Source: a virus. Taken from it: a stretch of DNA of 64,000 bases. Where the stretch lies: positions 1 through 64,000 of IMG/VR virus record IMGVR_UViG_3300044639_001298, one strand, 5' to 3'. Under the pieces are notes generated by a model, which had not been told where the DNA came from, ran no database searches, and saw only the letters and a program-made list of their open reading frames with translations. Below, piece after piece: positions 1-64,000 of this stretch; position 1 is the first letter of the stretch, and each line of letters opens with the position of its first letter. Made by a program: the position numbers and the translations under genes.

Positions 1-47
1 GATATAATGTCTCGTATTTCTTTTGCTACTTCTGTTAAATCTATCAT
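1..47 (-). CDS. First codons of an unidentified gene, cut by the window edge
   Basis: An ATG at 47-45 on the minus strand opens a frame that stays open to the window edge and reads MIDLTEVAKEIRDII. The start overlaps the stop of the upstream primase gene as ATGA, the usual form of translational coupling in phage operons. Because of this coupling the gene is probably co-transcribed with the primase and may also serve replication. Fifteen residues are too few to name a family. Confidence 0.6.
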   Translation of the reverse strand, partial: MIDLTEVAKEIRDII

Positions 48-961
48 TTAAATTCTACGTAATATTTTTCAATGTCACCTTTAAGGTCACATACATCTTT
101 ATCTTTTGGTAACTTCACTAACTTAACTCTGTTATATAAAGCACCTCCGTTTAGTTTGTCGTATAAGTTTTTGGCGTCAGTATAAGCATCACCATCTAAA
201 CAAACTATAATATTTTTCTTTGCCTTTGAATATAGTTTTTCCCAAAGGTTGTCTGTTAAAAACTTCCCTAATAAACAAATTGAATTGTCCAAGAAGAAAC
301 TATCAAAGACACCTTCAACAAGATATATATCTTTTTTCCAATCAATTAAACTCTCATTGAAAATTAAAAAGTCTTTTGAAGCTTCGGGGTTTTTGTATTT
401 CAATTTACTTCGTGGGTTCCACGACCTTGATACAAAAAAGTTTAATTCACCTTTCTTATTAAAAGATGGGACGATAATTCTACCGGCATATTCACCTTCT
501 AAACATAAACCAATTTGATACTTTTCAATAATCTCATCAGTGATACCTCTTTTTTTCAAATAGTTAAGAGCCTCTTTTCTTGGAATGTGAAGTGGGTGTA
601 TCTCGTCAAACTTTTTATACTCTTTTGGTAGTTCAAGTTTCTTGTAAACCTTTTCTTTTTTTTCAAACTCGTCTGGTCTAATTAACTTATAGATTTTCTT
701 ATCTTTTTTTGAACCGAACTTATCTATAAGTTTTCCTAAGTGTCCGTGAGTTCCATGTGTCTCAGCACAAGCCCAACACTTGTAAACATGTTGTTGGTAG
801 TTGATTTCAAGGTTTCCCTTTCCGTCTAACTTATCAAGTCCTTTAATGGTATATGAGCACACCGGACAATCAACCGAGATTTGCCCTCTAATTTCATTTA
901 TCATCTTTGGCTCACCAAAAATATTACCAATAAGGTCTATGATTAACTCTTCTGCTTCCAC
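44..961 (-). CDS. DNA primase (TOPRIM, T4 gp61/DnaG type)
   Basis: This 305-residue protein should lay down RNA primers for lagging-strand synthesis together with the DnaB-type helicase encoded at 36331-37710. The N-terminus has a zinc-ribbon pattern with C32/C35 and C62/C65. The TOPRIM part shows the acidic glutamate in YLVEGVFDS (E216) and a DxD pair in VCLDGDAY (D256, D258), followed by KDKDVCDL, which matches the KDPND-type motif of primases. T4 gp61 is of similar size. The start is a GTG; no in-frame ATG lies upstream, and the first internal methionine (residue 20) would leave very little before the zinc ribbon. A weak host-like promoter, ATTG-N19-TATCTTTT, may precede it at about 970-998. 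The family call is firm; gp61-like versus DnaG-like is less so. Confidence 0.88.
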   Translation of the reverse strand: MEAEELIIDLIGNIFGEPKMINEIRGQISVDCPVCSYTIKGLDKLDGKGNLEINYQQHVYKCWACAETHGTHGHLGKLIDKFGSKKDKKIYKLIRPDEFEKKEKVYKKLELPKEYKKFDEIHPLHIPRKEALNYLKKRGITDEIIEKYQIGLCLEGEYAGRIIVPSFNKKGELNFFVSRSWNPRSKLKYKNPEASKDFLIFNESLIDWKKDIYLVEGVFDSFFLDNSICLLGKFLTDNLWEKLYSKAKKNIIVCLDGDAYTDAKNLYDKLNGGALYNRVKLVKLPKDKDVCDLKGDIEKYYVEFK

Positions 962-1000
962 ATATAAAAGATAAGAATAATATGTGGATTGTCAATTAAC

Positions 1001-1030
1001 AAAAAACCCACCTTTGTGGGGTGGGTTTTT
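1001..1030 (-). terminator. Rho-independent terminator after the 136-residue protein gene
   Basis: A ten-base-pair stem, AAAACCCACC pairing with GGTGGGTTTT around a seven-base loop, is followed on the minus strand by a run of T. The gene at 1051-1461 ends 20 bases before it. The A-run on the other side means it could work in both directions. Confidence 0.85.
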
Positions 1031-1050
1031 AAATACAATATAATTTTTAA

Positions 1051-1461
1051 TTATGCAAAAGAAGAATCAGAACCTTTGTTAGTTGATGCATATGCTCCGC
1101 ACATCTTGTTACCCAAAGTTCTCATAATCATACTACCTTTTGGTGTAAAATATACCGGTAAAACTTTATTTGTTGTATCATCAACAAATGTATATTCTAA
1201 ACTATCACATTTTGTTTGAATATATCCTCCTCTATTAGCACCTGCAATTTTATATTTAACAGAAATCATATTATTACGCATAGTAGGATTTTCTATAATT
1301 TCAACGTTAAAATCAGCTGGTTCAGTTGGGTCAAAATCTTCATCAGTAAATAGTTTAAGTTTTTGTCCTACCATTTGAACATTACTTTCCTGTTCTTCTT
1401 TAATCACTCTTTTAACAATACGAGTTAAATCTGACTCCGTTAATCTAACTATTCTTTTCAT
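1051..1461 (-). CDS. Small protein with a capsid-targeting-like N-terminal helix
   Basis: This 136-residue protein has no family that I recognise. Its first 23 residues form a basic amphipathic helix containing RLTESDLTRIVKRVIKE, followed by EQ. The I-K-E at its end fits the [L/I]-x-E cleavage consensus of T4 prohead protease gp21, so the helix may be a removable capsid-targeting leader like that of T4 internal proteins. The remainder is a compact polar domain with no membrane segment or signal peptide. The gene stands alone between a TATTTAT promoter-like site and a strong terminator. Packaging into the head is inferred from the leader and is not shown. Confidence 0.7.
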   Translation of the reverse strand: MKRIVRLTESDLTRIVKRVIKEEQESNVQMVGQKLKLFTDEDFDPTEPADFNVEIIENPTMRNNMISVKYKIAGANRGGYIQTKCDSLEYTFVDDTTNKVLPVYFTPKGSMIMRTLGNKMCGAYASTNKGSDSSFA

Positions 1462-1492
1462 TATTTTAATATTTTCTTAAATTTATTTACTA

Positions 1493-1499
1493 ATAAATA
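1493..1499 (-). promoter_or_regulatory. TATTTAT element (candidate phage late promoter)
   Basis: The minus strand reads ATATATTTATTAG, 31 bases upstream of the ATG at 1461. The same TATTTAT core recurs in most intergenic gaps before structural genes in this window. Confidence 0.4.
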
Positions 1500-1525
1500 T
1501 ATCATCGATTTAAAAAAAAAGATAA

Positions 1526-2131
1526 TTACCAAATTTTTTGTTCTTTCATATATCCAAGTACACAAGTATAAGAATCCGCCATATCAAAACATTCTTTTTT
1601 CAAAGTGTTATTCTTTGTATAATGCCAAGTGATTTGAGGTTCTTTGTCAGATACTCGTTTCCAAATAAGTTCTTTTTTATCAACATCTTTTGGTAAACCA
1701 CCAAATAAAACGTATTTATCCTTATCATTTTTTTGAATTAAATCTGGCCAAGCAAATTTTCTTGAGTTGTATGTTGAGATATAGTTTGGTACAATTCCCA
1801 AGATATCATAGATAGATTTTGTAATCATTGAGTTATATCTCAAAAGTGTTCCTACCGTCCAAACATTATTTGAATTTAACAATGGTTCTTCAATTACGAC
1901 TTTTGTAATACCTAAATTTTGATATCCTCTTAGTTTTTCTTCAAACCCAATAACCTTTAATAATAACTCTTCAATTTTATCTTCGGGTTTTGGTTTAATA
2001 ACTGGTGAGAAGTGTGTTAATTCTAATAATTGTTGTGTTTGAATATCAAATAAACTCCACCCAATCGTTTTTGTGGAAATGTCTAAACCAAGAACTTTTG
2101 GTGAGTTCTTTAAATCATGTTTTTCTGCCAT
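1526..2131 (-). CDS. RuvC-like Holliday junction resolvase (RNase H fold)
   Basis: This 201-residue protein probably cuts branched DNA during recombination or before packaging, the role that endonuclease VII has in T4. The RuvC/RNase H fold shows in a first strand with the catalytic aspartate, VLGLDISTKTIGWS (D17), a glutamate pair in VVIEEP (E81/E82), and a C-terminal pair of aspartates in CFDMADSY (D183, D186). This D-E-DxxD order is that of RuvC and its phage and poxvirus relatives. The gene starts seven bases after the stop of the structural gene at 2138-4345, so it is probably co-transcribed with late genes. That timing fits a resolvase needed at packaging. Confidence 0.8.
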   Translation of the reverse strand: MAEKHDLKNSPKVLGLDISTKTIGWSLFDIQTQQLLELTHFSPVIKPKPEDKIEELLLKVIGFEEKLRGYQNLGITKVVIEEPLLNSNNVWTVGTLLRYNSMITKSIYDILGIVPNYISTYNSRKFAWPDLIQKNDKDKYVLFGGLPKDVDKKELIWKRVSDKEPQITWHYTKNNTLKKECFDMADSYTCVLGYMKEQKIW

Positions 2132-2137
2132 AAAAGG

Positions 2138-4345
2138 TTAAAAATCTAACTTTATCGGATACTGTTGTATTCCCTGACGTTTCTCAGGAGATTGTATCTT
2201 AGATATAACCATAAGTTCTTTATCCGCATTGTAAAGTCCAACTTCAGTTACATAAGGATTGTTACCTGTCCATGTTGGATTAGATGAATCGAAGAATTGT
2301 GTTTGTCCTAAATTACACAGGAAGTTCATTACGTAAATTGTAGCCTGAATATCGGTTTGGATATTTCCAAAGAAGAAGTATTCTCCACCAAAATTTAACG
2401 TAAGTCCTGTGTTGTTAAGTGTTGGTATATCGATGTAGTTATTTAAGTTATAATTGGTTCCACCATTATACATCGCTTTAGTCAACTGTAAAGTTGTGCC
2501 TGTCATTCCTGACTGTGTTAAATAACCACCAACTGTAGTTGCTGATAACTGACTAATAACATTTATTTCTTTCCATCCTGATGCCGTTGGTCTTGTAGTA
2601 CCACTTGCGACTTTTTGAGCTATCAATTTAAATCCTGTTGCTGTGAATCCGCTTGGTGTTGAGTATGTATTTCTTAAGAAAGGGAACTCATTACCAAATC
2701 TTATAATTACATCAGATGAGCCAGGTAATAAACTTTGGTCATTACCCGAAATAGTAGTGTAATAATTACAATGTAATGAATTAGTGAAAGCCGAATTTGT
2801 AAAAATATAACTTAAGAACAAAGTTTCGGAAGTACCTGTAAGTAAACCATCGGTAGAACCTAAAACACCATTAAATGTATTTGGTGTTACTAATCCTAAT
2901 TTAGGTGCCGGTAAAGTCCATGACCTATTTGTTTTATAGTTCAATGCTGCTACTAACTCCTCATCATCGAATATAATCATTTTATAATCAGGGAATACTT
3001 TTCCAACTCTATTAGGATATCCATTTGTATTAGGGTTAGTATCCCACAAATGATAGTATCTCATACCCGGGTCGTTAAAATTAGGTTCTCTTTTTGATTC
3101 AATATAATGTGGTTGAAATAAATTCAAACTTGTAAATCCTGATGGGTCCGTATAAAACTCTTGACCTATTGTTGCTCCTGAGTTTTTATGCCACATCAAC
3201 CAAGGAATACTCAATCTGAAATTTCTTGCTTGTCCTGTACCACCTGGATTATTAGCATCATAATCTTCTTGTGCAAACTTTTCACCATAGAAATTATCTA
3301 TAGCTTGGTTTGTGTAATGTACAATTGCGATTGATTTTTGGTCTGAAGGTGATAAATTAATTTTTTCAGCAAATGAATTGTAGTAGTAAGTTGAGTCCGT
3401 ATCCACCTGTCCATCATTACTTCCATATCCAAAATATTCTTTAGTCCCTGTATATCCTGTTGATTTATATAAGTTAAAATCTTGATAGGTATTACTAAAT
3501 ACACCTGCTGGTGATTCAGTCCAAGGAATATTCATATTCCAAATTTTAACATCTCTTTTTGATACGTCACAATTAGTTTCAAAATTAATTACATCATTCT
3601 CCCAATAAGATTCAGGTGTTGCGGTATCATATATAACCGTCATTCCACTTGGGTAAAATAAGGTTTGTGATAAACCTGTTAGTCCCATCGAAGCAAAGTT
3701 CGGTAATCGTCTATCTACTTGTATAGTGATAGTACCACCTGTTGCAGTATTACCAGTTACCGCTGTTACTAAATATGTAAACATAGGGCCGGCACCTTGT
3801 ATTGGTGAAATATTTCCATTACTAAATAAAGTCATATACATACCAGGGGTAACCGTACCTGAAACAGAAGGATTGATTGATGTACCTGAAATAGTTAATG
3901 TGTAAGCTGAAGTAATTCCACTTAATTGTGCAACAAAATTAGGGTTAATAGTGTACGCAGAACTTGTAAATGCACTATATGTGTACGGAGTACCTGTTGA
4001 ACCTGTAAAAAATCCTCTCGGGGCAGCACTGTTGTAAACACTATCAATGTATGATGCATCAAATGGAATACCATATGTACTACCTGATGTTGAGTCTAAA
4101 TACAATGGATATTTTATTTCCATTCTATTTTTTTGTGGTACTGGTGCTAAATTTTGTGTATTATATTGTGGCATCAAAACATTTAGATTCGCCAAATCTA
4201 AATTACTAACACAATCATAACATACCTCACTATCACCAACTTGGAAATAAGAAATATCGAATTTACCTTGCGACATCTTTTTTCTACCGGCATCGGTTAC
4301 GAGTGTGTTGATTAAAGCTGCGGTATTTTTAATTATGTATGACAT
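2138..4345 (-). CDS. Large virion protein, probably tail or fibre related
   Basis: This 735-residue protein begins with a well-ordered segment, NTAALINTLVTDAGRKKMSQ, followed by DISYFQVGDSEV, the style of opening seen in phage tail-periphery proteins whose N-terminus docks to the particle. The middle (about residues 110-250) is rich in Gly, Ser and Thr and looks like beta-structured fibre. The last 50 residues (YVTEVGLYNADKELMVISK) resemble the collar-type proteins that report on a gradient of tail parts. No enzymatic motif is visible. It lies beside the adhesin cluster, downstream of a TATTTAT site only five bases from the ATG. Its exact place in the virion is unknown. Confidence 0.6.
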   Translation of the reverse strand: MSYIIKNTAALINTLVTDAGRKKMSQGKFDISYFQVGDSEVCYDCVSNLDLANLNVLMPQYNTQNLAPVPQKNRMEIKYPLYLDSTSGSTYGIPFDASYIDSVYNSAAPRGFFTGSTGTPYTYSAFTSSAYTINPNFVAQLSGITSAYTLTISGTSINPSVSGTVTPGMYMTLFSNGNISPIQGAGPMFTYLVTAVTGNTATGGTITIQVDRRLPNFASMGLTGLSQTLFYPSGMTVIYDTATPESYWENDVINFETNCDVSKRDVKIWNMNIPWTESPAGVFSNTYQDFNLYKSTGYTGTKEYFGYGSNDGQVDTDSTYYYNSFAEKINLSPSDQKSIAIVHYTNQAIDNFYGEKFAQEDYDANNPGGTGQARNFRLSIPWLMWHKNSGATIGQEFYTDPSGFTSLNLFQPHYIESKREPNFNDPGMRYYHLWDTNPNTNGYPNRVGKVFPDYKMIIFDDEELVAALNYKTNRSWTLPAPKLGLVTPNTFNGVLGSTDGLLTGTSETLFLSYIFTNSAFTNSLHCNYYTTISGNDQSLLPGSSDVIIRFGNEFPFLRNTYSTPSGFTATGFKLIAQKVASGTTRPTASGWKEINVISQLSATTVGGYLTQSGMTGTTLQLTKAMYNGGTNYNLNNYIDIPTLNNTGLTLNFGGEYFFFGNIQTDIQATIYVMNFLCNLGQTQFFDSSNPTWTGNNPYVTEVGLYNADKELMVISKIQSPEKRQGIQQYPIKLDF

Positions 4346-4350
4346 ATTTT

Positions 4351-4357
4351 ATAAATA
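4351..4357 (-). promoter_or_regulatory. TATTTAT element (candidate phage late promoter)
   Basis: The minus strand reads GAATATTTATAAAATATG, and the core ends five bases before the ATG. If it acts as a -10 box, the message would be almost leaderless. Confidence 0.4.
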
Positions 4358-4371
4358 TTCATTTTATTTTT

Positions 4372-5970
4372 TTATGCGGATTGGGACGCTGGACATAATG
4401 CCCCTGTTTTATTTAATTGTACTTTTTGTGGTGTAATTATTTTATTAATATTTGTACACAATGAAGGTGTTATTGAAATATTTTGTATAGAAACTGAATC
4501 TACGATAAACCCGTTAAGTGGACATCCTGCTGTAACACATGGTGTGTTTACATATTGGACTATCGTACCTTGAGCCGAGCCATTATTTGTAAGTTGGACG
4601 GTATACGTTTGAGAGTACGCGCTTGTTCTTACAAAACCACCCACACAATTAGGTCTTGGTGAATTTGTTCCTGTAATAATACTATTAGAAACAGGTGTCA
4701 CAACAGCATTTGGTGTTGTTGATGCGGTAATTGAATTTGTAATTGTTGGAGTTATTGCTGACGTTGCGGTATTTGCGGTATAATTAACATTAAACGTAAC
4801 GGTCATATTTACCGTACTACCCGTAGGTAGAGATGGTGATACACCAATTGTCCAATTAGTGGTTTTGCTTGATGCATTTCCAAATGATTGTATTGGATTT
4901 TCATTCAAATTCAAACTAACAATGTAATTTTGTACTGGTTGTTGTCCCGTTAAAGTTTTTACTGTTGATGCCACATTATTAAGACCATCTTTAACGTAAA
5001 TTGTATATGTTCCAACACCCAAATTGGTGAATAGGTTTGAACTTTGATAATTTACACCATCTAACGAATATGTGTATGGCGCAGTCCCACTTACCCCCGC
5101 AACCACAAACGACCCGTTATTTTGGTTTGCACATATTGGATTTGTTGTTGTGACTGAAATTTTAAGTCCTGGTGTGGTACAACTACCAGACGTTACCAAA
5201 ATACTTGTACCAAAAGCGTTAGGTCCTGTTATAGTCCAAGTACCTGTTGGTGGTGTTGAAGGTGATATTTTGAATACCGAACCATTTGTGTATCCACTTA
5301 ATACCCATCTTGTGGTTCCTGTATTGTAAAATATTCTATAACTTGGTGTTGAGCTGGTCCATGACGCGTAACCATTCAAAGTAGACGCTGAAAAGAAATT
5401 AATGAGTGTAGTAGTAGAATTTACAGTTTGATTTAAACATAACCTATTTGGTATTACAGGTATCGGTAAAGGTGCGGGTAAACACTGAGTACAACCCGTA
5501 TACGGTCCTGATAATACTGATGCAAAATTATTTATATAAGTTTGACCTGTAAATAATGTAGTACCACTACTCTTCCAACAACCAACTTGTGTTGTAAGTT
5601 CGTAAACAGTACCAGCAGTAAACGGATTATAAACATCCGCCAAATAATAAGCATATGTACCTCCACTTGAACAATTCTCAAATTTTTCAAGATAAAAACT
5701 ATCGAAATTTACTTCACAAGTAGTTGTACCTGTAAAATCACCGTAGTAGTCAATAACCGTTGCAGTATATTGACCAGGACCTAAGTTTGTTAGAACGGAA
5801 CCTTGTTGACCGTTATTCCACACTACATTATAAGGTGGAGTCCCACCTGTAATAAATAAAGAAATAAGACCGTTTGTTGCTTGTGGTGTCGAGCTGTTGA
5901 TAACATTACATTCAACACCCAAAGGAAACAAAGTTACTATACTACAACTATTACCACTTAACTGTGCCAT
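4372..5970 (-). CDS. SprB-repeat tail fibre/adhesin-like protein
   Basis: This 532-residue protein is built of SprB-like repeats, the unit of the flavobacterial gliding adhesin SprB. The signature appears as ITGGTPPYNVVWNNGQQG with LTNLGPGQYTATVIDYYG (about residues 36-80) and again as CANQNNGSFVVAGVSGTAPY with LGVGTYTIYVKDG (about 280-345). Cysteine pairs mark repeat boundaries. There is no signal peptide or sorting tail, so it is not a secreted bacterial adhesin. Together with its place between other fibre genes, this indicates a phage tail fibre or decoration. Its last codon overlaps nothing, while its start sits against the stop of the 313-residue protein (TAATG-type coupling at 5970). 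Confidence 0.75.
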   Translation of the reverse strand: MAQLSGNSCSIVTLFPLGVECNVINSSTPQATNGLISLFITGGTPPYNVVWNNGQQGSVLTNLGPGQYTATVIDYYGDFTGTTTCEVNFDSFYLEKFENCSSGGTYAYYLADVYNPFTAGTVYELTTQVGCWKSSGTTLFTGQTYINNFASVLSGPYTGCTQCLPAPLPIPVIPNRLCLNQTVNSTTTLINFFSASTLNGYASWTSSTPSYRIFYNTGTTRWVLSGYTNGSVFKISPSTPPTGTWTITGPNAFGTSILVTSGSCTTPGLKISVTTTNPICANQNNGSFVVAGVSGTAPYTYSLDGVNYQSSNLFTNLGVGTYTIYVKDGLNNVASTVKTLTGQQPVQNYIVSLNLNENPIQSFGNASSKTTNWTIGVSPSLPTGSTVNMTVTFNVNYTANTATSAITPTITNSITASTTPNAVVTPVSNSIITGTNSPRPNCVGGFVRTSAYSQTYTVQLTNNGSAQGTIVQYVNTPCVTAGCPLNGFIVDSVSIQNISITPSLCTNINKIITPQKVQLNKTGALCPASQSA

Positions 5971-6911
5971 TATACTACGAATTTTTTAGTTAAACAACCA
6001 TACCTTTGTGATGCTCGCCCAAAACCTATTGGTGTTGTTGAATCAGCAATATATGTTAATAGATATGGTGATGTTAAGTTAATTTGGTATATTTGATTAG
6101 ATTGTGTTAGAATATATATCAAATCATTTGATTGGATGAATGTTGCCGGATTTGTTATACCAGACAAATTTATTTCTAATTCTAATGTGCCTCCAGAAAC
6201 ATAATCATATTGTTGTAAAAATTCAGTAGAACCAGTTTTACCTAAAATAATGATTTTATCTTCAGTTGATAATTTCATGTCTTTTATAGTGGTGTTGCCG
6301 GACAATGAACCAACAACTTCTAATAATGATGTTGTTTGTGCTGTTGTTCCTGTGATAACCGCATTATGAATATATGTTCTTGTAGTTGCAGTATTTGTAG
6401 CACACACTATTAAATTACTATTATCAATACTATAAAGTTGTTTTACAGATGATAAGTTTATTTTTATGTCTCTACTGTAAGTCGCACTAAATGGTGATAC
6501 AACCATATTTAATTCCGTAGTACCTGTATTAGTTAAAAACCATAGTTTGTTATCACTATTAGCCATCAAACTATCATCTACAGATGGTGTAATAGGTAAA
6601 GTTAATGGACCTTCTTCAGTGTCACTAACAACATTATATTTGTAATAAACGTTTCCATCCCAATAACCAATAAAAACATTACAAGCTGATATTGATGGTG
6701 ATATACAATAAACACAATTATTCGAATCTATTATTTTTACATAATATGCCGGATAAGTTTCAAAAACTGTAGGTAAGATAAATGTGAAAGTACTCGTAGA
6801 AAAAGTATTGATGTACTGACAACTAGCACTTGTACCACAACCGTCACAAACCCATACATTATATGGTGATGTCCCTGAAACTATACTATCTATTGTTATT
6901 TGTATTGCCAT
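5970..6911 (-). CDS. Fibre-associated protein with one SprB-like unit and a propeller-like body
   Basis: Residues 1-75 (VSGTSPYNVWVCDGCGTS, then YYVKIIDSNNCVYC) match the two tandem 95-residue proteins at 13651-14226, so all three share one SprB-like module. The remaining 230 residues repeat short blocks of the type LIVCATNTATTRTYIHN and IIILGKTGSTEFLQQYDY, each a beta hairpin with a polar loop. That pattern suggests a beta-propeller or similar receptor-facing structure. It is coupled to its neighbours on both sides (stop and start overlap at 5970; three bases from the gene above). A role in host recognition is inferred from the domain and its context. Confidence 0.6.
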   Translation of the reverse strand: MAIQITIDSIVSGTSPYNVWVCDGCGTSASCQYINTFSTSTFTFILPTVFETYPAYYVKIIDSNNCVYCISPSISACNVFIGYWDGNVYYKYNVVSDTEEGPLTLPITPSVDDSLMANSDNKLWFLTNTGTTELNMVVSPFSATYSRDIKINLSSVKQLYSIDNSNLIVCATNTATTRTYIHNAVITGTTAQTTSLLEVVGSLSGNTTIKDMKLSTEDKIIILGKTGSTEFLQQYDYVSGGTLELEINLSGITNPATFIQSNDLIYILTQSNQIYQINLTSPYLLTYIADSTTPIGFGRASQRYGCLTKKFVV

Positions 6912-6913
6912 TA

Positions 6914-8518
6914 TTATCTACAATTTCCGTTTACTGTACAGTATTGTGTTAATTTACCTTCTTTATCTACTTGATAAATATAATTTCCGTATTGTAGATA
7001 ATCCTCGGTTATAGGTTTAGTCAATCCACTATCACTAAATACATAAACACCCGTATCAATATTTTTAATCAAATTAGATGTATATACTGTTGATGGTTTA
7101 CCAAAGTCAGTGATTTGACATACAGGACAATTAAGAGCAAATCCGATACTTGCTCTCCATGTGTTATAAGTTAATGTTTGTGCAGTCACAGTTAAACAAT
7201 CAATACAATTAGTATATGTCGTGGCTGTTGTTGCTGTAAATTGATTTACACTTGCAACAATATAACCCGACGGAGCAACATAATTCACATAATTTCCAAT
7301 ATATGTATAACAATCACCTGAAGTGGTTTTCAATACATTTCCAATCGTAACATTTGTTGGTGGATAAGCTGTCTGTGTAATCATACTATTAGAAGTACAA
7401 GATGTGAATACAAATACAGTTCCAGGTGCAAATGTTGGTGTAGGGGTTGGAGTTGGAGTAGGCGTTGGTGTAGGTGTTGGAGTTGGAGTTACCGTAGGTG
7501 TTGGTGTCGTACATGCAGTAGCACAATATCCTGTGTATGCTGAAATTACATATTGAACCGACGCATTAGCACTTCCATTTATATTTTGTACATAAGTAGC
7601 ACATTTGAATTGGTTATTAATAACCGCAAGTATAGTTGTACCTGTCGTAGTTATTGTTGTCGCAGTTGAACCAGTTAATAATAACGGTCCACTCACATAG
7701 TATAACGAACCATCATTACAATCAACCAATTCCTTAACTGTTGCGCAAACAAAGTTTCCGTTATCAACAATAAACGTAACAGTATCTGCTGAAGGTGTTA
7801 CAGTTGGTGTAGGAGTTGGTGTAGGAGTTGGTGTAGGTGTAGGTGTTGGTGTTACCGACGCGTATGAAATATTCGCACTAAAACCACTACATATATTTGC
7901 CGTAGGAGTTGGTGTTGGTGTAGGCGTTGGCGTAGGTGTTGGTGTTGGAGTAGGTGTTGGTGTTGCAATGTCACACTCCAATAAAACATCAAAATCTAAA
8001 ACTGAACACGGGTCAAAAGGTGTTGGTGCGGGACCACAACTTCCACTAAACATAACAGTTTCATCTAAATCAGGACAAGATGAAAACGTTGGGTTCGACC
8101 CAAAGAAAAAACACGAACCAGACAAAGAATTACTTAAGCACCAATTAGTACCATTATAATAGATATAACCTGAACTATTAGTTCCACCTGTCCAATATGG
8201 TCTAGAATTATAACCACCCTTAAAAGTGTATGTACCTGAATATCCACTATATAGTGTTGTAGACGCACTTATACATAAGTTTGTTGAACAACAACTTAAA
8301 CAAGATGGGTCATTACAGGATGAACCTGATGTTGCAGTTCCGGTAACTGTCGTTGATATGGTACTTGCGGTAACTCCTGTTACAACTTTATAACACCCGT
8401 TTGGGATATTTGTATCACCGGTAATAACATAAACTGTATTTGTTGCAGCCGTGACCGGAAAAGTCGTGGCACTAAACACAAAATTATAACAACAACTACT
8501 AAAAACTACATTTGCCAT
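6914..8518 (-). CDS. Cysteine-rich fibre protein with three proline-threonine stalks
   Basis: This 534-residue protein alternates cysteine-rich folded segments with three strict Pro-Thr repeats at about residues 184-206, 221-241 and 337-362. The N-terminal part has many Cys pairs ([22 protein letters not shown]). The C-terminal 60 residues ([14 protein letters not shown], then [15 protein letters not shown]) resemble the end of the 1112-residue protein at 14226-17564, so the two share a tip domain. Pro-Thr runs in surface proteins act as stiff stalks and are typical O-glycosylation substrates. Two glycosyltransferase genes lie immediately upstream (8560-10550), which makes modification of this protein an attractive inference. 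Confidence 0.65.
7433..7507 (-). repeat. Pro-Thr coding tandem repeat, tract 3 of the 534-residue fibre
   Basis: Six-base units of the type GGNGTN on the plus strand encode alternating Thr-Pro on the minus strand. The third bases vary, but slippage between units could still change the stalk length. Confidence 0.85.
7795..7855 (-). repeat. Pro-Thr coding tandem repeat, tract 2 of the 534-residue fibre
   Basis: This has the same six-base unit as the tract at 7433-7507 and encodes a run of about twenty alternating Pro and Thr residues ending in VTPSA. Confidence 0.85.
7901..7966 (-). repeat. Pro-Thr coding tandem repeat, tract 1 of the 534-residue fibre
   Basis: This has the same six-base unit and encodes ATPTPTP-type sequence just after the N-terminal cysteine-rich part of the protein. 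Confidence 0.85.
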
Positions 8519-8538
8519 TCAGGTATTAACTTTATTAT

Positions 8539-8545
8539 ATAAATA
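8539..8545 (-). promoter_or_regulatory. TATTTAT element (candidate phage late promoter)
   Basis: The minus strand reads GATTATTTATATAAT, 20 bases upstream of the ATG of the 534-residue fibre gene. Confidence 0.4.
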
Positions 8546-8559
8546 ATCAAAAGTTTATT

Positions 8560-9357
8560 TTATAAATCTAAATTTATATCTCCAGGTTCATAATTGTAAA
8601 AATGTTTGTATAAATGAATAAAAGCAACGTCTCTTTGTTCCTCCATCGGTACCGACCAACCTGTCTTATCAAACCAATTACCTTCATTTCTACTATCGTA
8701 TTGAGCCCAATCATCCCAAATACCACTTGTATAACCAGCATGTTGGAAAACAAACGATAAACTAGCATCGGACCATTCAATAGGTCTTGTATCCAATTCA
8801 CGTATTTTTTGCCAATCAATCTCGTCTAATCTATTATAGACATCGATAAACGCTTCACGATTAAAAATTGTTCCTCCACAACCACCATAACTTTGAAGCG
8901 AACCTAAAGGTGACCAATGGTTTCTTGATTCGTCAGTTATACTAAACTTATCTTTCAAATATTGATAAAGTTCATTAGTGTATGCCGGTCCGTTAGCACC
9001 TGCTATTGTAAATTTAGGAGGGATGGTAATTTCATTTTTACACCATACGTCATCTTCATAGTGTATTACCCAATCCACATCTTTTAGTGTTGTAGTACAG
9101 GCGTCATAAATTCTTTTTAACCAAGCCAAATTACTTTCAATTCCAACTACGGGTCTTCCTGAATGTCTTAAGTTTTGTCCAGTAACATCAGTTTTTTTAT
9201 AATCACAATTGAATTTTTTTGCTACGGGTTCCAATACGTCTGAACCATCTTCATATAATGCAACAGGTATGTTTGGGTATATTTTTCTTAATTGTTCTAA
9301 TGCTTTATAACAGGCAACTAATTTATAACCTGATTGATAAAATGCTCCTATTTTCAT
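8560..9357 (-). CDS. Glycosyltransferase, GT-A fold
   Basis: This 265-residue protein has the layout of a GT-A glycosyltransferase. It has an N-terminal nucleotide-binding half and then the acidic metal/nucleotide-sugar motif in WVIHYEDDVWC (E101-D102-D103). After this comes SYGGCGGTIFNREAF, which looks like the acceptor-side loop with a glycine-rich turn, and an acidic IEWSDASLSFVFQ segment that could supply the catalytic base. The start overlaps the stop of the 400-residue-class glycosyltransferase upstream (ATGA), so the two are made together. Its sugar and target cannot be read from the sequence. Candidate targets are the Thr/Pro-rich fibres encoded next to it; host surface glycans or phage DNA are alternatives. 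Confidence 0.75.
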   Translation of the reverse strand: MKIGAFYQSGYKLVACYKALEQLRKIYPNIPVALYEDGSDVLEPVAKKFNCDYKKTDVTGQNLRHSGRPVVGIESNLAWLKRIYDACTTTLKDVDWVIHYEDDVWCKNEITIPPKFTIAGANGPAYTNELYQYLKDKFSITDESRNHWSPLGSLQSYGGCGGTIFNREAFIDVYNRLDEIDWQKIRELDTRPIEWSDASLSFVFQHAGYTSGIWDDWAQYDSRNEGNWFDKTGWSVPMEEQRDVAFIHLYKHFYNYEPGDINLDL

Positions 9358-10550
9358 AATAATATGTCTTGTCTATTGACCCATTCTCCATTTATGTCGT
9401 TAACCCAATAAACCCATTTATGTGGTTTATCGTAACTTTCAATTCTTAAATTTAATTTTTCTTGATAACTTGTTAAATCTTGTCTGTATATAACTTCACC
9501 TTTATCGTCTTCAACTCCAATGTAAATAAACTTGAAGTTTTCAGTATGTGGTATATCCAATTCTAAATCAAATACTTGTTTTTGTTTTAGATACCACTCA
9601 GTTTCATCATTAATTGGTGGGTTAATTCCTTTGATTGTATCAGGATGTAACATTCTTTCTTTGAAACTAATACCGGCATATAATTCATAATCGTGGTGGG
9701 TTCTTACTTCACCAAGACCATAAATACCTAAATCAATATTGTTATCTTCTTCTTGTAACATATGTCTCAACCTTCTTTTTGAGTCATTGTCCATTTCCCA
9801 CCACGGTTTTTCAACAACACCTGAAACTAAATTATCCGTATTAAAATCCGTCCAATGTTTTGTTCTACCTTCTCTTGTGTATTCATGCCAAATTATTGTT
9901 TTATGTGGATGAAATAAATCATAACCTAAGGTAAATGAACGAATTGATAAACTAATCTCATCGCCAGCGAAATAAATGTTTGGGTCGTACTTATATTCTT
10001 CACAATGTTTTCCGATAGTAAAAAAGAAATGTCCACTAACAAATCTTGCGGGGATTGGTTTATCTAAATCTTGCCAATTAGGTATCCCATTAGGTCTAAA
10101 AAGAATTGTTCCTCCTGGTGTGAAGTTTGATGCAACCATTTTATATGGTTCAACATTTAATAACTGATTATTACTTGGTCTATACATTCCTGCATATGAT
10201 GTGATGATTGGTTTTTCTGACCCCGTTAGTTTCATCATTTCGATTAATTCAACATCCCAATCCTGTAAGAATCTGTGATGTGAATCTAATTGAAGTGTGT
10301 ATTCTTCACCATTCCATAATTTTTGGATTTCTGAACGAGCCCAACATAGTCCTTTACTTTTTGACCAATGGTAATCTAAGATTTTGAATCTTGGGTCATT
10401 TGCAAATTCTTCCATTGATTCATTTTCATCTCGTTGCCAACAAATACCAAATGTTAAATTTTCGGGATGTTTTGCTTTTGAAATACAGTCTCTAATTGTG
10501 GGTAAAAGTTCGGGGTCTCTATAAGACGCGATTTGTACAAATATTTTCAT
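9354..10550 (-). CDS. GlcNAc-transferase family glycosyltransferase (PF11397-like)
   Basis: The opening IFVQIASYRDPELLPTIRDC and the following LTFGICWQ are characteristic of the UDP-GlcNAc transferase family founded by Dictyostelium Skp1 hydroxyproline GlcNAc-transferase. The divalent-metal DxD motif appears as DSH in YTLQLDSHHRFLQDWD (about residues 86-101 of the longest frame). This is followed by GGTILFRPNGIPNW and an IYFAGDEISLSIRSFTLGYDLFHP block with the conserved GDE. I chose the ATG at 10550, because the longer frame begins with a TTG two codons earlier. The family attaches GlcNAc to proline-derived hydroxyl groups in its founding member, and the neighbours encode long Pro-Thr stalks. 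That link is an inference. Confidence 0.82.
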   Translation of the reverse strand: MKIFVQIASYRDPELLPTIRDCISKAKHPENLTFGICWQRDENESMEEFANDPRFKILDYHWSKSKGLCWARSEIQKLWNGEEYTLQLDSHHRFLQDWDVELIEMMKLTGSEKPIITSYAGMYRPSNNQLLNVEPYKMVASNFTPGGTILFRPNGIPNWQDLDKPIPARFVSGHFFFTIGKHCEEYKYDPNIYFAGDEISLSIRSFTLGYDLFHPHKTIIWHEYTREGRTKHWTDFNTDNLVSGVVEKPWWEMDNDSKRRLRHMLQEEDNNIDLGIYGLGEVRTHHDYELYAGISFKERMLHPDTIKGINPPINDETEWYLKQKQVFDLELDIPHTENFKFIYIGVEDDKGEVIYRQDLTSYQEKLNLRIESYDKPHKWVYWVNDINGEWVNRQDILL

Positions 10551-10575
10551 AATCAAATACTATGAAATATTATAT

Positions 10576-10582
10576 ATAAATA
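10576..10582 (-). promoter_or_regulatory. TATTTAT element (candidate phage late promoter)
   Basis: The minus strand reads GTTTATTTATATATAAT, 25 bases upstream of the ATG at 10550, ahead of the two glycosyltransferase genes. Confidence 0.4.
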
Positions 10583-10587
10583 AACAT

Positions 10588-10788
10588 TTAAGCTATCTCA
10601 TAACTACCATTCCAAATAAATCTATCGCTAGTCGTCCATGTAAATGGTTGTGTTGGGTTTACGTCACTAGCAGTTCCATTTGCAATATTTACATATTGCA
10701 TAGGGGCTTTAGTGTTAAACCCTGCTCTTCCTCCAGCCATTGTAGCATTATACCAAGCACTACCATTATCTAATAGGGTTACCGTCAT
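10588..10788 (-). CDS. Separated C-terminal piece of the collagen-like tail fibre
   Basis: The 66 residues read as the second half of a beta-sandwich domain often found at the ends of phage and Bacteroidetes fibre proteins (TVTLLDNGSAWYNATM to FTWTTSDRFIWNGSYEIA). The first half of that domain is the end of the 942-residue fibre just upstream, which stops at SMPVTAVR. Reading this frame upstream of its ATG gives YADAILM, which fits directly onto SMPVTA. The two parts are in frames differing by +1. The piece is therefore either made by +1 frameshifting at CGC-TGA-C, translated separately, or broken by an indel or sequence error. It has no ribosome-binding signal of its own. Confidence 0.6.
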   Translation of the reverse strand: MTVTLLDNGSAWYNATMAGGRAGFNTKAPMQYVNIANGTASDVNPTQPFTWTTSDRFIWNGSYEIA

Positions 10789-10798
10789 TAATATGGCG

Positions 10799-13627
10799 TC
10801 AGCGTACGGCTGTAACCGGCATCGAGACGTACCATTCTCCTGTGCCGAAAGTTGTTGTACTACCCATCGCGATATTTCCTCTTACAAAACATGTTTTACC
10901 AATTAGTTTGTAGTACCCTTCTATTGTTCCATTACCAATTACAGGATTAGTACCACTTGCCGTCCATACAGGTGTATAAGATGTCCAAGCGGATTCTATT
11001 TGTGAACCAGAAAGATTAAATGTTATTGCAGATACTGATGTTGCAGATATTGTTGTTGAAGTTGCAGTCAACGCTGATAATGTAGTTGCTGATACTGTTC
11101 TTGAAGTTACGGTAGTTGCTGATACTGTTGGTGAAGTTACCGTTAATGCGGATAATGATGTGGCAGATATTGTAGTTGCTGTCATACCACTTGTAAAAGT
11201 ATTACCACTAATTATAACAGAACTACCAGACATTGTAACTAAATCAGAATTGTTTACTCTGAATTTCATGTAACTTGGTGGGAATGAATTGTTAGTTACA
11301 AACATATCAATACCGACAGGTACGCTTGAATTGTCTGAAATCCCTAATTGGATTTTTCTATCAGAGCTTAACTCGTCACCACCGCTTGATGCTATAAATG
11401 GCCCTTCTTTGTTAACACCACCTGTGGATGTAATTAATAATTCTCCGGTTCTTTGATAGATAGACCCATTAACATCTAAGTCATACACAGGGGAGTTAAT
11501 CCCAATTCCCATCCTTTTATTTACGTTATCCCAAGTAAATCCAGTAGTTTGACTTACCGTACTTGCCGAACTTTGGAATAGGACTCCACCTGTAAATCCT
11601 GATTGAATCTGTGTTGAGTTAATAATTACTACATCACTTGGTAAATTTTGATAAGTTGTTGCAGATATTGTTGTTGCAGAAATGGTAGATGCGGATAATG
11701 CTGCGGACCAAATAGCATTACCACTAGCATCAGACACTAAAACATACCCCGCAGAAGCTCCTGATGTAATTTGAAGATTTATAGTTTTTGTTTTACCGCT
11801 AACATCTACCCTCTCAGTTGGATTTTCAGTTCCAAAACCAACATAACCTCTTGTTGTTCCAGTTCCTTTTATAAAAACATCTGAAATATTTGCTGAAGTA
11901 CTGCCAACTTTTATTTTTATATTGTTTTCACTATTAGTAACTCCTGACAGTGTTAGTATATTAAAGTTGTTAGTATTTGTCATACTAACAAATGTATCTC
12001 CCGTTACATACCCTCCTGATACTGGAAAGCTTTCACCAAAAGCACCAATATTGAAACCTATACCACCAGCAGTTACAACTGCAGTTGAAAATTGAGTTGA
12101 TGTACCTGATATTTGAATTCCTGATTGACCAATACTAGGTTTGAATCCAAAACTTCCGTACTGTGAACGGAAATCTAAATCAAATGAAGGTACTGTGTTA
12201 AATCCTACTCTTTTATTTGGTAAATCTAAAACTAACTGATTAAATTTACCAAAAGTAACTATTCCTTCATCATTTGTATTTATACCTAATGGTCCACATG
12301 AACGTAATCTTGTTGTAAATACATCAGTAACACAAGCACTACTGTCACCAACAGTAGTCGTATTTATTGTTGTTGCAGATAAACCTTGACTAAAAAAAGT
12401 TGTACCTGTTACCGTACCACCTGATAATGGTAAAAATTCACCACCACCTCCAACACCGCTAGTACCTGAAGTTCCATTTATACCTGAAGAGCCGTTTAAT
12501 CCTGAAGAACCGTTTGTGCCATTTATGCCCGATGAACCTGATGAACCATCTAATCCAGAACTACCACTAGTACCATTTATACCTGATGAACCTGATGAAC
12601 CATCTAATCCAGAACTACCACTAGTACCATTTATACCTGATGAACCGTTTAATCCATTTATACCCGATGAACCATCTAATCCAGAACTACCACTAGTACC
12701 ATTTATACCTGATGAACCGTTTAATCCAGAACTACCACTCGTACCATTTATACCTGATGAACCCGAAGTTCCACTTGAACCTCCACTTACTGTGGCTGCT
12801 GACCATATACCGTTACCACTTGCATCCGATACTAATATGTAACCCGCAGTTGCTCCTGATGTCATTTGGAAACTTATTGTCTTTGTTTTTCCACTTACAT
12901 CTACCCGTTCAGTTGGGTTTATAGTTCCAAAACCTACGTAACCTCTCGTTGAGCCGGTTCCTTGGATGTGTATGTCGGGTATTGTCCCATCAGGGTCGTC
13001 CCCCGCATAAAATCTAATGTAATCTTCAGTTCCACTAGTACCAGCGTTATTAATAATATTTAATCCGTTAGCTTCATTACTTGCATAGACAAAAGCATCA
13101 CCTACTTTACCATAACCTGGATTAGTCACACTATCCCAAGTTCTCATACCTAACTGAACAGACGCGGTTGGTTTTGTTAAGTAAGGTGATACACTTACCT
13201 GAAACATAGGTAAAGATGTAAATCCTGAAATATTTAATCTACCTCCTAATTCATTTGGATTAAAAATCATAAACCCGGTACTTCCGGTTATAGTTCCACC
13301 CGAAAGTGGTAAAAATTGTCCATTTCCGGTACCAACACCACTTGTTCCACTAGTACCGTTAGTACCATTTATACCAGAAGAACCCGAAGACCCATTTATA
13401 CCACTTGAGCCGTTGGTACCTGAAGTTCCATTAGTACCGCTAGTTCCCGCACTACCCGCAGTTCCTGTGGCTCCTGTAATAACACTTGCTAATTGTTGGA
13501 TTGTTGCCTTATATGATGACCCCGCAGCATTCTGTGAAGTATCACCTGTAATTACTATATGAATTAAATCATTAAGTGTAACACCCGTGGCTAAGGTTCT
13601 ATCGGTTAATCTATTGTAAACTGGCAT
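10799..13627 (-). CDS. Collagen-like tail fibre
   Basis: This 942-residue fibre has Gly-X-Y tracts at about residues 56-97 and 283-391 (units such as GINGTSGSSGLDGSSG). Each is followed by an FLPLSGGTxTGxT motif of phage fibre repeats and by a repeated block with TERVDVSGKTKTI and GYxLVSDASGNxIWSA. A later part (about residues 840-910) is a run of SATTVTSRTVSATTLSALT repeats, probably a beta-helical shaft. The sequence ends at SMPVTAVR, in the middle of a terminal beta-sandwich domain whose other half lies in the next frame at 10588-10788. The N-terminus (MPVYNRLTDRTLATGVTLNDLIHIV) should be the particle-docking part. Confidence 0.82.
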   Translation of the reverse strand: MPVYNRLTDRTLATGVTLNDLIHIVITGDTSQNAAGSSYKATIQQLASVITGATGTAGSAGTSGTNGTSGTNGSSGINGSSGSSGINGTNGTSGTSGVGTGNGQFLPLSGGTITGSTGFMIFNPNELGGRLNISGFTSLPMFQVSVSPYLTKPTASVQLGMRTWDSVTNPGYGKVGDAFVYASNEANGLNIINNAGTSGTEDYIRFYAGDDPDGTIPDIHIQGTGSTRGYVGFGTINPTERVDVSGKTKTISFQMTSGATAGYILVSDASGNGIWSAATVSGGSSGTSGSSGINGTSGSSGLNGSSGINGTSGSSGLDGSSGINGLNGSSGINGTSGSSGLDGSSGSSGINGTSGSSGLDGSSGSSGINGTNGSSGLNGSSGINGTSGTSGVGGGGEFLPLSGGTVTGTTFFSQGLSATTINTTTVGDSSACVTDVFTTRLRSCGPLGINTNDEGIVTFGKFNQLVLDLPNKRVGFNTVPSFDLDFRSQYGSFGFKPSIGQSGIQISGTSTQFSTAVVTAGGIGFNIGAFGESFPVSGGYVTGDTFVSMTNTNNFNILTLSGVTNSENNIKIKVGSTSANISDVFIKGTGTTRGYVGFGTENPTERVDVSGKTKTINLQITSGASAGYVLVSDASGNAIWSAALSASTISATTISATTYQNLPSDVVIINSTQIQSGFTGGVLFQSSASTVSQTTGFTWDNVNKRMGIGINSPVYDLDVNGSIYQRTGELLITSTGGVNKEGPFIASSGGDELSSDRKIQLGISDNSSVPVGIDMFVTNNSFPPSYMKFRVNNSDLVTMSGSSVIISGNTFTSGMTATTISATSLSALTVTSPTVSATTVTSRTVSATTLSALTATSTTISATSVSAITFNLSGSQIESAWTSYTPVWTASGTNPVIGNGTIEGYYKLIGKTCFVRGNIAMGSTTTFGTGEWYVSMPVTAVR
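12453..12775 (-). repeat. Collagen-like coding repeat of the tail fibre
   Basis: Imperfect units of 36-54 bases (plus strand CCATTTATACCTGATGAACC type) encode Gly-X-Y triplets. Several units are identical over more than 40 bases, so recombination could add or remove blocks. Confidence 0.85.
13336..13462 (-). repeat. First collagen-like coding tract of the tail fibre
   Basis: This shorter Gly-X-Y tract encodes GTSGTNGTSGTNGSSG-type sequence near the N-terminus of the fibre. It is less uniform at DNA level than the tract at 12453-12775. Confidence 0.75.
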
Positions 13628-13635
13628 ATCACTTT

Positions 13636-13642
13636 ATAAATA
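13636..13642 (-). promoter_or_regulatory. TATTTAT element (candidate phage late promoter)
   Basis: The minus strand reads ACAATATTTATAAAGTG, eight bases upstream of the ATG of the collagen-like fibre gene. Confidence 0.4.
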
Positions 13643-13650
13643 TTGTCGAA

Positions 13651-13938
13651 CTAATTTTGGAACACATTAATATCTCCATCCATGAAAATAAACACATTTC
13701 CATTTTGGAATAAGTATACTCCACATTCTAATAAATATAATTTCTCACATAAAGTACCATCTAAAATTTTCAAATATACCGCAGGTGAATTAGGAAAATA
13801 ACTTTCTGTATTAATAACCACAGGTGGCGTAAACGAAGCAACTGTTGTTACAAAAAAACATGAAGTATTATTAGGGTCACAAACATAAATGTTGTAAGGA
13901 CTCGTTCCACTTGTTACACCTGTGATTTCTATTAACAT
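13651..13938 (-). CDS. Single SprB-like unit protein, second of a tandem pair
   Basis: The 95 residues form one SprB-like module: GVTSGTSPYNIYVCD, then a beta-rich middle ending VYLKILDGTLCEKLYLLECG, and a short tail. It has the same length as the adjacent upstream protein and the same layout, so the pair is a tandem duplication that has diverged. The N-terminal module of the 313-residue protein at 5970-6911 is the third copy. The start codon follows directly after the preceding stop. These small units may be free adaptors or decoration subunits that join fibres; no enzyme motif is present. Confidence 0.65.
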   Translation of the reverse strand: MLIEITGVTSGTSPYNIYVCDPNNTSCFFVTTVASFTPPVVINTESYFPNSPAVYLKILDGTLCEKLYLLECGVYLFQNGNVFIFMDGDINVFQN

Positions 13939-14226
13939 CTATATCCAAACTAATCTGTCTCCACTTTCTGTGGTTATTATCAATCCTGTCTCTGTCAAAA
14001 TGAAGAATGTATCATCAGGACAGTACACAAGTTTGAATGTCATACATCCTGTACTATCAACAACTTTTATAAGTAATACTTGAGCGGTTGAAAAAAAGGT
14101 ATTTAATGTAAATGTGCCTCCCGTTGGTCCTAACAAGAAGCAGTTATTCATATATTGGTCACATACATAAAACTGATAAGGAGGTGTTCCTCCCGTCTCC
14201 CCTGATATGATTAGTTGTGATGGCAT
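13939..14226 (-). CDS. Single SprB-like unit protein, first of a tandem pair
   Basis: This 95-residue protein reads SGETGGTPPYQFYVCD at its start, close to the GGTPPY hallmark of SprB repeats. It continues through VLLIKVVDSTGCMTFKLVYC, the second half of the unit. It is translationally coupled to the 1112-residue fibre upstream (TAATG overlap at 14226) and directly abuts its paralogue downstream. The equal length of the two paralogues points to a structural subunit rather than a random fragment. The tail of about 20 residues (TETGLIITTESGDRLVWI) differs from that of the sister protein. Confidence 0.65.
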   Translation of the reverse strand: MPSQLIISGETGGTPPYQFYVCDQYMNNCFLLGPTGGTFTLNTFFSTAQVLLIKVVDSTGCMTFKLVYCPDDTFFILTETGLIITTESGDRLVWI

Positions 14227-17200
14227 TATGGGCAGGTTTGAACATTTGTTATTACACCAGAACTATTAACTTGGATTACATATTTAGTATTATAATTACC
14301 TAATTCATCACTTGGAGCGGTAGGATAAGTAATTGCAATCCATTTGTTGTCTCCATTAACCAAGTTTGTGCCGGTAGCCCCAGAATAAACGTTTGAACCA
14401 ACAGTAGGTGGAACACTAAAGGTATCAATAAAATACATTGTTTCATATGCTATATTATTACACGCATCGCCACTTGTTGTTGCTGAAATTACATTATTTC
14501 CAATCCATGACTGACCACCAAATAAAGGAGTAGTGTACCTATATAATAATATATTAGAACCACTAGCCGGATTTATGGTAGAACCAGATGAAGACGCAAT
14601 TATTTCAAATAAAGCAACTTTTTGACCAAATGTTGACGATGTGGTGTTTGCGCTTGTTACGAATGATAATGTTCCTGTACCTGAACCGTTAGTAGTAACG
14701 GTAAAAGTGTTTGCACTATATTCATCATATAATACTCCGTTGATTGATGAACCACCTGAAAATCTTATCAAATTAGGTAAAGTAAATCTTATTGTTAACG
14801 TTTCATTAGGTGCTCCTGCATAGTTCAAATTACCTGACTGTATTTGTGGTGTTGCCCATTGACCTCCACCAGTATTTACCCATGTCCCAGATGGAAATCT
14901 TGCGAGATACCCTGGAGTTGGTGTTGGCGTTGGTGTTACAGTCGGCGTAGGAGTTGGTGTTGGCGTTGGTGTTACAGTCGGCGTAGGAGTTGGCGTCGGC
15001 GTTGCAGTAGGCGTCGGTGTTGGTGTTGGCGTTGCAGTCGGCGTAGGAGTTGGTGTTGGCGTTGCAGTTGGCGTCGGTGTTGCAGTTGGCGTAGGAGTTG
15101 GCGTCGGTGTTGCAGTTGGCGTAGGAGTTGGTGTTGGTGTTGCAGTTGGTGTAGGAGTTGGCGTCGGCGTTGCAGTTGGCGTAGGAGTTGGTGTTGGTGT
15201 TGCAGTTGGCGTAGGAGTTGGTGTTGGTGTTGCAGTTGGTGTAGGAGTTGGTGTTGGTGTTGGGAATAAATAACCTGAACAAGTAACGTCATACACGATT
15301 TCTAAACCTAAACTAAAGTCAGCATCCGCAAGTGGGTCATTATCACCATCACAATTTGAAAGGATTGTTAAAGTATTATTTAATAAATCTATGGTATAAC
15401 TATCAATTTGACTTATACTTGACAAAACACTTTCAATTGTTGATTGCCAAACCGTATCTTGTGGTACATCATTCAATGTTGTTGCTGTATAGAAAGTCTG
15501 AGTGAATGCACTTCCATTTATATCAATCTCACACGTTAAGACCGCTGAGTTGAATACGCAATTAGTATATCCTGAAGTAATGTCTAAATACCCCTCGTTC
15601 AACATTTCAACTAAACCTCTTTGATTACCAGGTACAGTCGTAAAGGTATTTGTACAAAGATTAAAAGTTTGGTACGATGACAGTAAATTACCTATACAAC
15701 TGATTGTTACACCTTGTGTTTGTGTACATCCCGAGGCGTCTGTGATATTAACGGTATAAGTTCCTGAACCTAAGTTAGATGCTGTCGCACCTGTCTGTCC
15801 GTTTGACCACAAATAAGTAAATGGTGGTGACCCATCATAAATGTTTACCGTAGCACTACCGTCATTTGAACCTGTACAATTAGTTGTTACAATACCCGTT
15901 AAAAGTGAACCACCTGTTGTGATATCGAAAGTTTTAGTTACAACACAACCATCAGCATCTGTCACGTTAAGTGTATAACTTCCCGCAGCCAAACTAGTAT
16001 ATGTTACAGAAGATAATGGTGAGTCGATAAGAGTATCACCATTACTTAAAACATAATCTAAAGGTGATGTAAAACCTGTACTTACTTGTATCAACGCAGC
16101 ACCGTTTAATTGATTACATGTTGAACCAGTAGTTGTTGCGCTAACTGTGAATTTTGGCGTTGATGTGACGCTTACTTGTTGACTATATATACAAGTACTA
16201 GCAGTTCCTGAAATCGTTACCAAATATATATCGGTTGGTAAATTTGTGAAGGTATATGTTTGGCTTTGACTAACGAAACTTTGTACAGAACTTGTTGTTT
16301 GTGCAGATAAAGTATATAGATACGTTTGGTTAGTACCCCCTATAGTAACATTTATTGACCCTCCGTTTGCATTACAAATAGGGTTGGTTGATGAAATATT
16401 TACAACATCGAATCCTCCGGGTGTTGTTAAATTACCACTTACTAAAACTTCACAAAAACTAGCGTCTCTAACCAATACCTCATAATTTCCAGCACTTAAA
16501 CCTGAGATTGTAAACGTGTCTGAAAGAGTATAACTAACAAGACCCGTAGTTGCCGAATAATAAAGTGGTTGTGTTCCTCCTGATATCGTAAAAGTTAAAG
16601 AACCGTTATTTTGGAAACACGATGGTTGTTGAGCAGTAAGAAACGATAACCCTAAAGGTAATGCTGTACCGATTGTTTCTGATTTTGTTGTCTGACAACC
16701 TAAACTATCTGTAACCGTACATGAATAAGAGCCTTGGGTTAATCCAGTAATTACTTGAGTTGTTTCACCATTACTCCATAAATAAGTGAATGGTCCTGTG
16801 CCTGTTGCTCCTGTGACCGCAAGTTTACCCCAATTCAAAGTACAGTTTGATGTGTCTACCTTCCAAAAACCAAAATCAACCGCAGTACTGGCACTCACAA
16901 TAACATTTTCGGTTATTGCCGTTGCTAAACCATTATCAACCACAACACAATAATATATACCATCATCTAAATTTGCAATGGTTGTTGGCATCGTTGATGT
17001 CGTAGTTGTTGATAGGTAATTACTATCTTTATAAACTAATATTGTAAAAGGTGAACCAGATGTTGCAGCACTAACTTGAAAACTACCGTTTGATAAACCA
17101 CACGTAGTACCACTTGTACCAAATATTTTTGCATCAAAACACCCACTTACCGTAACGTTTATATATAACTCGTTGTTTTGGACACCTAAACTATCATTTA

Positions 17201-17564
17201 ATCTGAAGACATATGTCGAACCTGTTAAACCAGTAAAAGTAATCGATGTAGTTCCTGTTTGTGCAGAAAAAGGTTGGCCGATAATACAATCAATAGTATA
17301 TGGTGGAATACCACCTGAAGGATAAAATTGTAATGTACCTGTCGCTGCAGAACAAACTCCTGTTAATGAAAAACTATAAGAAAGTGGTCCTTGATTACAA
17401 TTTTGTGTACATGTTTGACCTGTAGCAATAAATACACCAAATGATGAACCTGTAAATGCTTGGTCTAAACAAATACTATCTCCAACAGATGCTCCTGTGT
17501 GTAATATTCCACAACAATCCGTATAACTATAAACTCCATTGGTTAAACCTGAAACACAAGCCAT
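14226..17564 (-). CDS. Large SprB-repeat adhesin fibre with a long proline-threonine stalk
   Basis: This 1112-residue protein contains at least five SprB-like repeats between about residues 235 and 640. The clearest are [20 protein letters not shown] with [13 protein letters not shown], and [20 protein letters not shown] with [13 protein letters not shown] Pro-Thr/Ala stalk runs from about residue 767 to 884. The C-terminal 225 residues form a head domain, and its last part ([18 protein letters not shown]) resembles the end of the 534-residue fibre. The architecture is repeat region, rigid stalk, tip. There is no secretion signal, so it is presumed to be assembled on the virion. It is coupled to the 95-residue proteins downstream and lies nine bases after the 1119-residue tail protein. 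Confidence 0.78.
14912..15264 (-). repeat. Long Pro-Thr/Ala coding minisatellite
   Basis: About 350 bases of six-base GTTGGN units are organised in higher-order 30-base blocks (plus strand GCAGTTGGCGTAGGAGTTGG). They encode [10 protein letters not shown] blocks, and several blocks are identical. This is the longest simple repeat in the window and a likely length-variable site. Confidence 0.9.
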
Positions 17565-17572
17565 TTTTTATT

Positions 17573-20500
17573 TTAACATATTACGTATCCGCTACCAGTG
17601 TTTTGGATGTTTATGTAAGTGTTATTTGAACCACTTACTATTGTATAAGTATAGAATGAACTCAATCCGCAGTATCCTGTGTAAGTTCCACTATTATTAC
17701 CTAAACCAAATCTTACGTTACTATTTGATAAATTCAATACTCCAAAGTCAATTACATCACCAACTGCCGCTGATGTACCATATGTAATATAGTTTTGGAA
17801 CGTAGAAGGTTTATTACCTACTGATTGATTATTTATGTAAATCCAACTACCACCATTTATTCTATATACAAATACCAAATTAGGTGGAGACGCAACAGGT
17901 GCACCAAAGTAGAAATTAACTTCAGAGTATGTTGGCGTCGATGTTGGCGTCGGAGTAGGTGTTGGTGTAGGAGTTGGTGTTGGTGTTGGTGCAGGTGGAG
18001 TACAGTTAATATCAATATCGATGCCTATATTCAAATATAGCGTACTAGCTGAGAAATTATCATAACAAGATGTATTACTCACTATAAGTGTATTTCCTGC
18101 AAAATAATAATTTAACCCATAGTTGTATAAACCTACTAATTCAGTGTTTAAAGCATCTATTAACTGAGTTTGGTTTGGGTAATCGTTTATACCATATCCC
18201 GTATAGAATTGTTCTTGAACTAATATTTGATTATCTAATCTACAATCAACATACCAGTTAGATACAATACTATTTAAATCACAAAGATTTTGAGTGAATC
18301 CACTTTGAGCTAACAAACTATTTAATAACGTTTGTAACATATCAGAAGTAGAACCCTGAATAGTACAATCTAAAGTTTGGTCAATACAGTCGTAAGCAAA
18401 AGGTTGACCTGTATATTTACAAGGTATACAATCGATTGGTATAATTTGACATCCTCTTTGTCTTCTCCAAACATATTTTTGCCTGTGGAAAATACTATTT
18501 TCCATTTTTTGACCTGTCAACCATAATGTAGTACCAGGAACAACTTGCTCTAAAAGTCTTTGCCAATAATCCCCTAACCCCAAAGTATAATCAATCATTT
18601 TTTGGTATGTGAAATTATTTGATGGTATACCTACGGTTTGTTCCGATTGGAGGTATCTCCAAAATACCGATTGTAATGTTGGGTATCCACCAGTTTTACC
18701 ATCACTGATTGTTTGTCTATTTCTTACGTTAATAAAATTATTATAAAAACTTTGAGCAAACTCAAAAAATGTTTTCTCGTTTGGTTTTGGATTGATTACA
18801 GTCCAATCAATATTTCCAGGGTATGGGTATGGTGCGGTTAAACCGCTATTTGGAATAGGGTAATTATATTTTACCGACATATCCCACACATCGTAGGTAA
18901 TACCTTGACCCATATTCATGTATAGTTCAATGTTCTTAGAGTTGATGACTAACTTATCATCAGTAACGTTGTAATCTACTCCGTTAAAATTGGCGTTGTT
19001 TTTTCTTGTCCCAACATCATTTACCGGCCAAGATTTTTGGTTATCTGAAACTCTTCTAAGTGTGTAACCAACACTCATGTCCGGAAATTTCCTTAAAGAA
19101 TCCAAATACTCCTGTCCAAAATTGAAAGGTGCAACTTTTGTAATAAGATAAGGATTAGAACCTGTAAACTGTGAATTTTGACTATCAACAGTTTCTACTG
19201 ACCTATGTTTTGCAGTTTTTTCGAACCAACCAGCACCTTTTTGGAAGAAGTCCGTATCGGTTTGTCTTGGACTTTTAGGGAATCCGTCAGGGTCTATTCC
19301 GTAATCATCTAAACTCTTATTAACGAATTGTATCAATCCACTTTCAGTATATCCCGTATAAACAACTCCTTTAACACTAAACGTATTTGTATCGTCTAAA
19401 GTAGGTTGGGATACAAAACGAGTACCTCCCGATATTGACGCATATTGTTCATCAAATTTACCAACATTAATTTTTGTATCAGCCAAATAAACTATCTCAT
19501 TAAACTCTAATAAAGCGTCAGGAGCACCAATAAACCTCATAACATATTCTAATGATTGTCTTGTACCTTTAGATTTAAACATGTATGATGAGTTCAAAAT
19601 TAAATTTCTATAATATTGATAATTTAATTCCGTTGGTGTTGGTGTGTTTTTTTGACCTGGATATATTTGTTGTGGTGTAGGATTAAATACTGCCGTTAAA
19701 AATTCTTCATTTGTGGTTGGTGAAATATTAGGGTTGATTCCTAAAGTTTGAGCCAAGTTAAATAGTAACTGTGAAGGTATATCATTACCGACTTGATAAT
19801 TAACTGAATTCATGTAAGCTAAGCTGTCGATGAATTTTTTAACCTCATCAAAACTTCTTCCATATATTTGTAAAACCTTTTCAATTTTTTGGTCGTCGGT
19901 ATCAAACTCCTTAAACGCACCTGTAATTAAAAATCTACTAATTAGATTTGTTTTATATTCATCAAGTCTCTCAGCAACTAATTGTAAATCATCTAAGTAT
20001 TTGTTGAATTGTGTTGATGTAATATCTAAATTCCAAAATATCGCCAACGGCCAAGTTAATTTACGAGTATACATCGTATATTTTCCATTGTCATCATATT
20101 CAGGGTAAGTGAATACAGAAGTATATATTGGTGCACTATTTTGATTTAATAAAAACTTTTCAACCTCATCAAACGCATCTGTAAATATTTCTTGTGTGTT
20201 CTTATTATTTGGTTTTAATATTAAATTACTTGTTGTTGCGGTTTGACCACTAAATGGGTTACCTTCTACTATGATAGTAACATTACCACCACTTAATGAT
20301 TGAGTAGGTTCAAAATCAGTTAGTTTATATTCAGTTTTTAAATCGTCAAAATATAAAGCATACTTTTCATACTGATTTGTAAGAGCCCTTATAGGGTGTA
20401 TTGGGAATGGTTTAACCTCAATATTTCTTTGCGCATTTACAGAATAATCAATTTCAAATGGATTTCTAAATAATTTAGTATCCATTTCAAAAGTAGTTTC

Positions 20501-20932
20501 ATTATTAATAGCATCGTACTGAATATTAAATGCGGTAAATCCAGTAAAGAGACCTGTCTGTTGTCTGAATAGTACTTCTATACCGGCAGGAAAGTTATTG
20601 ATTATCTTAATAGCTGACGCAGATAGTCTTTTTGAAAGGGACCCATATAAAGAAAAACTAGTAATTTCTGATAAGTCATAGTTAGGGTATACTTTGAAAT
20701 TATTTTCAATAATTCTTTTCGCCTCTTCAATATTATTAATTTTTAGATTTTCTAAAGTATAGGGTGTCGAGAACACTCCGGTATCAAATTTTCTATTTGA
20801 TTTTTCGTATATTGCAGATGTGAATTGAAAATTTCCTTGTGTTAGTCCACCAGCATCAGTAATCTGAACTCCGACAAGATTATCTGCGAAAGTATTTGTT
20901 CCAATAGGTGGGTAGAAAATTTTATTTGCCAT
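17573..20932 (-). CDS. Large baseplate/tail protein with a tail protein I-like segment and a C-terminal stalk
   Basis: The 1119 residues seem to fall into three parts. Residues 1-340 are a mixed structural domain. Residues 355-480 (YGRSFDEVKKFIDSLAYMNS to LILNSSYMFKSKGTRQSLEY, then FIGAPDALLEFNE) have the pattern of phage tail protein I and baseplate wedge proteins that connect wedge to fibres. Residues 980-1000 are a Pro-Thr stalk, followed by a beta-rich tip of about 110 residues. Joining wedge-type sequence to a fibre-like tip suggests a protein that attaches the adhesin region to the baseplate. It overlaps the 302-residue gene by one base at 20932. The wedge assignment is moderate. Confidence 0.65.
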   Translation of the reverse strand: MANKIFYPPIGTNTFADNLVGVQITDAGGLTQGNFQFTSAIYEKSNRKFDTGVFSTPYTLENLKINNIEEAKRIIENNFKVYPNYDLSEITSFSLYGSLSKRLSASAIKIINNFPAGIEVLFRQQTGLFTGFTAFNIQYDAINNETTFEMDTKLFRNPFEIDYSVNAQRNIEVKPFPIHPIRALTNQYEKYALYFDDLKTEYKLTDFEPTQSLSGGNVTIIVEGNPFSGQTATTSNLILKPNNKNTQEIFTDAFDEVEKFLLNQNSAPIYTSVFTYPEYDDNGKYTMYTRKLTWPLAIFWNLDITSTQFNKYLDDLQLVAERLDEYKTNLISRFLITGAFKEFDTDDQKIEKVLQIYGRSFDEVKKFIDSLAYMNSVNYQVGNDIPSQLLFNLAQTLGINPNISPTTNEEFLTAVFNPTPQQIYPGQKNTPTPTELNYQYYRNLILNSSYMFKSKGTRQSLEYVMRFIGAPDALLEFNEIVYLADTKINVGKFDEQYASISGGTRFVSQPTLDDTNTFSVKGVVYTGYTESGLIQFVNKSLDDYGIDPDGFPKSPRQTDTDFFQKGAGWFEKTAKHRSVETVDSQNSQFTGSNPYLITKVAPFNFGQEYLDSLRKFPDMSVGYTLRRVSDNQKSWPVNDVGTRKNNANFNGVDYNVTDDKLVINSKNIELYMNMGQGITYDVWDMSVKYNYPIPNSGLTAPYPYPGNIDWTVINPKPNEKTFFEFAQSFYNNFINVRNRQTISDGKTGGYPTLQSVFWRYLQSEQTVGIPSNNFTYQKMIDYTLGLGDYWQRLLEQVVPGTTLWLTGQKMENSIFHRQKYVWRRQRGCQIIPIDCIPCKYTGQPFAYDCIDQTLDCTIQGSTSDMLQTLLNSLLAQSGFTQNLCDLNSIVSNWYVDCRLDNQILVQEQFYTGYGINDYPNQTQLIDALNTELVGLYNYGLNYYFAGNTLIVSNTSCYDNFSASTLYLNIGIDIDINCTPPAPTPTPTPTPTPTPTPTSTPTYSEVNFYFGAPVASPPNLVFVYRINGGSWIYINNQSVGNKPSTFQNYITYGTSAAVGDVIDFGVLNLSNSNVRFGLGNNSGTYTGYCGLSSFYTYTIVSGSNNTYINIQNTGSGYVIC
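17934..17991 (-). repeat. Pro-Thr coding tandem repeat of the 1119-residue tail protein
   Basis: This is the same GGNGTN unit type as in the two fibre genes, encoding PPAPTPTPTP-type sequence shortly before the tip domain. Confidence 0.85.
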
Positions 20933-21840
20933 TAAGTAATAATATTTGTAAAGTTTTTACTAAAGTCTATATTAGCACCTCTATCTTGTCTAACTTCATA
21001 TAGTAACTCGTTAAAGTTATCTCTAACCTCAAATAAGTTATATTGTTTATAGATATTGTTATTACTATCGTATAATGTGTAAATACCATCTTCCATACTC
21101 TTACTTTGGTTACCATAAAGAGCTATAGCGAGAGTATCTATATCATAGTCAGCCATTTGAATATCAATCGTAATAGGATTAAAAAAAGTATTACTTACAA
21201 TAATATTTTGATTTGGTTGACCAATGAATGGTGTTGCTGTTGGTTTGTTTGTTGGTGAAGATGATGGTGATAAAGTACAAAAAATTAAATCACTTCCTCC
21301 ATCAACATAACGATATCTAATTGTTTTTTGAGATGAGTTAACTTGTTCAGTTACCACAGGCTCACAAAAGAACGAAGATGTTACAATACGATAAAAGTTT
21401 GGTATCTTTGTTCCATCATTGTTAAGATATTCAACTCTAAATCCAACCAAACCTTGATTGGTGAATTTATTTCTGTATTGAGATGGGACATCGTTAATGT
21501 TTATGATAATACCTTTTACGTTAGGTAATGCTGATAACACACCACAATCTGTAATTGATGTTCTAATTTCTGCGGGTTTGATGTATAATGTATAAATTCC
21601 TTTTTTATTAAACTCACTTGAAGGTAGTTTTAGATTATATAATCCTCCTAACACTTCGACACCCGAATTACCACCTGTATCATCATTATGAAAATAAGGT
21701 GTTAATATACTTTGTGAGTTTAATTTTTTAAGCAAAAAATTGTCTGTTACATCTCTACTTGGTGTATAATGTAAAATGATGTCAACATCTGCAGGTGAAA
21801 CATCTGAGGGTCTTACAATACCATAGGTTCCTAATGCCAT
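20932..21840 (-). CDS. Tail/baseplate structural protein, family unknown
   Basis: I do not recognise the family of this 302-residue protein. It is rich in beta-strand-like stretches (YNLKLPSSEFNKKGIYTLYI, VGFRVEYLNNDGTKIPNFY) and has no membrane segment or catalytic motif. Its last residues, EVRQDRGANIDFSKNFTNII, are polar. The gene is first in a run with the 1119- and 1112-residue fibre genes, coupled to the first of them by a one-base overlap. A TATTTAT site lies ten bases before its ATG. The context makes it a baseplate or fibre-connecting component. Confidence 0.6.
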   Translation of the reverse strand: MALGTYGIVRPSDVSPADVDIILHYTPSRDVTDNFLLKKLNSQSILTPYFHNDDTGGNSGVEVLGGLYNLKLPSSEFNKKGIYTLYIKPAEIRTSITDCGVLSALPNVKGIIININDVPSQYRNKFTNQGLVGFRVEYLNNDGTKIPNFYRIVTSSFFCEPVVTEQVNSSQKTIRYRYVDGGSDLIFCTLSPSSSPTNKPTATPFIGQPNQNIIVSNTFFNPITIDIQMADYDIDTLAIALYGNQSKSMEDGIYTLYDSNNNIYKQYNLFEVRDNFNELLYEVRQDRGANIDFSKNFTNIIT

Positions 21841-21850
21841 TTTTTATTTT

Positions 21851-21857
21851 ATAAATA
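21851..21857 (-). promoter_or_regulatory. TATTTAT element (candidate phage late promoter)
   Basis: The minus strand reads AACTATTTATAAAATAAA, ten bases upstream of the ATG at 21840. Confidence 0.45.
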
Positions 21858-21871
21858 GTTTATGTAGGTTT

Positions 21872-23014
21872 TTATGTTGTGTTAATTTTGAAGAATCCGT
21901 AACCATATCTTTCTAAATCTCCAATATTATCAACTTCACCAAGTCTTTCTAACGATTCGAACGCACTATACTTACCTCTTTCCACATAAATGTCTGTTTG
22001 TATTTGTGGTGCCATTACAAAATCTAATAATTGTTCATTTTTAGTTATAATCGAAGGATTTAAATCATTTGCACTTAGTCCATTACTGTTAGTAACATAA
22101 AAAGTCTTACCGTTTGGTAAATCATAATAGGTTATGTTCTCTATTGTGTAACCAGTTATATCATCAATAATTGAATCTATTTTTCCGTAAAATTGATTGT
22201 TCTTGGTAAACACATATCCAACAGTAAAAGGTTGTGAGCCGTATCTTCTTAAATCTTGTACCTTGGATTTTGTAAATCCGGAAACAATAAATGGTGTTGT
22301 TGTCCAATTCGACGATGCTTGGTAATTTACGTTATTGTTTGAATCTAACGGGTAGATATAATCAATGTTCAATTGTGTATTTGACCAACTACCTCCTTGT
22401 GGTGTAAAATATATCGTACCATTTGGGTTAGGTGTACCTACATTTAACAACGGTATTGTAATTGGTTTTGATACGGTTGTTAAACCCCAAGGATTAGAAC
22501 CTGATAATGTAATCACATAACTACCAGGTGTTTGATAAATATGATTTATGTTTGTTGATGATAATTGTTGTGTTTGAGTACCGTCCCCCCAATCAACAAT
22601 AAATGTTGTGAAATCTAAATAACTCGTTGTAAAATCACCAGATGTGTTATAAAGTTTTACTGAAAATAAATTAGATGGATTATCACCTGAATATAAAAAG
22701 TTAGTTACGATATCTTTTTGACAGATTAAACCGTCGAACTCAGAGTAATATCCAATGTCATTATACGTTTGTGTAAAAAGAATTGGTATAGTAAGACCCG
22801 TTAATAAAGATGAACCATTAGTTCCACCTGAAAGTATTTGGGTCATACCTGAATATAAAGAAAAGTTTTGAGTTATAGCAGTAAAAGGTGTAGATGAGGT
22901 TGGTACCCCGTTTGGTGGGAGGTCATATATGGTTTGAGCAGTATAGACCAATCCGAAGATATCCGTATTCAATACTTCAGGTGATATTATGTAACTAAAC
23001 TTTTCAGACTCCAT
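21872..23014 (-). CDS. Tail protein with a PKD-like domain
   Basis: Residues about 125-195 of this 380-residue protein form a PKD-like beta-sandwich, shown by FIVDWGDGTQTQQLSS and then HIYQTPGSYVITLSG. The WGDGT and YxxPGxYxVTL motifs are those of PKD domains common in Bacteroidetes surface proteins and in some phage tails. The remainder has no recognisable domain; the C-terminus (ERGKYSAFESLERLGEVDNI) is charged and probably helical. It is coupled to the upstream 281-residue gene by a TAATG overlap at 23014. The PKD domain suggests contact with polysaccharide or with other beta-sandwich tail parts. Confidence 0.65.
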   Translation of the reverse strand: MESEKFSYIISPEVLNTDIFGLVYTAQTIYDLPPNGVPTSSTPFTAITQNFSLYSGMTQILSGGTNGSSLLTGLTIPILFTQTYNDIGYYSEFDGLICQKDIVTNFLYSGDNPSNLFSVKLYNTSGDFTTSYLDFTTFIVDWGDGTQTQQLSSTNINHIYQTPGSYVITLSGSNPWGLTTVSKPITIPLLNVGTPNPNGTIYFTPQGGSWSNTQLNIDYIYPLDSNNNVNYQASSNWTTTPFIVSGFTKSKVQDLRRYGSQPFTVGYVFTKNNQFYGKIDSIIDDITGYTIENITYYDLPNGKTFYVTNSNGLSANDLNPSIITKNEQLLDFVMAPQIQTDIYVERGKYSAFESLERLGEVDNIGDLERYGYGFFKINTT

Positions 23015-23859
23015 TATGGGTTAATATATTCATACCAGATTATAGCATCATTTGCTGTTTGTCCTTGACCTACTCTTGTAAGTGATGGATTTTCTCTATA
23101 AACCTTATATTCATAACTACTATAGTCTAGTACAACTTTGTAATAAAAATATTTTTCTTTATCAAAATTAAACTTAGTAGGTCCTGAAAATGAAGATTGT
23201 GGTTCATTTATCATTCTTACAAATTGACCTTTTTTAGCGTTAAAGAATTTACAAGACATGTAAAATTCAGTTTGAGCAATATAAGACTCATTTCTTAACC
23301 AATAAAAGAAGAACCCTTCTTTATCTTTACCAATATAATCTAAAAGATATTTTGGTTTGTTTACTAAAACGGTGGTTGGGTTAAGTGCTGGTCCTATAGA
23401 ACCCGTTTCTTTTAATCCTTGTTGTGTTGGTAACACCACAGTAAAAAGTATTTTTTGATTCTCATTTGATTTTGTATCGTAGAAATCCAATTTGAAAAAA
23501 GACCCTTTGAATGAATTTGAAAAATAATAAATTTCACTATCAGTAAATGTGGCGTACTCATAGTCATCCAACCAGTTTGATATAGTTGGTGGGTTGTTTA
23601 TAAAACTTGTAGGTAGATTAGGATTAAAAAAATTAAAGATATAACCTATTTCAGTTTTATCAGGGTTATTATCCCAAGGAGCATGTGCAAATCTTGCAAT
23701 TTCAAAATCTTCAATACCATTTATAATTTGTTGTACGGCTTTAGTTTCAAACTCTTCTACCGCCTGTTCTCTACCTTCCATATCGAATGTTATTTCGATT
23801 GGAATGTTGATTTCCATATCATTAGGGTTAACCGTAAATCTATAATAGTTACTACTCAC
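23014..23859 (-). CDS. Tail/baseplate structural protein, family unknown
   Basis: This 281-residue protein starts with a GTG that lies inside the end of the 583-residue gene upstream (eight-base overlap). The next in-frame ATG would remove 13 residues. The sequence begins YYRFTVNPNDMEINIPIEI and continues with an acidic helix (REQAVEEFETKAVQQIINGI). The later part alternates aromatic strands (FFFYWLRNESYIAQTEFYMS). No family was recognised and no catalytic or membrane feature is visible. The tight coupling on both sides with 583- and 380-residue tail proteins makes it part of the same baseplate subassembly. Confidence 0.58.
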   Translation of the reverse strand: MSSNYYRFTVNPNDMEINIPIEITFDMEGREQAVEEFETKAVQQIINGIEDFEIARFAHAPWDNNPDKTEIGYIFNFFNPNLPTSFINNPPTISNWLDDYEYATFTDSEIYYFSNSFKGSFFKLDFYDTKSNENQKILFTVVLPTQQGLKETGSIGPALNPTTVLVNKPKYLLDYIGKDKEGFFFYWLRNESYIAQTEFYMSCKFFNAKKGQFVRMINEPQSSFSGPTKFNFDKEKYFYYKVVLDYSSYEYKVYRENPSLTRVGQGQTANDAIIWYEYINP

Positions 23860-25603
23860 AATCGTCAGTGGTTGGTCCGTTTATAATTGTTGTCACAATT
23901 TCTTCTGTTCTTTGTATTGGTTTTTGTAGAAACAAAACTTCTTTGAATGGGTAATGCGCTCCGTTAGTAAACGGATAGTCAACACCTAAACCTTCAGCAT
24001 CTACGAATCCATAAGTATAAATGTCTCTCCACACAAAAGTTTGTTCATATTTTGAATACCAAGCGTAACTTGGTACATTATCAGTATTATTTGCAGAACC
24101 AAATTCTAAGTAATCACTAAACACCCTAATTTGTATCGGGTGGTGTGGTTCATAAACATATCCGCTTGGTAGATTTAGTAATGAATTATCGAAGAAATAA
24201 GAACCATTAAATGAGTACTTATGATACATTGGTGATAAAACGTATTCATTTTGCTCTGTATAGTTATATTCACAAAAATCTCCTTTTATAATCGTATCTT
24301 TTGGTAACGTGTCAGTGTAATAAAATAGATTTCCACTACCTGTCGGTTGTTCGTATGAATTTAATGGTAGATTGTCTTTATTACTTAATGAATTATGATT
24401 CCACCACGTATCGACTGAGTTTTCCAAAAAGTTAAATGACCAACCAATATCAATACCGGTTTTTGTTCCATTTGTATTAGTAATAGGAGGATTGAACCAT
24501 CCCATATATCCTTTATGAATAAATGAAACAAATAACTGAGTTATCGGTTTTCCGTTATTATCTATAAGACCTGATATTGGTATATCCCTATTTAGGGTAA
24601 ATGAAAACGTTTTAGAATCTTCTTTAACTGAAATCCTTTGTACCCCATTAGGTGTAAGTGCTGAATACTCTAATTTAGTTTTAGTACTAAAAGGATTGTT
24701 TTCAAATCCTCCTTGTGTGATATTGAACTCATCGTGTGTTGCAATAACCTTATGTAATCTTACATAATATATTGATTTTGTTTCGGCACTATTAACTATG
24801 TTAGTAATTCTCTTAAGTGTTCCTTTTGTTCCCGCAATAGTTTGATTGACGGGGAATTTGAGGTTAAATACTGAGAATACTTTTTCTTCTGACCTATAAT
24901 TTTCATCACCTAATGAGTAAACTTGATGTACTTTTTTATTTCCGAGTCCACCAGGTAATGATGGTATATTAATTTCAACCCACTCATCTTGTTTTAAGTT
25001 GTGTTTTGCACCACAATTAAACAAAACAACTTTTTTACCATTAGTTTCACCCGTAGTTAAAACAAATGGAACACCATCACCTGAAACAAAATTAACAGTG
25101 GTGTTGAATGATTCATTAGTATATGACATAGGTTGTTGAGTAGTACTACTAAATGGATAAGTCAAATACATCATCCAATTGTAAGAGGATGCGCTTTTTG
25201 GTACATAACTTCTATGTCCTGTAACCGCAGAATACCTAACAAAAGTAAATTCATCAAATTGTGGATAACCTTGCCACGGCACATTTGGATTTGGTGGTGT
25301 GTTTAATGTTGCATCATTTATTTCATTGGTGTAGTACAAAATATTTCTAAAAGGTGTATAAGTAGTTTTCCCTGATACCGTATTTTTGAATATGTTTGTA
25401 ATTTTACCAGAGATTCTAAATTTATCACTTTCTTGTCTTTCGGTATCAAACTGAGTTGCAAGATTGATGGTTAATGACCTATCACCTTCAACCATAGTTC
25501 TTCTATCCCCCATTAATGGTGGTTGAATCCAAATGTCTTTGTCGGTGTTACCCGCAAATTGTTTTGACCCTAAAACTATATTTATTTCGTTCTGATTAGA
25601 CAT
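23852..25603 (-). CDS. Large tail/baseplate structural protein, family unknown
   Basis: This 583-residue protein begins NEINIVLGSKQFAGNTDKD and is rich in Asn, Thr and aromatic residues spread over beta-like segments. It overlaps the 1622-residue gene upstream by eight bases and the 281-residue gene downstream by eight bases, so the four genes from 30464 to 21872 are one translational unit. No known domain was seen. Its size and composition match those of other outer baseplate plate proteins. The repeated WY- and NP-rich surface-like loops would suit a scaffold for fibre attachment, but this is inference. Confidence 0.58.
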   Translation of the reverse strand: MSNQNEINIVLGSKQFAGNTDKDIWIQPPLMGDRRTMVEGDRSLTINLATQFDTERQESDKFRISGKITNIFKNTVSGKTTYTPFRNILYYTNEINDATLNTPPNPNVPWQGYPQFDEFTFVRYSAVTGHRSYVPKSASSYNWMMYLTYPFSSTTQQPMSYTNESFNTTVNFVSGDGVPFVLTTGETNGKKVVLFNCGAKHNLKQDEWVEINIPSLPGGLGNKKVHQVYSLGDENYRSEEKVFSVFNLKFPVNQTIAGTKGTLKRITNIVNSAETKSIYYVRLHKVIATHDEFNITQGGFENNPFSTKTKLEYSALTPNGVQRISVKEDSKTFSFTLNRDIPISGLIDNNGKPITQLFVSFIHKGYMGWFNPPITNTNGTKTGIDIGWSFNFLENSVDTWWNHNSLSNKDNLPLNSYEQPTGSGNLFYYTDTLPKDTIIKGDFCEYNYTEQNEYVLSPMYHKYSFNGSYFFDNSLLNLPSGYVYEPHHPIQIRVFSDYLEFGSANNTDNVPSYAWYSKYEQTFVWRDIYTYGFVDAEGLGVDYPFTNGAHYPFKEVLFLQKPIQRTEEIVTTIINGPTTDDCE

Positions 25604-28600
25604 TAGTATTGAAAATGTATTTTGTTATATATCTGTTCATGGAACTCTTACCTTTATTTAATCCAAAATAAAAATGGAAAGGTGCACCAACTAAAAATTT
25701 ATTAGATTGTCCTGGTGGGAAATTTGCCGTGTTACCATTACTATCTGAGTTGTATATATATCCTTTTTTACCGTAGTTCGTCGTATTAAAATAATTTGAG
25801 AACGGTGCTTGATAAAAACTTTGCGTTTGGTAAGTGTATTTGTAGAAACCATTACCTTGTAATCCTGTGTCCCAATCATTTTTATCTGACCCAAAAATTG
25901 TGTTTGTATCATCTAATTTCCATAGGTAAAAAGGTACCTCTTGTGTTTTAGGATACCCGTAATAGTTTGTTAAAGTAGGTGTAAATGTTGTGATACCCGG
26001 TGTTAGTTTAATTCTATTTTCGGTATTTGCAGTAAAAAATACACCAACCAATCCTTCACCTGTACTTGAGACGTACAACGAAGTATCATCATATGCGTCG
26101 TCACTAAAACCATCCACACCGAATTCAGAGTTAATACTAAATAGTTGTGCAATATCACCATCTATCCTATCTTCACTTCGTGAGAACAATCTATTTATTG
26201 ATGCATCCCCAAGACCTAATGCTTGACCCCAGAAATTACTATTAATTAGTCTTGATAATATAAAAAGTAGTAAAAGTTCAGATGTGTCGTTATATGAAGT
26301 CGATTGTAGTGTATCGATTAAATAACCTTCAAATTGTGGGTTAGTGCATATTTGTCTTGTAAATTCGTCTCTTGGTCCTAAATCCATGATTGTAGTAGGA
26401 AAGTATATATTTCTCGTATTCATACCACCATACCCCGCATTAACAAAAGGGGTTAAAGGTGCCAATCTTCTTCTAGGAATCTGACCTAAAAAGTTATTAC
26501 CATCATATGGTGTTGACCTATAAAATATTGCGTTTGTTACACCCTCAGTATAAAATAAAGGTCCCTGTCCTGTTCTTAAAATACTGTCATAACTACCACA
26601 GAATAAATATTTTTTAGGTTGTCCTGAAACACTAAATATTGTTTTCTTCTTAAATGAAAACATATATAAAGAACCATTAACCCAGTTGTTTTGGAAAACT
26701 TGTGAAAATACTCCTCGACAAGCAGCAAACATCATTCTGAATCTAGATTTCCATTCAACAAAATATTTTAAGTCTTTCGGTATGGATGTAATGAGTGGGG
26801 CGTCGACAAAATAATAACATCCTCCCTTAACTCTTTTACCATCCAAGTTTTCGGGACAAGGTGTGTCAACACCAAATGAAGTACCGTTACCACTATAACA
26901 TTCCAATAAAGTTAAATTATCACACTGTAGTGTGCCTAATACCGCATCAGTTATTCCGTTTGATGTATCTCCAGTTAAATCTTGAGCATTACCAGTCGTA
27001 TCTGTGGCTTGCGAACTTATGAAAGGTACCGCTACACCGTTACCTTGTTCGTCAATTGTATAGATTGAAAAATTATTATTCAAATGTAACGCATAAGATG
27101 AATTACCACTTATTTCAGTCAAAGTAGATGTTGGTAGTCTATCAGACCTAAAAACTAATCTGTTGTTGTTTGTGATAGTAACATTTGATGGGGACTGTAA
27201 ATGGTATGCTGGTGATAGAACTCTCGCTTCCACACCTGAATTAGCATAAGCGTATACGGTTCCACCTGAAACTGTTGATGTAATGAATGTTCCACCTTCA
27301 ATTAATCCTTGTGGAGTACTTGTCGTAGCACTAAGATAGAATTGGAAAGCAATTCTATTATTACCATTAGGGAAGTCATCGTTAGCTCCGGTATTATTTG
27401 TAAAATTCCCTAAACCATAAATGTCGGTATTGAAGGCTTTGAAATTAATTTGACTCTTATCGGTCGAACTATAATAATGAATTGAGTTGTTTGTAAATGC
27501 CGTAAATAAAGTACTATCAACTGTAAATCCAAAAGGTTCGTGATAAAGAGATGTGTTTGTATTACCTGTGACGTTATGAGTTTGAGGTGTCTTATATGTC
27601 GAATACCAGTTATACGATAATGGACTGGTTGTTGGTCCTGTGTTTGGTTGAATTGGTACATTCAAATAATAAGTACCTTCAACTATTGGTCCTGAACCAA
27701 AAGAATATCCAAATAATTTTGATAAATCGTATCTAATGTTTTGTTTTTGAGTATACGGGTCAACACCTCTATTTAATATGATAATTTGCATATTTTCATG
27801 TAAATCCAAATAATCGATTGGGTACACTCCTTGTGTTTGAAAAACACCAGCAACACCGAAGGTAAAATCTTGTGTTTTTTTGAATAGGTATTTATTTAAT
27901 AATCCAAGTGTCGGGTGTGTTGAAGCCGAAAGTTGTGTTGTTGTTGCACCTGTAATTACTTGGAAGTATTCGACACCCGCCTTAAATTTATACTCTTTAC
28001 CGTTTTCTGTTATATTAAGTTTAAGTGTTCCTGTTTGAATATTACCATTAGGATTTATCCAAGAAAATTGTTTATTAACTAAATTGGTACTATTAAATGG
28101 TGTTGCACCAGTAATATTATTTGTGTTAAATTGATTTGCGTTTGTTAAACCCGTTATATTAGGGTCATTAATAGTAGTTATATCGGTAAACGACAACAAT
28201 TGTCCCGGTACTATAGGTGTATTAGGGTCAACTAAAAGAATAACAACACTATCATCAAAAGTTGTTGATGGGTCAATCGCGTTTGTACTTGGGTTAGTAT
28301 TTCTTACTGTTGTTTTGATATAGTTTTCACCGGCAAAATATCTACTTCTTAAATTCGCTAAGTTCAATGATTGAGCTAACTGAACGTCTCTACCCATAAC
28401 AGGTGAAGCACCTAAAGGGTATTGTGTTACAGGGACTTTGTTTAAATAATTTAAGTTATTATTTGTACTTGGGTTCTGATAACCCGCAAAAATCTGTCTT
28501 GTCCCTTCTAAAAATGATGCAGATGATGGGTCGTTAGGGTTGGTTACGGAACCTATATATGCTTCGTAAGAACTAATAGAATTTAAATCCGCCAAAATAC

Positions 28601-30464
28601 TATTATTAACAGATGAGATTGTACTATCTATACTTTGTACAGTTGTGTTTGGTGTTTGTGGTAAAGCCGTGTCTTCACATGGGCAAGCCTCACAATCAGG
28701 ATAAGACATCATAGGTAATGATATCCTTTTGAATGGATTTTCGCTGGATAATGGTGTTATTGTTGTTTTTTTACAATCTTCTTCGTCTAATTTTTTAGAT
28801 AAAAATGCTACTACGAGACATATCCCATATATTAAAGTGTTAACTACCCATAGTATCAAATTGATAATCGCCCTAATAATTGGATATATAACCGCCAATA
28901 CGTGTAGTATTATAATTAGACTTCCAAAAGTTGGTGTTAATATAGTAATTAAAAGATTCATTATAAAAACTAAGAAATCAAAATTCCTTACACCGTCATT
29001 CACTGGAAATTTATTTACATTACTTGTACAAGTTCTATCCGTTATATCTTTTATTCCTAAATGTCTTAGTCTATTTGTTCCCCACTTCCATCTGTCTAAA
29101 AAATGTGATATAGTATATACTTTGTTATAGTTAAACTCATAAAACCTATCTTCACAATTTATAGCTTCTTGAATCATTTGAGCACCTGTAGTTGTTGTTG
29201 GGTCTCCGTACTCATTCCAATCTAAACTAAACGCGTAAGAGTATAGCTGTGCGTCTAAATCGGTGGGGTTGTTTATATTAGAAGAAGACCATCCCCACTC
29301 TTTTACATTAGGAACTAAAAAGTCACCCCTCATAATGTTATTTTCCATACCAGATTCATTCTGATATTGGATTCTGAATCTATACTTACCTTTTGTTGGA
29401 ATACCCACCGCAGGGTCATTAGATAAAACTTGTTCACCAAATTCATTAGTGGTCACATAATCTAAATTCATAGGTACCTCAACCAACCATGTACCATTAT
29501 CGTCAATTACTTTACCCCCATCAGGTAAAACATATTGTTCTAGTATCGGTCTACCGTCACTATCGTATCCAATAGTTTGTCTTACTGCTAATATAGTTCC
29601 AGGGGCCGTTACTAAATCACAAAGATTTCCTGTTTCTTTTTTTGGTTTACATCTGTTATCTAAAAAATCTTCATCAGAGGATGAAAATATAGAACCCATG
29701 AATATTGCGTGTGGTTTTATATCAATACCAAAATCCCTTAAGTCAAAATCGGCTCTTGTTATACCAATATTACATATTTCATTTTCACCCCAAAATGATG
29801 TAACTTCAATATCTTGTCTGATGTTTACTAATTGTGGTAAAGAACTTAAGTCTGAAGATGATTTGAATTGGTCTCCGTTAAATTGTTCTGATGTAGCAAG
29901 ACCTGACCTAATTAAATCGGCAGGTCTCAAAGAAAAACAACCGATGTTTGATAAATCTAAATCTAAAACTAAAGACTGAATACCTAGTGGTGCTCCAACA
30001 ATCATAAAGTCTCCACTTTCATTTGTTTTTACCGTGTACTTATAATACTTCTCATAAACCTCTAAAACTTCAGTTCTTGTTAATACATCATTTCTATCCG
30101 GAAAAGTACCAGTTGGGACGTGTCCGTCATATTCTTTAACGTAAGGTAATAGATTGTATCTGTATCCGTCTTCGTTTTTTTGGTCAGCATTTCTATAGGG
30201 ATATAAAGTGGATATAACTGGGTCGTTCTCATCAATAGCATCGAGAGGAACAAAAATTGATACGTTTGCATTTGGTACACCGTATCCACCATTTACTATG
30301 ACACGTCCTGTGACCACACCATAGTCGGCACAAAATCTTGTATAAACATCTTCTTGTCTTAATTTTAAGGATAAGATTTCCAAAAAGTCAAAATCTTGGT
30401 TAATATTGACTCTTATATTTTTGTCCGTTCCTGGTGCTGTTCGTATCCTATAGCTTTTGGTCAT
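25596..30464 (-). CDS. Giant tail protein with a carboxypeptidase-regulatory-like domain and hydrophobic helices
   Basis: Three features stand out in this 1622-residue protein. Residues about 49-170 resemble a carboxypeptidase regulatory-like/CNA-B beta-sandwich (VTGRVIVNGGYGVPNANVSI, then KTNESGDFMIVGAPLGIQSL). Residues about 495-556 are strongly hydrophobic (FLVFIMNLLITILTPTFGSL, IIILHVLAVIYPII, LILWVVNTLIYGICLVVAFL) and could form two or three membrane-spanning helices. A cysteine cluster (CEACPC, about 591-596) follows them. The C-terminal 1000 residues are fibre-like. A baseplate protein with membrane helices could insert into a host membrane during DNA entry. It leads the operon 30464-21872 behind a TATTTAT site. 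Confidence 0.65.
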   Translation of the reverse strand: MTKSYRIRTAPGTDKNIRVNINQDFDFLEILSLKLRQEDVYTRFCADYGVVTGRVIVNGGYGVPNANVSIFVPLDAIDENDPVISTLYPYRNADQKNEDGYRYNLLPYVKEYDGHVPTGTFPDRNDVLTRTEVLEVYEKYYKYTVKTNESGDFMIVGAPLGIQSLVLDLDLSNIGCFSLRPADLIRSGLATSEQFNGDQFKSSSDLSSLPQLVNIRQDIEVTSFWGENEICNIGITRADFDLRDFGIDIKPHAIFMGSIFSSSDEDFLDNRCKPKKETGNLCDLVTAPGTILAVRQTIGYDSDGRPILEQYVLPDGGKVIDDNGTWLVEVPMNLDYVTTNEFGEQVLSNDPAVGIPTKGKYRFRIQYQNESGMENNIMRGDFLVPNVKEWGWSSSNINNPTDLDAQLYSYAFSLDWNEYGDPTTTTGAQMIQEAINCEDRFYEFNYNKVYTISHFLDRWKWGTNRLRHLGIKDITDRTCTSNVNKFPVNDGVRNFDFLVFIMNLLITILTPTFGSLIIILHVLAVIYPIIRAIINLILWVVNTLIYGICLVVAFLSKKLDEEDCKKTTITPLSSENPFKRISLPMMSYPDCEACPCEDTALPQTPNTTVQSIDSTISSVNNSILADLNSISSYEAYIGSVTNPNDPSSASFLEGTRQIFAGYQNPSTNNNLNYLNKVPVTQYPLGASPVMGRDVQLAQSLNLANLRSRYFAGENYIKTTVRNTNPSTNAIDPSTTFDDSVVILLVDPNTPIVPGQLLSFTDITTINDPNITGLTNANQFNTNNITGATPFNSTNLVNKQFSWINPNGNIQTGTLKLNITENGKEYKFKAGVEYFQVITGATTTQLSASTHPTLGLLNKYLFKKTQDFTFGVAGVFQTQGVYPIDYLDLHENMQIIILNRGVDPYTQKQNIRYDLSKLFGYSFGSGPIVEGTYYLNVPIQPNTGPTTSPLSYNWYSTYKTPQTHNVTGNTNTSLYHEPFGFTVDSTLFTAFTNNSIHYYSSTDKSQINFKAFNTDIYGLGNFTNNTGANDDFPNGNNRIAFQFYLSATTSTPQGLIEGGTFITSTVSGGTVYAYANSGVEARVLSPAYHLQSPSNVTITNNNRLVFRSDRLPTSTLTEISGNSSYALHLNNNFSIYTIDEQGNGVAVPFISSQATDTTGNAQDLTGDTSNGITDAVLGTLQCDNLTLLECYSGNGTSFGVDTPCPENLDGKRVKGGCYYFVDAPLITSIPKDLKYFVEWKSRFRMMFAACRGVFSQVFQNNWVNGSLYMFSFKKKTIFSVSGQPKKYLFCGSYDSILRTGQGPLFYTEGVTNAIFYRSTPYDGNNFLGQIPRRRLAPLTPFVNAGYGGMNTRNIYFPTTIMDLGPRDEFTRQICTNPQFEGYLIDTLQSTSYNDTSELLLLFILSRLINSNFWGQALGLGDASINRLFSRSEDRIDGDIAQLFSINSEFGVDGFSDDAYDDTSLYVSSTGEGLVGVFFTANTENRIKLTPGITTFTPTLTNYYGYPKTQEVPFYLWKLDDTNTIFGSDKNDWDTGLQGNGFYKYTYQTQSFYQAPFSNYFNTTNYGKKGYIYNSDSNGNTANFPPGQSNKFLVGAPFHFYFGLNKGKSSMNRYITKYIFNTNV

Positions 30465-30477
30465 TTGTCTTTTAGAA

Positions 30478-30484
30478 ATAAATA
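30478..30484 (-). promoter_or_regulatory. TATTTAT element (candidate phage late promoter)
   Basis: The minus strand reads AACTATTTATTTCTAAAAG, 13 bases upstream of the ATG of the 1622-residue gene. Confidence 0.45.
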
Positions 30485-30538
30485 GTTATTTTACCCATTT
30501 TCAAAAAAATAGGTTAGACCTTCAGGAAATAAATAATC

Positions 30539-32377
30539 TTATGAGAAATCTACAGTAGATAGATTTTTTACAAACACCTTAATGTCTTTATTATCGAACC
30601 TTATTTGATAAACTTGTGTCGGTTCAGCATAGATTGTATCATCTATAAGTTCTATCTGTCTTGTTGATTTATTTATATATCTTTGTGAAGTTTCAGAAGT
30701 TGAATAAAGTCCTCCTACCAAGTTAAAAACTTTCAAATCAGTTAATGTGAGTACTCCAGCGGTGTTTTGTATTAATCTTCTAACATCAGATACGTTAACG
30801 TTTTCACCTAAATCTCTATTTTCAGGTGCCATATAATTTGAAATTTGATTGATTACTTCCGTAATTACTTGTCCGCGATTAACGTTTGATTCTAAGACAA
30901 TATAAACTTCAAAAGATAAATCTATTACTTTAGCAACATCTATAGAAATATAATCATTTATCATTCGATACTTAGAAAGATATGTTGCCAAATTACTTTT
31001 CAAAACATTTGATACGGTTTGAGTCAATTTACCATTTTGGTCGTATGATAAAATCTGAATAGTAATTTTATTATTGTTTTCAGTAATAGCAACTTTAGAA
31101 GGTGCTCCAAATTTACCAGGCATCGTATCAATCAACGATTTGTAATCATTTACAGTAACCGCTCTTTTTTGTGCCGAGAAGTTGAATGCTACCATGTTTC
31201 TAACCTCTTCAGTTGATGGTGGATTTGCTCCCCCAATAGCTGCGGTTACATTAGTTATTGTTAGTGAATTTACAACATTTGAGTTAATTGTGTCTGATGG
31301 ACCTGTTACTGCAAAATCTATAGTACCTATTTGATTTATAACACCTACACCAACATTTGATGCTAATCCACCGCCAGTTCTATACTGAACGAATAATGTT
31401 GTATTTGGTTGAACCGTTAAACCTAAACCAATATTATTTTGATAATTGGATAAGTCTAAGTTTATACCATTTTTAGCAAAGTTTGCTAACTGAACGTTTG
31501 GTGTTGTTGTACCAGCACCAAATTGAACTTTCATAAATCCTTCAGGTGTATATTCCGTAAGAAATCTGTTATCAGTTTTAATATATTTTCCTACTTTATT
31601 TCCCGCTTGGTCAGTAGGTTTTGTTGGGTCTTCAATAAAAACCGTATCTTCCGCTAACGCATCTACCTCATACCATCTGTTTGTTGAAGTAACAAATTCA
31701 GTATAGTTTGGTACATTAGGGTAATTTGTACCATCTTTTTGAATTATCGCGTTTACCCCTAAAACATTTCTTTCGGGTAAAAAGAAATTAAAGAATGGAA
31801 CAACATCAGATGGGTTAATAACTCTTTTGAAAACTTTTGTAGTTCCGTTAACAACAACTTCTCTTTTAGTGATAACATAGTTAATAATTTTGTTGTTAGA
31901 ATCGAAAGTTGGTATTTTAGTTCTATTTACAAACCCCTCTTGATTATACTGTGTTGAAAAATCAATATCGTAAACGGTCTCAAAACTTGTTCCCCCACCA
32001 TTAAATTGTGAACCTGCTCTCAGAACACCTAAATATCTAAAATCCTCAGCATCCCCAAGAGGTGGTACAGTGATTGAGACATCAACCACAGCAACTGATG
32101 GTCTATAACCCGGTATTTTCAAACCATAAGTTCTTGCAATGTTGTAAATAGATGATTTTTGTTGGGCATATTGTAGAACAGTTTCTTGTATACTTCTATC
32201 AATATGATAATGTAAGTTATCTGCAACTGCAGCATTTAAGTCCATTAAAACGGAGAATACAGACGCATCATTAAAGTTTTGAATTAGTTCAGGGTAGTAC
32301 TGTTTTGTATAGTTAATCAGTCCATCTCTTAGTGACTCAAAATCCCTATCGGTATAATTTATTTTATTATTTGCCAT
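30539..32377 (-). CDS. gp6: Baseplate wedge protein, gp6/Baseplate-J-like
   Basis: This 612-residue protein opens with NYTDRDFESLRDGLINYTKQ and LMDLNAAVADNLHYHIDRSI, the N-terminal pattern of T4 gp6 and Baseplate_J family proteins. The C-terminal half carries FNFSAQKRAVTVNDYKSLID and a KVAITENNNKITIQIL strand, then the helical NRGQVITEVINQISNYMAPE block of that family. T4 gp6 is 660 residues, so the length fits. gp6 dimers form the inner ring of the baseplate and trigger sheath contraction. The gene lies directly downstream of gp25, the same pairing that gp25 and gp6-like genes keep in many contractile-tail systems. Confidence 0.88.
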   Translation of the reverse strand: MANNKINYTDRDFESLRDGLINYTKQYYPELIQNFNDASVFSVLMDLNAAVADNLHYHIDRSIQETVLQYAQQKSSIYNIARTYGLKIPGYRPSVAVVDVSITVPPLGDAEDFRYLGVLRAGSQFNGGGTSFETVYDIDFSTQYNQEGFVNRTKIPTFDSNNKIINYVITKREVVVNGTTKVFKRVINPSDVVPFFNFFLPERNVLGVNAIIQKDGTNYPNVPNYTEFVTSTNRWYEVDALAEDTVFIEDPTKPTDQAGNKVGKYIKTDNRFLTEYTPEGFMKVQFGAGTTTPNVQLANFAKNGINLDLSNYQNNIGLGLTVQPNTTLFVQYRTGGGLASNVGVGVINQIGTIDFAVTGPSDTINSNVVNSLTITNVTAAIGGANPPSTEEVRNMVAFNFSAQKRAVTVNDYKSLIDTMPGKFGAPSKVAITENNNKITIQILSYDQNGKLTQTVSNVLKSNLATYLSKYRMINDYISIDVAKVIDLSFEVYIVLESNVNRGQVITEVINQISNYMAPENRDLGENVNVSDVRRLIQNTAGVLTLTDLKVFNLVGGLYSTSETSQRYINKSTRQIELIDDTIYAEPTQVYQIRFDNKDIKVFVKNLSTVDFS

Positions 32378-32378
32378 C

Positions 32379-32843
32379 TTAAATGTTTATTATTACAAAT
32401 TGTCTACTTCCAAACGCTCTCGCTTCATTTGTATAATCAATTTTTATTTTTGCACTGTATTCTACTGTATTAGCACCAGGTATACGATAAATACTAGCCT
32501 GACCCAATAATTCGTAGTCTAACTGACCACTAACCTCATCAGTTTCGGTATATGGTTCTATTGATATATTATTTATTGTTAAATTTGGTATGAACTTACT
32601 TATTTGTTCTTCAATCTCCACACGGATATCCTCGAATGTTGTACCATCTAATGGTTCAAATATATATTCATATAGACGAGTACCAAAATCAGGTAAAAAG
32701 TATCTTGTACCTCTTCTTGTTAACAATAAGTGAACCAAGTTAGTTCTAATCTCATCATCACTAGTTTCGGTAAGTTTTAAGTAATTACCTTTAGGACTTT
32801 GTAAAAAAGGGAAATTTATACCGTATGTAATTCCATCTGCCAT
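32379..32843 (-). CDS. gp25: Baseplate wedge protein gp25-like
   Basis: This 154-residue protein has the signature gp25/GPW core, LVHLLLTRRGTRYFLPDFGT followed by RLYEYIFEPLD, with the conserved arginine-rich turn and EP. A helix (FEDIRVEIEEQISKFIPNLT) and a beta hairpin follow. T4 gp25 has 132 residues. In the baseplate it forms the core bundle with gp6 and nucleates the sheath. The stop codon sits one base from the start of gp6 downstream. Two TATTTAT elements lie 5 and 31 bases before its ATG. Confidence 0.92.
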   Translation of the reverse strand: MADGITYGINFPFLQSPKGNYLKLTETSDDEIRTNLVHLLLTRRGTRYFLPDFGTRLYEYIFEPLDGTTFEDIRVEIEEQISKFIPNLTINNISIEPYTETDEVSGQLDYELLGQASIYRIPGANTVEYSAKIKIDYTNEARAFGSRQFVIINI

Positions 32844-32848
32844 ATTAA

Positions 32849-32855
32849 ATAAATA
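32849..32855 (-). promoter_or_regulatory. TATTTAT element next to the gp25 start
   Basis: The minus strand reads CTATATTTATTTAATATG, five bases before the ATG. A second copy lies 19 bases further upstream. Confidence 0.35.
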
Positions 32856-32874
32856 TAGTGTCGTGATATTTTCA

Positions 32875-32881
32875 ATAAATA
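32875..32881 (-). promoter_or_regulatory. TATTTAT element (candidate phage late promoter) of gp25-gp6
   Basis: The minus strand reads AACTATTTATTGAAAATA, 31 bases before the gp25 ATG and just after the nrdA terminator. This is where a promoter for the structural operon would be expected. Confidence 0.45.
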
Positions 32882-32895
32882 GTTATGAAATAAAA

Positions 32896-32918
32896 AATCC
32901 CGACATAGTGTCGGGATT
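32896..32918 (-). terminator. Rho-independent terminator after nrdA
   Basis: A perfect ten-base-pair stem, AATCCCGACA with TGTCGGGATT and a three-base loop, is followed by TTTTTATTT on the minus strand, ten bases after the nrdA stop. It separates the nucleotide-metabolism operon from the baseplate operon. Confidence 0.92.
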
Positions 32919-32928
32919 AGTGTCGTGA

Positions 32929-35358
32929 TTAGGATGAACATCCAAAACATTCAAAATCTGAATTTGTTGGTTTTGGTGGTAAGTTCATATCATTGTAACT
33001 AACAGTTGGTACTTCAACTTTAACTTTAGGTTGTTGTATTTTTGATACGTCAACCGCTAAGTGTTTAGCTCCTGTTGAAATTGCTTTGGTTCTTACATAG
33101 TAACATAATGTTTTCAATCCTCTTTCCCAAGAATGGAAATGTGACGATGTGATTTTAGATAAAGTTGGGTTACCCATATAGATATTCATTGACTGCGATT
33201 GGTCGATGAATGGTGCTCTATCCGCAGCCATATCAATTAGTTGTTTCTGTGAAATCTCCCAAATTGTTTTATACTTAGGAATTAAGTGTTCAATTCTTTT
33301 TACCTTCTTCAAATAGTTCTTGTCTTCTGGGTCCAAGTAATTATTGAAATTAATATTTTGAATTGACCCTTCGTTAAGGATAATTTCATTTTTCAAATCT
33401 TCAGACCAAATACCGATTTTTTCAAAGTCATTGATGAGGTATTTGTTTACAATCATGATTTCTCCACCTACAACTCTTCTGTTAAAAATTGCTGAGTGTG
33501 CCGGTTCTGTCATTTCATAAGAACCTGTGATTTTTGCTGAAGATGCCACGGGCATTTGAGCGGTGAATAGTGAATTACAAACACCATAGTCAGAAACACT
33601 CTTCTTTAATTTGTTCCAATCCCACATTCCTGAAAGTTCCGTCTCATTAACATTCCACATATCAAATTGGAAAATACCTTTTGACATTGGTGACCCCTTG
33701 AAGAACTCATAAGGTTGGTACTTACCGTCCATACATAATGTGTTACTTTCTGTAATGGCAGCGTAATAGATGGTTTCAAAAATACCTTTATTTAATTTTT
33801 TTGCCTCATCAGATGTGAAAGTATAATCCATTAAATAAAATACATCAGCTAAACCTTGTGTTCCAATAGCAATAGCTCTTTGTTCTAATCCACCTCTACG
33901 TCCTTTTTCGGTTGAGTAGTTGTTGATGTCAATGACTTTGTTTAACGACCTCACAACTTTACGTGTTTCTTCGTACAATAAGTTAAAGTCAAACTCACCG
34001 TCTTTTACGAAGTTTTTTAATACCATAGATGATAAAGTACAAATAGCCGTAGTCTTTTCATCTGTATATTGGTAAATCTCATTACACAAGTTAGATTGTT
34101 TAATTACCCCAATATTTTGGTGATTAGTTTTTCTATTAGCATTATCCTTAGAACATAAATAAGGGACACCTGTTTCTACTTGTGATTCAACAATTTTAGT
34201 CCAAATGTCTTGTGCTTTAACTTTTTTACCAAGACCCATACTAACTGCCGTGTTATACACTTCTTCGTATTCTTCACCATAACATTCTTGTAATGCTTTT
34301 AATCCTGCCTTTTTAATGTCATTAGGACAGAACAAATACCAATCAGCATTGTTTTTAACTGCCTTCATAAAATTATCAGGAATCCAAAGTGCCGTAAACA
34401 AATCACGAGCTCTTAGTTCTTCTGCACCTGTGTTCTTTTTAATGTCTAATAAGTCAAAGATATCTTTGTGCCATGGTTCAAGATAGATTGCGGCACTACC
34501 TGGTCTACGACCTTGTTGATTAAAGAATCTGAGAGATTCATTTACAATTTTTAAGTATTTCAAAAGTCCACCGGCATATCCACCTGAAGTTGAAATTCTA
34601 CTTTCTTTACTACGGATATTTGACATTGAAAGTCCGATACCCGCAGCATCTGAAGAGAATGTTGAGATGTCTCTCAAAGTTCCTAACAAACCTTCTCTTG
34701 AATCAGAGTCATTGTAATGTAATACACAAGATGCCAATTGTGGAACTTTAGTACCTGAGTTAATCATGATAGGCGTTGCCTTAGAGATTAGTTGGTTTGA
34801 TAAAGAAGTATAATATTCTTTAGCTTGCTCCAACGTATCTGTAACCCACAAAGCAACTCTCATATACATATGTTGTGGTCTTTCAACAACTTGTCCACTT
34901 GGTCTTTTTAACAAGTACATTTCTTGTAGAGACCTCCAAGCAAAATAATCAAAGTTATAATCATTTTCATGATTGATAATAGAGTCAATGTTTTCTTCAC
35001 CATATTGATTTATCTTATTCATCAACTCTTCGTGAATGATACCGTCTCCGTGTAATACTTTCATAGTATCACAAAAACTATCTGAAGTTTCTTTATGATA
35101 AGATGAAATAGCCACTGAAGAAGCGAGTCTTGAGTAGTCGTGGTGACTACCTGTATATGCTGCTGCTATTTCATAAATCAACTTATCTAACTCCTTAGTA
35201 GTAACTTTACCTTCTGTCGGTACAGAAGTAATAACTTTGATGAAAATCTCATCAGAGTTAACACTTAATCCTTTTGCGGAGCGCTTTACACGGTTGTAAA
35301 TTTTCTGTGGGTTAAATGCCACAAGGTCTCCATTTCTTTTAATTATTTTTAATGACAT
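32929..35358 (-). CDS. nrdA: Ribonucleotide reductase class I, large subunit
   Basis: This 809-residue enzyme reduces ribonucleoside diphosphates to deoxy forms for phage DNA synthesis. It begins with an ATP-cone (KIIKRNGDLVAFNPQKIYNR). Next come the first active-site cysteine in PQLASCVLHYND and the NLCNEIYQYTDEKTTAICTL block with the second cysteine pair. Later blocks are IDQSQSMNIYM and the loop MPVASSAKITG. The C-terminal swinging tail ends CFGCSS, a CxxC pair that passes electrons to the active site. Many blocks (RPQHMYMRVAL, AIYLEPWHKDIFDLLDIKKN) match the eukaryotic/Bacteroidetes type rather than E. coli NrdA. No intein is visible. It follows nrdB by ten bases. Confidence 0.96.
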   Translation of the reverse strand: MSLKIIKRNGDLVAFNPQKIYNRVKRSAKGLSVNSDEIFIKVITSVPTEGKVTTKELDKLIYEIAAAYTGSHHDYSRLASSVAISSYHKETSDSFCDTMKVLHGDGIIHEELMNKINQYGEENIDSIINHENDYNFDYFAWRSLQEMYLLKRPSGQVVERPQHMYMRVALWVTDTLEQAKEYYTSLSNQLISKATPIMINSGTKVPQLASCVLHYNDSDSREGLLGTLRDISTFSSDAAGIGLSMSNIRSKESRISTSGGYAGGLLKYLKIVNESLRFFNQQGRRPGSAAIYLEPWHKDIFDLLDIKKNTGAEELRARDLFTALWIPDNFMKAVKNNADWYLFCPNDIKKAGLKALQECYGEEYEEVYNTAVSMGLGKKVKAQDIWTKIVESQVETGVPYLCSKDNANRKTNHQNIGVIKQSNLCNEIYQYTDEKTTAICTLSSMVLKNFVKDGEFDFNLLYEETRKVVRSLNKVIDINNYSTEKGRRGGLEQRAIAIGTQGLADVFYLMDYTFTSDEAKKLNKGIFETIYYAAITESNTLCMDGKYQPYEFFKGSPMSKGIFQFDMWNVNETELSGMWDWNKLKKSVSDYGVCNSLFTAQMPVASSAKITGSYEMTEPAHSAIFNRRVVGGEIMIVNKYLINDFEKIGIWSEDLKNEIILNEGSIQNINFNNYLDPEDKNYLKKVKRIEHLIPKYKTIWEISQKQLIDMAADRAPFIDQSQSMNIYMGNPTLSKITSSHFHSWERGLKTLCYYVRTKAISTGAKHLAVDVSKIQQPKVKVEVPTVSYNDMNLPPKPTNSDFECFGCSS

Positions 35359-35368
35359 GTTATAAAAT

Positions 35369-36316
35369 TTAAAAATCGTCTGTGAATGTTATAGTTTCGT
35401 TTAACTTAGCTTTTTGGTACTCCATTGTTCTTGATTCAAAGAAATTACCCTTTGTTTCAACCGCAATTTGTTCCATGAACTTAAATGGTTGTTCTACGTT
35501 AAATTCTTTACTACATCCCATCTTAACTAACAATCCATCAACAACAAACTCCAAGTATTGTTTCATCAAGTTTGAGTTCATACCAATTAAAGATACTGGG
35601 AGTGATTCAGTAATAAATTCTTTTTCAATTTCCAATGCTGAAAGTAATATTTCTTTAATTCGTTTTTCAGATGGTCTTTCTTCCAAATGGTTATTCAACA
35701 AATGAATTGCAAAATCACAGTGTAAGTTTTCATCTTTAAAGATAAGTGAGTTAGCATTACATAAACCTTGCATGATACCTCTTGATTTCATCCAAAAAAT
35801 AGAACAGAATGACCCTGAAAAGAAGATACCTTCAACAGCCGCAAACGCGACTAATCTTTCTGCGAATGATGCCTTTTCAATCCATTCTAATGCCCATTTA
35901 GCTTTCTTTTGAACCGCAGGTAATCTGTCAATCGCATTGAAACACTCATCCTTTTCTTTAGCGTTTGAGATGTACGTATCAATCAATAACGAATACATTA
36001 ATGAGTGAATGTTTTCCATTGCTAATTGAAATCCGTAGAAAAACTTAGCTTCAGGATATTGAACTTCTCGGTAGAAGTTTTCAGCCAAGTTTTCATTTAC
36101 AATACCATCTGAAGCTGCAAAAAACGACAATACATTCTTAATAAAGAATTTTTCATTGTCTGTTAAATTTTCCCAATCTCTGATGTCATTTGTTAAATCG
36201 ACTTCTTCTGCCGTCCAAAACGCGGCTTGGTGTTGTTTGTAATATTCCCATATATCGTTGTGTTCGATTGGGAAGATGACAAACCTACCAGGATTTTCTG
36301 TTAATATTTTTTCCAT
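35369..36316 (-). CDS. nrdB: Ribonucleotide reductase class I, small subunit
   Basis: This 315-residue subunit houses the di-iron centre and tyrosyl radical. Iron ligands are visible in [12 protein letters not shown] (D), [12 protein letters not shown] (E and H) and [14 protein letters not shown] (E and H). The radical tyrosine is the Y of HSLMY, so it should be a normal class Ia radical enzyme. Long identities to eukaryotic R2 ([50 protein letters not shown]) place it in the eukaryote/Bacteroidetes branch. The gene lies between the helicase and nrdA with short gaps, so it is probably expressed with replication functions. Confidence 0.96.
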
Positions 36317-36330
36317 AGTTTTTAATTAAT

Positions 36331-37710
36331 TTAAGATTGTTGTTCTTTTTGCTTTTTCTTTTCTAAAAGCTCTTTGATTCTACTTCTGTTTCTTTCTTCT
36401 TTCTGTTCTTCCAAACCTAAGAAAGTAACACTTTGTTCTGTATCTATTTCAAGTAGTGCGTTGTCAAATTTACAATTTTCAAACACAATACCGTCTTTAC
36501 CGATTCTTGATTTTGTAATCGCTATTGTTGCCAAGTTCATTTCTTTTTGTTGTAATGATTTAGCAACCGTAATGATTACGTGACCAACTTGAGCCTTTTT
36601 AATAGACCCACCCATTTGGTCTGTCGTAACAACATCTGACGATATTGAATTACGATTTCCTTGTGTTGCTGTCCAACCAGCAATATCCAATTCGTGACAC
36701 ATTGCCTCAAATGCTCTCATAACCGAACCTTCACTTTTCCACTCATCTCCCAACATTTTATCAGGAACTACACAATCGATATAGTCCAAGATAATCATAT
36801 CTACTTTAGTTCCCTCAGCAATCATTTTTCTAACCTGATTTTTAATCTGGTTCATAGTGACCGTATCTGATGGTAACTTTTTCATTATCAATTTATTTTT
36901 TCTTGTAGATTGGATGTGTCTTACTTTTTCAAGAACATCTTCTCTATTTTCTGTTAAATCGTCAGGGTGCATTCCAGTCCAAAGAGTGATGTGTTTTCTT
37001 TGGATAATTTTTGGGTTGTCTTCAAAAAATATTTGTAAAACATTATAACCCAAGTTGAATGCGTGGTTTGCAATTTTTGTAGTAAATGTAGACTTACCAA
37101 CTCCTGTAGGTGCTAAGATAACGCCAATTTCTCCTTTTGCCAAACCTCCACGAAGAAGATTATCAATACCGGGTACTCCAATTGGAATTGGGTGTCTGTA
37201 ATCGTCATCTAAAACCTCATCAAGGTTAAAGAAAACATCGGTTGTTCCTTTATCAACTTCACCAACCTGTAAGGCTCCTCTTACCATTTCTTCCAAGTGG
37301 TCATAACTTTCAAAATCACCCTTATCAATAATTGATTGGGCTTTAGTCATAACCTTCTGTAACTCTTGTTGTTTACAGAATTTTAATGACTTCTCTTGAA
37401 CAAATATTGAACCTTCATCAGATACATCTTTTACTTGTTGTAATGTATCCAAAACACTCTTCTGAGCCATCGGAGAAGAGATTTCTGATTTTGTAAGTTG
37501 TTCTAAGGTATCAAATGTAGGAGTATGTTCGTATTTTGAATAATACTCCTTAATCATTTGACAGATGATACGAAAATATTGGTTATCAAAGTAATGTGGG
37601 TCAATGACTTCAAGAATGGAATTTGAGAAATCCTTGTATAATATGATGTTGTTTAACAACTGAATTTGAAAGGTATTTCCTAAGTATCCGAAGCTCTTTT
37701 TGTCTGACAT
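36331..37710 (-). CDS. Replicative DNA helicase, DnaB/gp41-like
   Basis: This 459-residue hexameric helicase unwinds the fork and recruits primase. The RecA-like core shows Walker A in GVILAPTGVGKSTF (about residues 196-210), a Walker B strand in VDMIILDYIDCV, and the following WTATQGNRNSISSDVVTTDQ and GHVIITVAKS sensor blocks. The N-terminal 160 residues form the DnaB-type helical domain, and the C-terminus is a charged helix (EERNRSRIKELLEKKKQKEQ). T4 gp41 is of similar length. The partner primase is encoded far downstream at 44-961. A TATTTAT element lies 29 bases before the ATG, and nrdB and nrdA follow. Confidence 0.92.
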   Translation of the reverse strand: MSDKKSFGYLGNTFQIQLLNNIILYKDFSNSILEVIDPHYFDNQYFRIICQMIKEYYSKYEHTPTFDTLEQLTKSEISSPMAQKSVLDTLQQVKDVSDEGSIFVQEKSLKFCKQQELQKVMTKAQSIIDKGDFESYDHLEEMVRGALQVGEVDKGTTDVFFNLDEVLDDDYRHPIPIGVPGIDNLLRGGLAKGEIGVILAPTGVGKSTFTTKIANHAFNLGYNVLQIFFEDNPKIIQRKHITLWTGMHPDDLTENREDVLEKVRHIQSTRKNKLIMKKLPSDTVTMNQIKNQVRKMIAEGTKVDMIILDYIDCVVPDKMLGDEWKSEGSVMRAFEAMCHELDIAGWTATQGNRNSISSDVVTTDQMGGSIKKAQVGHVIITVAKSLQQKEMNLATIAITKSRIGKDGIVFENCKFDNALLEIDTEQSVTFLGLEEQKEERNRSRIKELLEKKKQKEQQS

Positions 37711-37739
37711 ATTCTATGATTTTTTTCTTTTTGTATATG

Positions 37740-37746
37740 ATAAATA
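37740..37746 (-). promoter_or_regulatory. TATTTAT element before the helicase gene
   Basis: The minus strand reads ATCATATTTATCATATAC, 29 bases upstream of the helicase ATG. It is one of the few copies ahead of a replication gene. Confidence 0.35.
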
Positions 37747-37749
37747 TGA

Positions 37750-38202
37750 TTAAACTAACGAATAGTTTAGGTAATTGTAAGATAAATTTTTAGCTGAAAA
37801 AATGTCAGTAAGCTCTCTTAATATGTTTTTTATGGATGGTCGTACATCCAGCGTATATCTTACCTTTGGTGGGTACAATTTAGCGTCGATGATATAGTGA
37901 CAAATTGTCTCATTTCCGACTCTTAAAATAATGTTAAATCTTTCAGGTCCATCGGTATTTGATGTATCTAATACCGCCGAGTCCTCCTCGATTTGGAATC
38001 TATTTTCCAACATGTAGACCGCACACTTATTTCTAAGTTTTGTTTGTAAGTCGGTTCTTAAATCAAACATGTAGTTCATCAGTTCTACACTACCTTTTGC
38101 TTTTGGGTTAAACCCTTTGACATTAAAGAATCTCTGAACCACAAAATTATCATTTAATGTGATAAGAAATTCAACTTTAGTTACGTCATTTTGTTCTTTC
38201 AT
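37750..38202 (-). CDS. Conserved-looking protein of the replication cluster, function unknown
   Basis: No family is recognised for this 150-residue protein. It has a mixed alpha-beta pattern: a beta strand with KVEFLITLNDNFVVQRFFNV, a helix around AKGSVELMNYMFDLRTDLQT, a beta pair (RFNIILRVGNETICHYIIDA) and a C-terminal helix (RPSIKNILRELTDIFSAKNL). There are no membrane segments and no zinc or nucleotide-binding motif. It lies four bases after the RNase H/FEN gene and 40 bases before the helicase gene, so a small accessory role in replication or recombination is likely but unproven. Confidence 0.6.
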   Translation of the reverse strand: MKEQNDVTKVEFLITLNDNFVVQRFFNVKGFNPKAKGSVELMNYMFDLRTDLQTKLRNKCAVYMLENRFQIEEDSAVLDTSNTDGPERFNIILRVGNETICHYIIDAKLYPPKVRYTLDVRPSIKNILRELTDIFSAKNLSYNYLNYSLV

Positions 38203-38206
38203 AATT

Positions 38207-39214
38207 TTACTTTTTGTTTTTGAATTTTGACTTTTCTTTTCTTGTTAACTTTAAAAACGGCTTCAAAAAATAAATCCAACCGTCATCTTGTTTTGGTAGG
38301 TATTTAAATAACCCATCTTCCATCATCATACGAATTAGGTTTTTATACCCCCTACCATCAGGGTCTAATGATTCTGAGTAATATGTATCAACTAAATCTT
38401 TACCTTCTTGATTTACGAGTGGTTCATCTAAATCAATTAGTTTTTTGTTTATTACATAATATTCTTCACCAAATACACCCTCTTTTGTCTTACCTGATAA
38501 AAGGTTTTGTAATGATTTGTTGTCCTTATTTTCTTTAAGAAGTTCCTCACCTTTTGTTAAAATATCGGGTATTTCTACCACTCTTTCAAGTAGCTCAGGG
38601 AAAAACTTAAATAATGTCTTTTCACCTAAATAAAAAATACCATCAATATTGTCGGATGAATCTCCCGTGAGGATTTTGATTGTTTTGACATTAAAGTGGG
38701 GAACTTCAAAATCACTCATTTTGATTGTGTCCCCCATCTTATAATATCTTTTTGCGGATGGTGAATAGATAGTTACCTTTTCAGAAATTAATTGTGTAAG
38801 GTCCCTATCACTTGAGAAAATTGTTTTATCCTCGTCTTCAGAAATTTGGCAGTAGTAAGCAATTAAATCATCGGCTTCTGAGTGTTCAACTTCAACTTGT
38901 CTAACAAACATCTCTTCAAGATATTGTTTAACACGTTGTTTCTGACTTTCGTAAGAAGCCTGTTTAAACTCATTAGAATCGTTTCTACGATTTAATTTAT
39001 ACTTCGGGTATATAATCCTCCTTTGAGATGAATTCGTATCACTGTCCCAAAATACAACAACTTTATTATAGTTGTTTTCTTCCAAGAACTTTCTTAAAGT
39101 ATTTAAAAAGTGCCAAATAGCACCGATATGTTGTCCATTGTGAAAGTAATCTTTCACTCCGTGAAAACCAATTTTTATCAAATTGTTTCCATCAACCAAT
39201 AAGGTTTTTGTCAC
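38207..39214 (-). CDS. rnh: 5'-3' exonuclease/RNase H of the FEN family
   Basis: This 335-residue protein is a T4 RNase H-type flap nuclease that removes RNA primers from Okazaki fragments. The metal-binding acidic residues are seen in TLLVDGNNLIKIGF (D8), VVFWDSDTNSSQRR, HSEADDLIAYYC, IFSSDRDLTQLI and ILTGDSSDNIDGI. The last of these runs into a helix-hairpin-helix-like LGEKTLFKFFPEL. T4 RNase H has 305 residues. The start is a GTG whose next codons give MTKTLLVDG, the correct position for the first strand of the fold. It is followed by the 150-residue protein and preceded by uvsX in one operon. Confidence 0.9.
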   Translation of the reverse strand: MTKTLLVDGNNLIKIGFHGVKDYFHNGQHIGAIWHFLNTLRKFLEENNYNKVVVFWDSDTNSSQRRIIYPKYKLNRRNDSNEFKQASYESQKQRVKQYLEEMFVRQVEVEHSEADDLIAYYCQISEDEDKTIFSSDRDLTQLISEKVTIYSPSAKRYYKMGDTIKMSDFEVPHFNVKTIKILTGDSSDNIDGIFYLGEKTLFKFFPELLERVVEIPDILTKGEELLKENKDNKSLQNLLSGKTKEGVFGEEYYVINKKLIDLDEPLVNQEGKDLVDTYYSESLDPDGRGYKNLIRMMMEDGLFKYLPKQDDGWIYFLKPFLKLTRKEKSKFKNKK

Positions 39215-39235
39215 TTTTTTGTTTTTTAATTATTA

Positions 39236-40243
39236 CTACTCTACTTCTTCTTTTTCTGATTTCAAATCAAAGTCACCATCAACTCCGATTATTTCCTTCC
39301 AATATTCAGCATATTCTTTTTTGTATTGTTCGATTGATGCCTTTTCTTCGGAAGCTTCTTTTCCTGGTAAGAAACCGTGTGGTGTTACGATAATCTTTCC
39401 ATCTTCAAAACCAAGTCCGTTAATGTGATTTTTCATAACAGACACCTTAGTTCTTGATGCGAACTTCACAGTTCTCTTATCTTTAGTTGCGGTAATTTTT
39501 GTAGTACCAGCACCTTTTTGATTTCCAAATAAGAAAACTAATGAAGAATTCAACCAAATAGCTTCACCACCTTTTGCCTTAATTTTAGGTTGTCCAAACG
39601 GATTATCAGGTAATTCAACCCAAGGTTGGTTAACAATGATTAGGGTATTTTCATATTTAGAGTCTGCTTTACGTGAACCTGAAATACGTTGGTTAATACC
39701 CATACCAATCTTATCGGCTAAAACACTTGCATTGTGTTGTTTACCTCCTTTACCTTCGTAAGTCATTTTACAAGGAACAGAACCAACTGAGTCCCACATA
39801 ATACACAATGAATAATCTAAATCACCCTTTTCTTGAGCATCTAATAAATCATTGATGTAATCTGTGATTTGTTCAATATAATCAAAGTTATTATTGAATA
39901 TATAAAAACCGTCCCACTCTAATTCTCCCGTTTCTGTATCAACAACTTCTTCACATTCAAACCCCATTAACTTAGCGTGGTCAAAAGACCATTTTTGTTC
40001 TGTGATAATAAACACAGGTAAGATACCTTTCTTTTGAGCATCAACCGCAGTCTTAACCAATGCTGTTGTCTTACCCGTATCTGAATGTCCTAAGAACATA
40101 TTGATGTGCCCCATCGCGGGTCCAGGTAAACCAACCGCATCCAAAAACGGTGCACCAAGGTCAAAGAATCTTTGTGGTTTATACTTTGCCGATGTGGAAA
40201 ATTTCTTTTTAAGTGAACTAAAGTCGTTCTTTTTAATAGCCAT
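39236..40243 (-). CDS. uvsX: RecA-like recombinase UvsX
   Basis: This 335-residue recombinase pairs homologous DNA and drives recombination-dependent replication in T4-like phages. Walker A is GHSDTGKT (residues 52-59), close to the P-loop of T4 UvsX and distinct from that of bacterial RecA. Walker B is CIMWDSVGSVP. The strand-exchange loop regions follow (YEGKGGKQHNASVLADKIGM and FGQPKIKAKGGEAIWLNSS). The C-terminus is acidic, as in UvsX. The start overlaps the stop of the 73-residue gene upstream (TAATG). Confidence 0.93.
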   Translation of the reverse strand: MAIKKNDFSSLKKKFSTSAKYKPQRFFDLGAPFLDAVGLPGPAMGHINMFLGHSDTGKTTALVKTAVDAQKKGILPVFIITEQKWSFDHAKLMGFECEEVVDTETGELEWDGFYIFNNNFDYIEQITDYINDLLDAQEKGDLDYSLCIMWDSVGSVPCKMTYEGKGGKQHNASVLADKIGMGINQRISGSRKADSKYENTLIIVNQPWVELPDNPFGQPKIKAKGGEAIWLNSSLVFLFGNQKGAGTTKITATKDKRTVKFASRTKVSVMKNHINGLGFEDGKIIVTPHGFLPGKEASEEKASIEQYKKEYAEYWKEIIGVDGDFDLKSEKEEVE

Positions 40244-40464
40244 TATAGTTCGTAAATTTTAAAATTTGTTATAGTTTCCAACTTGTCTTTTGCGTCTGTA
40301 AGTTGTCCAACTAAATTATCCATCTCTTCTGTGTGTTGTGGATGCTCACCAATCCCAACAGGATTTGTGAAATAAACATAAAGTCTTGCTTCGGCATCAG
40401 CAATTTCTGCTTCATATTTTTTAACTAACGCTTCTTTTAATTTTTCTGCAATCACTGGTTTCAT
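40243..40464 (-). CDS. Small coiled-coil protein upstream of uvsX
   Basis: This 73-residue protein is almost entirely helical. A first helix with KLKEALVKKYEAEIADAEAR is followed by a loop with NPVGIGEHPQHTEEMDNL and a second helix ending DAKDKLETITNF. The GIGEHP loop looks conserved, but I cannot name a family. It is coupled to uvsX by TAATG and begins 30 bases after the terminator of the SSB gene. The fixed neighbourhood suggests a recombination or SSB partner; this is inference. Confidence 0.65.
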   Translation of the reverse strand: MKPVIAEKLKEALVKKYEAEIADAEARLYVYFTNPVGIGEHPQHTEEMDNLVGQLTDAKDKLETITNFKIYEL

Positions 40465-40493
40465 TTTGTTTTTTTAATTTGTTTATAAAAAAA

Positions 40494-40530
40494 AAGCATG
40501 GATACAATATGTTTAAAAGTATCCATGCTT
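40494..40530 (-). terminator. Rho-independent terminator after the SSB gene
   Basis: A perfect twelve-base-pair stem, AAGCATGGATAC with GTATCCATGCTT around a 13-base loop, is followed by eight T on the minus strand. It begins nine bases after the SSB stop. Partial read-through would feed uvsX, which has no clear promoter of its own. Confidence 0.93.
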
Positions 40531-40538
40531 AATTAAAT

Positions 40539-41393
40539 TTAGAATGGCAAATCTTCCGCTGGTTCTTCGTTCGCTTGTGGGTCAACAGGAGTTGGTGTTT
40601 CTTGTTTTGCCCCTCCAAGTGAAATTTCAGCAGCTTCACCGTAAACATATTTTTTAAGTTCAGATGACCACATTGGTGTCTCACCAACTGCAACTGCTTC
40701 TAAATATTCTACGGGTTTCTTTGAGTATACATCATTCCATGTAAGTTCGTCTTGGAGCCATCCTTCCATGATTCCCTTATCTTCATGTAGTGGTTGTGGG
40801 TCATCATACATGATTGTTTGAATAACTGTATATTCTTTTCCTTGTGGTGTTTTTGCTTTTGTAAGTTCAATGATTAAATCACGACCTTTTTCAGCCTCAG
40901 TGACATCACCTTTAGCTTTCCAAATAGGAAGAATTTTATCTAACACACCTTCTTGTTTGTAGTTGTGTTTGAATCGCCAAAATTTAACACCGTCTTGTTC
41001 GTTGTCACGGTCAATTACTTTTACAATGTAAAATAAACGTGAACGGTATTGTGATGCCAATTCTTTGTCTTCTTTCTTACCTGTAGAAATCAGTTCATTA
41101 TAAACTTCAGTCAAAGGTGAACGTTCGTTGTCATTTTTTTCAGGGTCATACAACTTAACCCATTGCCCGTTTACTTGAATTTCATGGTACCAAACTTCGA
41201 CAAATGGTGATGAACCATCTTTTGTAGGTAAGATACGAATTCTTCGTGATGCGGATTTTTCATTCTTCTGAAGGATTGCTGAGAAATACTTCTTCAATCT
41301 GTCTTCTTGAGAAATGTTAGTTCTTGGTGTGTTGCTCGATGTTGAATTTTTTTCGTACTGAGCTAGTACTGAATCTAATACTGAATTTGCCAT
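40539..41393 (-). CDS. gp32: Single-stranded DNA-binding protein, gp32-like
   Basis: This 284-residue protein coats single-stranded DNA and organises the replisome and recombination. Its basic N-terminal arm leads into an OB-fold with ASRRIRILPTKDGSSPFVEV, FYIVKVIDRDNEQDGVKFWR and DLIIELTKAKTPQGKEYTVI, the layout of T4-type gp32 (301 residues). A proline-rich acidic tail ends EEPAEDLPF. That tip has the D-[IL]-P-F form by which bacterial SSB recruits partner enzymes, which is unusual for a gp32. The gene is monocistronic between a strong host-type promoter and a strong terminator. Confidence 0.85.
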   Translation of the reverse strand: MANSVLDSVLAQYEKNSTSSNTPRTNISQEDRLKKYFSAILQKNEKSASRRIRILPTKDGSSPFVEVWYHEIQVNGQWVKLYDPEKNDNERSPLTEVYNELISTGKKEDKELASQYRSRLFYIVKVIDRDNEQDGVKFWRFKHNYKQEGVLDKILPIWKAKGDVTEAEKGRDLIIELTKAKTPQGKEYTVIQTIMYDDPQPLHEDKGIMEGWLQDELTWNDVYSKKPVEYLEAVAVGETPMWSSELKKYVYGEAAEISLGGAKQETPTPVDPQANEEPAEDLPF

Positions 41394-41428
41394 AAATAAA
41401 TTTTTAATTATTACTCTTTTATCTACAA

Positions 41429-41459
41429 CAAATATAGGTGAATATTTAAGTTTGTCAAA
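41429..41459 (-). promoter_or_regulatory. Bacteroidetes-type promoter of the SSB gene
   Basis: On the minus strand TTTG (41459-41456) is followed after exactly 19 bases by TATATTTG (41436-41429). This matches the Bacteroidetes housekeeping consensus TTTG-N19-TAnnTTTG. The start codon lies 35 bases downstream. Use of a host-type promoter suggests early or middle transcription of this gene by host RNA polymerase. Confidence 0.75.
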
Positions 41460-41464
41460 TAAAA

Positions 41465-41486
41465 AAAGGGGACAAACGCCCCCTTT
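41465..41486 (-). terminator. Rho-independent terminator after the 228-residue protein gene
   Basis: The stem AAAGGGG with CCCCTTT around an eight-base loop is followed by T-rich sequence on the minus strand. It ends transcription from 42434-41513 just upstream of the SSB promoter. Confidence 0.85.
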
Positions 41487-41512
41487 ATATTGATTCTTTA
41501 TCCTATTATTTT

Positions 41513-42199
41513 TTACATGTTTGGATTCTCGTCGTCATATATATTAAATGTTTTTTTTACCTCGTTTGGAGAAAAATTCTCAACCTCATCTGATGTTAAT
41601 ACGTATTCATTTTTTCCTGTTTTCTCCATCTCTTCTTCTTTATCTTGAAAGAAATCTGTCAGTTTTTGATTGTAAGGATAAGAATCTAAAGAACGTAACA
41701 TTAGTTTCTCTTCAGGTGTTTTTTCTCTATACTTATCAAATTTAGTTTCTAAATCATTTATCTTAGTCATTATTTGGTCCATGTTCTCTAATTTTGATGC
41801 TAAGTCGTCTAACTTAGAAAACATATCATTCATAAATTCATCTTGTTTTGCTTGGATTTCTTGTTGTGAAGTTACAAGGTCAGTAATATCAATTTCTTCA
41901 CTTTCACCTTCTTCATCGGTTTTTTCCTCAGCACCTACTTCTTCAACGTCTGGGTCATTTTCAACATCCACAGGTTCAGGTACTTCAGTTGGTGCAGGTG
42001 TTGCGCCAGCATCTGCCGGTGGTACGTCTCCTGCCGGTGGAACATCTCCTGCCGGTGCATCTGCCGGTGGTACGTCTCCTGCCGGTGCGTCGGCAGGTGG
42101 AACTTCATCTACCGGAGCTTCGGGTTGTTCATTAAGAATATATGAATTAATTTGATTAAAACGTTTTAATTCTTCTAATATTTGTTTTTCAATATTCAT
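41513..42199 (-). CDS. Acidic Pro/Ala-repeat and coiled-coil protein with a capsid-targeting-like leader
   Basis: The first 25 residues of this 228-residue protein form a helix (ILEELKRFNQINSYILNEQ) that ends in L-N-E, a [L/I]-x-E site of T4 prohead protease type. Residues 28-70 repeat PPADAPAGDVPPADAPAGD. An extremely acidic linker follows (about 70-105). Next comes a long coiled coil with LVTSQQEIQAKQDEFM and FSKLDDLASKLENMDQIM, then an acidic C-terminal region. Composition and leader resemble a head core/scaffold or internal protein, but no family is recognised. It is transcribed between the 74-residue gene and a terminator. Confidence 0.65.
   Translation of the reverse strand: MNIEKQILEELKRFNQINSYILNEQPEAPVDEVPPADAPAGDVPPADAPAGDVPPAGDVPPADAGATPAPTEVPEPVDVENDPDVEEVGAEEKTDEEGESEEIDITDLVTSQQEIQAKQDEFMNDMFSKLDDLASKLENMDQIMTKINDLETKFDKYREKTPEEKLMLRSLDSYPYNQKLTDFFQDKEEEMEKTGKNEYVLTSDEVENFSPNEVKKTFNIYDDENPNM
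41995..42112 (-). repeat. Pro-Ala-Asp coding tandem repeat
   Basis: Units of 15-30 bases (plus strand GGTACGTCTCCTGCCGGTGC type) encode PPADAPAGDV. The local G+C content is clearly higher than in the surrounding genes. Confidence 0.75.
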
Positions 42200-42209
42200 T
42201 TCTTAATTT

Positions 42210-42434
42210 TTAACCGTTTAATAATGTTTTTACACCGTGAGGTGTTTCAACTTTTAATGTTCTATTTGTTTTCATAGTGTTATCCACTCGTTCAATCAAA
42301 CCATCTTTCATTCTGATTGTATAACAGTCACCTGTATCTAAATCACATACTTCTTGATATCCGTTACCAGCGTCTTTCTGTGTAATTCTAGTATCTTTTT
42401 TCAAGTAATCGTCTAATAATGCTTTCATACTCAT
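42210..42434 (-). CDS. Small hypothetical protein
   Basis: This 74-residue protein begins with a helix (KALLDDYLKKDTRITQKDAG) followed by three or four short beta strands (EVCDLDTGDCYTIRMKDGLI, TLKVETPHGVKTLL). The fold looks like a small beta-barrel or hairpin domain with no known motif. It begins a two-gene unit with the 228-residue protein (ten bases apart), with a TATTTAT element 13 bases upstream. Function unknown. Confidence 0.6.
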   Translation of the reverse strand: MSMKALLDDYLKKDTRITQKDAGNGYQEVCDLDTGDCYTIRMKDGLIERVDNTMKTNRTLKVETPHGVKTLLNG

Positions 42435-42447
42435 AATTTTTTATAAT

Positions 42448-42454
42448 ATAAATA
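42448..42454 (-). promoter_or_regulatory. TATTTAT element (candidate phage late promoter)
   Basis: The minus strand reads AGATATTTATATTATAAAA, 13 bases before the ATG at 42434. Confidence 0.4.
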
Positions 42455-42470
42455 TCTCTTTATTTTGTTT

Positions 42471-45400
42471 TTACTTAAATTGTTGCCATGCTTGAGTAAA
42501 ACTTTCAACTAATGCGTTATAATCTGCGGTAATAAAGGACGCTTTAGTCTTATCTCTAATTTGTGTTTCATTTAATGGTGGTACAGGTGGAACCGCACTA
42601 GGATTCCCAAACGCAGAACTGGTGTACCAAGTTGTATATGCAAGTTGGAATAATGCCGCCCCGTAACTCTTATCTGAATTATTATTAGGATTTAATGTTA
42701 CTAGTTTCGGTATAAGGTTTATTTTATTTGTCATATAAGAATCCATAAATTGTATTGATTCCGTTAAAGTATCAAATTTAACCAACCTAACATTATCATT
42801 TGATATTTGAACACAAGATTGTTTTTTTATTAAGGTGGCTAGATTTCCCCCGTATATGGTATTTGTGTTTATTTCAAATGGATTGTTATTAATACAATTT
42901 AACACTCCATTATTATTTGTAGTTGATGGTAAATTTTGAGCAATTCCCCATAACAAAGCTTTCATTATTTTATTTGTACTTACAGAATTGAATAGTGGGA
43001 TAATCTCATCTTTTGTGAAAGGTGTTTGTATTAAAGGCTCAAATGGAATTGAGGCATAAACCGTTGGTACTCCACTTAAACAAACATTTTCTGCACCATT
43101 TAATGTTTGAAGTGTTGGGTTAGCGCTTAATAATTTTTCAGCAGCTATCACTTCCTGTGTTTTTGGAGTTTTAGTAACACCTAATAAATTTTTAAGTTCA
43201 GCTAATACAGTTTTATTAACTGATGACATTAAATTATCAATTTTAGGTAATGCATATTTTGGAATTCTTGTACCCTTAAACTCAGTATCGAATCCTGACG
43301 TTGATATATTATGGTTTACCTCTGTAATCCAATAAGGTCCGTAAAACATAGGTACGTGTCTTAAAATATAATACATAGTAGGTTGAATCATAGCATTACC
43401 CATACTACTTACAGTACACTGATATGACCTTGATTTATAGACACTATATAGTGATTGTGATTGTTGCGCTACTTTATCACCTGAAACCGAACTACCCATA
43501 TCTGCAAAAACCTTAAATGACTCTGAAGTGTTTTTCATTTCAGACATATCCAAATTTAATCCTTTAAATATGTTTTGATTCCTTATTCCAAAATCTACTG
43601 CGAAACCAACTACACGATTACTTAATGAATAATTTCTATTTGGGTCAGAAACCCTTAATGGGTTATCAGGGACTCTTAAATCAAAACTATCATCACCAAA
43701 TCTATTAAAAGTGTTTTCTTTTGGTTTTGGGTATTCTGATGGGTTACCAACATATAGACATAAAAACTTAGGATTAGATTGTGTGTAATCTACCTCTAAA
43801 TAAGTTCCAAATAATGAATTACCTATTTCACTATCCTCTAATGTTTGACCTTCTTTTGATGCCTTTTGAATGCCATAAAAATTAATATAGGCTGGCATTG
43901 CCATAAAAATAAAATAATTATCTTCCAAAATTGAACTTATCAAGGACATTAAACTTTGGTCTTGTTTTGTATCCAATGCCATTCTCTGAACTACTTTATT
44001 CAAATCTACATTGTAAGTATTACCTAAGTCACTATTTGACCTATCCATAAATAAAAAGTCTTCAAATAACGTAACATTTTTCAAATCTGAACCTGAAATC
44101 CATTTATCATTAAAACCTTTTAATGTGTTATAAAGTGCTAACTTGGTTGTGTCACCATTCAGAGGTGTGGTTGGTAATCCATAATCAACCTCGATATTCT
44201 TTAGTATCTTATTTAACTTTGTAAAAGTCTGATTTACCATTTTATCCTGTAGTTCGTATCTATCGGTAAGGAAATCATTAATATATGTGATTAGTTTGTT
44301 TTTATTAAAAGTAGGGTCTTTTAATTTTTGCTCAACATAGATTCTTATTATCGGATAAAGTGTTCTTATATTTTGAGGGTTAAACGCAATATTATTTTGA
44401 ATGAAGAAATCTGATACAAGACATTTTTGCGTGTTCGCTAAAGCCTGTGGTGTTATTGAAACATTATTTATTTGTGGTGTTGTTGATGAAAAATTAGGTG
44501 AGGTTGATACATCAGCTATTAATAGTAATGTCTCAGGTGAGGTAGGTAAGTTTGGCGCATACGTTACTACCATTTGATATTTACCAGGTTGTGCTTGAAT
44601 TATTTTTGCAACATATTGATATTTTGTTTGGATACTCATAGTAAACTCACTTTGTACTATATTACTACTATCCTGTACGTTTGAGTTTGGTTGAAAGAAA
44701 CTTATAGATTGTAATCTTTGTGATATTTTTGATTTATCGGGTTCTCCTATAATTTTGAAAACATCGTAACCACTTGTTGTTTTTTCAATATGTATATACT
44801 CACTATCATTTGTTGGTGATGTAATGATATTATATGAACTACCTATATATTGTAATTGTACTTCCGAATTTGCATTTGTAGTTGTTGCGGTAGTTGCTGA
44901 TGTCGTTGCGGATGTTGGGTTAGGTACTGAAGGAAAGGTGTTGTCAACTTGGTTTTCGTAATCAACACCAGGTATCAAACTAAAACCTAAATATTTGTGT
45001 AATGTGGACCATGATTGTGGTAATGAAGTGGTACTCTGTAATAAAGTTGTAAGTGTACCGTCACCTGGCAATGAACCAGAAGCATATTTACCAAAGGTTA
45101 ATTTATCTTCAGTCTGCATATTACTAAGAGTACTTAATGAATCAAATAATTTTCTATCAAAGTTTGTAGGGTTACCTATCTTAAGAACACAATCAAAATT
45201 CAAAAATTCCCTCAAATTTGTATAAAGGTTACTAATTTGGTCGTTCATCAATGTTTGTGTATCAATAGTTTCATTAATTTGTTGGAAGAATATTGTTTGA
45301 TAAGAGAAAAGATTTTGAATTTGATTTTTAAGTAGTTTCAAATTAGCATTAGTTAATCCATTAGTTTGAAGGTAGTTTGGTGTGATGTTTTCGTCATTTA

Positions 45401-48400
45401 ATTTTAACTCATCAGCTAATGGTTTGTAATTACAAAAAGTTAAAAACTTTTCTTCCATTTTATCCAACAAAGCTACATCAAAGACACTGAATATCTCATC
45501 AATCATTGAATAAGTTGATTCTGTGTTAGTTATATCAAAAACATTTTGTTTGTCCGTATCTGTTTTAATTATTTTAAGGTATTCGGTAGGTAATGGTTTT
45601 TTAATCAATTTATTATTAAAATACCCAAATTGAGACATACCCCAAACTGAACGTACCGTTCCATTATACATGGAATTATTATTATACAAACTTTCAGTTA
45701 TTTTTTTCTGAGGGTTAAAACACTCATAAATTGCTTGGTCGAAAGGTATACCCCCCATAGAAGGGTATATAATGATTGTCGATGGTTCTGAGTCGACATT
45801 ATTTTTCTTATATTTTCTATAAGTAAATAAATTTCTTTTTAATAATTCTTTATTTGGATTACTCGCATCATATCCTTGTGGGAAATAGTAAACTTCGTTA
45901 GTGGGATTAAAACCAATTTTTAATCCTTGTTCATTATAAAGTTTACTAAAATCTGTAGGCGTATAACCTGTTATTAAATCTTTTCCATTTAAGTAATATT
46001 CTATGGAGTTAATAACTTTTGGATAAAAACCTGTATCATATGTCTCTTTTAGATTGAATACGTTAAATGCCGATGTATATAATTCAACATTTTGAAGGGA
46101 AATAGTAGTTGGGTTTCCACTGTAATCTAATATAGTATACTTAGTACTTGAACTTCCTGTTGTTGGGTCATAAGAGAATACATAGTCAAAATCTTTCCAT
46201 GTGTCTTCTAAAATATCGATATTTTTTTCAATATATGTTTTATATCTATGCCATATTGAACCGTACTTCAAAACCCAAGCATATGGTACCTGATGAATAG
46301 ATGAAAACTTGTTAAATGTTGCTGCTAAATAATCAAGGTCAGTTACAACATTGTTCGTAACGTCTTTAATTTTTTCTTTTGTTGTAATTAAAGGTAAAGA
46401 GTTTAAATACATATATCCTAAAGCCACATATGGATTTTCCTCGTTGTTTTTTTGTTTCTGTACACCATCCAAAATAGCATTAACAAAATATGGTGTATTC
46501 ATTAATGAAGTTGTTTGAATGAAAGTTCCTAAATTACCACTATAGCTATTACCATAATTAATAAATGACTCAGTCAAAAATAAATCTTCGTATCGTCTTC
46601 TAGAATAATATTCTTTCAAAGAAAGTGCTGAATCAATTGGGTCGTCACTTGATGGGTCAACTAATAGTGGTTGTGTGTTATTTTGAAACACAGCATTAGA
46701 TGTGAAGAGTTTTAAGTTTTGGTATTTTTCAGTAGCATTAATTCTAGCTATTGTTTTTTTATCGTCCAAGAATATATAACTTCTAGTTGTATTGTTATAA
46801 TCTTCATATGAACCAATACTTTCACCATTAGACATATATTTTTTTAACCACGTTAGATTAGTAAAAGGATAAACATCTAATTTTTTTTGTTTAGATGTGG
46901 CACTATCTTCTAAAAATTCTTTCATGTTTGGTGCTAACGGTAAATCTGCAGATACTTGTATTGATGCTCCCGCTAAGGTATCTATTGAATATATTTCATT
47001 AACATTAGCTAATAGAGTTTTAAGATAATCTGTGTTGAAATAATCTCTTATATATGTTTGCCAACTTTGTCCTTGTCCATTGTTTGAAATTGTTTTCATG
47101 TAATCAACAAGTTTAGTTAAATTAAATGCGGATTTCTTTAAAGTTTGATTTATTGTAATATCAGATGGAGCAACTAAACTAATATTAAGACTTTCTATAT
47201 CACCATAAAATTGGTCGATTTGTTTACTACTTGCAATATCCGATGGTAAATTACCGTAATGTGATGCAATATAAGTTCTTTCAAAAATTTCATAAAAGGT
47301 TTTAATAGCGTCTAAATCTTGGTAAGGTGCGGTTTTGAATGGAAATTCAATAGCATTACATGATACATATTTTGTTACATCCTTAGGGTTGTCATAAGAA
47401 TATCTTACTTCTGGTTTTGATTTTTCTAATGTTGCTTTTATAAATGCTTCTACAAAACCAACTTCAGGCCACACTCTATAATCATAAGCCCTTGTCTGTC
47501 TTATATATTTAGCATCACCAGGATATTGTATCGTGTATAAGTCACTTCCATTATCTTGTTTTTCTAATGTAAAATATAATGGCCACGGATATACAACATT
47601 ATCACTATTCAAGTTAGTACTAGACGTTTGTATTGATTTTAATGCATCAACTGAAAAATTTTTGTCTGACGGAATTACAGCTAATAAACGATTTTTATCA
47701 GTTCTGACATTCCATGCCTCTTCATGATTTTCATCCATTAGTCTATAAAATGCGTCAGCACCTGCTAAAATAATTGCAAACACATTTCTTATCGTTGGTT
47801 TAAATCCTAATCCACCTTCTAACGGATTACTCAATTGTTTACCAATATAATATTGTGTTAATTCATCTTCAATTATTTTTTGTTTAGCACTTAAACTAGT
47901 GAACATCACATCTAATTTATCTAAATATGAATTTCTAGAATATGTACCGTCAGCAACTATTTTATCACCAAATACTAAATAGTCAGGAAGTTCTTCAACC
48001 CACTCCCCCTTTTCGTTTTTAACTTTAGTGTCTAACAAAGCAATGCGCGCCTCATCTTTAATAAATTTTTCATACTCACCAGGATTAATATTCGAATCGA
48101 GTGGTCTATTGTTTCTATAAAAGTATGTATTAGTAACATCTTGTTTATTACTACTCCAAGTATTAAAATCAAGTTTTCTAAGAATATCTTTTATACCTTT
48201 TATGGTTACGTTAATTTGATACTCAGCATTTTTATTTTCACCAAACGTGGCGTTGTTTTTTAAATTTGCAACATAAGCATTTATTCTTTCTGATATTTTG
48301 GTTTTGAAGTCTTCTCTCGATTGAAAAGTCAATTCTTTTTTAAATGGATAATAAACTTCATCACCCTGAACATAAAAACTATTTCTATCTACAACATTAT

Positions 48401-49460
48401 TAATAGCGTACTCATAAACTTCCTTATTAAGTTTTTTTAAGTTTTCTGAGAAGTCTTCTAAATCATTTAACTTTGTAAAGTCTGTCTTTGCCTTTAAATC
48501 ATTTTGAAAATCCGTTGTAAATTTTTCAACCTTATATTTAAATTCTTCCAAGGAATATCTCGGAAAGTTTGGTGGTATTAATCCCTTTCTTTCATATATG
48601 TCATATACCTCATTTAACTTTTGTCTTCCTTTATATGTGTTAAAAAAACTTTTATTCCCATTAGGTTCTGTAACCGTTATTTGAGTGTTATACATCTTAG
48701 GAGCATTTACCGCGTAAGACAAAGGGGTATCAAAAAGTAATGCTGTAAACTTACCAACAAGTTTTAATGAAATATTGTAATTACCTGTGTCAGCATCGAA
48801 AGTGGCATTAAAAGACATTAAAGAAAGTCTATATCTAATTGCTTTACCATAATAACCTTTAAGTGTTAAATAAAACAATGGATAAGGGAAATTAAAAAAA
48901 GCAGAATATAAAGAATTTTCTCCTTGTTCGAATAAAGACCTTCCTTGTATATCAACCATTTCAATATTGACTTCAGGAACACCTGACGCCTTTATTGCCA
49001 CTCTAATTGATTTAATCCCTAAAAGTTGTGTATCTTCGTAGTTCCTTACTGAACGTCTAAATACTTGTCTACCGTCTACAGAAGCAACTCGTTCTGCGCT
49101 TTGATTAATACCTAAACCATCTCTTGAACCCTCACCCGTTAATTGTTTTGACCAACTTGTATCAAATTCAGTTTTACCTTTCGGTTTTAAGAAATTAACT
49201 TTCAAAGCATCATCACCACCAAAAAGAGTTGCAATACTTGTTGTATTTTCTATAGTCGGAAAACCTTCTCCGATTGCTAATTTTGTTCTCGGGATTATAA
49301 AAGTTTCTAAATTAGCATAATAGACCAATTCTTCGTGGTCAACAAGACGTTCCTGTTTCTTTCCATCTGAATTATAAACTTCATTTGGGTTTACAACTAC
49401 GATGTTATCATAATCAGTTTCAATATAAATTTTTTTATTTTGTTTTTGTCTAGCGGCCAT
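42471..49460 (-). CDS. Giant baseplate protein with a C-terminal glucosaminidase-like segment
   Basis: The first 270 residues of this 2329-residue protein contain VNIEMVDIQGRSLFEQGENS, FPYPLFYLTLKGYYGKAIRY and FDADTGNYNISLKLVGKFTA. They resemble large tail proteins of marine T4-like phages and look like a tail-tube-adaptor beta domain. The middle 1700 residues are a mosaic without recognisable domains. From about residue 2150 the sequence contains NKIMKALLWGIAQ, NNPFEI, YGG and VKFDTLTESIQFMDSYM, a pattern reminiscent of glucosaminidase/FlgJ-type peptidoglycan hydrolases. It overlaps the 105-residue gp53-like gene by 11 bases. A baseplate hub with a cell-wall-cutting end is the favoured reading. 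Confidence 0.65.
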   Translation of the reverse strand: MAARQKQNKKIYIETDYDNIVVVNPNEVYNSDGKKQERLVDHEELVYYANLETFIIPRTKLAIGEGFPTIENTTSIATLFGGDDALKVNFLKPKGKTEFDTSWSKQLTGEGSRDGLGINQSAERVASVDGRQVFRRSVRNYEDTQLLGIKSIRVAIKASGVPEVNIEMVDIQGRSLFEQGENSLYSAFFNFPYPLFYLTLKGYYGKAIRYRLSLMSFNATFDADTGNYNISLKLVGKFTALLFDTPLSYAVNAPKMYNTQITVTEPNGNKSFFNTYKGRQKLNEVYDIYERKGLIPPNFPRYSLEEFKYKVEKFTTDFQNDLKAKTDFTKLNDLEDFSENLKKLNKEVYEYAINNVVDRNSFYVQGDEVYYPFKKELTFQSREDFKTKISERINAYVANLKNNATFGENKNAEYQINVTIKGIKDILRKLDFNTWSSNKQDVTNTYFYRNNRPLDSNINPGEYEKFIKDEARIALLDTKVKNEKGEWVEELPDYLVFGDKIVADGTYSRNSYLDKLDVMFTSLSAKQKIIEDELTQYYIGKQLSNPLEGGLGFKPTIRNVFAIILAGADAFYRLMDENHEEAWNVRTDKNRLLAVIPSDKNFSVDALKSIQTSSTNLNSDNVVYPWPLYFTLEKQDNGSDLYTIQYPGDAKYIRQTRAYDYRVWPEVGFVEAFIKATLEKSKPEVRYSYDNPKDVTKYVSCNAIEFPFKTAPYQDLDAIKTFYEIFERTYIASHYGNLPSDIASSKQIDQFYGDIESLNISLVAPSDITINQTLKKSAFNLTKLVDYMKTISNNGQGQSWQTYIRDYFNTDYLKTLLANVNEIYSIDTLAGASIQVSADLPLAPNMKEFLEDSATSKQKKLDVYPFTNLTWLKKYMSNGESIGSYEDYNNTTRSYIFLDDKKTIARINATEKYQNLKLFTSNAVFQNNTQPLLVDPSSDDPIDSALSLKEYYSRRRYEDLFLTESFINYGNSYSGNLGTFIQTTSLMNTPYFVNAILDGVQKQKNNEENPYVALGYMYLNSLPLITTKEKIKDVTNNVVTDLDYLAATFNKFSSIHQVPYAWVLKYGSIWHRYKTYIEKNIDILEDTWKDFDYVFSYDPTTGSSSTKYTILDYSGNPTTISLQNVELYTSAFNVFNLKETYDTGFYPKVINSIEYYLNGKDLITGYTPTDFSKLYNEQGLKIGFNPTNEVYYFPQGYDASNPNKELLKRNLFTYRKYKKNNVDSEPSTIIIYPSMGGIPFDQAIYECFNPQKKITESLYNNNSMYNGTVRSVWGMSQFGYFNNKLIKKPLPTEYLKIIKTDTDKQNVFDITNTESTYSMIDEIFSVFDVALLDKMEEKFLTFCNYKPLADELKLNDENITPNYLQTNGLTNANLKLLKNQIQNLFSYQTIFFQQINETIDTQTLMNDQISNLYTNLREFLNFDCVLKIGNPTNFDRKLFDSLSTLSNMQTEDKLTFGKYASGSLPGDGTLTTLLQSTTSLPQSWSTLHKYLGFSLIPGVDYENQVDNTFPSVPNPTSATTSATTATTTNANSEVQLQYIGSSYNIITSPTNDSEYIHIEKTTSGYDVFKIIGEPDKSKISQRLQSISFFQPNSNVQDSSNIVQSEFTMSIQTKYQYVAKIIQAQPGKYQMVVTYAPNLPTSPETLLLIADVSTSPNFSSTTPQINNVSITPQALANTQKCLVSDFFIQNNIAFNPQNIRTLYPIIRIYVEQKLKDPTFNKNKLITYINDFLTDRYELQDKMVNQTFTKLNKILKNIEVDYGLPTTPLNGDTTKLALYNTLKGFNDKWISGSDLKNVTLFEDFLFMDRSNSDLGNTYNVDLNKVVQRMALDTKQDQSLMSLISSILEDNYFIFMAMPAYINFYGIQKASKEGQTLEDSEIGNSLFGTYLEVDYTQSNPKFLCLYVGNPSEYPKPKENTFNRFGDDSFDLRVPDNPLRVSDPNRNYSLSNRVVGFAVDFGIRNQNIFKGLNLDMSEMKNTSESFKVFADMGSSVSGDKVAQQSQSLYSVYKSRSYQCTVSSMGNAMIQPTMYYILRHVPMFYGPYWITEVNHNISTSGFDTEFKGTRIPKYALPKIDNLMSSVNKTVLAELKNLLGVTKTPKTQEVIAAEKLLSANPTLQTLNGAENVCLSGVPTVYASIPFEPLIQTPFTKDEIIPLFNSVSTNKIMKALLWGIAQNLPSTTNNNGVLNCINNNPFEINTNTIYGGNLATLIKKQSCVQISNDNVRLVKFDTLTESIQFMDSYMTNKINLIPKLVTLNPNNNSDKSYGAALFQLAYTTWYTSSAFGNPSAVPPVPPLNETQIRDKTKASFITADYNALVESFTQAWQQFK

Positions 49461-49767
49461 AATAAAATATATAGGTATCTAATGCAGATTTGTAGTCTTG
49501 TAATGCCGCAGTTAAAGGATAAGGTATAATTAAAATAGTACCATCAGGTATATTTTGTTCTAATCCACCAAAAGATGCATTTGCAGCCAGTATCAACCAA
49601 CCAAAATATGGTGTACCATACTTTTCAAAACTAATTTTATCCAATCTACTTCTACCTGTTCGATAAAGATATTGTTGGTCTGTAACTCTCGAAGGTATAG
49701 ATAAAAAAGGTACTACGGTTTGTTGTCCGTTTATTAAAAAATCTTTGTATCTATTATAATAGTCCAT
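49450..49767 (-). CDS. Baseplate wedge protein, gp53/LysM-like
   Basis: This 105-residue protein contains LDKISFEKYGTPYFGWLILA followed by ANASFGGLEQNIPDGTILII. This is the LysM-like pattern (helix, W[LI]I, NxI.dP, G..L.IP) found in T4-like baseplate wedge gp53 and in tail proteins of the gpX type. It is coupled to the 2031-residue gene upstream (TAATG at 49767) and overlaps the 2329-residue gene downstream, so it sits between the two largest baseplate subunits. A peptidoglycan-binding or wedge-joining role follows from family knowledge. Confidence 0.75.
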   Translation of the reverse strand: MDYYNRYKDFLINGQQTVVPFLSIPSRVTDQQYLYRTGRSRLDKISFEKYGTPYFGWLILAANASFGGLEQNIPDGTILIIPYPLTAALQDYKSALDTYIFYYGR

Positions 49768-52700
49768 TACTTAAATGATTTTTGTAAGTTAAATTTATCC
49801 CCTTTTGGACTTTTATTAGAATAAATAATTTTTAAGTCTTCGATGGTTTTTTCTGTTGGTGTTAATTGTGATTCGTACCACATTTTTCTTACTTTACCCT
49901 TAAGTGAAGTCTTGTAAGTATTAAATAATGGATTATAAAAAGTTGCCCTATAATCGGATATTTTTTTGTCAACCGTTGTTTTTGAGGATTTGTATATATC
50001 AACAAGACCATTACTTCCTGTAAGTGTAGTCATGAGCCAAGTCATCCAATTAGTTTTTGATTCATCACTAATATCAGGTATTGCGTTTAATATTAAGTTT
50101 TCAGCAAACTTATTTGGGTCGTCTATAATTTCTTTTCCAAACAACATAAAATATACAACCTTATTTGGTGGTTGTGGTGTACTAAAATACATATCCTGTG
50201 TATAGTTTTCACTATAATCATAGTCACCTGTTGGTATCAAACTAAACTCTATTAACTTTTGATTCACGTCATTCAAATCGTTTTTGATTAAAAGTGAATC
50301 TTCAATCAATTCTTGTAAAGTATTATTCACACCTGTTAGTGTTGGTTGAGTTACTTCTGTTGTACCAGATAAATTATAAATGATTGTTGAATTATTTTTC
50401 TTTATAAACCCATCATTACTGTTAGATACATAATTTATTTTATCAATCAAATTGATGTAATTCAATTCTGTATTTGTTATCTCGTTTGAATAGTTTTGTA
50501 GTGAATTCAACATTTTATCTTTTTTAGAATCAATGTCTTTTTTAATTTGTCTTTTAACTTTTCTTATTTCTACATCAGATAAATTCTCATTACCAATACC
50601 GACAAGTAGTGGAGTTATTCCATTATCAACATCAGTTTTAGCCTTTGTAGCTAAATTGTCCATTTTTGTTTGAATCTTGTCTGAGTAACCAAAAATAGTT
50701 GCAGTATCCGTCATATTACCACCTAAATAATTAAAGTTACCCTCAGTATATTTTCTATCTTTAGTAAAGATTTGTAACCCACCAAATAAAAATTCTTCAT
50801 TAATTTTTTCTAAAGTTGTTGTTACCTTATCTGCATAATTTTTTGTACCGTCTACTAAATTACTAAAAATATCTTTATATTCAATTGTACCTGTAGTAAC
50901 GGATGTATCTATGTTTAATACATTTGTTAAAGTTTTACCGATAGTAACACCTCCATTATTTATTTCAGGTCTTGGAGCTGAGGTGTCTACGACACCTACT
51001 TGTTCTTCTACTTGGTCTAAAATCTGTCTATCGTATGTTTCTAATTGGTCTAAAGTTTCTGTGGATTCAGCACGTTCGTCATACATTTCAGTATTAGCAT
51101 AGTAATTAAATGATAATGCATTTTGTAACTTAGCAACAGGTCCTGCTAAACCATGAGCACCAATGAAACTAAAAGATATACTTACTGTTGCTATCATAGG
51201 TTGGATACCGATACCTTCAGGATTCAAATCAAATTTACCGTCATCATATTTTAATGATATTTGGTCGATTGCTATTTTAGTATTGAAAAAGTCACCAATT
51301 CTAAGAACACAGATAGGAGGTGCCCCAAACGCACTATTTGAAACATCATTATATATTAATTGTTCTTGTCCTTGACCTGTTGTAGAAACGGTAGGTATTG
51401 TATCACCAGGTCTCATACATTGTTGTAGGAAAACCAGTCTGGAATTTAATCCTTCAGGTGTAATAGAGTGGAAAGCGGGTTGAAAATATTTTATTTTGGA
51501 TTTTATTCCGTCATAAATCATAGGATTTGTTCTTTCCAAATATTCAAAATAGTTACATTCTGTTAATAATTTTCTAGCCAAACGTTTAGTTAAGTCTTTA
51601 TATGTTTGTCTTTCTTGTCTATTTACCACTTGTTCTCTAGTGTTTGGTGGTGTTACAGTATTAGGGTCTGAATCAGGTTGTTGATTAACAAAAGGGTTTG
51701 TGGACGTATTTGGTTGTTGTGAAGTGGTGGTGGTTGGTGTTATATTACTCTGACCAATAATAGTAAAGTCTTGACCTGCGGTCTCTTGATTAACTTGTGT
51801 ATTACTTGGTTGTTGTTCACCATTTTCATTTTCTGAATTATTTTTTGTTACTTCAACATTAAATATTTTAGTTCTTCTACATGCCATGGCGTTTACTGAA
51901 ACGGTACCCTCAGCACTATTAGTCTTAAATGGTTTATTACAGTTAATTGATTTATAATATAAATCATCAATAATTGCATCTTCACCTGATGGTGTTGCAG
52001 ATGTGATAACTAATTTTCCTTGTTCTATAAATTTATCAAATTTAACACCATCATAAGATTGTTTTTTAACCCATTTAATAACCGAGTCTAATCTTCTTTT
52101 TGAAAGGTGTAAATTATAACTATTATCACTTACCGCAGATGCACTAGACCCTAAACTAAATTTAATTGTATTTCCGTCGGCCATTAATGGACCTATAGTC
52201 TCGATGAACTTTTTAGCTTCATCAAATTCAGATTTGACGAATTTGAAAAATTCAGAAATCTCACTTTTTCTTGTATCAATAAAACTATCAAGATATTTGT
52301 CTTGTGCCGCCTTATCTAAACCTAAAACAAAATTTGTAACATCTGTTTTTTGTGCATCACCATATTGTATAATTTTATCTAATGCTTTTTGATATTCTTG
52401 GTTTTCGCAACCACCATTTAAGTAACAACTTTCAGAATTAATATATTTGTTATACCATAATTCAAAATCTTCGTTGTCCCCCACAGTATCCACTCTAGTA
52501 TTTTTACCTATTGGATAATCGTTATCAAAGTAAAAACCAATATCAGGGAATGAAATATTTGTGGGTTTTGGTGTTTCATTAGGTGTTGTTTGTGTCTGTC
52601 CGCTAGCAGGATTAAGTTCACAATCTTGTCCTGTTGGTGTTACAATATTTGATGGGTCGGGGGTTACTATATTTGGTGTGGTTCCTCGTTTAACACATAT

Positions 52701-55700
52701 ATCCCCCTTGTCACCAGCACTTAAAGTTAATATTTGTTGGTTACCACTACAAGCGGTATACTCCAAATTGGTATTTAAACCAATTTCATAATGAAATACA
52801 ACACAATCTGAAGCCCTTGGAGTTGTTTCAGTTTGACCTCCGATATCTATATTTTGTTGAACTGTGGTATAACTATTTTGTTCTACAACCGTTACTAAAT
52901 CTTCTTGTGTAAGAATTTGAGCTTGGAATATATCACTTGGTGTAAAATTAGGAAACTTAGATACTAAATCCCATAAATCATATTTAGTACATCCAGCAAA
53001 AAATGAATCAATAATTTGAGTTATTTCGTTACTATCACTGATATCTTTCAATTCCTCATCAACCAATAAGTTTAGTATTGATGGGTGGTCAACTATTATC
53101 TTAAAGGATACGTTACCCTTTCTTGATGTATTAGTATATGTATATATTGGTTCTGTACGACCTAAAAAGTTATTATCTTGCCATTGAGTTGATATACTTT
53201 CATCAAATGATAACTCATAAGGGGGGAACCACATAATTCTACCTCCATTTGGTCCTTTTTCACATGCCGGTAAATCATCATAAGTGTAACCTTTTTTATT
53301 TGAACTACCCCAAGCTAAGTTCTCAAGAGAGAACATATATTTTTTAACCCTTCCATCTCTCAAACTACTACCTTCAACAGGTGCAATATTTAAGTTATAC
53401 GTACTATCTAATACTGATGAAGTAAACTTTCTAATATTACCATCCGTTTTTTGTAACTCATCAAATGTATAATATGGTCTATCTTTTGTGAAAACTCTAC
53501 AATATTCTAAACCTTGGACTTGTCCTCCACCTGTTGAGTTTTTAGTTGTCCATCTTAATGTTTTAGAACCCTTAGTAATTTCTTGGTACCCATCATTGAA
53601 TACTTTGGTAATTTGATTAATTGCATTACCTACGTGTTCTTTTGGGTTTTGAACGGACTTTCTTTGTCCCGCATCTATTAACTTTTGTGTTACATCTAAG
53701 ATTGAACCTGGTGTAAAATTGTATCTTGTGGACTCACTTTTTCCAAAGTCAGTAAGTTGTCCAAACTTAAATTCACTAGTGTCTTCAAATTGTTCACCAC
53801 CTCTCCCCTGTAATGCGCCGGGTTTAGGGTTATTTACATCATTTGATTCCTTATTTCCAATCCATGTAAACCCACCAAATACACTACTACCTATAAGTAT
53901 ACACCCATCTTTTGTGCTACCAGCACTATAAAAGTTTCTACTGTTTATACCAAATAGTGTACCATCAAGTTGGTCCGTCTCATAAAGTTTACCCATATTT
54001 GAATAAGATTGTACAGGTCCAATAGATGAACCAGTTCTATCTTTATTTTGAGGTAGTTCTGCGGCAGGTGATAATAATTCTGCAAGATGATTTTTTCTTT
54101 CACCAATATAAAATACACCTTTTGGTGCAGTTAGGTTAGTACCGATTTTATAATTTGGTCTATACTGATTGTATTTTAATTGGTCATATAATAATTTTCT
54201 AGTAGGAATTGATGTATATTCTAACATCAACTCAGAAGATGATTGATTTGCTCCTTGTAATGCACTGAATAAAGAACCAATAGCACCTCCTATTAAAGAT
54301 AAAGGATTTACAAAAGGTCCGTTAATTATACGGTCAGGATAATCAAAATACTCACCAGGTATATAAGAATAAGGTGAATATAATCCCGCTAACTTAGCTG
54401 CAAAATTAATTCCCTGACCAAATAAGAAGTCAGGTGTTGTAATATTATAAACTCTTGATACGATAGGAATGTTCCCCGTAAGTAATCCAATCGCATCAAA
54501 AGGGTCTGTGTTTGGTTTTGCGGAAATTTCACCCGTAACTGGGTCTACGTTTGAATTAAATATATTTACTTGACCTAATGTTTGTTGGTAAAGTTCTAAA
54601 GCTACTCTGTGTTTAAATTCTTTGTTCAAACTTTTAGCACCAATCATTGCTAAATCAGAATCCTCAGACAAAGAACCCTCAGAACCTGACGGGTCATCCT
54701 CTAATAAAATACTATAAGGAGTGTAAGTTGATGGTAAAAATATAAACGTATTATCAGAATTAGCGTATGGTAATTGTAATGCCGCTAATTGAAATGTTTT
54801 AAAATCTGTAGGGTCATAAAATCCTTCTCCGGTTGCATATCTATTAGATAGATACGCTTCAGTTTCTTTAACACCACCCACTAATTCTAATAAAGAACCG
54901 TCCGAATCAGTAACATCATAGTTACCTTGTGGTATTGTTAGACTTTTTAATTTTCTATAAGGCTCAACTTCGGTTTCACTTTGACCTTGTTCAGGTCCCC
55001 ATTGATTTTGTAAAAAATTTGGTTTTCTTGTGTCTTGACCTACAATTTGTAATTCACTATCTACAGTATCAGGATAACCATACTCACCTTCGTTTGAATT
55101 TGTTTGTAAATTGTTGTTTATTGATACTTCAGTTGTTGGTAAATTTTCAGGTCCGTATTGATTTATAGCAATTAATACCGGTCTATCGGTTTCACCCTTT
55201 ATTTCTAATGGACTATCAATCGTATCAGGAAAACCATATTCACCTTCATTAGCGTTAGTTTGAAAATTATTATTTATTGAAACTTCAACATTTGATAATG
55301 TTTGTGGTCCATATTGATTATTAGTAATTAATGTTGGTCTATCTGCGTTTGCTGTAGTTTCTAAACTACTTCCGACTGTGTCTTGTACTGTATATTCACC
55401 TTCACCGATAGTTGTGATTACTTTATCATTGTTTATGTACCATGCGGTAGAACCAAAATCAGATAATCCGTTTTCAGGTCTATAAACATTTTTTATAATA
55501 ATTTGTTTTTCAGTATTATTACCGATAGTTTCTAAATCACTTCCAATAGTATCAGGATAACCATATTCACCTTCGTTTGTCTTATAATTTTGGTTATCAT
55601 TTATTGTTACAGTATTACCATAATCTTTATTTGGTTTTTGTGGTCCGTATTGATTTATGGGTAATAATAATTTTTCTTGTTTGTCTCCAATTTGTTCAAC

Positions 55701-55862
55701 GCTAGGTGAGTCTACAGTGCTGAAGTCATTAAAAGTAAATTCTGACGAACCAGGTTTACTTTCATTAGAAAAAGCATTATCAACTTTATATGGTGGAAGA
55801 TTTCGCACCAAAAGCTTTTTTCTAAAATTTTCACTTGAATTAAATGATAGTGGACTCTCCAT
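49767..55862 (-). CDS. Giant baseplate protein with N-terminal repeats and an OmpA-like domain
   Basis: This 2031-residue protein has five or six N-terminal repeats of about 50-56 residues (about 65-330), recognisable by NQYGPQ and NEGEYGYPDTIGSDLE. A large structural part follows. Residues about 1215-1335 (TIKFSLGSSASAVSDNSYNL, LSKRRLDSVIKWVKK, MACRRTKIFNVEV) carry an OmpA-like, peptidoglycan-binding pattern. The remaining 700 residues contain INQITKV-like helices and a beta domain with KIAIDQISLKYDDGKFDLNP. It leads the operon to the gp53-like and 2329-residue genes behind a TATTTAT site. It probably belongs to the central baseplate that contacts the cell wall. Confidence 0.65.
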   Translation of the reverse strand: MESPLSFNSSENFRKKLLVRNLPPYKVDNAFSNESKPGSSEFTFNDFSTVDSPSVEQIGDKQEKLLLPINQYGPQKPNKDYGNTVTINDNQNYKTNEGEYGYPDTIGSDLETIGNNTEKQIIIKNVYRPENGLSDFGSTAWYINNDKVITTIGEGEYTVQDTVGSSLETTANADRPTLITNNQYGPQTLSNVEVSINNNFQTNANEGEYGFPDTIDSPLEIKGETDRPVLIAINQYGPENLPTTEVSINNNLQTNSNEGEYGYPDTVDSELQIVGQDTRKPNFLQNQWGPEQGQSETEVEPYRKLKSLTIPQGNYDVTDSDGSLLELVGGVKETEAYLSNRYATGEGFYDPTDFKTFQLAALQLPYANSDNTFIFLPSTYTPYSILLEDDPSGSEGSLSEDSDLAMIGAKSLNKEFKHRVALELYQQTLGQVNIFNSNVDPVTGEISAKPNTDPFDAIGLLTGNIPIVSRVYNITTPDFLFGQGINFAAKLAGLYSPYSYIPGEYFDYPDRIINGPFVNPLSLIGGAIGSLFSALQGANQSSSELMLEYTSIPTRKLLYDQLKYNQYRPNYKIGTNLTAPKGVFYIGERKNHLAELLSPAAELPQNKDRTGSSIGPVQSYSNMGKLYETDQLDGTLFGINSRNFYSAGSTKDGCILIGSSVFGGFTWIGNKESNDVNNPKPGALQGRGGEQFEDTSEFKFGQLTDFGKSESTRYNFTPGSILDVTQKLIDAGQRKSVQNPKEHVGNAINQITKVFNDGYQEITKGSKTLRWTTKNSTGGGQVQGLEYCRVFTKDRPYYTFDELQKTDGNIRKFTSSVLDSTYNLNIAPVEGSSLRDGRVKKYMFSLENLAWGSSNKKGYTYDDLPACEKGPNGGRIMWFPPYELSFDESISTQWQDNNFLGRTEPIYTYTNTSRKGNVSFKIIVDHPSILNLLVDEELKDISDSNEITQIIDSFFAGCTKYDLWDLVSKFPNFTPSDIFQAQILTQEDLVTVVEQNSYTTVQQNIDIGGQTETTPRASDCVVFHYEIGLNTNLEYTACSGNQQILTLSAGDKGDICVKRGTTPNIVTPDPSNIVTPTGQDCELNPASGQTQTTPNETPKPTNISFPDIGFYFDNDYPIGKNTRVDTVGDNEDFELWYNKYINSESCYLNGGCENQEYQKALDKIIQYGDAQKTDVTNFVLGLDKAAQDKYLDSFIDTRKSEISEFFKFVKSEFDEAKKFIETIGPLMADGNTIKFSLGSSASAVSDNSYNLHLSKRRLDSVIKWVKKQSYDGVKFDKFIEQGKLVITSATPSGEDAIIDDLYYKSINCNKPFKTNSAEGTVSVNAMACRRTKIFNVEVTKNNSENENGEQQPSNTQVNQETAGQDFTIIGQSNITPTTTTSQQPNTSTNPFVNQQPDSDPNTVTPPNTREQVVNRQERQTYKDLTKRLARKLLTECNYFEYLERTNPMIYDGIKSKIKYFQPAFHSITPEGLNSRLVFLQQCMRPGDTIPTVSTTGQGQEQLIYNDVSNSAFGAPPICVLRIGDFFNTKIAIDQISLKYDDGKFDLNPEGIGIQPMIATVSISFSFIGAHGLAGPVAKLQNALSFNYYANTEMYDERAESTETLDQLETYDRQILDQVEEQVGVVDTSAPRPEINNGGVTIGKTLTNVLNIDTSVTTGTIEYKDIFSNLVDGTKNYADKVTTTLEKINEEFLFGGLQIFTKDRKYTEGNFNYLGGNMTDTATIFGYSDKIQTKMDNLATKAKTDVDNGITPLLVGIGNENLSDVEIRKVKRQIKKDIDSKKDKMLNSLQNYSNEITNTELNYINLIDKINYVSNSNDGFIKKNNSTIIYNLSGTTEVTQPTLTGVNNTLQELIEDSLLIKNDLNDVNQKLIEFSLIPTGDYDYSENYTQDMYFSTPQPPNKVVYFMLFGKEIIDDPNKFAENLILNAIPDISDESKTNWMTWLMTTLTGSNGLVDIYKSSKTTVDKKISDYRATFYNPLFNTYKTSLKGKVRKMWYESQLTPTEKTIEDLKIIYSNKSPKGDKFNLQKSFK
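54990..55660 (-). repeat. Tandem coding repeats at the start of the 2031-residue protein
   Basis: Five units of about 155-170 bases are divergent but share near-identical stretches (plus strand AGGATAACCATACTCACCTTC type at about 55071, 55552 and, with one change, 55230). At protein level the units share NQYGP, EGEYG and PDT.DS.LE. Confidence 0.8.
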
Positions 55863-55876
55863 TCAGTCTTTTTATG

Positions 55877-55883
55877 ATAAATA
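55877..55883 (-). promoter_or_regulatory. TATTTAT element (candidate phage late promoter)
   Basis: The minus strand reads CAATCTATTTATCATAAA, 14 bases before the ATG of the 2031-residue gene. Confidence 0.45.
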
Positions 55884-55900
55884 GATTGTTTTATATTTTT

Positions 55901-57709
55901 TTAGGAAATAACACCTTGTTGTCTTTTATACTGGTTTAATTTGTATAAAACTGTGTCCATAATTTCTTTTTGTACCTCGGGTTTTTTAAACATGTTAGTA
56001 ATAAGATTATTGTCACCACTAATACTACCATTCAAGTTTATATTAATGTCAATACTTCCTCCAACATTTCCACCTACGTTTGATAATGCACTTCCTAAGT
56101 TGGTTCCAACAGCAACTTCATCACCGACAATTCCTTGATATATTTTACCTTTGGATAGAATCGTAGGGGCGGTGCCACTGTTTGGAAAAAACGCATCATT
56201 TATCGTACTAATATTTTCAAGAGACCTTTTTAACCCTTCAGTTCCCGTTTCTAAGGTTGTAGCACCAGCCGTTGCAACACCTTTTTCTAGTCTAGTACCT
56301 TCTGTTAATTCTTTTTGTGATAATGTCGATACATCACTAGTCAATTTTTTATAGGCATCCGCGGTTATTTTGTTTGTTTCTTCTATGTCTTTTATTAATT
56401 TTTCTTGTTCCTTATCACTCAAACTTAAAACAATTGCTTTTTCTATTTGTTGTAATGAGGATAATTGTTTTTCTTCAAGATTCATTTGACTGATTGCAAT
56501 TTCTTCAGCTGTTTTTTTGGAATCAATTTCGTACTTATCGAGTGCGTCTTTAAAGTTTTGGTCTTTCATTAATTCAGTCAAGTCTTTTGTTCCTTCATCA
56601 AAACCAGGAATATCAACCCTGACTTTACCATCTTTATCAATTTGGGCTAAACTCGATAAAACTCCTTGTTGTGCTTCATCAAGATTTGATAAATCTACCG
56701 ATTTACTAATAAAGTCTAATTTTGCCATCTCTCGACCAGACTCTAACATGTCGTCCAAATTGGCACCTGTCAGTTCTGCTTGTTGTCTTAATCTATATAA
56801 ATCTTGTGTTGATGCGTCAAATGTTCCGGTAGCCTTATTAAACTTAAATGCTGATGCCGTAGATTTTGCAAGTTCATCTTGAAGACCAGCCATGTCACTT
56901 TGAGCCATATATAATAATTGGAACGGGTCTCCTAATTTACCAATCGCTCCTCCTAACATTTGAAATCCTGCTGCTGCTTCTATCGCACCTTCAGGGTCTA
57001 AAATTTTTTGTTGTAAACCTTTAGCTCCGATACTTTCAATTGAAGTTCTTAACATTGCCGCTTGTTTGGCCATGGTTTTTAATCCTTCTATACCATTTTT
57101 GAATCCAAATCCACCGGCCATTTTTAATCCGCCCTGTACCGCTTTCATATATGCCGCAGTATTAACACCCGCTCTTCTTGCTTCGTCGGCAATACCTCTC
57201 ATAGTTTGTAATGCCTCCTCTTGAGTACCTCCCATCCTTACAAGGTCTGTAACCATTTTTGTTACTTCCTTATTTGTTAAACCAAAAGCCTTTCCTGTTG
57301 CAATTATGTCTTTTAAAAACACCGCAGATGGATTTACCATTCTACCCATACCTTCAGCTAATCCGGCAGCAGCTTCTTGGACATCTTTCATCGAACCTCC
57401 GAATTTCAAACTTAGTGATAATGCATCACTTAGAGTTCTTCTAAATTCACCTGCTCTATCCGACCCCTTTCCCGTAAAGTCGGCAATACCACCCATACTT
57501 CGCAAAATATTTTTTGCAGCAGTATCGATACCAACCATTTGTTTTTGTTGGTTTTGTACAATATCTGTTAATCCTGCAAGACCTTCAGTAACATTTGCAA
57601 CGTAATCAGAAAATGCGGTTTCCATTCCTTTAAGGAACCCCGCTTCACCACCAAAAGATTTAAACTTAGATGAACCACCACCTTCTATTTCTGCGTCAAA
57701 AAATAACAT
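55901..57709 (-). CDS. Tail tape measure protein
   Basis: This 602-residue protein is largely helical and sets tail length. It contains long amphipathic helices with Gly/Ala-rich turns (LSLSLKFGGSMKDVQEAAAG, KMVTDLVRMGGTQEEALQTM, AGVNTAAYMKAVQGGLKMAG), typical of tape measure proteins. The C-terminus is a beta segment with GGSIDININLNGSISGD and a final helix. T4 gp29 has 590 residues, so a T4-like tail length is expected. The gene follows the gp26-type and 39-residue genes, the standard order in which tail chaperones precede the tape measure, and it has its own TATTTAT site. Confidence 0.85.
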   Translation of the reverse strand: MLFFDAEIEGGGSSKFKSFGGEAGFLKGMETAFSDYVANVTEGLAGLTDIVQNQQKQMVGIDTAAKNILRSMGGIADFTGKGSDRAGEFRRTLSDALSLSLKFGGSMKDVQEAAAGLAEGMGRMVNPSAVFLKDIIATGKAFGLTNKEVTKMVTDLVRMGGTQEEALQTMRGIADEARRAGVNTAAYMKAVQGGLKMAGGFGFKNGIEGLKTMAKQAAMLRTSIESIGAKGLQQKILDPEGAIEAAAGFQMLGGAIGKLGDPFQLLYMAQSDMAGLQDELAKSTASAFKFNKATGTFDASTQDLYRLRQQAELTGANLDDMLESGREMAKLDFISKSVDLSNLDEAQQGVLSSLAQIDKDGKVRVDIPGFDEGTKDLTELMKDQNFKDALDKYEIDSKKTAEEIAISQMNLEEKQLSSLQQIEKAIVLSLSDKEQEKLIKDIEETNKITADAYKKLTSDVSTLSQKELTEGTRLEKGVATAGATTLETGTEGLKRSLENISTINDAFFPNSGTAPTILSKGKIYQGIVGDEVAVGTNLGSALSNVGGNVGGSIDININLNGSISGDNNLITNMFKKPEVQKEIMDTVLYKLNQYKRQQGVIS

Positions 57710-57720
57710 GTTTTTATTTT

Positions 57721-57727
57721 ATAAATA
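57721..57727 (-). promoter_or_regulatory. TATTTAT element (candidate phage late promoter)
   Basis: The minus strand reads TTCTATTTATAAAATAAAA, 11 bases before the tape measure ATG and just after the stop of the 39-residue gene. Confidence 0.45.
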
Positions 57728-57736
57728 GAATGGACC

Positions 57737-57856
57737 TTATTTTTTATACATTTCAACAATTTTAGAAATGAAATATTTTCTTTCAAATGTTGGCATAACT
57801 AATAAATCCTTATAGGTAAAATTTAATTCTCTTGAGATTAAAAAGAATTCATCCAT
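57737..57856 (-). CDS. 39-residue protein between the gp26-like and tape measure genes
   Basis: An ATG at 57856, ten bases after the gp26-like stop, opens a frame reading MDEFFLISRELNFTYKDLLV and then MPTFERKYFISKIVEMYKK before TAA. The YKDLLVMPTFERKYF core (helix, MP turn, aromatic helix) looks like the small second part of tail-assembly chaperone systems that precede tape measure genes in many phages. There that part is often joined to the first by frameshifting. The coding quality of the frame (no rare stops, charged helix) and its position support a real gene. The function is inferred from position. Confidence 0.65.
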   Translation of the reverse strand: MDEFFLISRELNFTYKDLLVMPTFERKYFISKIVEMYKK

Positions 57857-57866
57857 TACATTTTTT

Positions 57867-58625
57867 CTATATTCCGAAGAAAGGACGAAAAAATTCAGCC
57901 CCAAAAGTCACATCAATAGTAACTTTTTCTCCTGACGGGGCCATAATTGTTTTTAATAAATCTAATTCAGGTTCACACCTTCTTAAAAATTTTCTTAATT
58001 CTTTAGAGTCCATTATTGGTAATTGGTTCACAAATTTCGAAATCTGTTCTCTATTTGTTTCACCATCAACACTAACAATAGATTTTTCCAATCTTCTTGT
58101 TACCACAGGTGCAACCATTTTTTCAGGATATTGCTCCTTCATTTTATCGATTTCTCTTTCATCACCTAAATTTAATAAACGTAACTTTACCTTCTTTTTT
58201 GTTTTAGGAAGTACGAATTCAAAAAGACCTTCTTCGTTAGGTTGTATTTCAGACTCTTTTATATTAATGTTATCTAACATAATTGTAGTTTCAAATAAAG
58301 AATCAGTTTTAGGGTCTCTAATCTTGAAATCGTATTCACTACCAAAAGAAGTGTTTCTTAAAAATATCAAAATAGCCTGAACGTCAACATTAAGTAATTG
58401 GTTGATGTCAAATCCAGGTTCATATATTTTATTTTTAAGTAATGTATGTATAATACCATCATTTATAATATTTGGGGATGCCAAATAGTTTTCATCCATA
58501 GCGGTTAAATAACCAACCTTTAAACTTTCCTTTTTTGGTTTATAGAAAACACCTTTAGTTGGTAATGTAACTAAATCGTGTGGTAGATTGAAATCCATCT
58601 GTCCGTATTGTGCACTTTGGTCCAT
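57867..58625 (-). CDS. gp26-like T4-type baseplate/tail assembly protein
   Basis: This 252-residue protein has the T4_baseplate (gp26-like) pattern. It starts with DLVTLPTKGVFY and continues with KVGYLTAMDENYLASPNIIN, a helix (HTLLKNKIYE), INQLLNVDVQAILIFLRNTS and SEYDFKIRDPKT. The C-terminal half is a helical region (REIDKMKEQYPEK, NQLPIMDSKELRKFLRRCEP). In T4 the gene product takes part in hub assembly; in many related phages its gene lies before the tape measure, as here, where it probably acts as an assembly chaperone. The 39-residue gene follows ten bases after the stop. Confidence 0.82.
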   Translation of the reverse strand: MDQSAQYGQMDFNLPHDLVTLPTKGVFYKPKKESLKVGYLTAMDENYLASPNIINDGIIHTLLKNKIYEPGFDINQLLNVDVQAILIFLRNTSFGSEYDFKIRDPKTDSLFETTIMLDNINIKESEIQPNEEGLFEFVLPKTKKKVKLRLLNLGDEREIDKMKEQYPEKMVAPVVTRRLEKSIVSVDGETNREQISKFVNQLPIMDSKELRKFLRRCEPELDLLKTIMAPSGEKVTIDVTFGAEFFRPFFGI

Positions 58626-58671
58626 AATTTTTTCTTTAAAAATAACTTGACTTTAGTTTATGTAAATAAAA

Positions 58672-58696
58672 AATCCCACCTAAAATAGATGGGATT
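58672..58696 (-). terminator. Rho-independent terminator after the tail tube gene
   Basis: The stem AATCCCA with TGGGATT around an 11-base loop is followed by TTTTTTATTT on the minus strand, 21 bases after the tube stop. The tube is highly expressed in T4-like phages, and a dedicated terminator fits that. Confidence 0.85.
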
Positions 58697-58717
58697 GGAT
58701 AATATTTTATTTTGTTT

Positions 58718-59206
58718 TTAGTATACTAAGATACATCTATCAGGTCTTAATGTTGCTTTAACTGTAATTAAACCATCTTCACCGTAACCTAATGAATCAA
58801 AGTCAACATTTGTTAAGAATGTTCCTTGTAAAATCCATTTTTCAACTGCCACACCTGTTGGGTCCAACATTTCAAGGTCAATGTCTTTTTTATAACCCGC
58901 AGCATAACCCATACGACCTGTAACTGATTCAGCATGTAAACGAACCCATTCCATAAGAGCTTGTGATGCTGAAGGACCGATTGGGTCACGGAATGTAACG
59001 TCAATTGAACCCCATTTGAATTGACCTGCAACATATGTTTCAGTATTCAAGAACGGAATTGGAACTTCTTTAATTTCAATTTTTGGTCTTGAAGCACTTT
59101 CAACATACCAAGAGTTAATCCCCAAAGAAGATGGGAAAGTTATGATGAACCTGTTTTTTCTTTTTGGTTCATACTGAAAGGGCATTTTCATTAACAAATC
59201 AGCCAT
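58718..59206 (-). CDS. gp19: Tail tube protein, gp19-like
   Basis: The 162 residues match the length of T4 gp19 (163) and its pattern: RFIITFPSSLGINSWYVESA at the start, EIKEVPIPFLNTETYVAG, then WGSIDVTFRDPIGPSASQAL and EWVRLHAESVTGRMGYA in the middle, and DFDSLGYGEDGLITVKATLR at the end. This is the subunit that stacks into the inner tube for DNA passage. It has its own promoter-like site (TATTTAT, 34 bases upstream) and terminator, so it is a single-gene unit. Confidence 0.93.
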   Translation of the reverse strand: MADLLMKMPFQYEPKRKNRFIITFPSSLGINSWYVESASRPKIEIKEVPIPFLNTETYVAGQFKWGSIDVTFRDPIGPSASQALMEWVRLHAESVTGRMGYAAGYKKDIDLEMLDPTGVAVEKWILQGTFLTNVDFDSLGYGEDGLITVKATLRPDRCILVY

Positions 59207-59240
59207 GTCTATCTATTTTTTTGTTTCTTTTATTTTTATT

Positions 59241-59247
59241 ATAAATA
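59241..59247 (-). promoter_or_regulatory. TATTTAT element (candidate phage late promoter) of the tail tube gene
   Basis: The minus strand reads GATATATTTATAATAAAAA, 34 bases upstream of the tube ATG. The spacing is close to that of the sheath gene site (36 bases). Confidence 0.5.
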
Positions 59248-59314
59248 TATCCAACTAAATTTTTTTCTATTTACTTTGTTATTTTTAAAAATTATCGTTG
59301 CATTATAAGTATTT

Positions 59315-60184
59315 CTAGATTTCCTTTTTTTCTCCTCCTTTAGTTAAATAAGTTTTTACTAGTTTTTCAGTATCTTCATCATCTAAAAATTCTTTCATCT
59401 TATCTATATTTCTAGGGTCATCATCAGAAAAACCAATAATAGGTAGTATTTCATTATTTTCTACATCATTTTTGAAGAATGCCTTTTCACCTATTTCTTG
59501 AGCCATATCTTTACAATAAGAAATAAACTCCCTCATCGCTTTGATTTTCCCCTCTTCAGGATTAGTTGCAGACCCCTCACCGAAAGACACGGGATAAAAT
59601 CTACAAAGGTCCAAATACTCACGTAATTCTTTTGGTGTTAATGCTTTTGACTTATTTTCACCAGTGACTTCATTACCGATATTTCTATATCTATAAAGGT
59701 TTTCGGCTAATGTTCTACTATTAAGACCATTCTTATTAGCCATTATTAAATTATACACACCCTCTTTTAAGGTATTTGGATTGTGTCCTCTTGCCGTGAT
59801 GATTGAAAAAATGGAACCACCATTAATACACTCAACAAAATCATTCCAAGATGGACCGACAGATGCAACCATAGCATCTAATACAAATCTCTTATCACCT
59901 TTAACTCCAAAATTTCTAAATGGGTCTGGTGCAAAATCTACAACAGTTGTACCTTTATAACTAAATGGTTCTTTACCGATTTGGTGTCTGTGTTCAGCAA
60001 AGTCTTCTGTGGACATCGGAACCTCTTCGTCGTTTTCACTTAAAACAATAATTGACGTAGGCATAAACATTATATTATCATCCCAATCAAAAGCATAATA
60101 CTTTGTATCGGGATTACCTTCTTCCGTAAAACCTTCGTTAAGTTTGTTTTTTACAAAATCCCTTACGTATTTATTAATATTCAT
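59315..60184 (-). CDS. HAD-superfamily phosphatase with a capsid-targeting-like leader
   Basis: This 289-residue protein has HAD motif I in YAFDWDDNIMFMP (nucleophile D33 and acid/base D35), motif II in SIITARGHNP, and motif IV in GFSDDDPRNIDKM. It is therefore a metal-dependent phosphatase or nucleotidase candidate. The first 17 residues (MNINKYVRDFVKNKLNE, then GF) form a basic helix ending in L-N-E, a T4 prohead-protease-type site, so the enzyme may be carried inside the head. The substrate is unknown; a DNA-end or nucleotide phosphatase would make sense. It is coupled to the 45-residue gene by a TAATG overlap and lies between sheath and tube. Confidence 0.75.
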   Translation of the reverse strand: MNINKYVRDFVKNKLNEGFTEEGNPDTKYYAFDWDDNIMFMPTSIIVLSENDEEVPMSTEDFAEHRHQIGKEPFSYKGTTVVDFAPDPFRNFGVKGDKRFVLDAMVASVGPSWNDFVECINGGSIFSIITARGHNPNTLKEGVYNLIMANKNGLNSRTLAENLYRYRNIGNEVTGENKSKALTPKELREYLDLCRFYPVSFGEGSATNPEEGKIKAMREFISYCKDMAQEIGEKAFFKNDVENNEILPIIGFSDDDPRNIDKMKEFLDDEDTEKLVKTYLTKGGEKKEI

Positions 60185-60321
60185 TATTTTTTAAGTTTTT
60201 CTAAAAGTTTTTCTAATTGTGCTTCGGTGATAATGATATTTTGTTTCTTATCTGCGAAAGTTTGTTTTCCTTTAGTATTATAACCTAAAGATTCTTTGAT
60301 TAATTTTTTTTCTATTTTCAT
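60184..60321 (-). CDS. 45-residue basic helical peptide upstream of the HAD gene
   Basis: The ATG at 60321 opens a frame of 45 codons (MKIEKKLIKESLGYNTKGKQ to ITEAQLEKLLEKLKK) whose TAA overlaps the ATG of the HAD gene by one base. The ending IIITEAQLEKLLEKL resembles the [V/I]-x-L-T-E-x-x-L helix at the start of the 136-residue protein at 1051-1461, so it may be a detached targeting-type helix or a small head core protein. The coupling argues for real translation; function unknown. Confidence 0.6.
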   Translation of the reverse strand: MKIEKKLIKESLGYNTKGKQTFADKKQNIIITEAQLEKLLEKLKK

Positions 60322-60344
60322 AGTGTTATGTGTTAAATAATTTA

Positions 60345-60366
60345 TGGGGGATATTTCTACCCCCCA
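60345..60366 (-). terminator. Terminator-like hairpin after the sheath gene
   Basis: The stem TGGGGG with CCCCCA around a ten-base loop lies 15 bases after the sheath stop. The T-tract on the minus strand is interrupted (TAAATTATTT), so termination may be partial and allow expression of the HAD gene. Confidence 0.65.
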
Positions 60367-60380
60367 CTTATTTTATTTTT

Positions 60381-63300
60381 TTAGATATTGTCAAAAGACG
60401 CTCCTGTTGGTGTAATGACAAACTCGATGTCGATGTATTCTAACGCTCTTGTCGGTTTCAAGAAGATTTTACCTGTTAATGTATTTGAATCTAAATCTTC
60501 AGGTGTGTTAGATACTTGAACTCTAAAGTCAATCAAACCTCTATCTCTTCTAATTTGGTCTAAGATTGGGTTAACTGAATCCAAGAAATCTTGTCTTACT
60601 TTGTTATCATTTTGTTCGAACAATAATCTTACAGCCACCGCTGAAATCAATTTACGAGCTTGTAGTAACAATCTTCTTACGTTGATTCTGTCAAGTGCAG
60701 ATTCTCTGATTTGAAGAGTTTTGTTACCCCAAATTACCGTACCTACATCAGAGAAAGTTGCAATTGGGTTGATTCTACCTTTATATAAAGTATCTCTATC
60801 GTCTTGTGTTAACTTACGTCTTGCTCTAATAGCATTTACTAAACCTCTTGTGTAACCCGCTGAAGCGAACCAAGGGAATGCGATGTTATCAGTCAAAGCT
60901 AAGTTTCTTACAACCTCAGAAGTTGCAGGAATATAGATTTGAGTATTATTAACCGTATCTCTTGTTAAAATCCAAGGGTAGTAAGTTGCGGTATAGTTTG
61001 AATCAATACCAGTACCCTCTAAATTATCTACCGCCTCTTGTGGGTAAATTAATCCTTCAGTAATGTCTTGATAAGTTGGTAAGAACATATTGAAGTCAGG
61101 TGTTGTAGTAATGTAGATTGAATCTGCTCTATCTGTTTCAATCATATCAATTGCATCTTCCACTAAGTTTGAGTTATTTACATAATCAATACCTGGTGTA
61201 GCGAACACATTGATGTTTGTTGATTCGGGGTTAGCAAATGTTGTTTGACCCCATTTGTATGCGTAGTAGTCAGTATTAGCCCAACTTTCTTGGTTAGGTC
61301 CTGAAATTGCTTTAAATGCTCCCCATCCTGATGCTGTAGGATATGTTACCGAACTTGCAGCACCATATTTGAATGCTGTTTGACCTAAAGCATATGAGTC
61401 ACTATTCGTTCTATATTCTCTATAGATATCCCAACCATCAAAACCACCGTAAGCTAATAATGTAAACTTACGAGTATTCAATCTGTAGTATGGGTTATTT
61501 GTATCAGTTGGTTCTGAATTAAATGAACCAACACCTACTTCAAATGCCGATTGACCTGATGTGGCATAAGCGTTTGTTATAGTAACAACTGTTGCTCCAC
61601 TATCCATGTGGAAACCTTTAGTTAAATAACCCCAAGCCGCACCTGTTGTGTCTGTTGCTAAACTTGCTGGAAGTTGTTTTCCTTTATATTGGAAGAAATC
61701 GTAGTCAAAACCTGTAATATTAGAAATACCTAAGTAAGCTCTTCTTGGGTTTTCACCACTTGAGATTACAGGATTATCTCCACCATTAGTTGAGCCGAAA
61801 GGTGGGTTGTAAATTGTTTCTCCCGCTGTGTAGTATTTTGTTTTATAAGGTACAAATGGAGGAGTTGCATTTGCATATTCTCTTGAGATGTAACCCTCGA
61901 ATCCACAAGGTAGTGCGTTTGTTGGTGCTTCATCACTCATCTCCAACATAACATACTTAGACTTAACTTGGTATTCACCATTAGATGTACCGATTTTGTT
62001 TGCTATGTAGTTGTTTTGGGTTGGGTCTAATGAACAGTTTGTGAAACTTTCAAGTACTCTTACGTTTTGGTCGTTATCAAAGAAGTCTCTTACAAATACA
62101 TCGAATGTTCCATTGTTGAATGAAATATTACCAATAGACAACTTAACGTATGTATTAGCTGAGTTACCGTCAGAGATTAGAACAAACTTAAATAATTTGA
62201 AAACTTTATTACCTCTTAGTTCAGAAACAACAAATGGTGTTTCAGGTGTTTGGTATTGTTCTAAATAGAATCCAAGACTATCTGAATTACCTGACCTTGC
62301 TCCTGGTAGACTTACCAAATTACAATATAAACCTCTAATTTGTCCTGCTCTATATCCTGTTTGAAGTAATGCTGGATATGTTTCTTCAACAAATAAAGGT
62401 ACTTCAGTTCTTGATTTACCAAAGTTAGATGCTCCAAATACATTTCTCAAATAATTTTTATCGGTACTTAACATTGAAGTTTCAAATGTGAAATTATCAT
62501 TATCGTAAGTTTTACCTGAGATTTGGAATATTGCGTAAGGGTCTTCAGTTACCGCTGAATAAGAACCTGTACATATCATCTTAACATCAGATGTACCTGA
62601 AACTTCATAGAAAGGTCCCGCATTTGTTGATGTATATGTAGATATACCTCTTGACCTTAATGTTGCAACTACCATATCATCATATGTTGTGTATGGTAAT
62701 GCCGAGTATGTTGTTGTATAGAATGCAACAGTACCTGAGAACACACCTGAAGTAGGTGTTGTTGAAATACCTGAAAGTGCCGCTCCCATACCTTGACCAT
62801 AGTAAGAATTAATTGTACCTGGTTGGTAATTAAATAAAGCGTAATACCAAGGGTCGTTAGTTGTTTGAGCGCTTAGTGAAGCTGCGGTCGCACCTGTCAA
62901 TACACCCACACCAAAATTTTCAGTCCATGCTGAAATTGAACCTGTACCATTAAGTGTTACACCTGTTGTACTGTTAAATGTAGATGCACTTACCGTACCC
63001 CAAAATATTGCACTTGAACCTGAAGTCGATGCACTTGTTGAGTAAAGTGAAATTTGATTAGAAATGTATGTTTGTAAATCACCACCAATTGTAGATGTTC
63101 CACCGTTAAATTCAGTGTATGGTGTGTAGAAATTACCGCTTGCATTTAACGAAGCAGGTACCGATGTTAATGTTACGGTGCCACCTGTACTACCTGTAAA
63201 TGTTACACCAACTGCCGTAGTTATACCCGTAGCCGTAATTGTTGCTGAATTTACATTACCAATTGTTACAATAGACCAAGATGGTCCAGCGTCGTAACCT

Positions 63301-63599
63301 GAAAGACCAAGTACTCTTGTAACAAAAAGTTGATTAGATTGTGATAGGTATGATTTTGCAATGTAAGCCAATTCATATTTTGGTATTTGTGTGTTTACAA
63401 ATTTTTCAGGGCTAGTACCTCCGAAATATGTTTGGAATTCGTCAAAGTTTGTGATGAAAATAGGTTCGAAAGCTGGTCCCTGAAGAGTTTCACCAACCAC
63501 TCCTAATGTAGTTACACCAACACTTTGTGCAACAAATGTTAAGTCTCTTTCTGATGTATACACACCCGGAGAAACAAAAACCTTATTAGATGATGCCAT
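60381..63599 (-). CDS. gp18: Tail sheath protein, gp18-like, with a large insertion
   Basis: The N-terminus, FVSPGVYTSERDLTFVAQSV and VGETLQGPAFEPIFITNFDE, is the classic sheath opening. The C-terminus, WGNKTLQIRESALDRINVRR and LLFEQNDNKVRQDFLDSVNP, with EFVITPTGASFDNI at the end, is the domain that links sheath subunits. At 1072 residues it is much longer than T4 gp18 (659). The extra length is mainly a Ser/Thr/Gly-rich region at about residues 110-360 that would be exposed on the sheath surface. The gene starts 36 bases after a TATTTAT site and has its own terminator. Confidence 0.93.
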   Translation of the reverse strand: MASSNKVFVSPGVYTSERDLTFVAQSVGVTTLGVVGETLQGPAFEPIFITNFDEFQTYFGGTSPEKFVNTQIPKYELAYIAKSYLSQSNQLFVTRVLGLSGYDAGPSWSIVTIGNVNSATITATGITTAVGVTFTGSTGGTVTLTSVPASLNASGNFYTPYTEFNGGTSTIGGDLQTYISNQISLYSTSASTSGSSAIFWGTVSASTFNSTTGVTLNGTGSISAWTENFGVGVLTGATAASLSAQTTNDPWYYALFNYQPGTINSYYGQGMGAALSGISTTPTSGVFSGTVAFYTTTYSALPYTTYDDMVVATLRSRGISTYTSTNAGPFYEVSGTSDVKMICTGSYSAVTEDPYAIFQISGKTYDNDNFTFETSMLSTDKNYLRNVFGASNFGKSRTEVPLFVEETYPALLQTGYRAGQIRGLYCNLVSLPGARSGNSDSLGFYLEQYQTPETPFVVSELRGNKVFKLFKFVLISDGNSANTYVKLSIGNISFNNGTFDVFVRDFFDNDQNVRVLESFTNCSLDPTQNNYIANKIGTSNGEYQVKSKYVMLEMSDEAPTNALPCGFEGYISREYANATPPFVPYKTKYYTAGETIYNPPFGSTNGGDNPVISSGENPRRAYLGISNITGFDYDFFQYKGKQLPASLATDTTGAAWGYLTKGFHMDSGATVVTITNAYATSGQSAFEVGVGSFNSEPTDTNNPYYRLNTRKFTLLAYGGFDGWDIYREYRTNSDSYALGQTAFKYGAASSVTYPTASGWGAFKAISGPNQESWANTDYYAYKWGQTTFANPESTNINVFATPGIDYVNNSNLVEDAIDMIETDRADSIYITTTPDFNMFLPTYQDITEGLIYPQEAVDNLEGTGIDSNYTATYYPWILTRDTVNNTQIYIPATSEVVRNLALTDNIAFPWFASAGYTRGLVNAIRARRKLTQDDRDTLYKGRINPIATFSDVGTVIWGNKTLQIRESALDRINVRRLLLQARKLISAVAVRLLFEQNDNKVRQDFLDSVNPILDQIRRDRGLIDFRVQVSNTPEDLDSNTLTGKIFLKPTRALEYIDIEFVITPTGASFDNI

Positions 63600-63635
63600 G
63601 TTAATAAAAATGTTTTTAGAATTTATTTTTTATAT

Positions 63636-63642
63636 ATAAATA
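63636..63642 (-). promoter_or_regulatory. TATTTAT element (candidate phage late promoter) of the sheath gene
   Basis: The minus strand reads GATGTATTTATATATAAA, 36 bases upstream of the sheath ATG. It faces a plus-strand copy at 63679-63685, forming a divergent pair. Confidence 0.5.
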
Positions 63643-63678
63643 CATCACCAAATAACAAAAAACTTTACCCTAGTATAA

Positions 63679-63685
63679 TATTTAT
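63679..63685 (+). promoter_or_regulatory. TATTTAT element (candidate promoter) of the plus-strand mini-gene
   Basis: The plus strand reads TATAATATTTATCAAAG, 38 bases upstream of the ATG at 63724. The spacing is nearly the same as for the sheath gene on the other strand, which supports the motif as a directional promoter element. Confidence 0.5.
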
Positions 63686-63723
63686 CAAAGAGTAAGAATA
63701 AATTCTGCCTTTTTTCTACCATT

Positions 63724-63885
63724 ATGAAAAACCAAGAAAAAAAAATAAAAAACTTAAAAATAAAACCTGAAGTACATACTATCTTAAAGGAGTATTGTGA
63801 TAAAAATGGTTTGAAGATGTATAAGTTTTTAGAAAAACTAATTACCGATAATTGTAAAGAGGTTAAAGATATATACGGAGAGTAA
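63724..63885 (+). CDS. 53-residue ribbon-helix-helix-like protein, the only plus-strand gene
   Basis: The frame ATG-TAA encodes 53 residues with a lysine-rich N-terminal arm, a short strand (KNLKIKPEVHTIL) and two helices (KEYCDKNGLKMYKFLEKLI). This is the layout of small ribbon-helix-helix DNA-binding proteins (strand, V/P-E-x-H-x-x-L helix, GLKMxKFLEKLI helix). Such a protein would bind DNA as a dimer and could control the divergent sheath promoter. It runs opposite to every other gene in the window, and its stop abuts the stop of the converging partial gene. The DNA-binding role is inferred from pattern only. Confidence 0.65.
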   Translation: MKNQEKKIKNLKIKPEVHTILKEYCDKNGLKMYKFLEKLITDNCKEVKDIYGE

Positions 63886-64000
63886 TTACACTAAGTATGC
63901 TACCGTTTTAATAACCGATTGTTTTGTATTGTCATCTTTGTAGACGGTAATAGATAAAGTATCACCATCATTTATTTGTATGGTTTCTAAATCATCCCCA
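63886..64000 (-). CDS. C-terminal end of an unidentified gene, cut by the window edge
   Basis: The minus-strand frame from the window edge to a TAA at 63888-63886 reads GDDLETIQINDGDTLSITVY then KDDNTKQSVIKTVAYLV. The strand-rich, acidic end has no recognisable motif. It stops immediately next to the stop of the plus-strand mini-gene, leaving no room for a terminator between the two. It probably belongs to the same late structural region as the sheath gene. Confidence 0.65.
   Translation of the reverse strand, partial: GDDLETIQINDGDTLSITVYKDDNTKQSVIKTVAYLV

Follow-up and report, generated by a model that had tools for sequence, protein, structure and literature searches.

The locus described here raises the question of why a phage fibre-like gene stops midway through its C-terminal domain, with the remainder of that domain lying open in the +1 frame. 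The initial annotation left several answers side by side: programmed frameshifting, a separate gene, a recent mutation or a sequencing error. The features in question are listed below by their coordinates in the window, which is the whole stretch of 64,000 nucleotides that was analysed; L001 is a near-identical twin contig and L002 a more distant relative.

10799..13627, minus strand: fibre-like gene, a 942-codon ORF with collagen-like repeats, cut midway through the C-terminal domain (ORF, Pfam, PHROG, twin).
10588..10806, minus strand: continuation (second half) of the C-terminal fibre domain, which the break leaves in the +1 frame; L001 and relatives have it in one frame with the first half.
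10799..10807, minus strand: frame break, where one copy of an AC dinucleotide is gone relative to the twin L001 and the relative L002, making an in-frame TGA (sequence comparison).
10588..11020, minus strand: terminal domain (about 144 amino acids in the twin), predicted to be mainly beta (AlphaFold2 model, phrog_13144; no Pfam family).

The 942-amino-acid ORF ends in ...GEWYVSMPVTAVR at CGC TGA, followed by C, the last residues being SMPVTAVR before the TGA. Past the break, the +1 frame reads ADAILMTVTLLDNGSAWY...RFIWNGSYEIA and is open to a TAA at 10588, and within this stranded second half a 66-amino-acid ORF is possible from an internal ATG at 10788. When the window's own viral record (G000, 71,741 bases) was searched with the joined domain, the two halves were found in two frames. 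The local G+C content is about 0.52 at 10780–10859, around the break, versus 0.3 to 0.4 nearby; this rise is common to the twin and less so to the relatives, and apparently came about via synonymous changes.

The genes in the neighbourhood encode a baseplate J-like protein, a DnaB-like helicase and a ribonucleotide reductase, and therefore the virus is taken to be a tailed phage. Directly downstream of the fibre gene is a GlcNAc-type glycosyltransferase family gene (PF11397, 1.5e-65; 9354–10556, minus strand), with relatives at 63 viral loci. In its N-terminal part, the fibre has G-x-y repeats of the collagen-like kind (Pfam Collagen, 5.3e-21), with PHROG matches to tail-fibre and collagen-like minor tail families, and the C-terminal domain matches phrog_13144 (2.8e-13), a family of unknown function, but no Pfam family.

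An AlphaFold2 model of the twin's intact domain was mainly beta, with a mean pLDDT of 70 that fell below 50 for residues 96–126. The break, at domain residue 72/73, lies between predicted strands 63–65 and 78–85, and three predicted strands, including the last (134–143), would go with it. The beta-sandwich named in the initial annotation is thus plausible in that the model is mainly beta, but at this moderate confidence the fold is not established. A fold search of the PDB with the modelled domain yielded no hit at E≤0.001; of the phage matches, the most plausible was a weak one to the Dettilon tailspike 6f7k (E of 0.05, TMq of 0.53). A sequence-profile search of the PDB gave no match.

Terminal domains of the AWTSYTPVW type were also found in many Streptomyces genomes, Streptomyces phages and Rheinheimera Barba phages (L143–L163; MT497226), and this type of domain, which here has no Pfam model match, seems to be widespread. 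In the Rheinheimera Barba phages, the tblastn matches end at query residue 72, the position of the break, and a conserved break in these phages was considered and rejected: the annotated CDS of MT497226 continues uninterrupted well past the match, and the partial match is therefore attributed to divergence only.

A scan of IMG/VR using the terminal domain yielded 54 loci, the best of which (L001, G001) is on IMGVR_UViG_3300046007_007661, a separately assembled contig of 35,943 bases from the same virus. This twin aligns to window positions 2511–38461, carries the same fibre gene and is near-identical across about 35.7 kb; up to its final ~200 bases, it was found to differ from the window by only two substitutions (at window 22982 and 36221) and two gaps. 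The 12-base gap is in frame within a proline-threonine repeat gene; the 2-base gap is at the break, where there is one AC in the window and two in the twin. As a result, the fibre domain of the twin is intact and in a single frame, and its fibre is an uninterrupted protein of 1,013 amino acids that is the same as the window protein up to residue 941. Relative L002, which is more distant than the twin and has a domain 93% identical, also holds two AC copies, and therefore the one-AC form of the window appears to be the derived one. Among IMG/VR contigs, a search that may leave out records very near the window found the 23-mer spanning the broken junction in no other contig and the intact 25-mer in the twin only.

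The gene with the 12-base difference (14914–15262, minus strand) has a long proline-threonine (PTPTPTAT) repeat and encodes a structural-looking protein; because this in-frame stretch differs between window and twin, the length of the repeat array seems to vary in the population. At the end of the twin contig (window 38261–38461 compared with L060, G001), substitutions become abruptly dense over ~200 bases, and the alignment suggests that strains were mixed or that the contig end is chimeric.

Close homologues in the first set of 54 loci that reach the break position read across it in a single frame. A second, alignment-based scan gave 80 loci, largely overlapping the first set, and a single-frame match with no stops was found in 79 of them; these 80 include L127, whose contig ends before the break site. 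The only exception is L114 (IMGVR 3300008111_000077, 1501–1886), in which the frame is broken by the absence of 43 bases, about 40 residues before this site in the same domain, a different and unrelated lesion. The loop around the break had no length variation in any of the 63 relatives that are at least 45% identical (63/63). The neighbouring glycosyltransferase-like gene, used as a control, was broken in 0 of 63 loci, and the difference from 1 broken fibre in 80 is not significant, the numbers being too few to reveal an excess at the fibre tip. In the fetched loci, the second part never stood as a gene by itself except as the stranded half in L114, and a nucleotide search of phage records using the gene end gave no match. 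The comparison with the intact domain in related phages, which had been proposed as a check, thus points to mutation or error, and it shows that the +1 continuation is more than chance, in that dozens of relatives have both halves as one single-frame domain.

The initial annotation likened the break to the prfB (release factor 2) +1 frameshift and suggested that two fibre forms might arise by skipping the T of CGC-TGA-C. Three elements make up the prfB signal: a run of purines resembling an SD sequence, the slippery sequence CTTT, and TGA-C (PMC12421855). The fibre site resembles it in having an in-frame TGA followed by C and an open +1 continuation, but the likeness ends there: neither CTTT nor poly-T runs into the stop (the site reads GTA CGC TGA C), the 20 bases upstream (TGCCGGTTACAGCCGTACGC) contain no run of 5 purines as an SD-like element, and there is no evident regulatory logic. 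Nor was a frame change found at the same place in the homologues, including the near-identical twin.

A one-base skip would indeed lead into the open second half. However, the window lacks two bases relative to the twin rather than having one extra, and the joined product would read VTAV-R-DAIL in place of the VTAV-HA-DAIL of the relatives, one residue short in the loop of constant length. By the rules of pairing, a P-site tRNA on CGC would re-pair poorly with GCU in the +1 frame, with a mismatch at the first codon position. CGC, which precedes the stop, occurs 4 times in the 34 window genes, and TGA terminates 3 of the 34; therefore, the rare codon and the rare stop are as expected of frame-shifted reading and not of an evolved site. 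On the grounds of motif, conservation and joined-product length, a programmed frameshift yielding two fibre forms was rejected as very improbable. UGA-C is a weak stop, and so some leaky frameshifting may occur, with a low-level functional frameshift product from the fibre gene being possible. Read-through of the TGA in frame 0 was also rejected: the zero frame soon hits another stop, and therefore decoding of UGA as an amino acid would not join the halves. Literature searches yielded background but no precedent for this site.

It is still less credible that the second half is a separate downstream gene (a split fibre or a chaperone-like second product) read from the ATG at 10788. Such an ORF exists, but its product would miss the start of the strand at the conserved ADAIL, and in the intact relatives the same sequence is fused in frame as the latter half of a single domain; among the loci fetched, none of these relatives has it as a gene of its own. 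Phase variation by repeat slippage was considered as well and set aside, there being two AC copies in the twin, one in the window and no tandem array listed there.

The break in the window is very probably a non-programmed 2-base deletion, either a rare allele or an error of a single assembly. Ordinary chance mutation or assembly error is the most likely origin because the near-identical copy and nearly all of the ~80 related sequences are unbroken, and the lesion is unique and derived, as for a frame-disrupting indel. These were the last two options of the initial annotation, and the intact twin and relatives speak for them. Between the two, we slightly favour a real minor allele and leave the choice undecided.

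The chance that the deletion arose by replication slippage and segregates in a natural population, possibly selected for loss or change of the tip, is put at about even. Consistent with this, the rest of the sequence is clean, with two isolated SNPs along about 35.7 kb of alignment with the twin and no further difference seen that would alter the frame; loss of one tandem dinucleotide is a typical product of slippage; L114 independently carries a different frame-breaking deletion in the same domain; and the control gene is intact at all of its loci. However, only one copy of the broken form is known, and the difference between broken fibre and control genes is not significant. An assembly or sequencing error in the window's contig has a somewhat less than even chance: the otherwise near-identical twin is intact, the broken junction is nowhere else in IMG/VR and loss of a strongly conserved domain should be costly. 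Against an error, it would be unusual for a well-covered short-read assembly to have a consensus error of 2 bases outside a homopolymer and no other such lesion in about 35.7 kb.

If the deletion is real, the steps would be as follows. One of two tandem AC copies would have been lost from the last domain of the collagen-like fibre gene, this 2-base loss would shift the frame into a premature TGA, and the C-terminal domain of the encoded fibre would then end without its last three predicted strands. Judged from a model that resolves the second half poorly, the truncated domain would likely lose its folding; misfolding or loss of the tip domain should follow, and the outcome may be a defective particle or an altered or lost receptor contact. 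The case resembles known frameshifted phage fibre alleles (pseudogenising or host-range-altering indels) in that a small indel truncates the distal fibre, and it differs in being one metagenomic contig known by sequence alone. It is unlikely, though conceivable, that the broken allele really exists as a selected variant that has lost the tip and coexists with the intact one, so that two fibre forms exist by mutation and not by recoding; if this were true, L114 would be an independent second instance.

The break is therefore best regarded as an ordinary event of a kind already known. For annotation, it matters in that, without the twin, the fibre would be entered either as a pair of proteins or as a candidate for recoding. 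For phage biology, the intact and broken copies provide a modest lead on the loss of fibre tips in natural phage populations.
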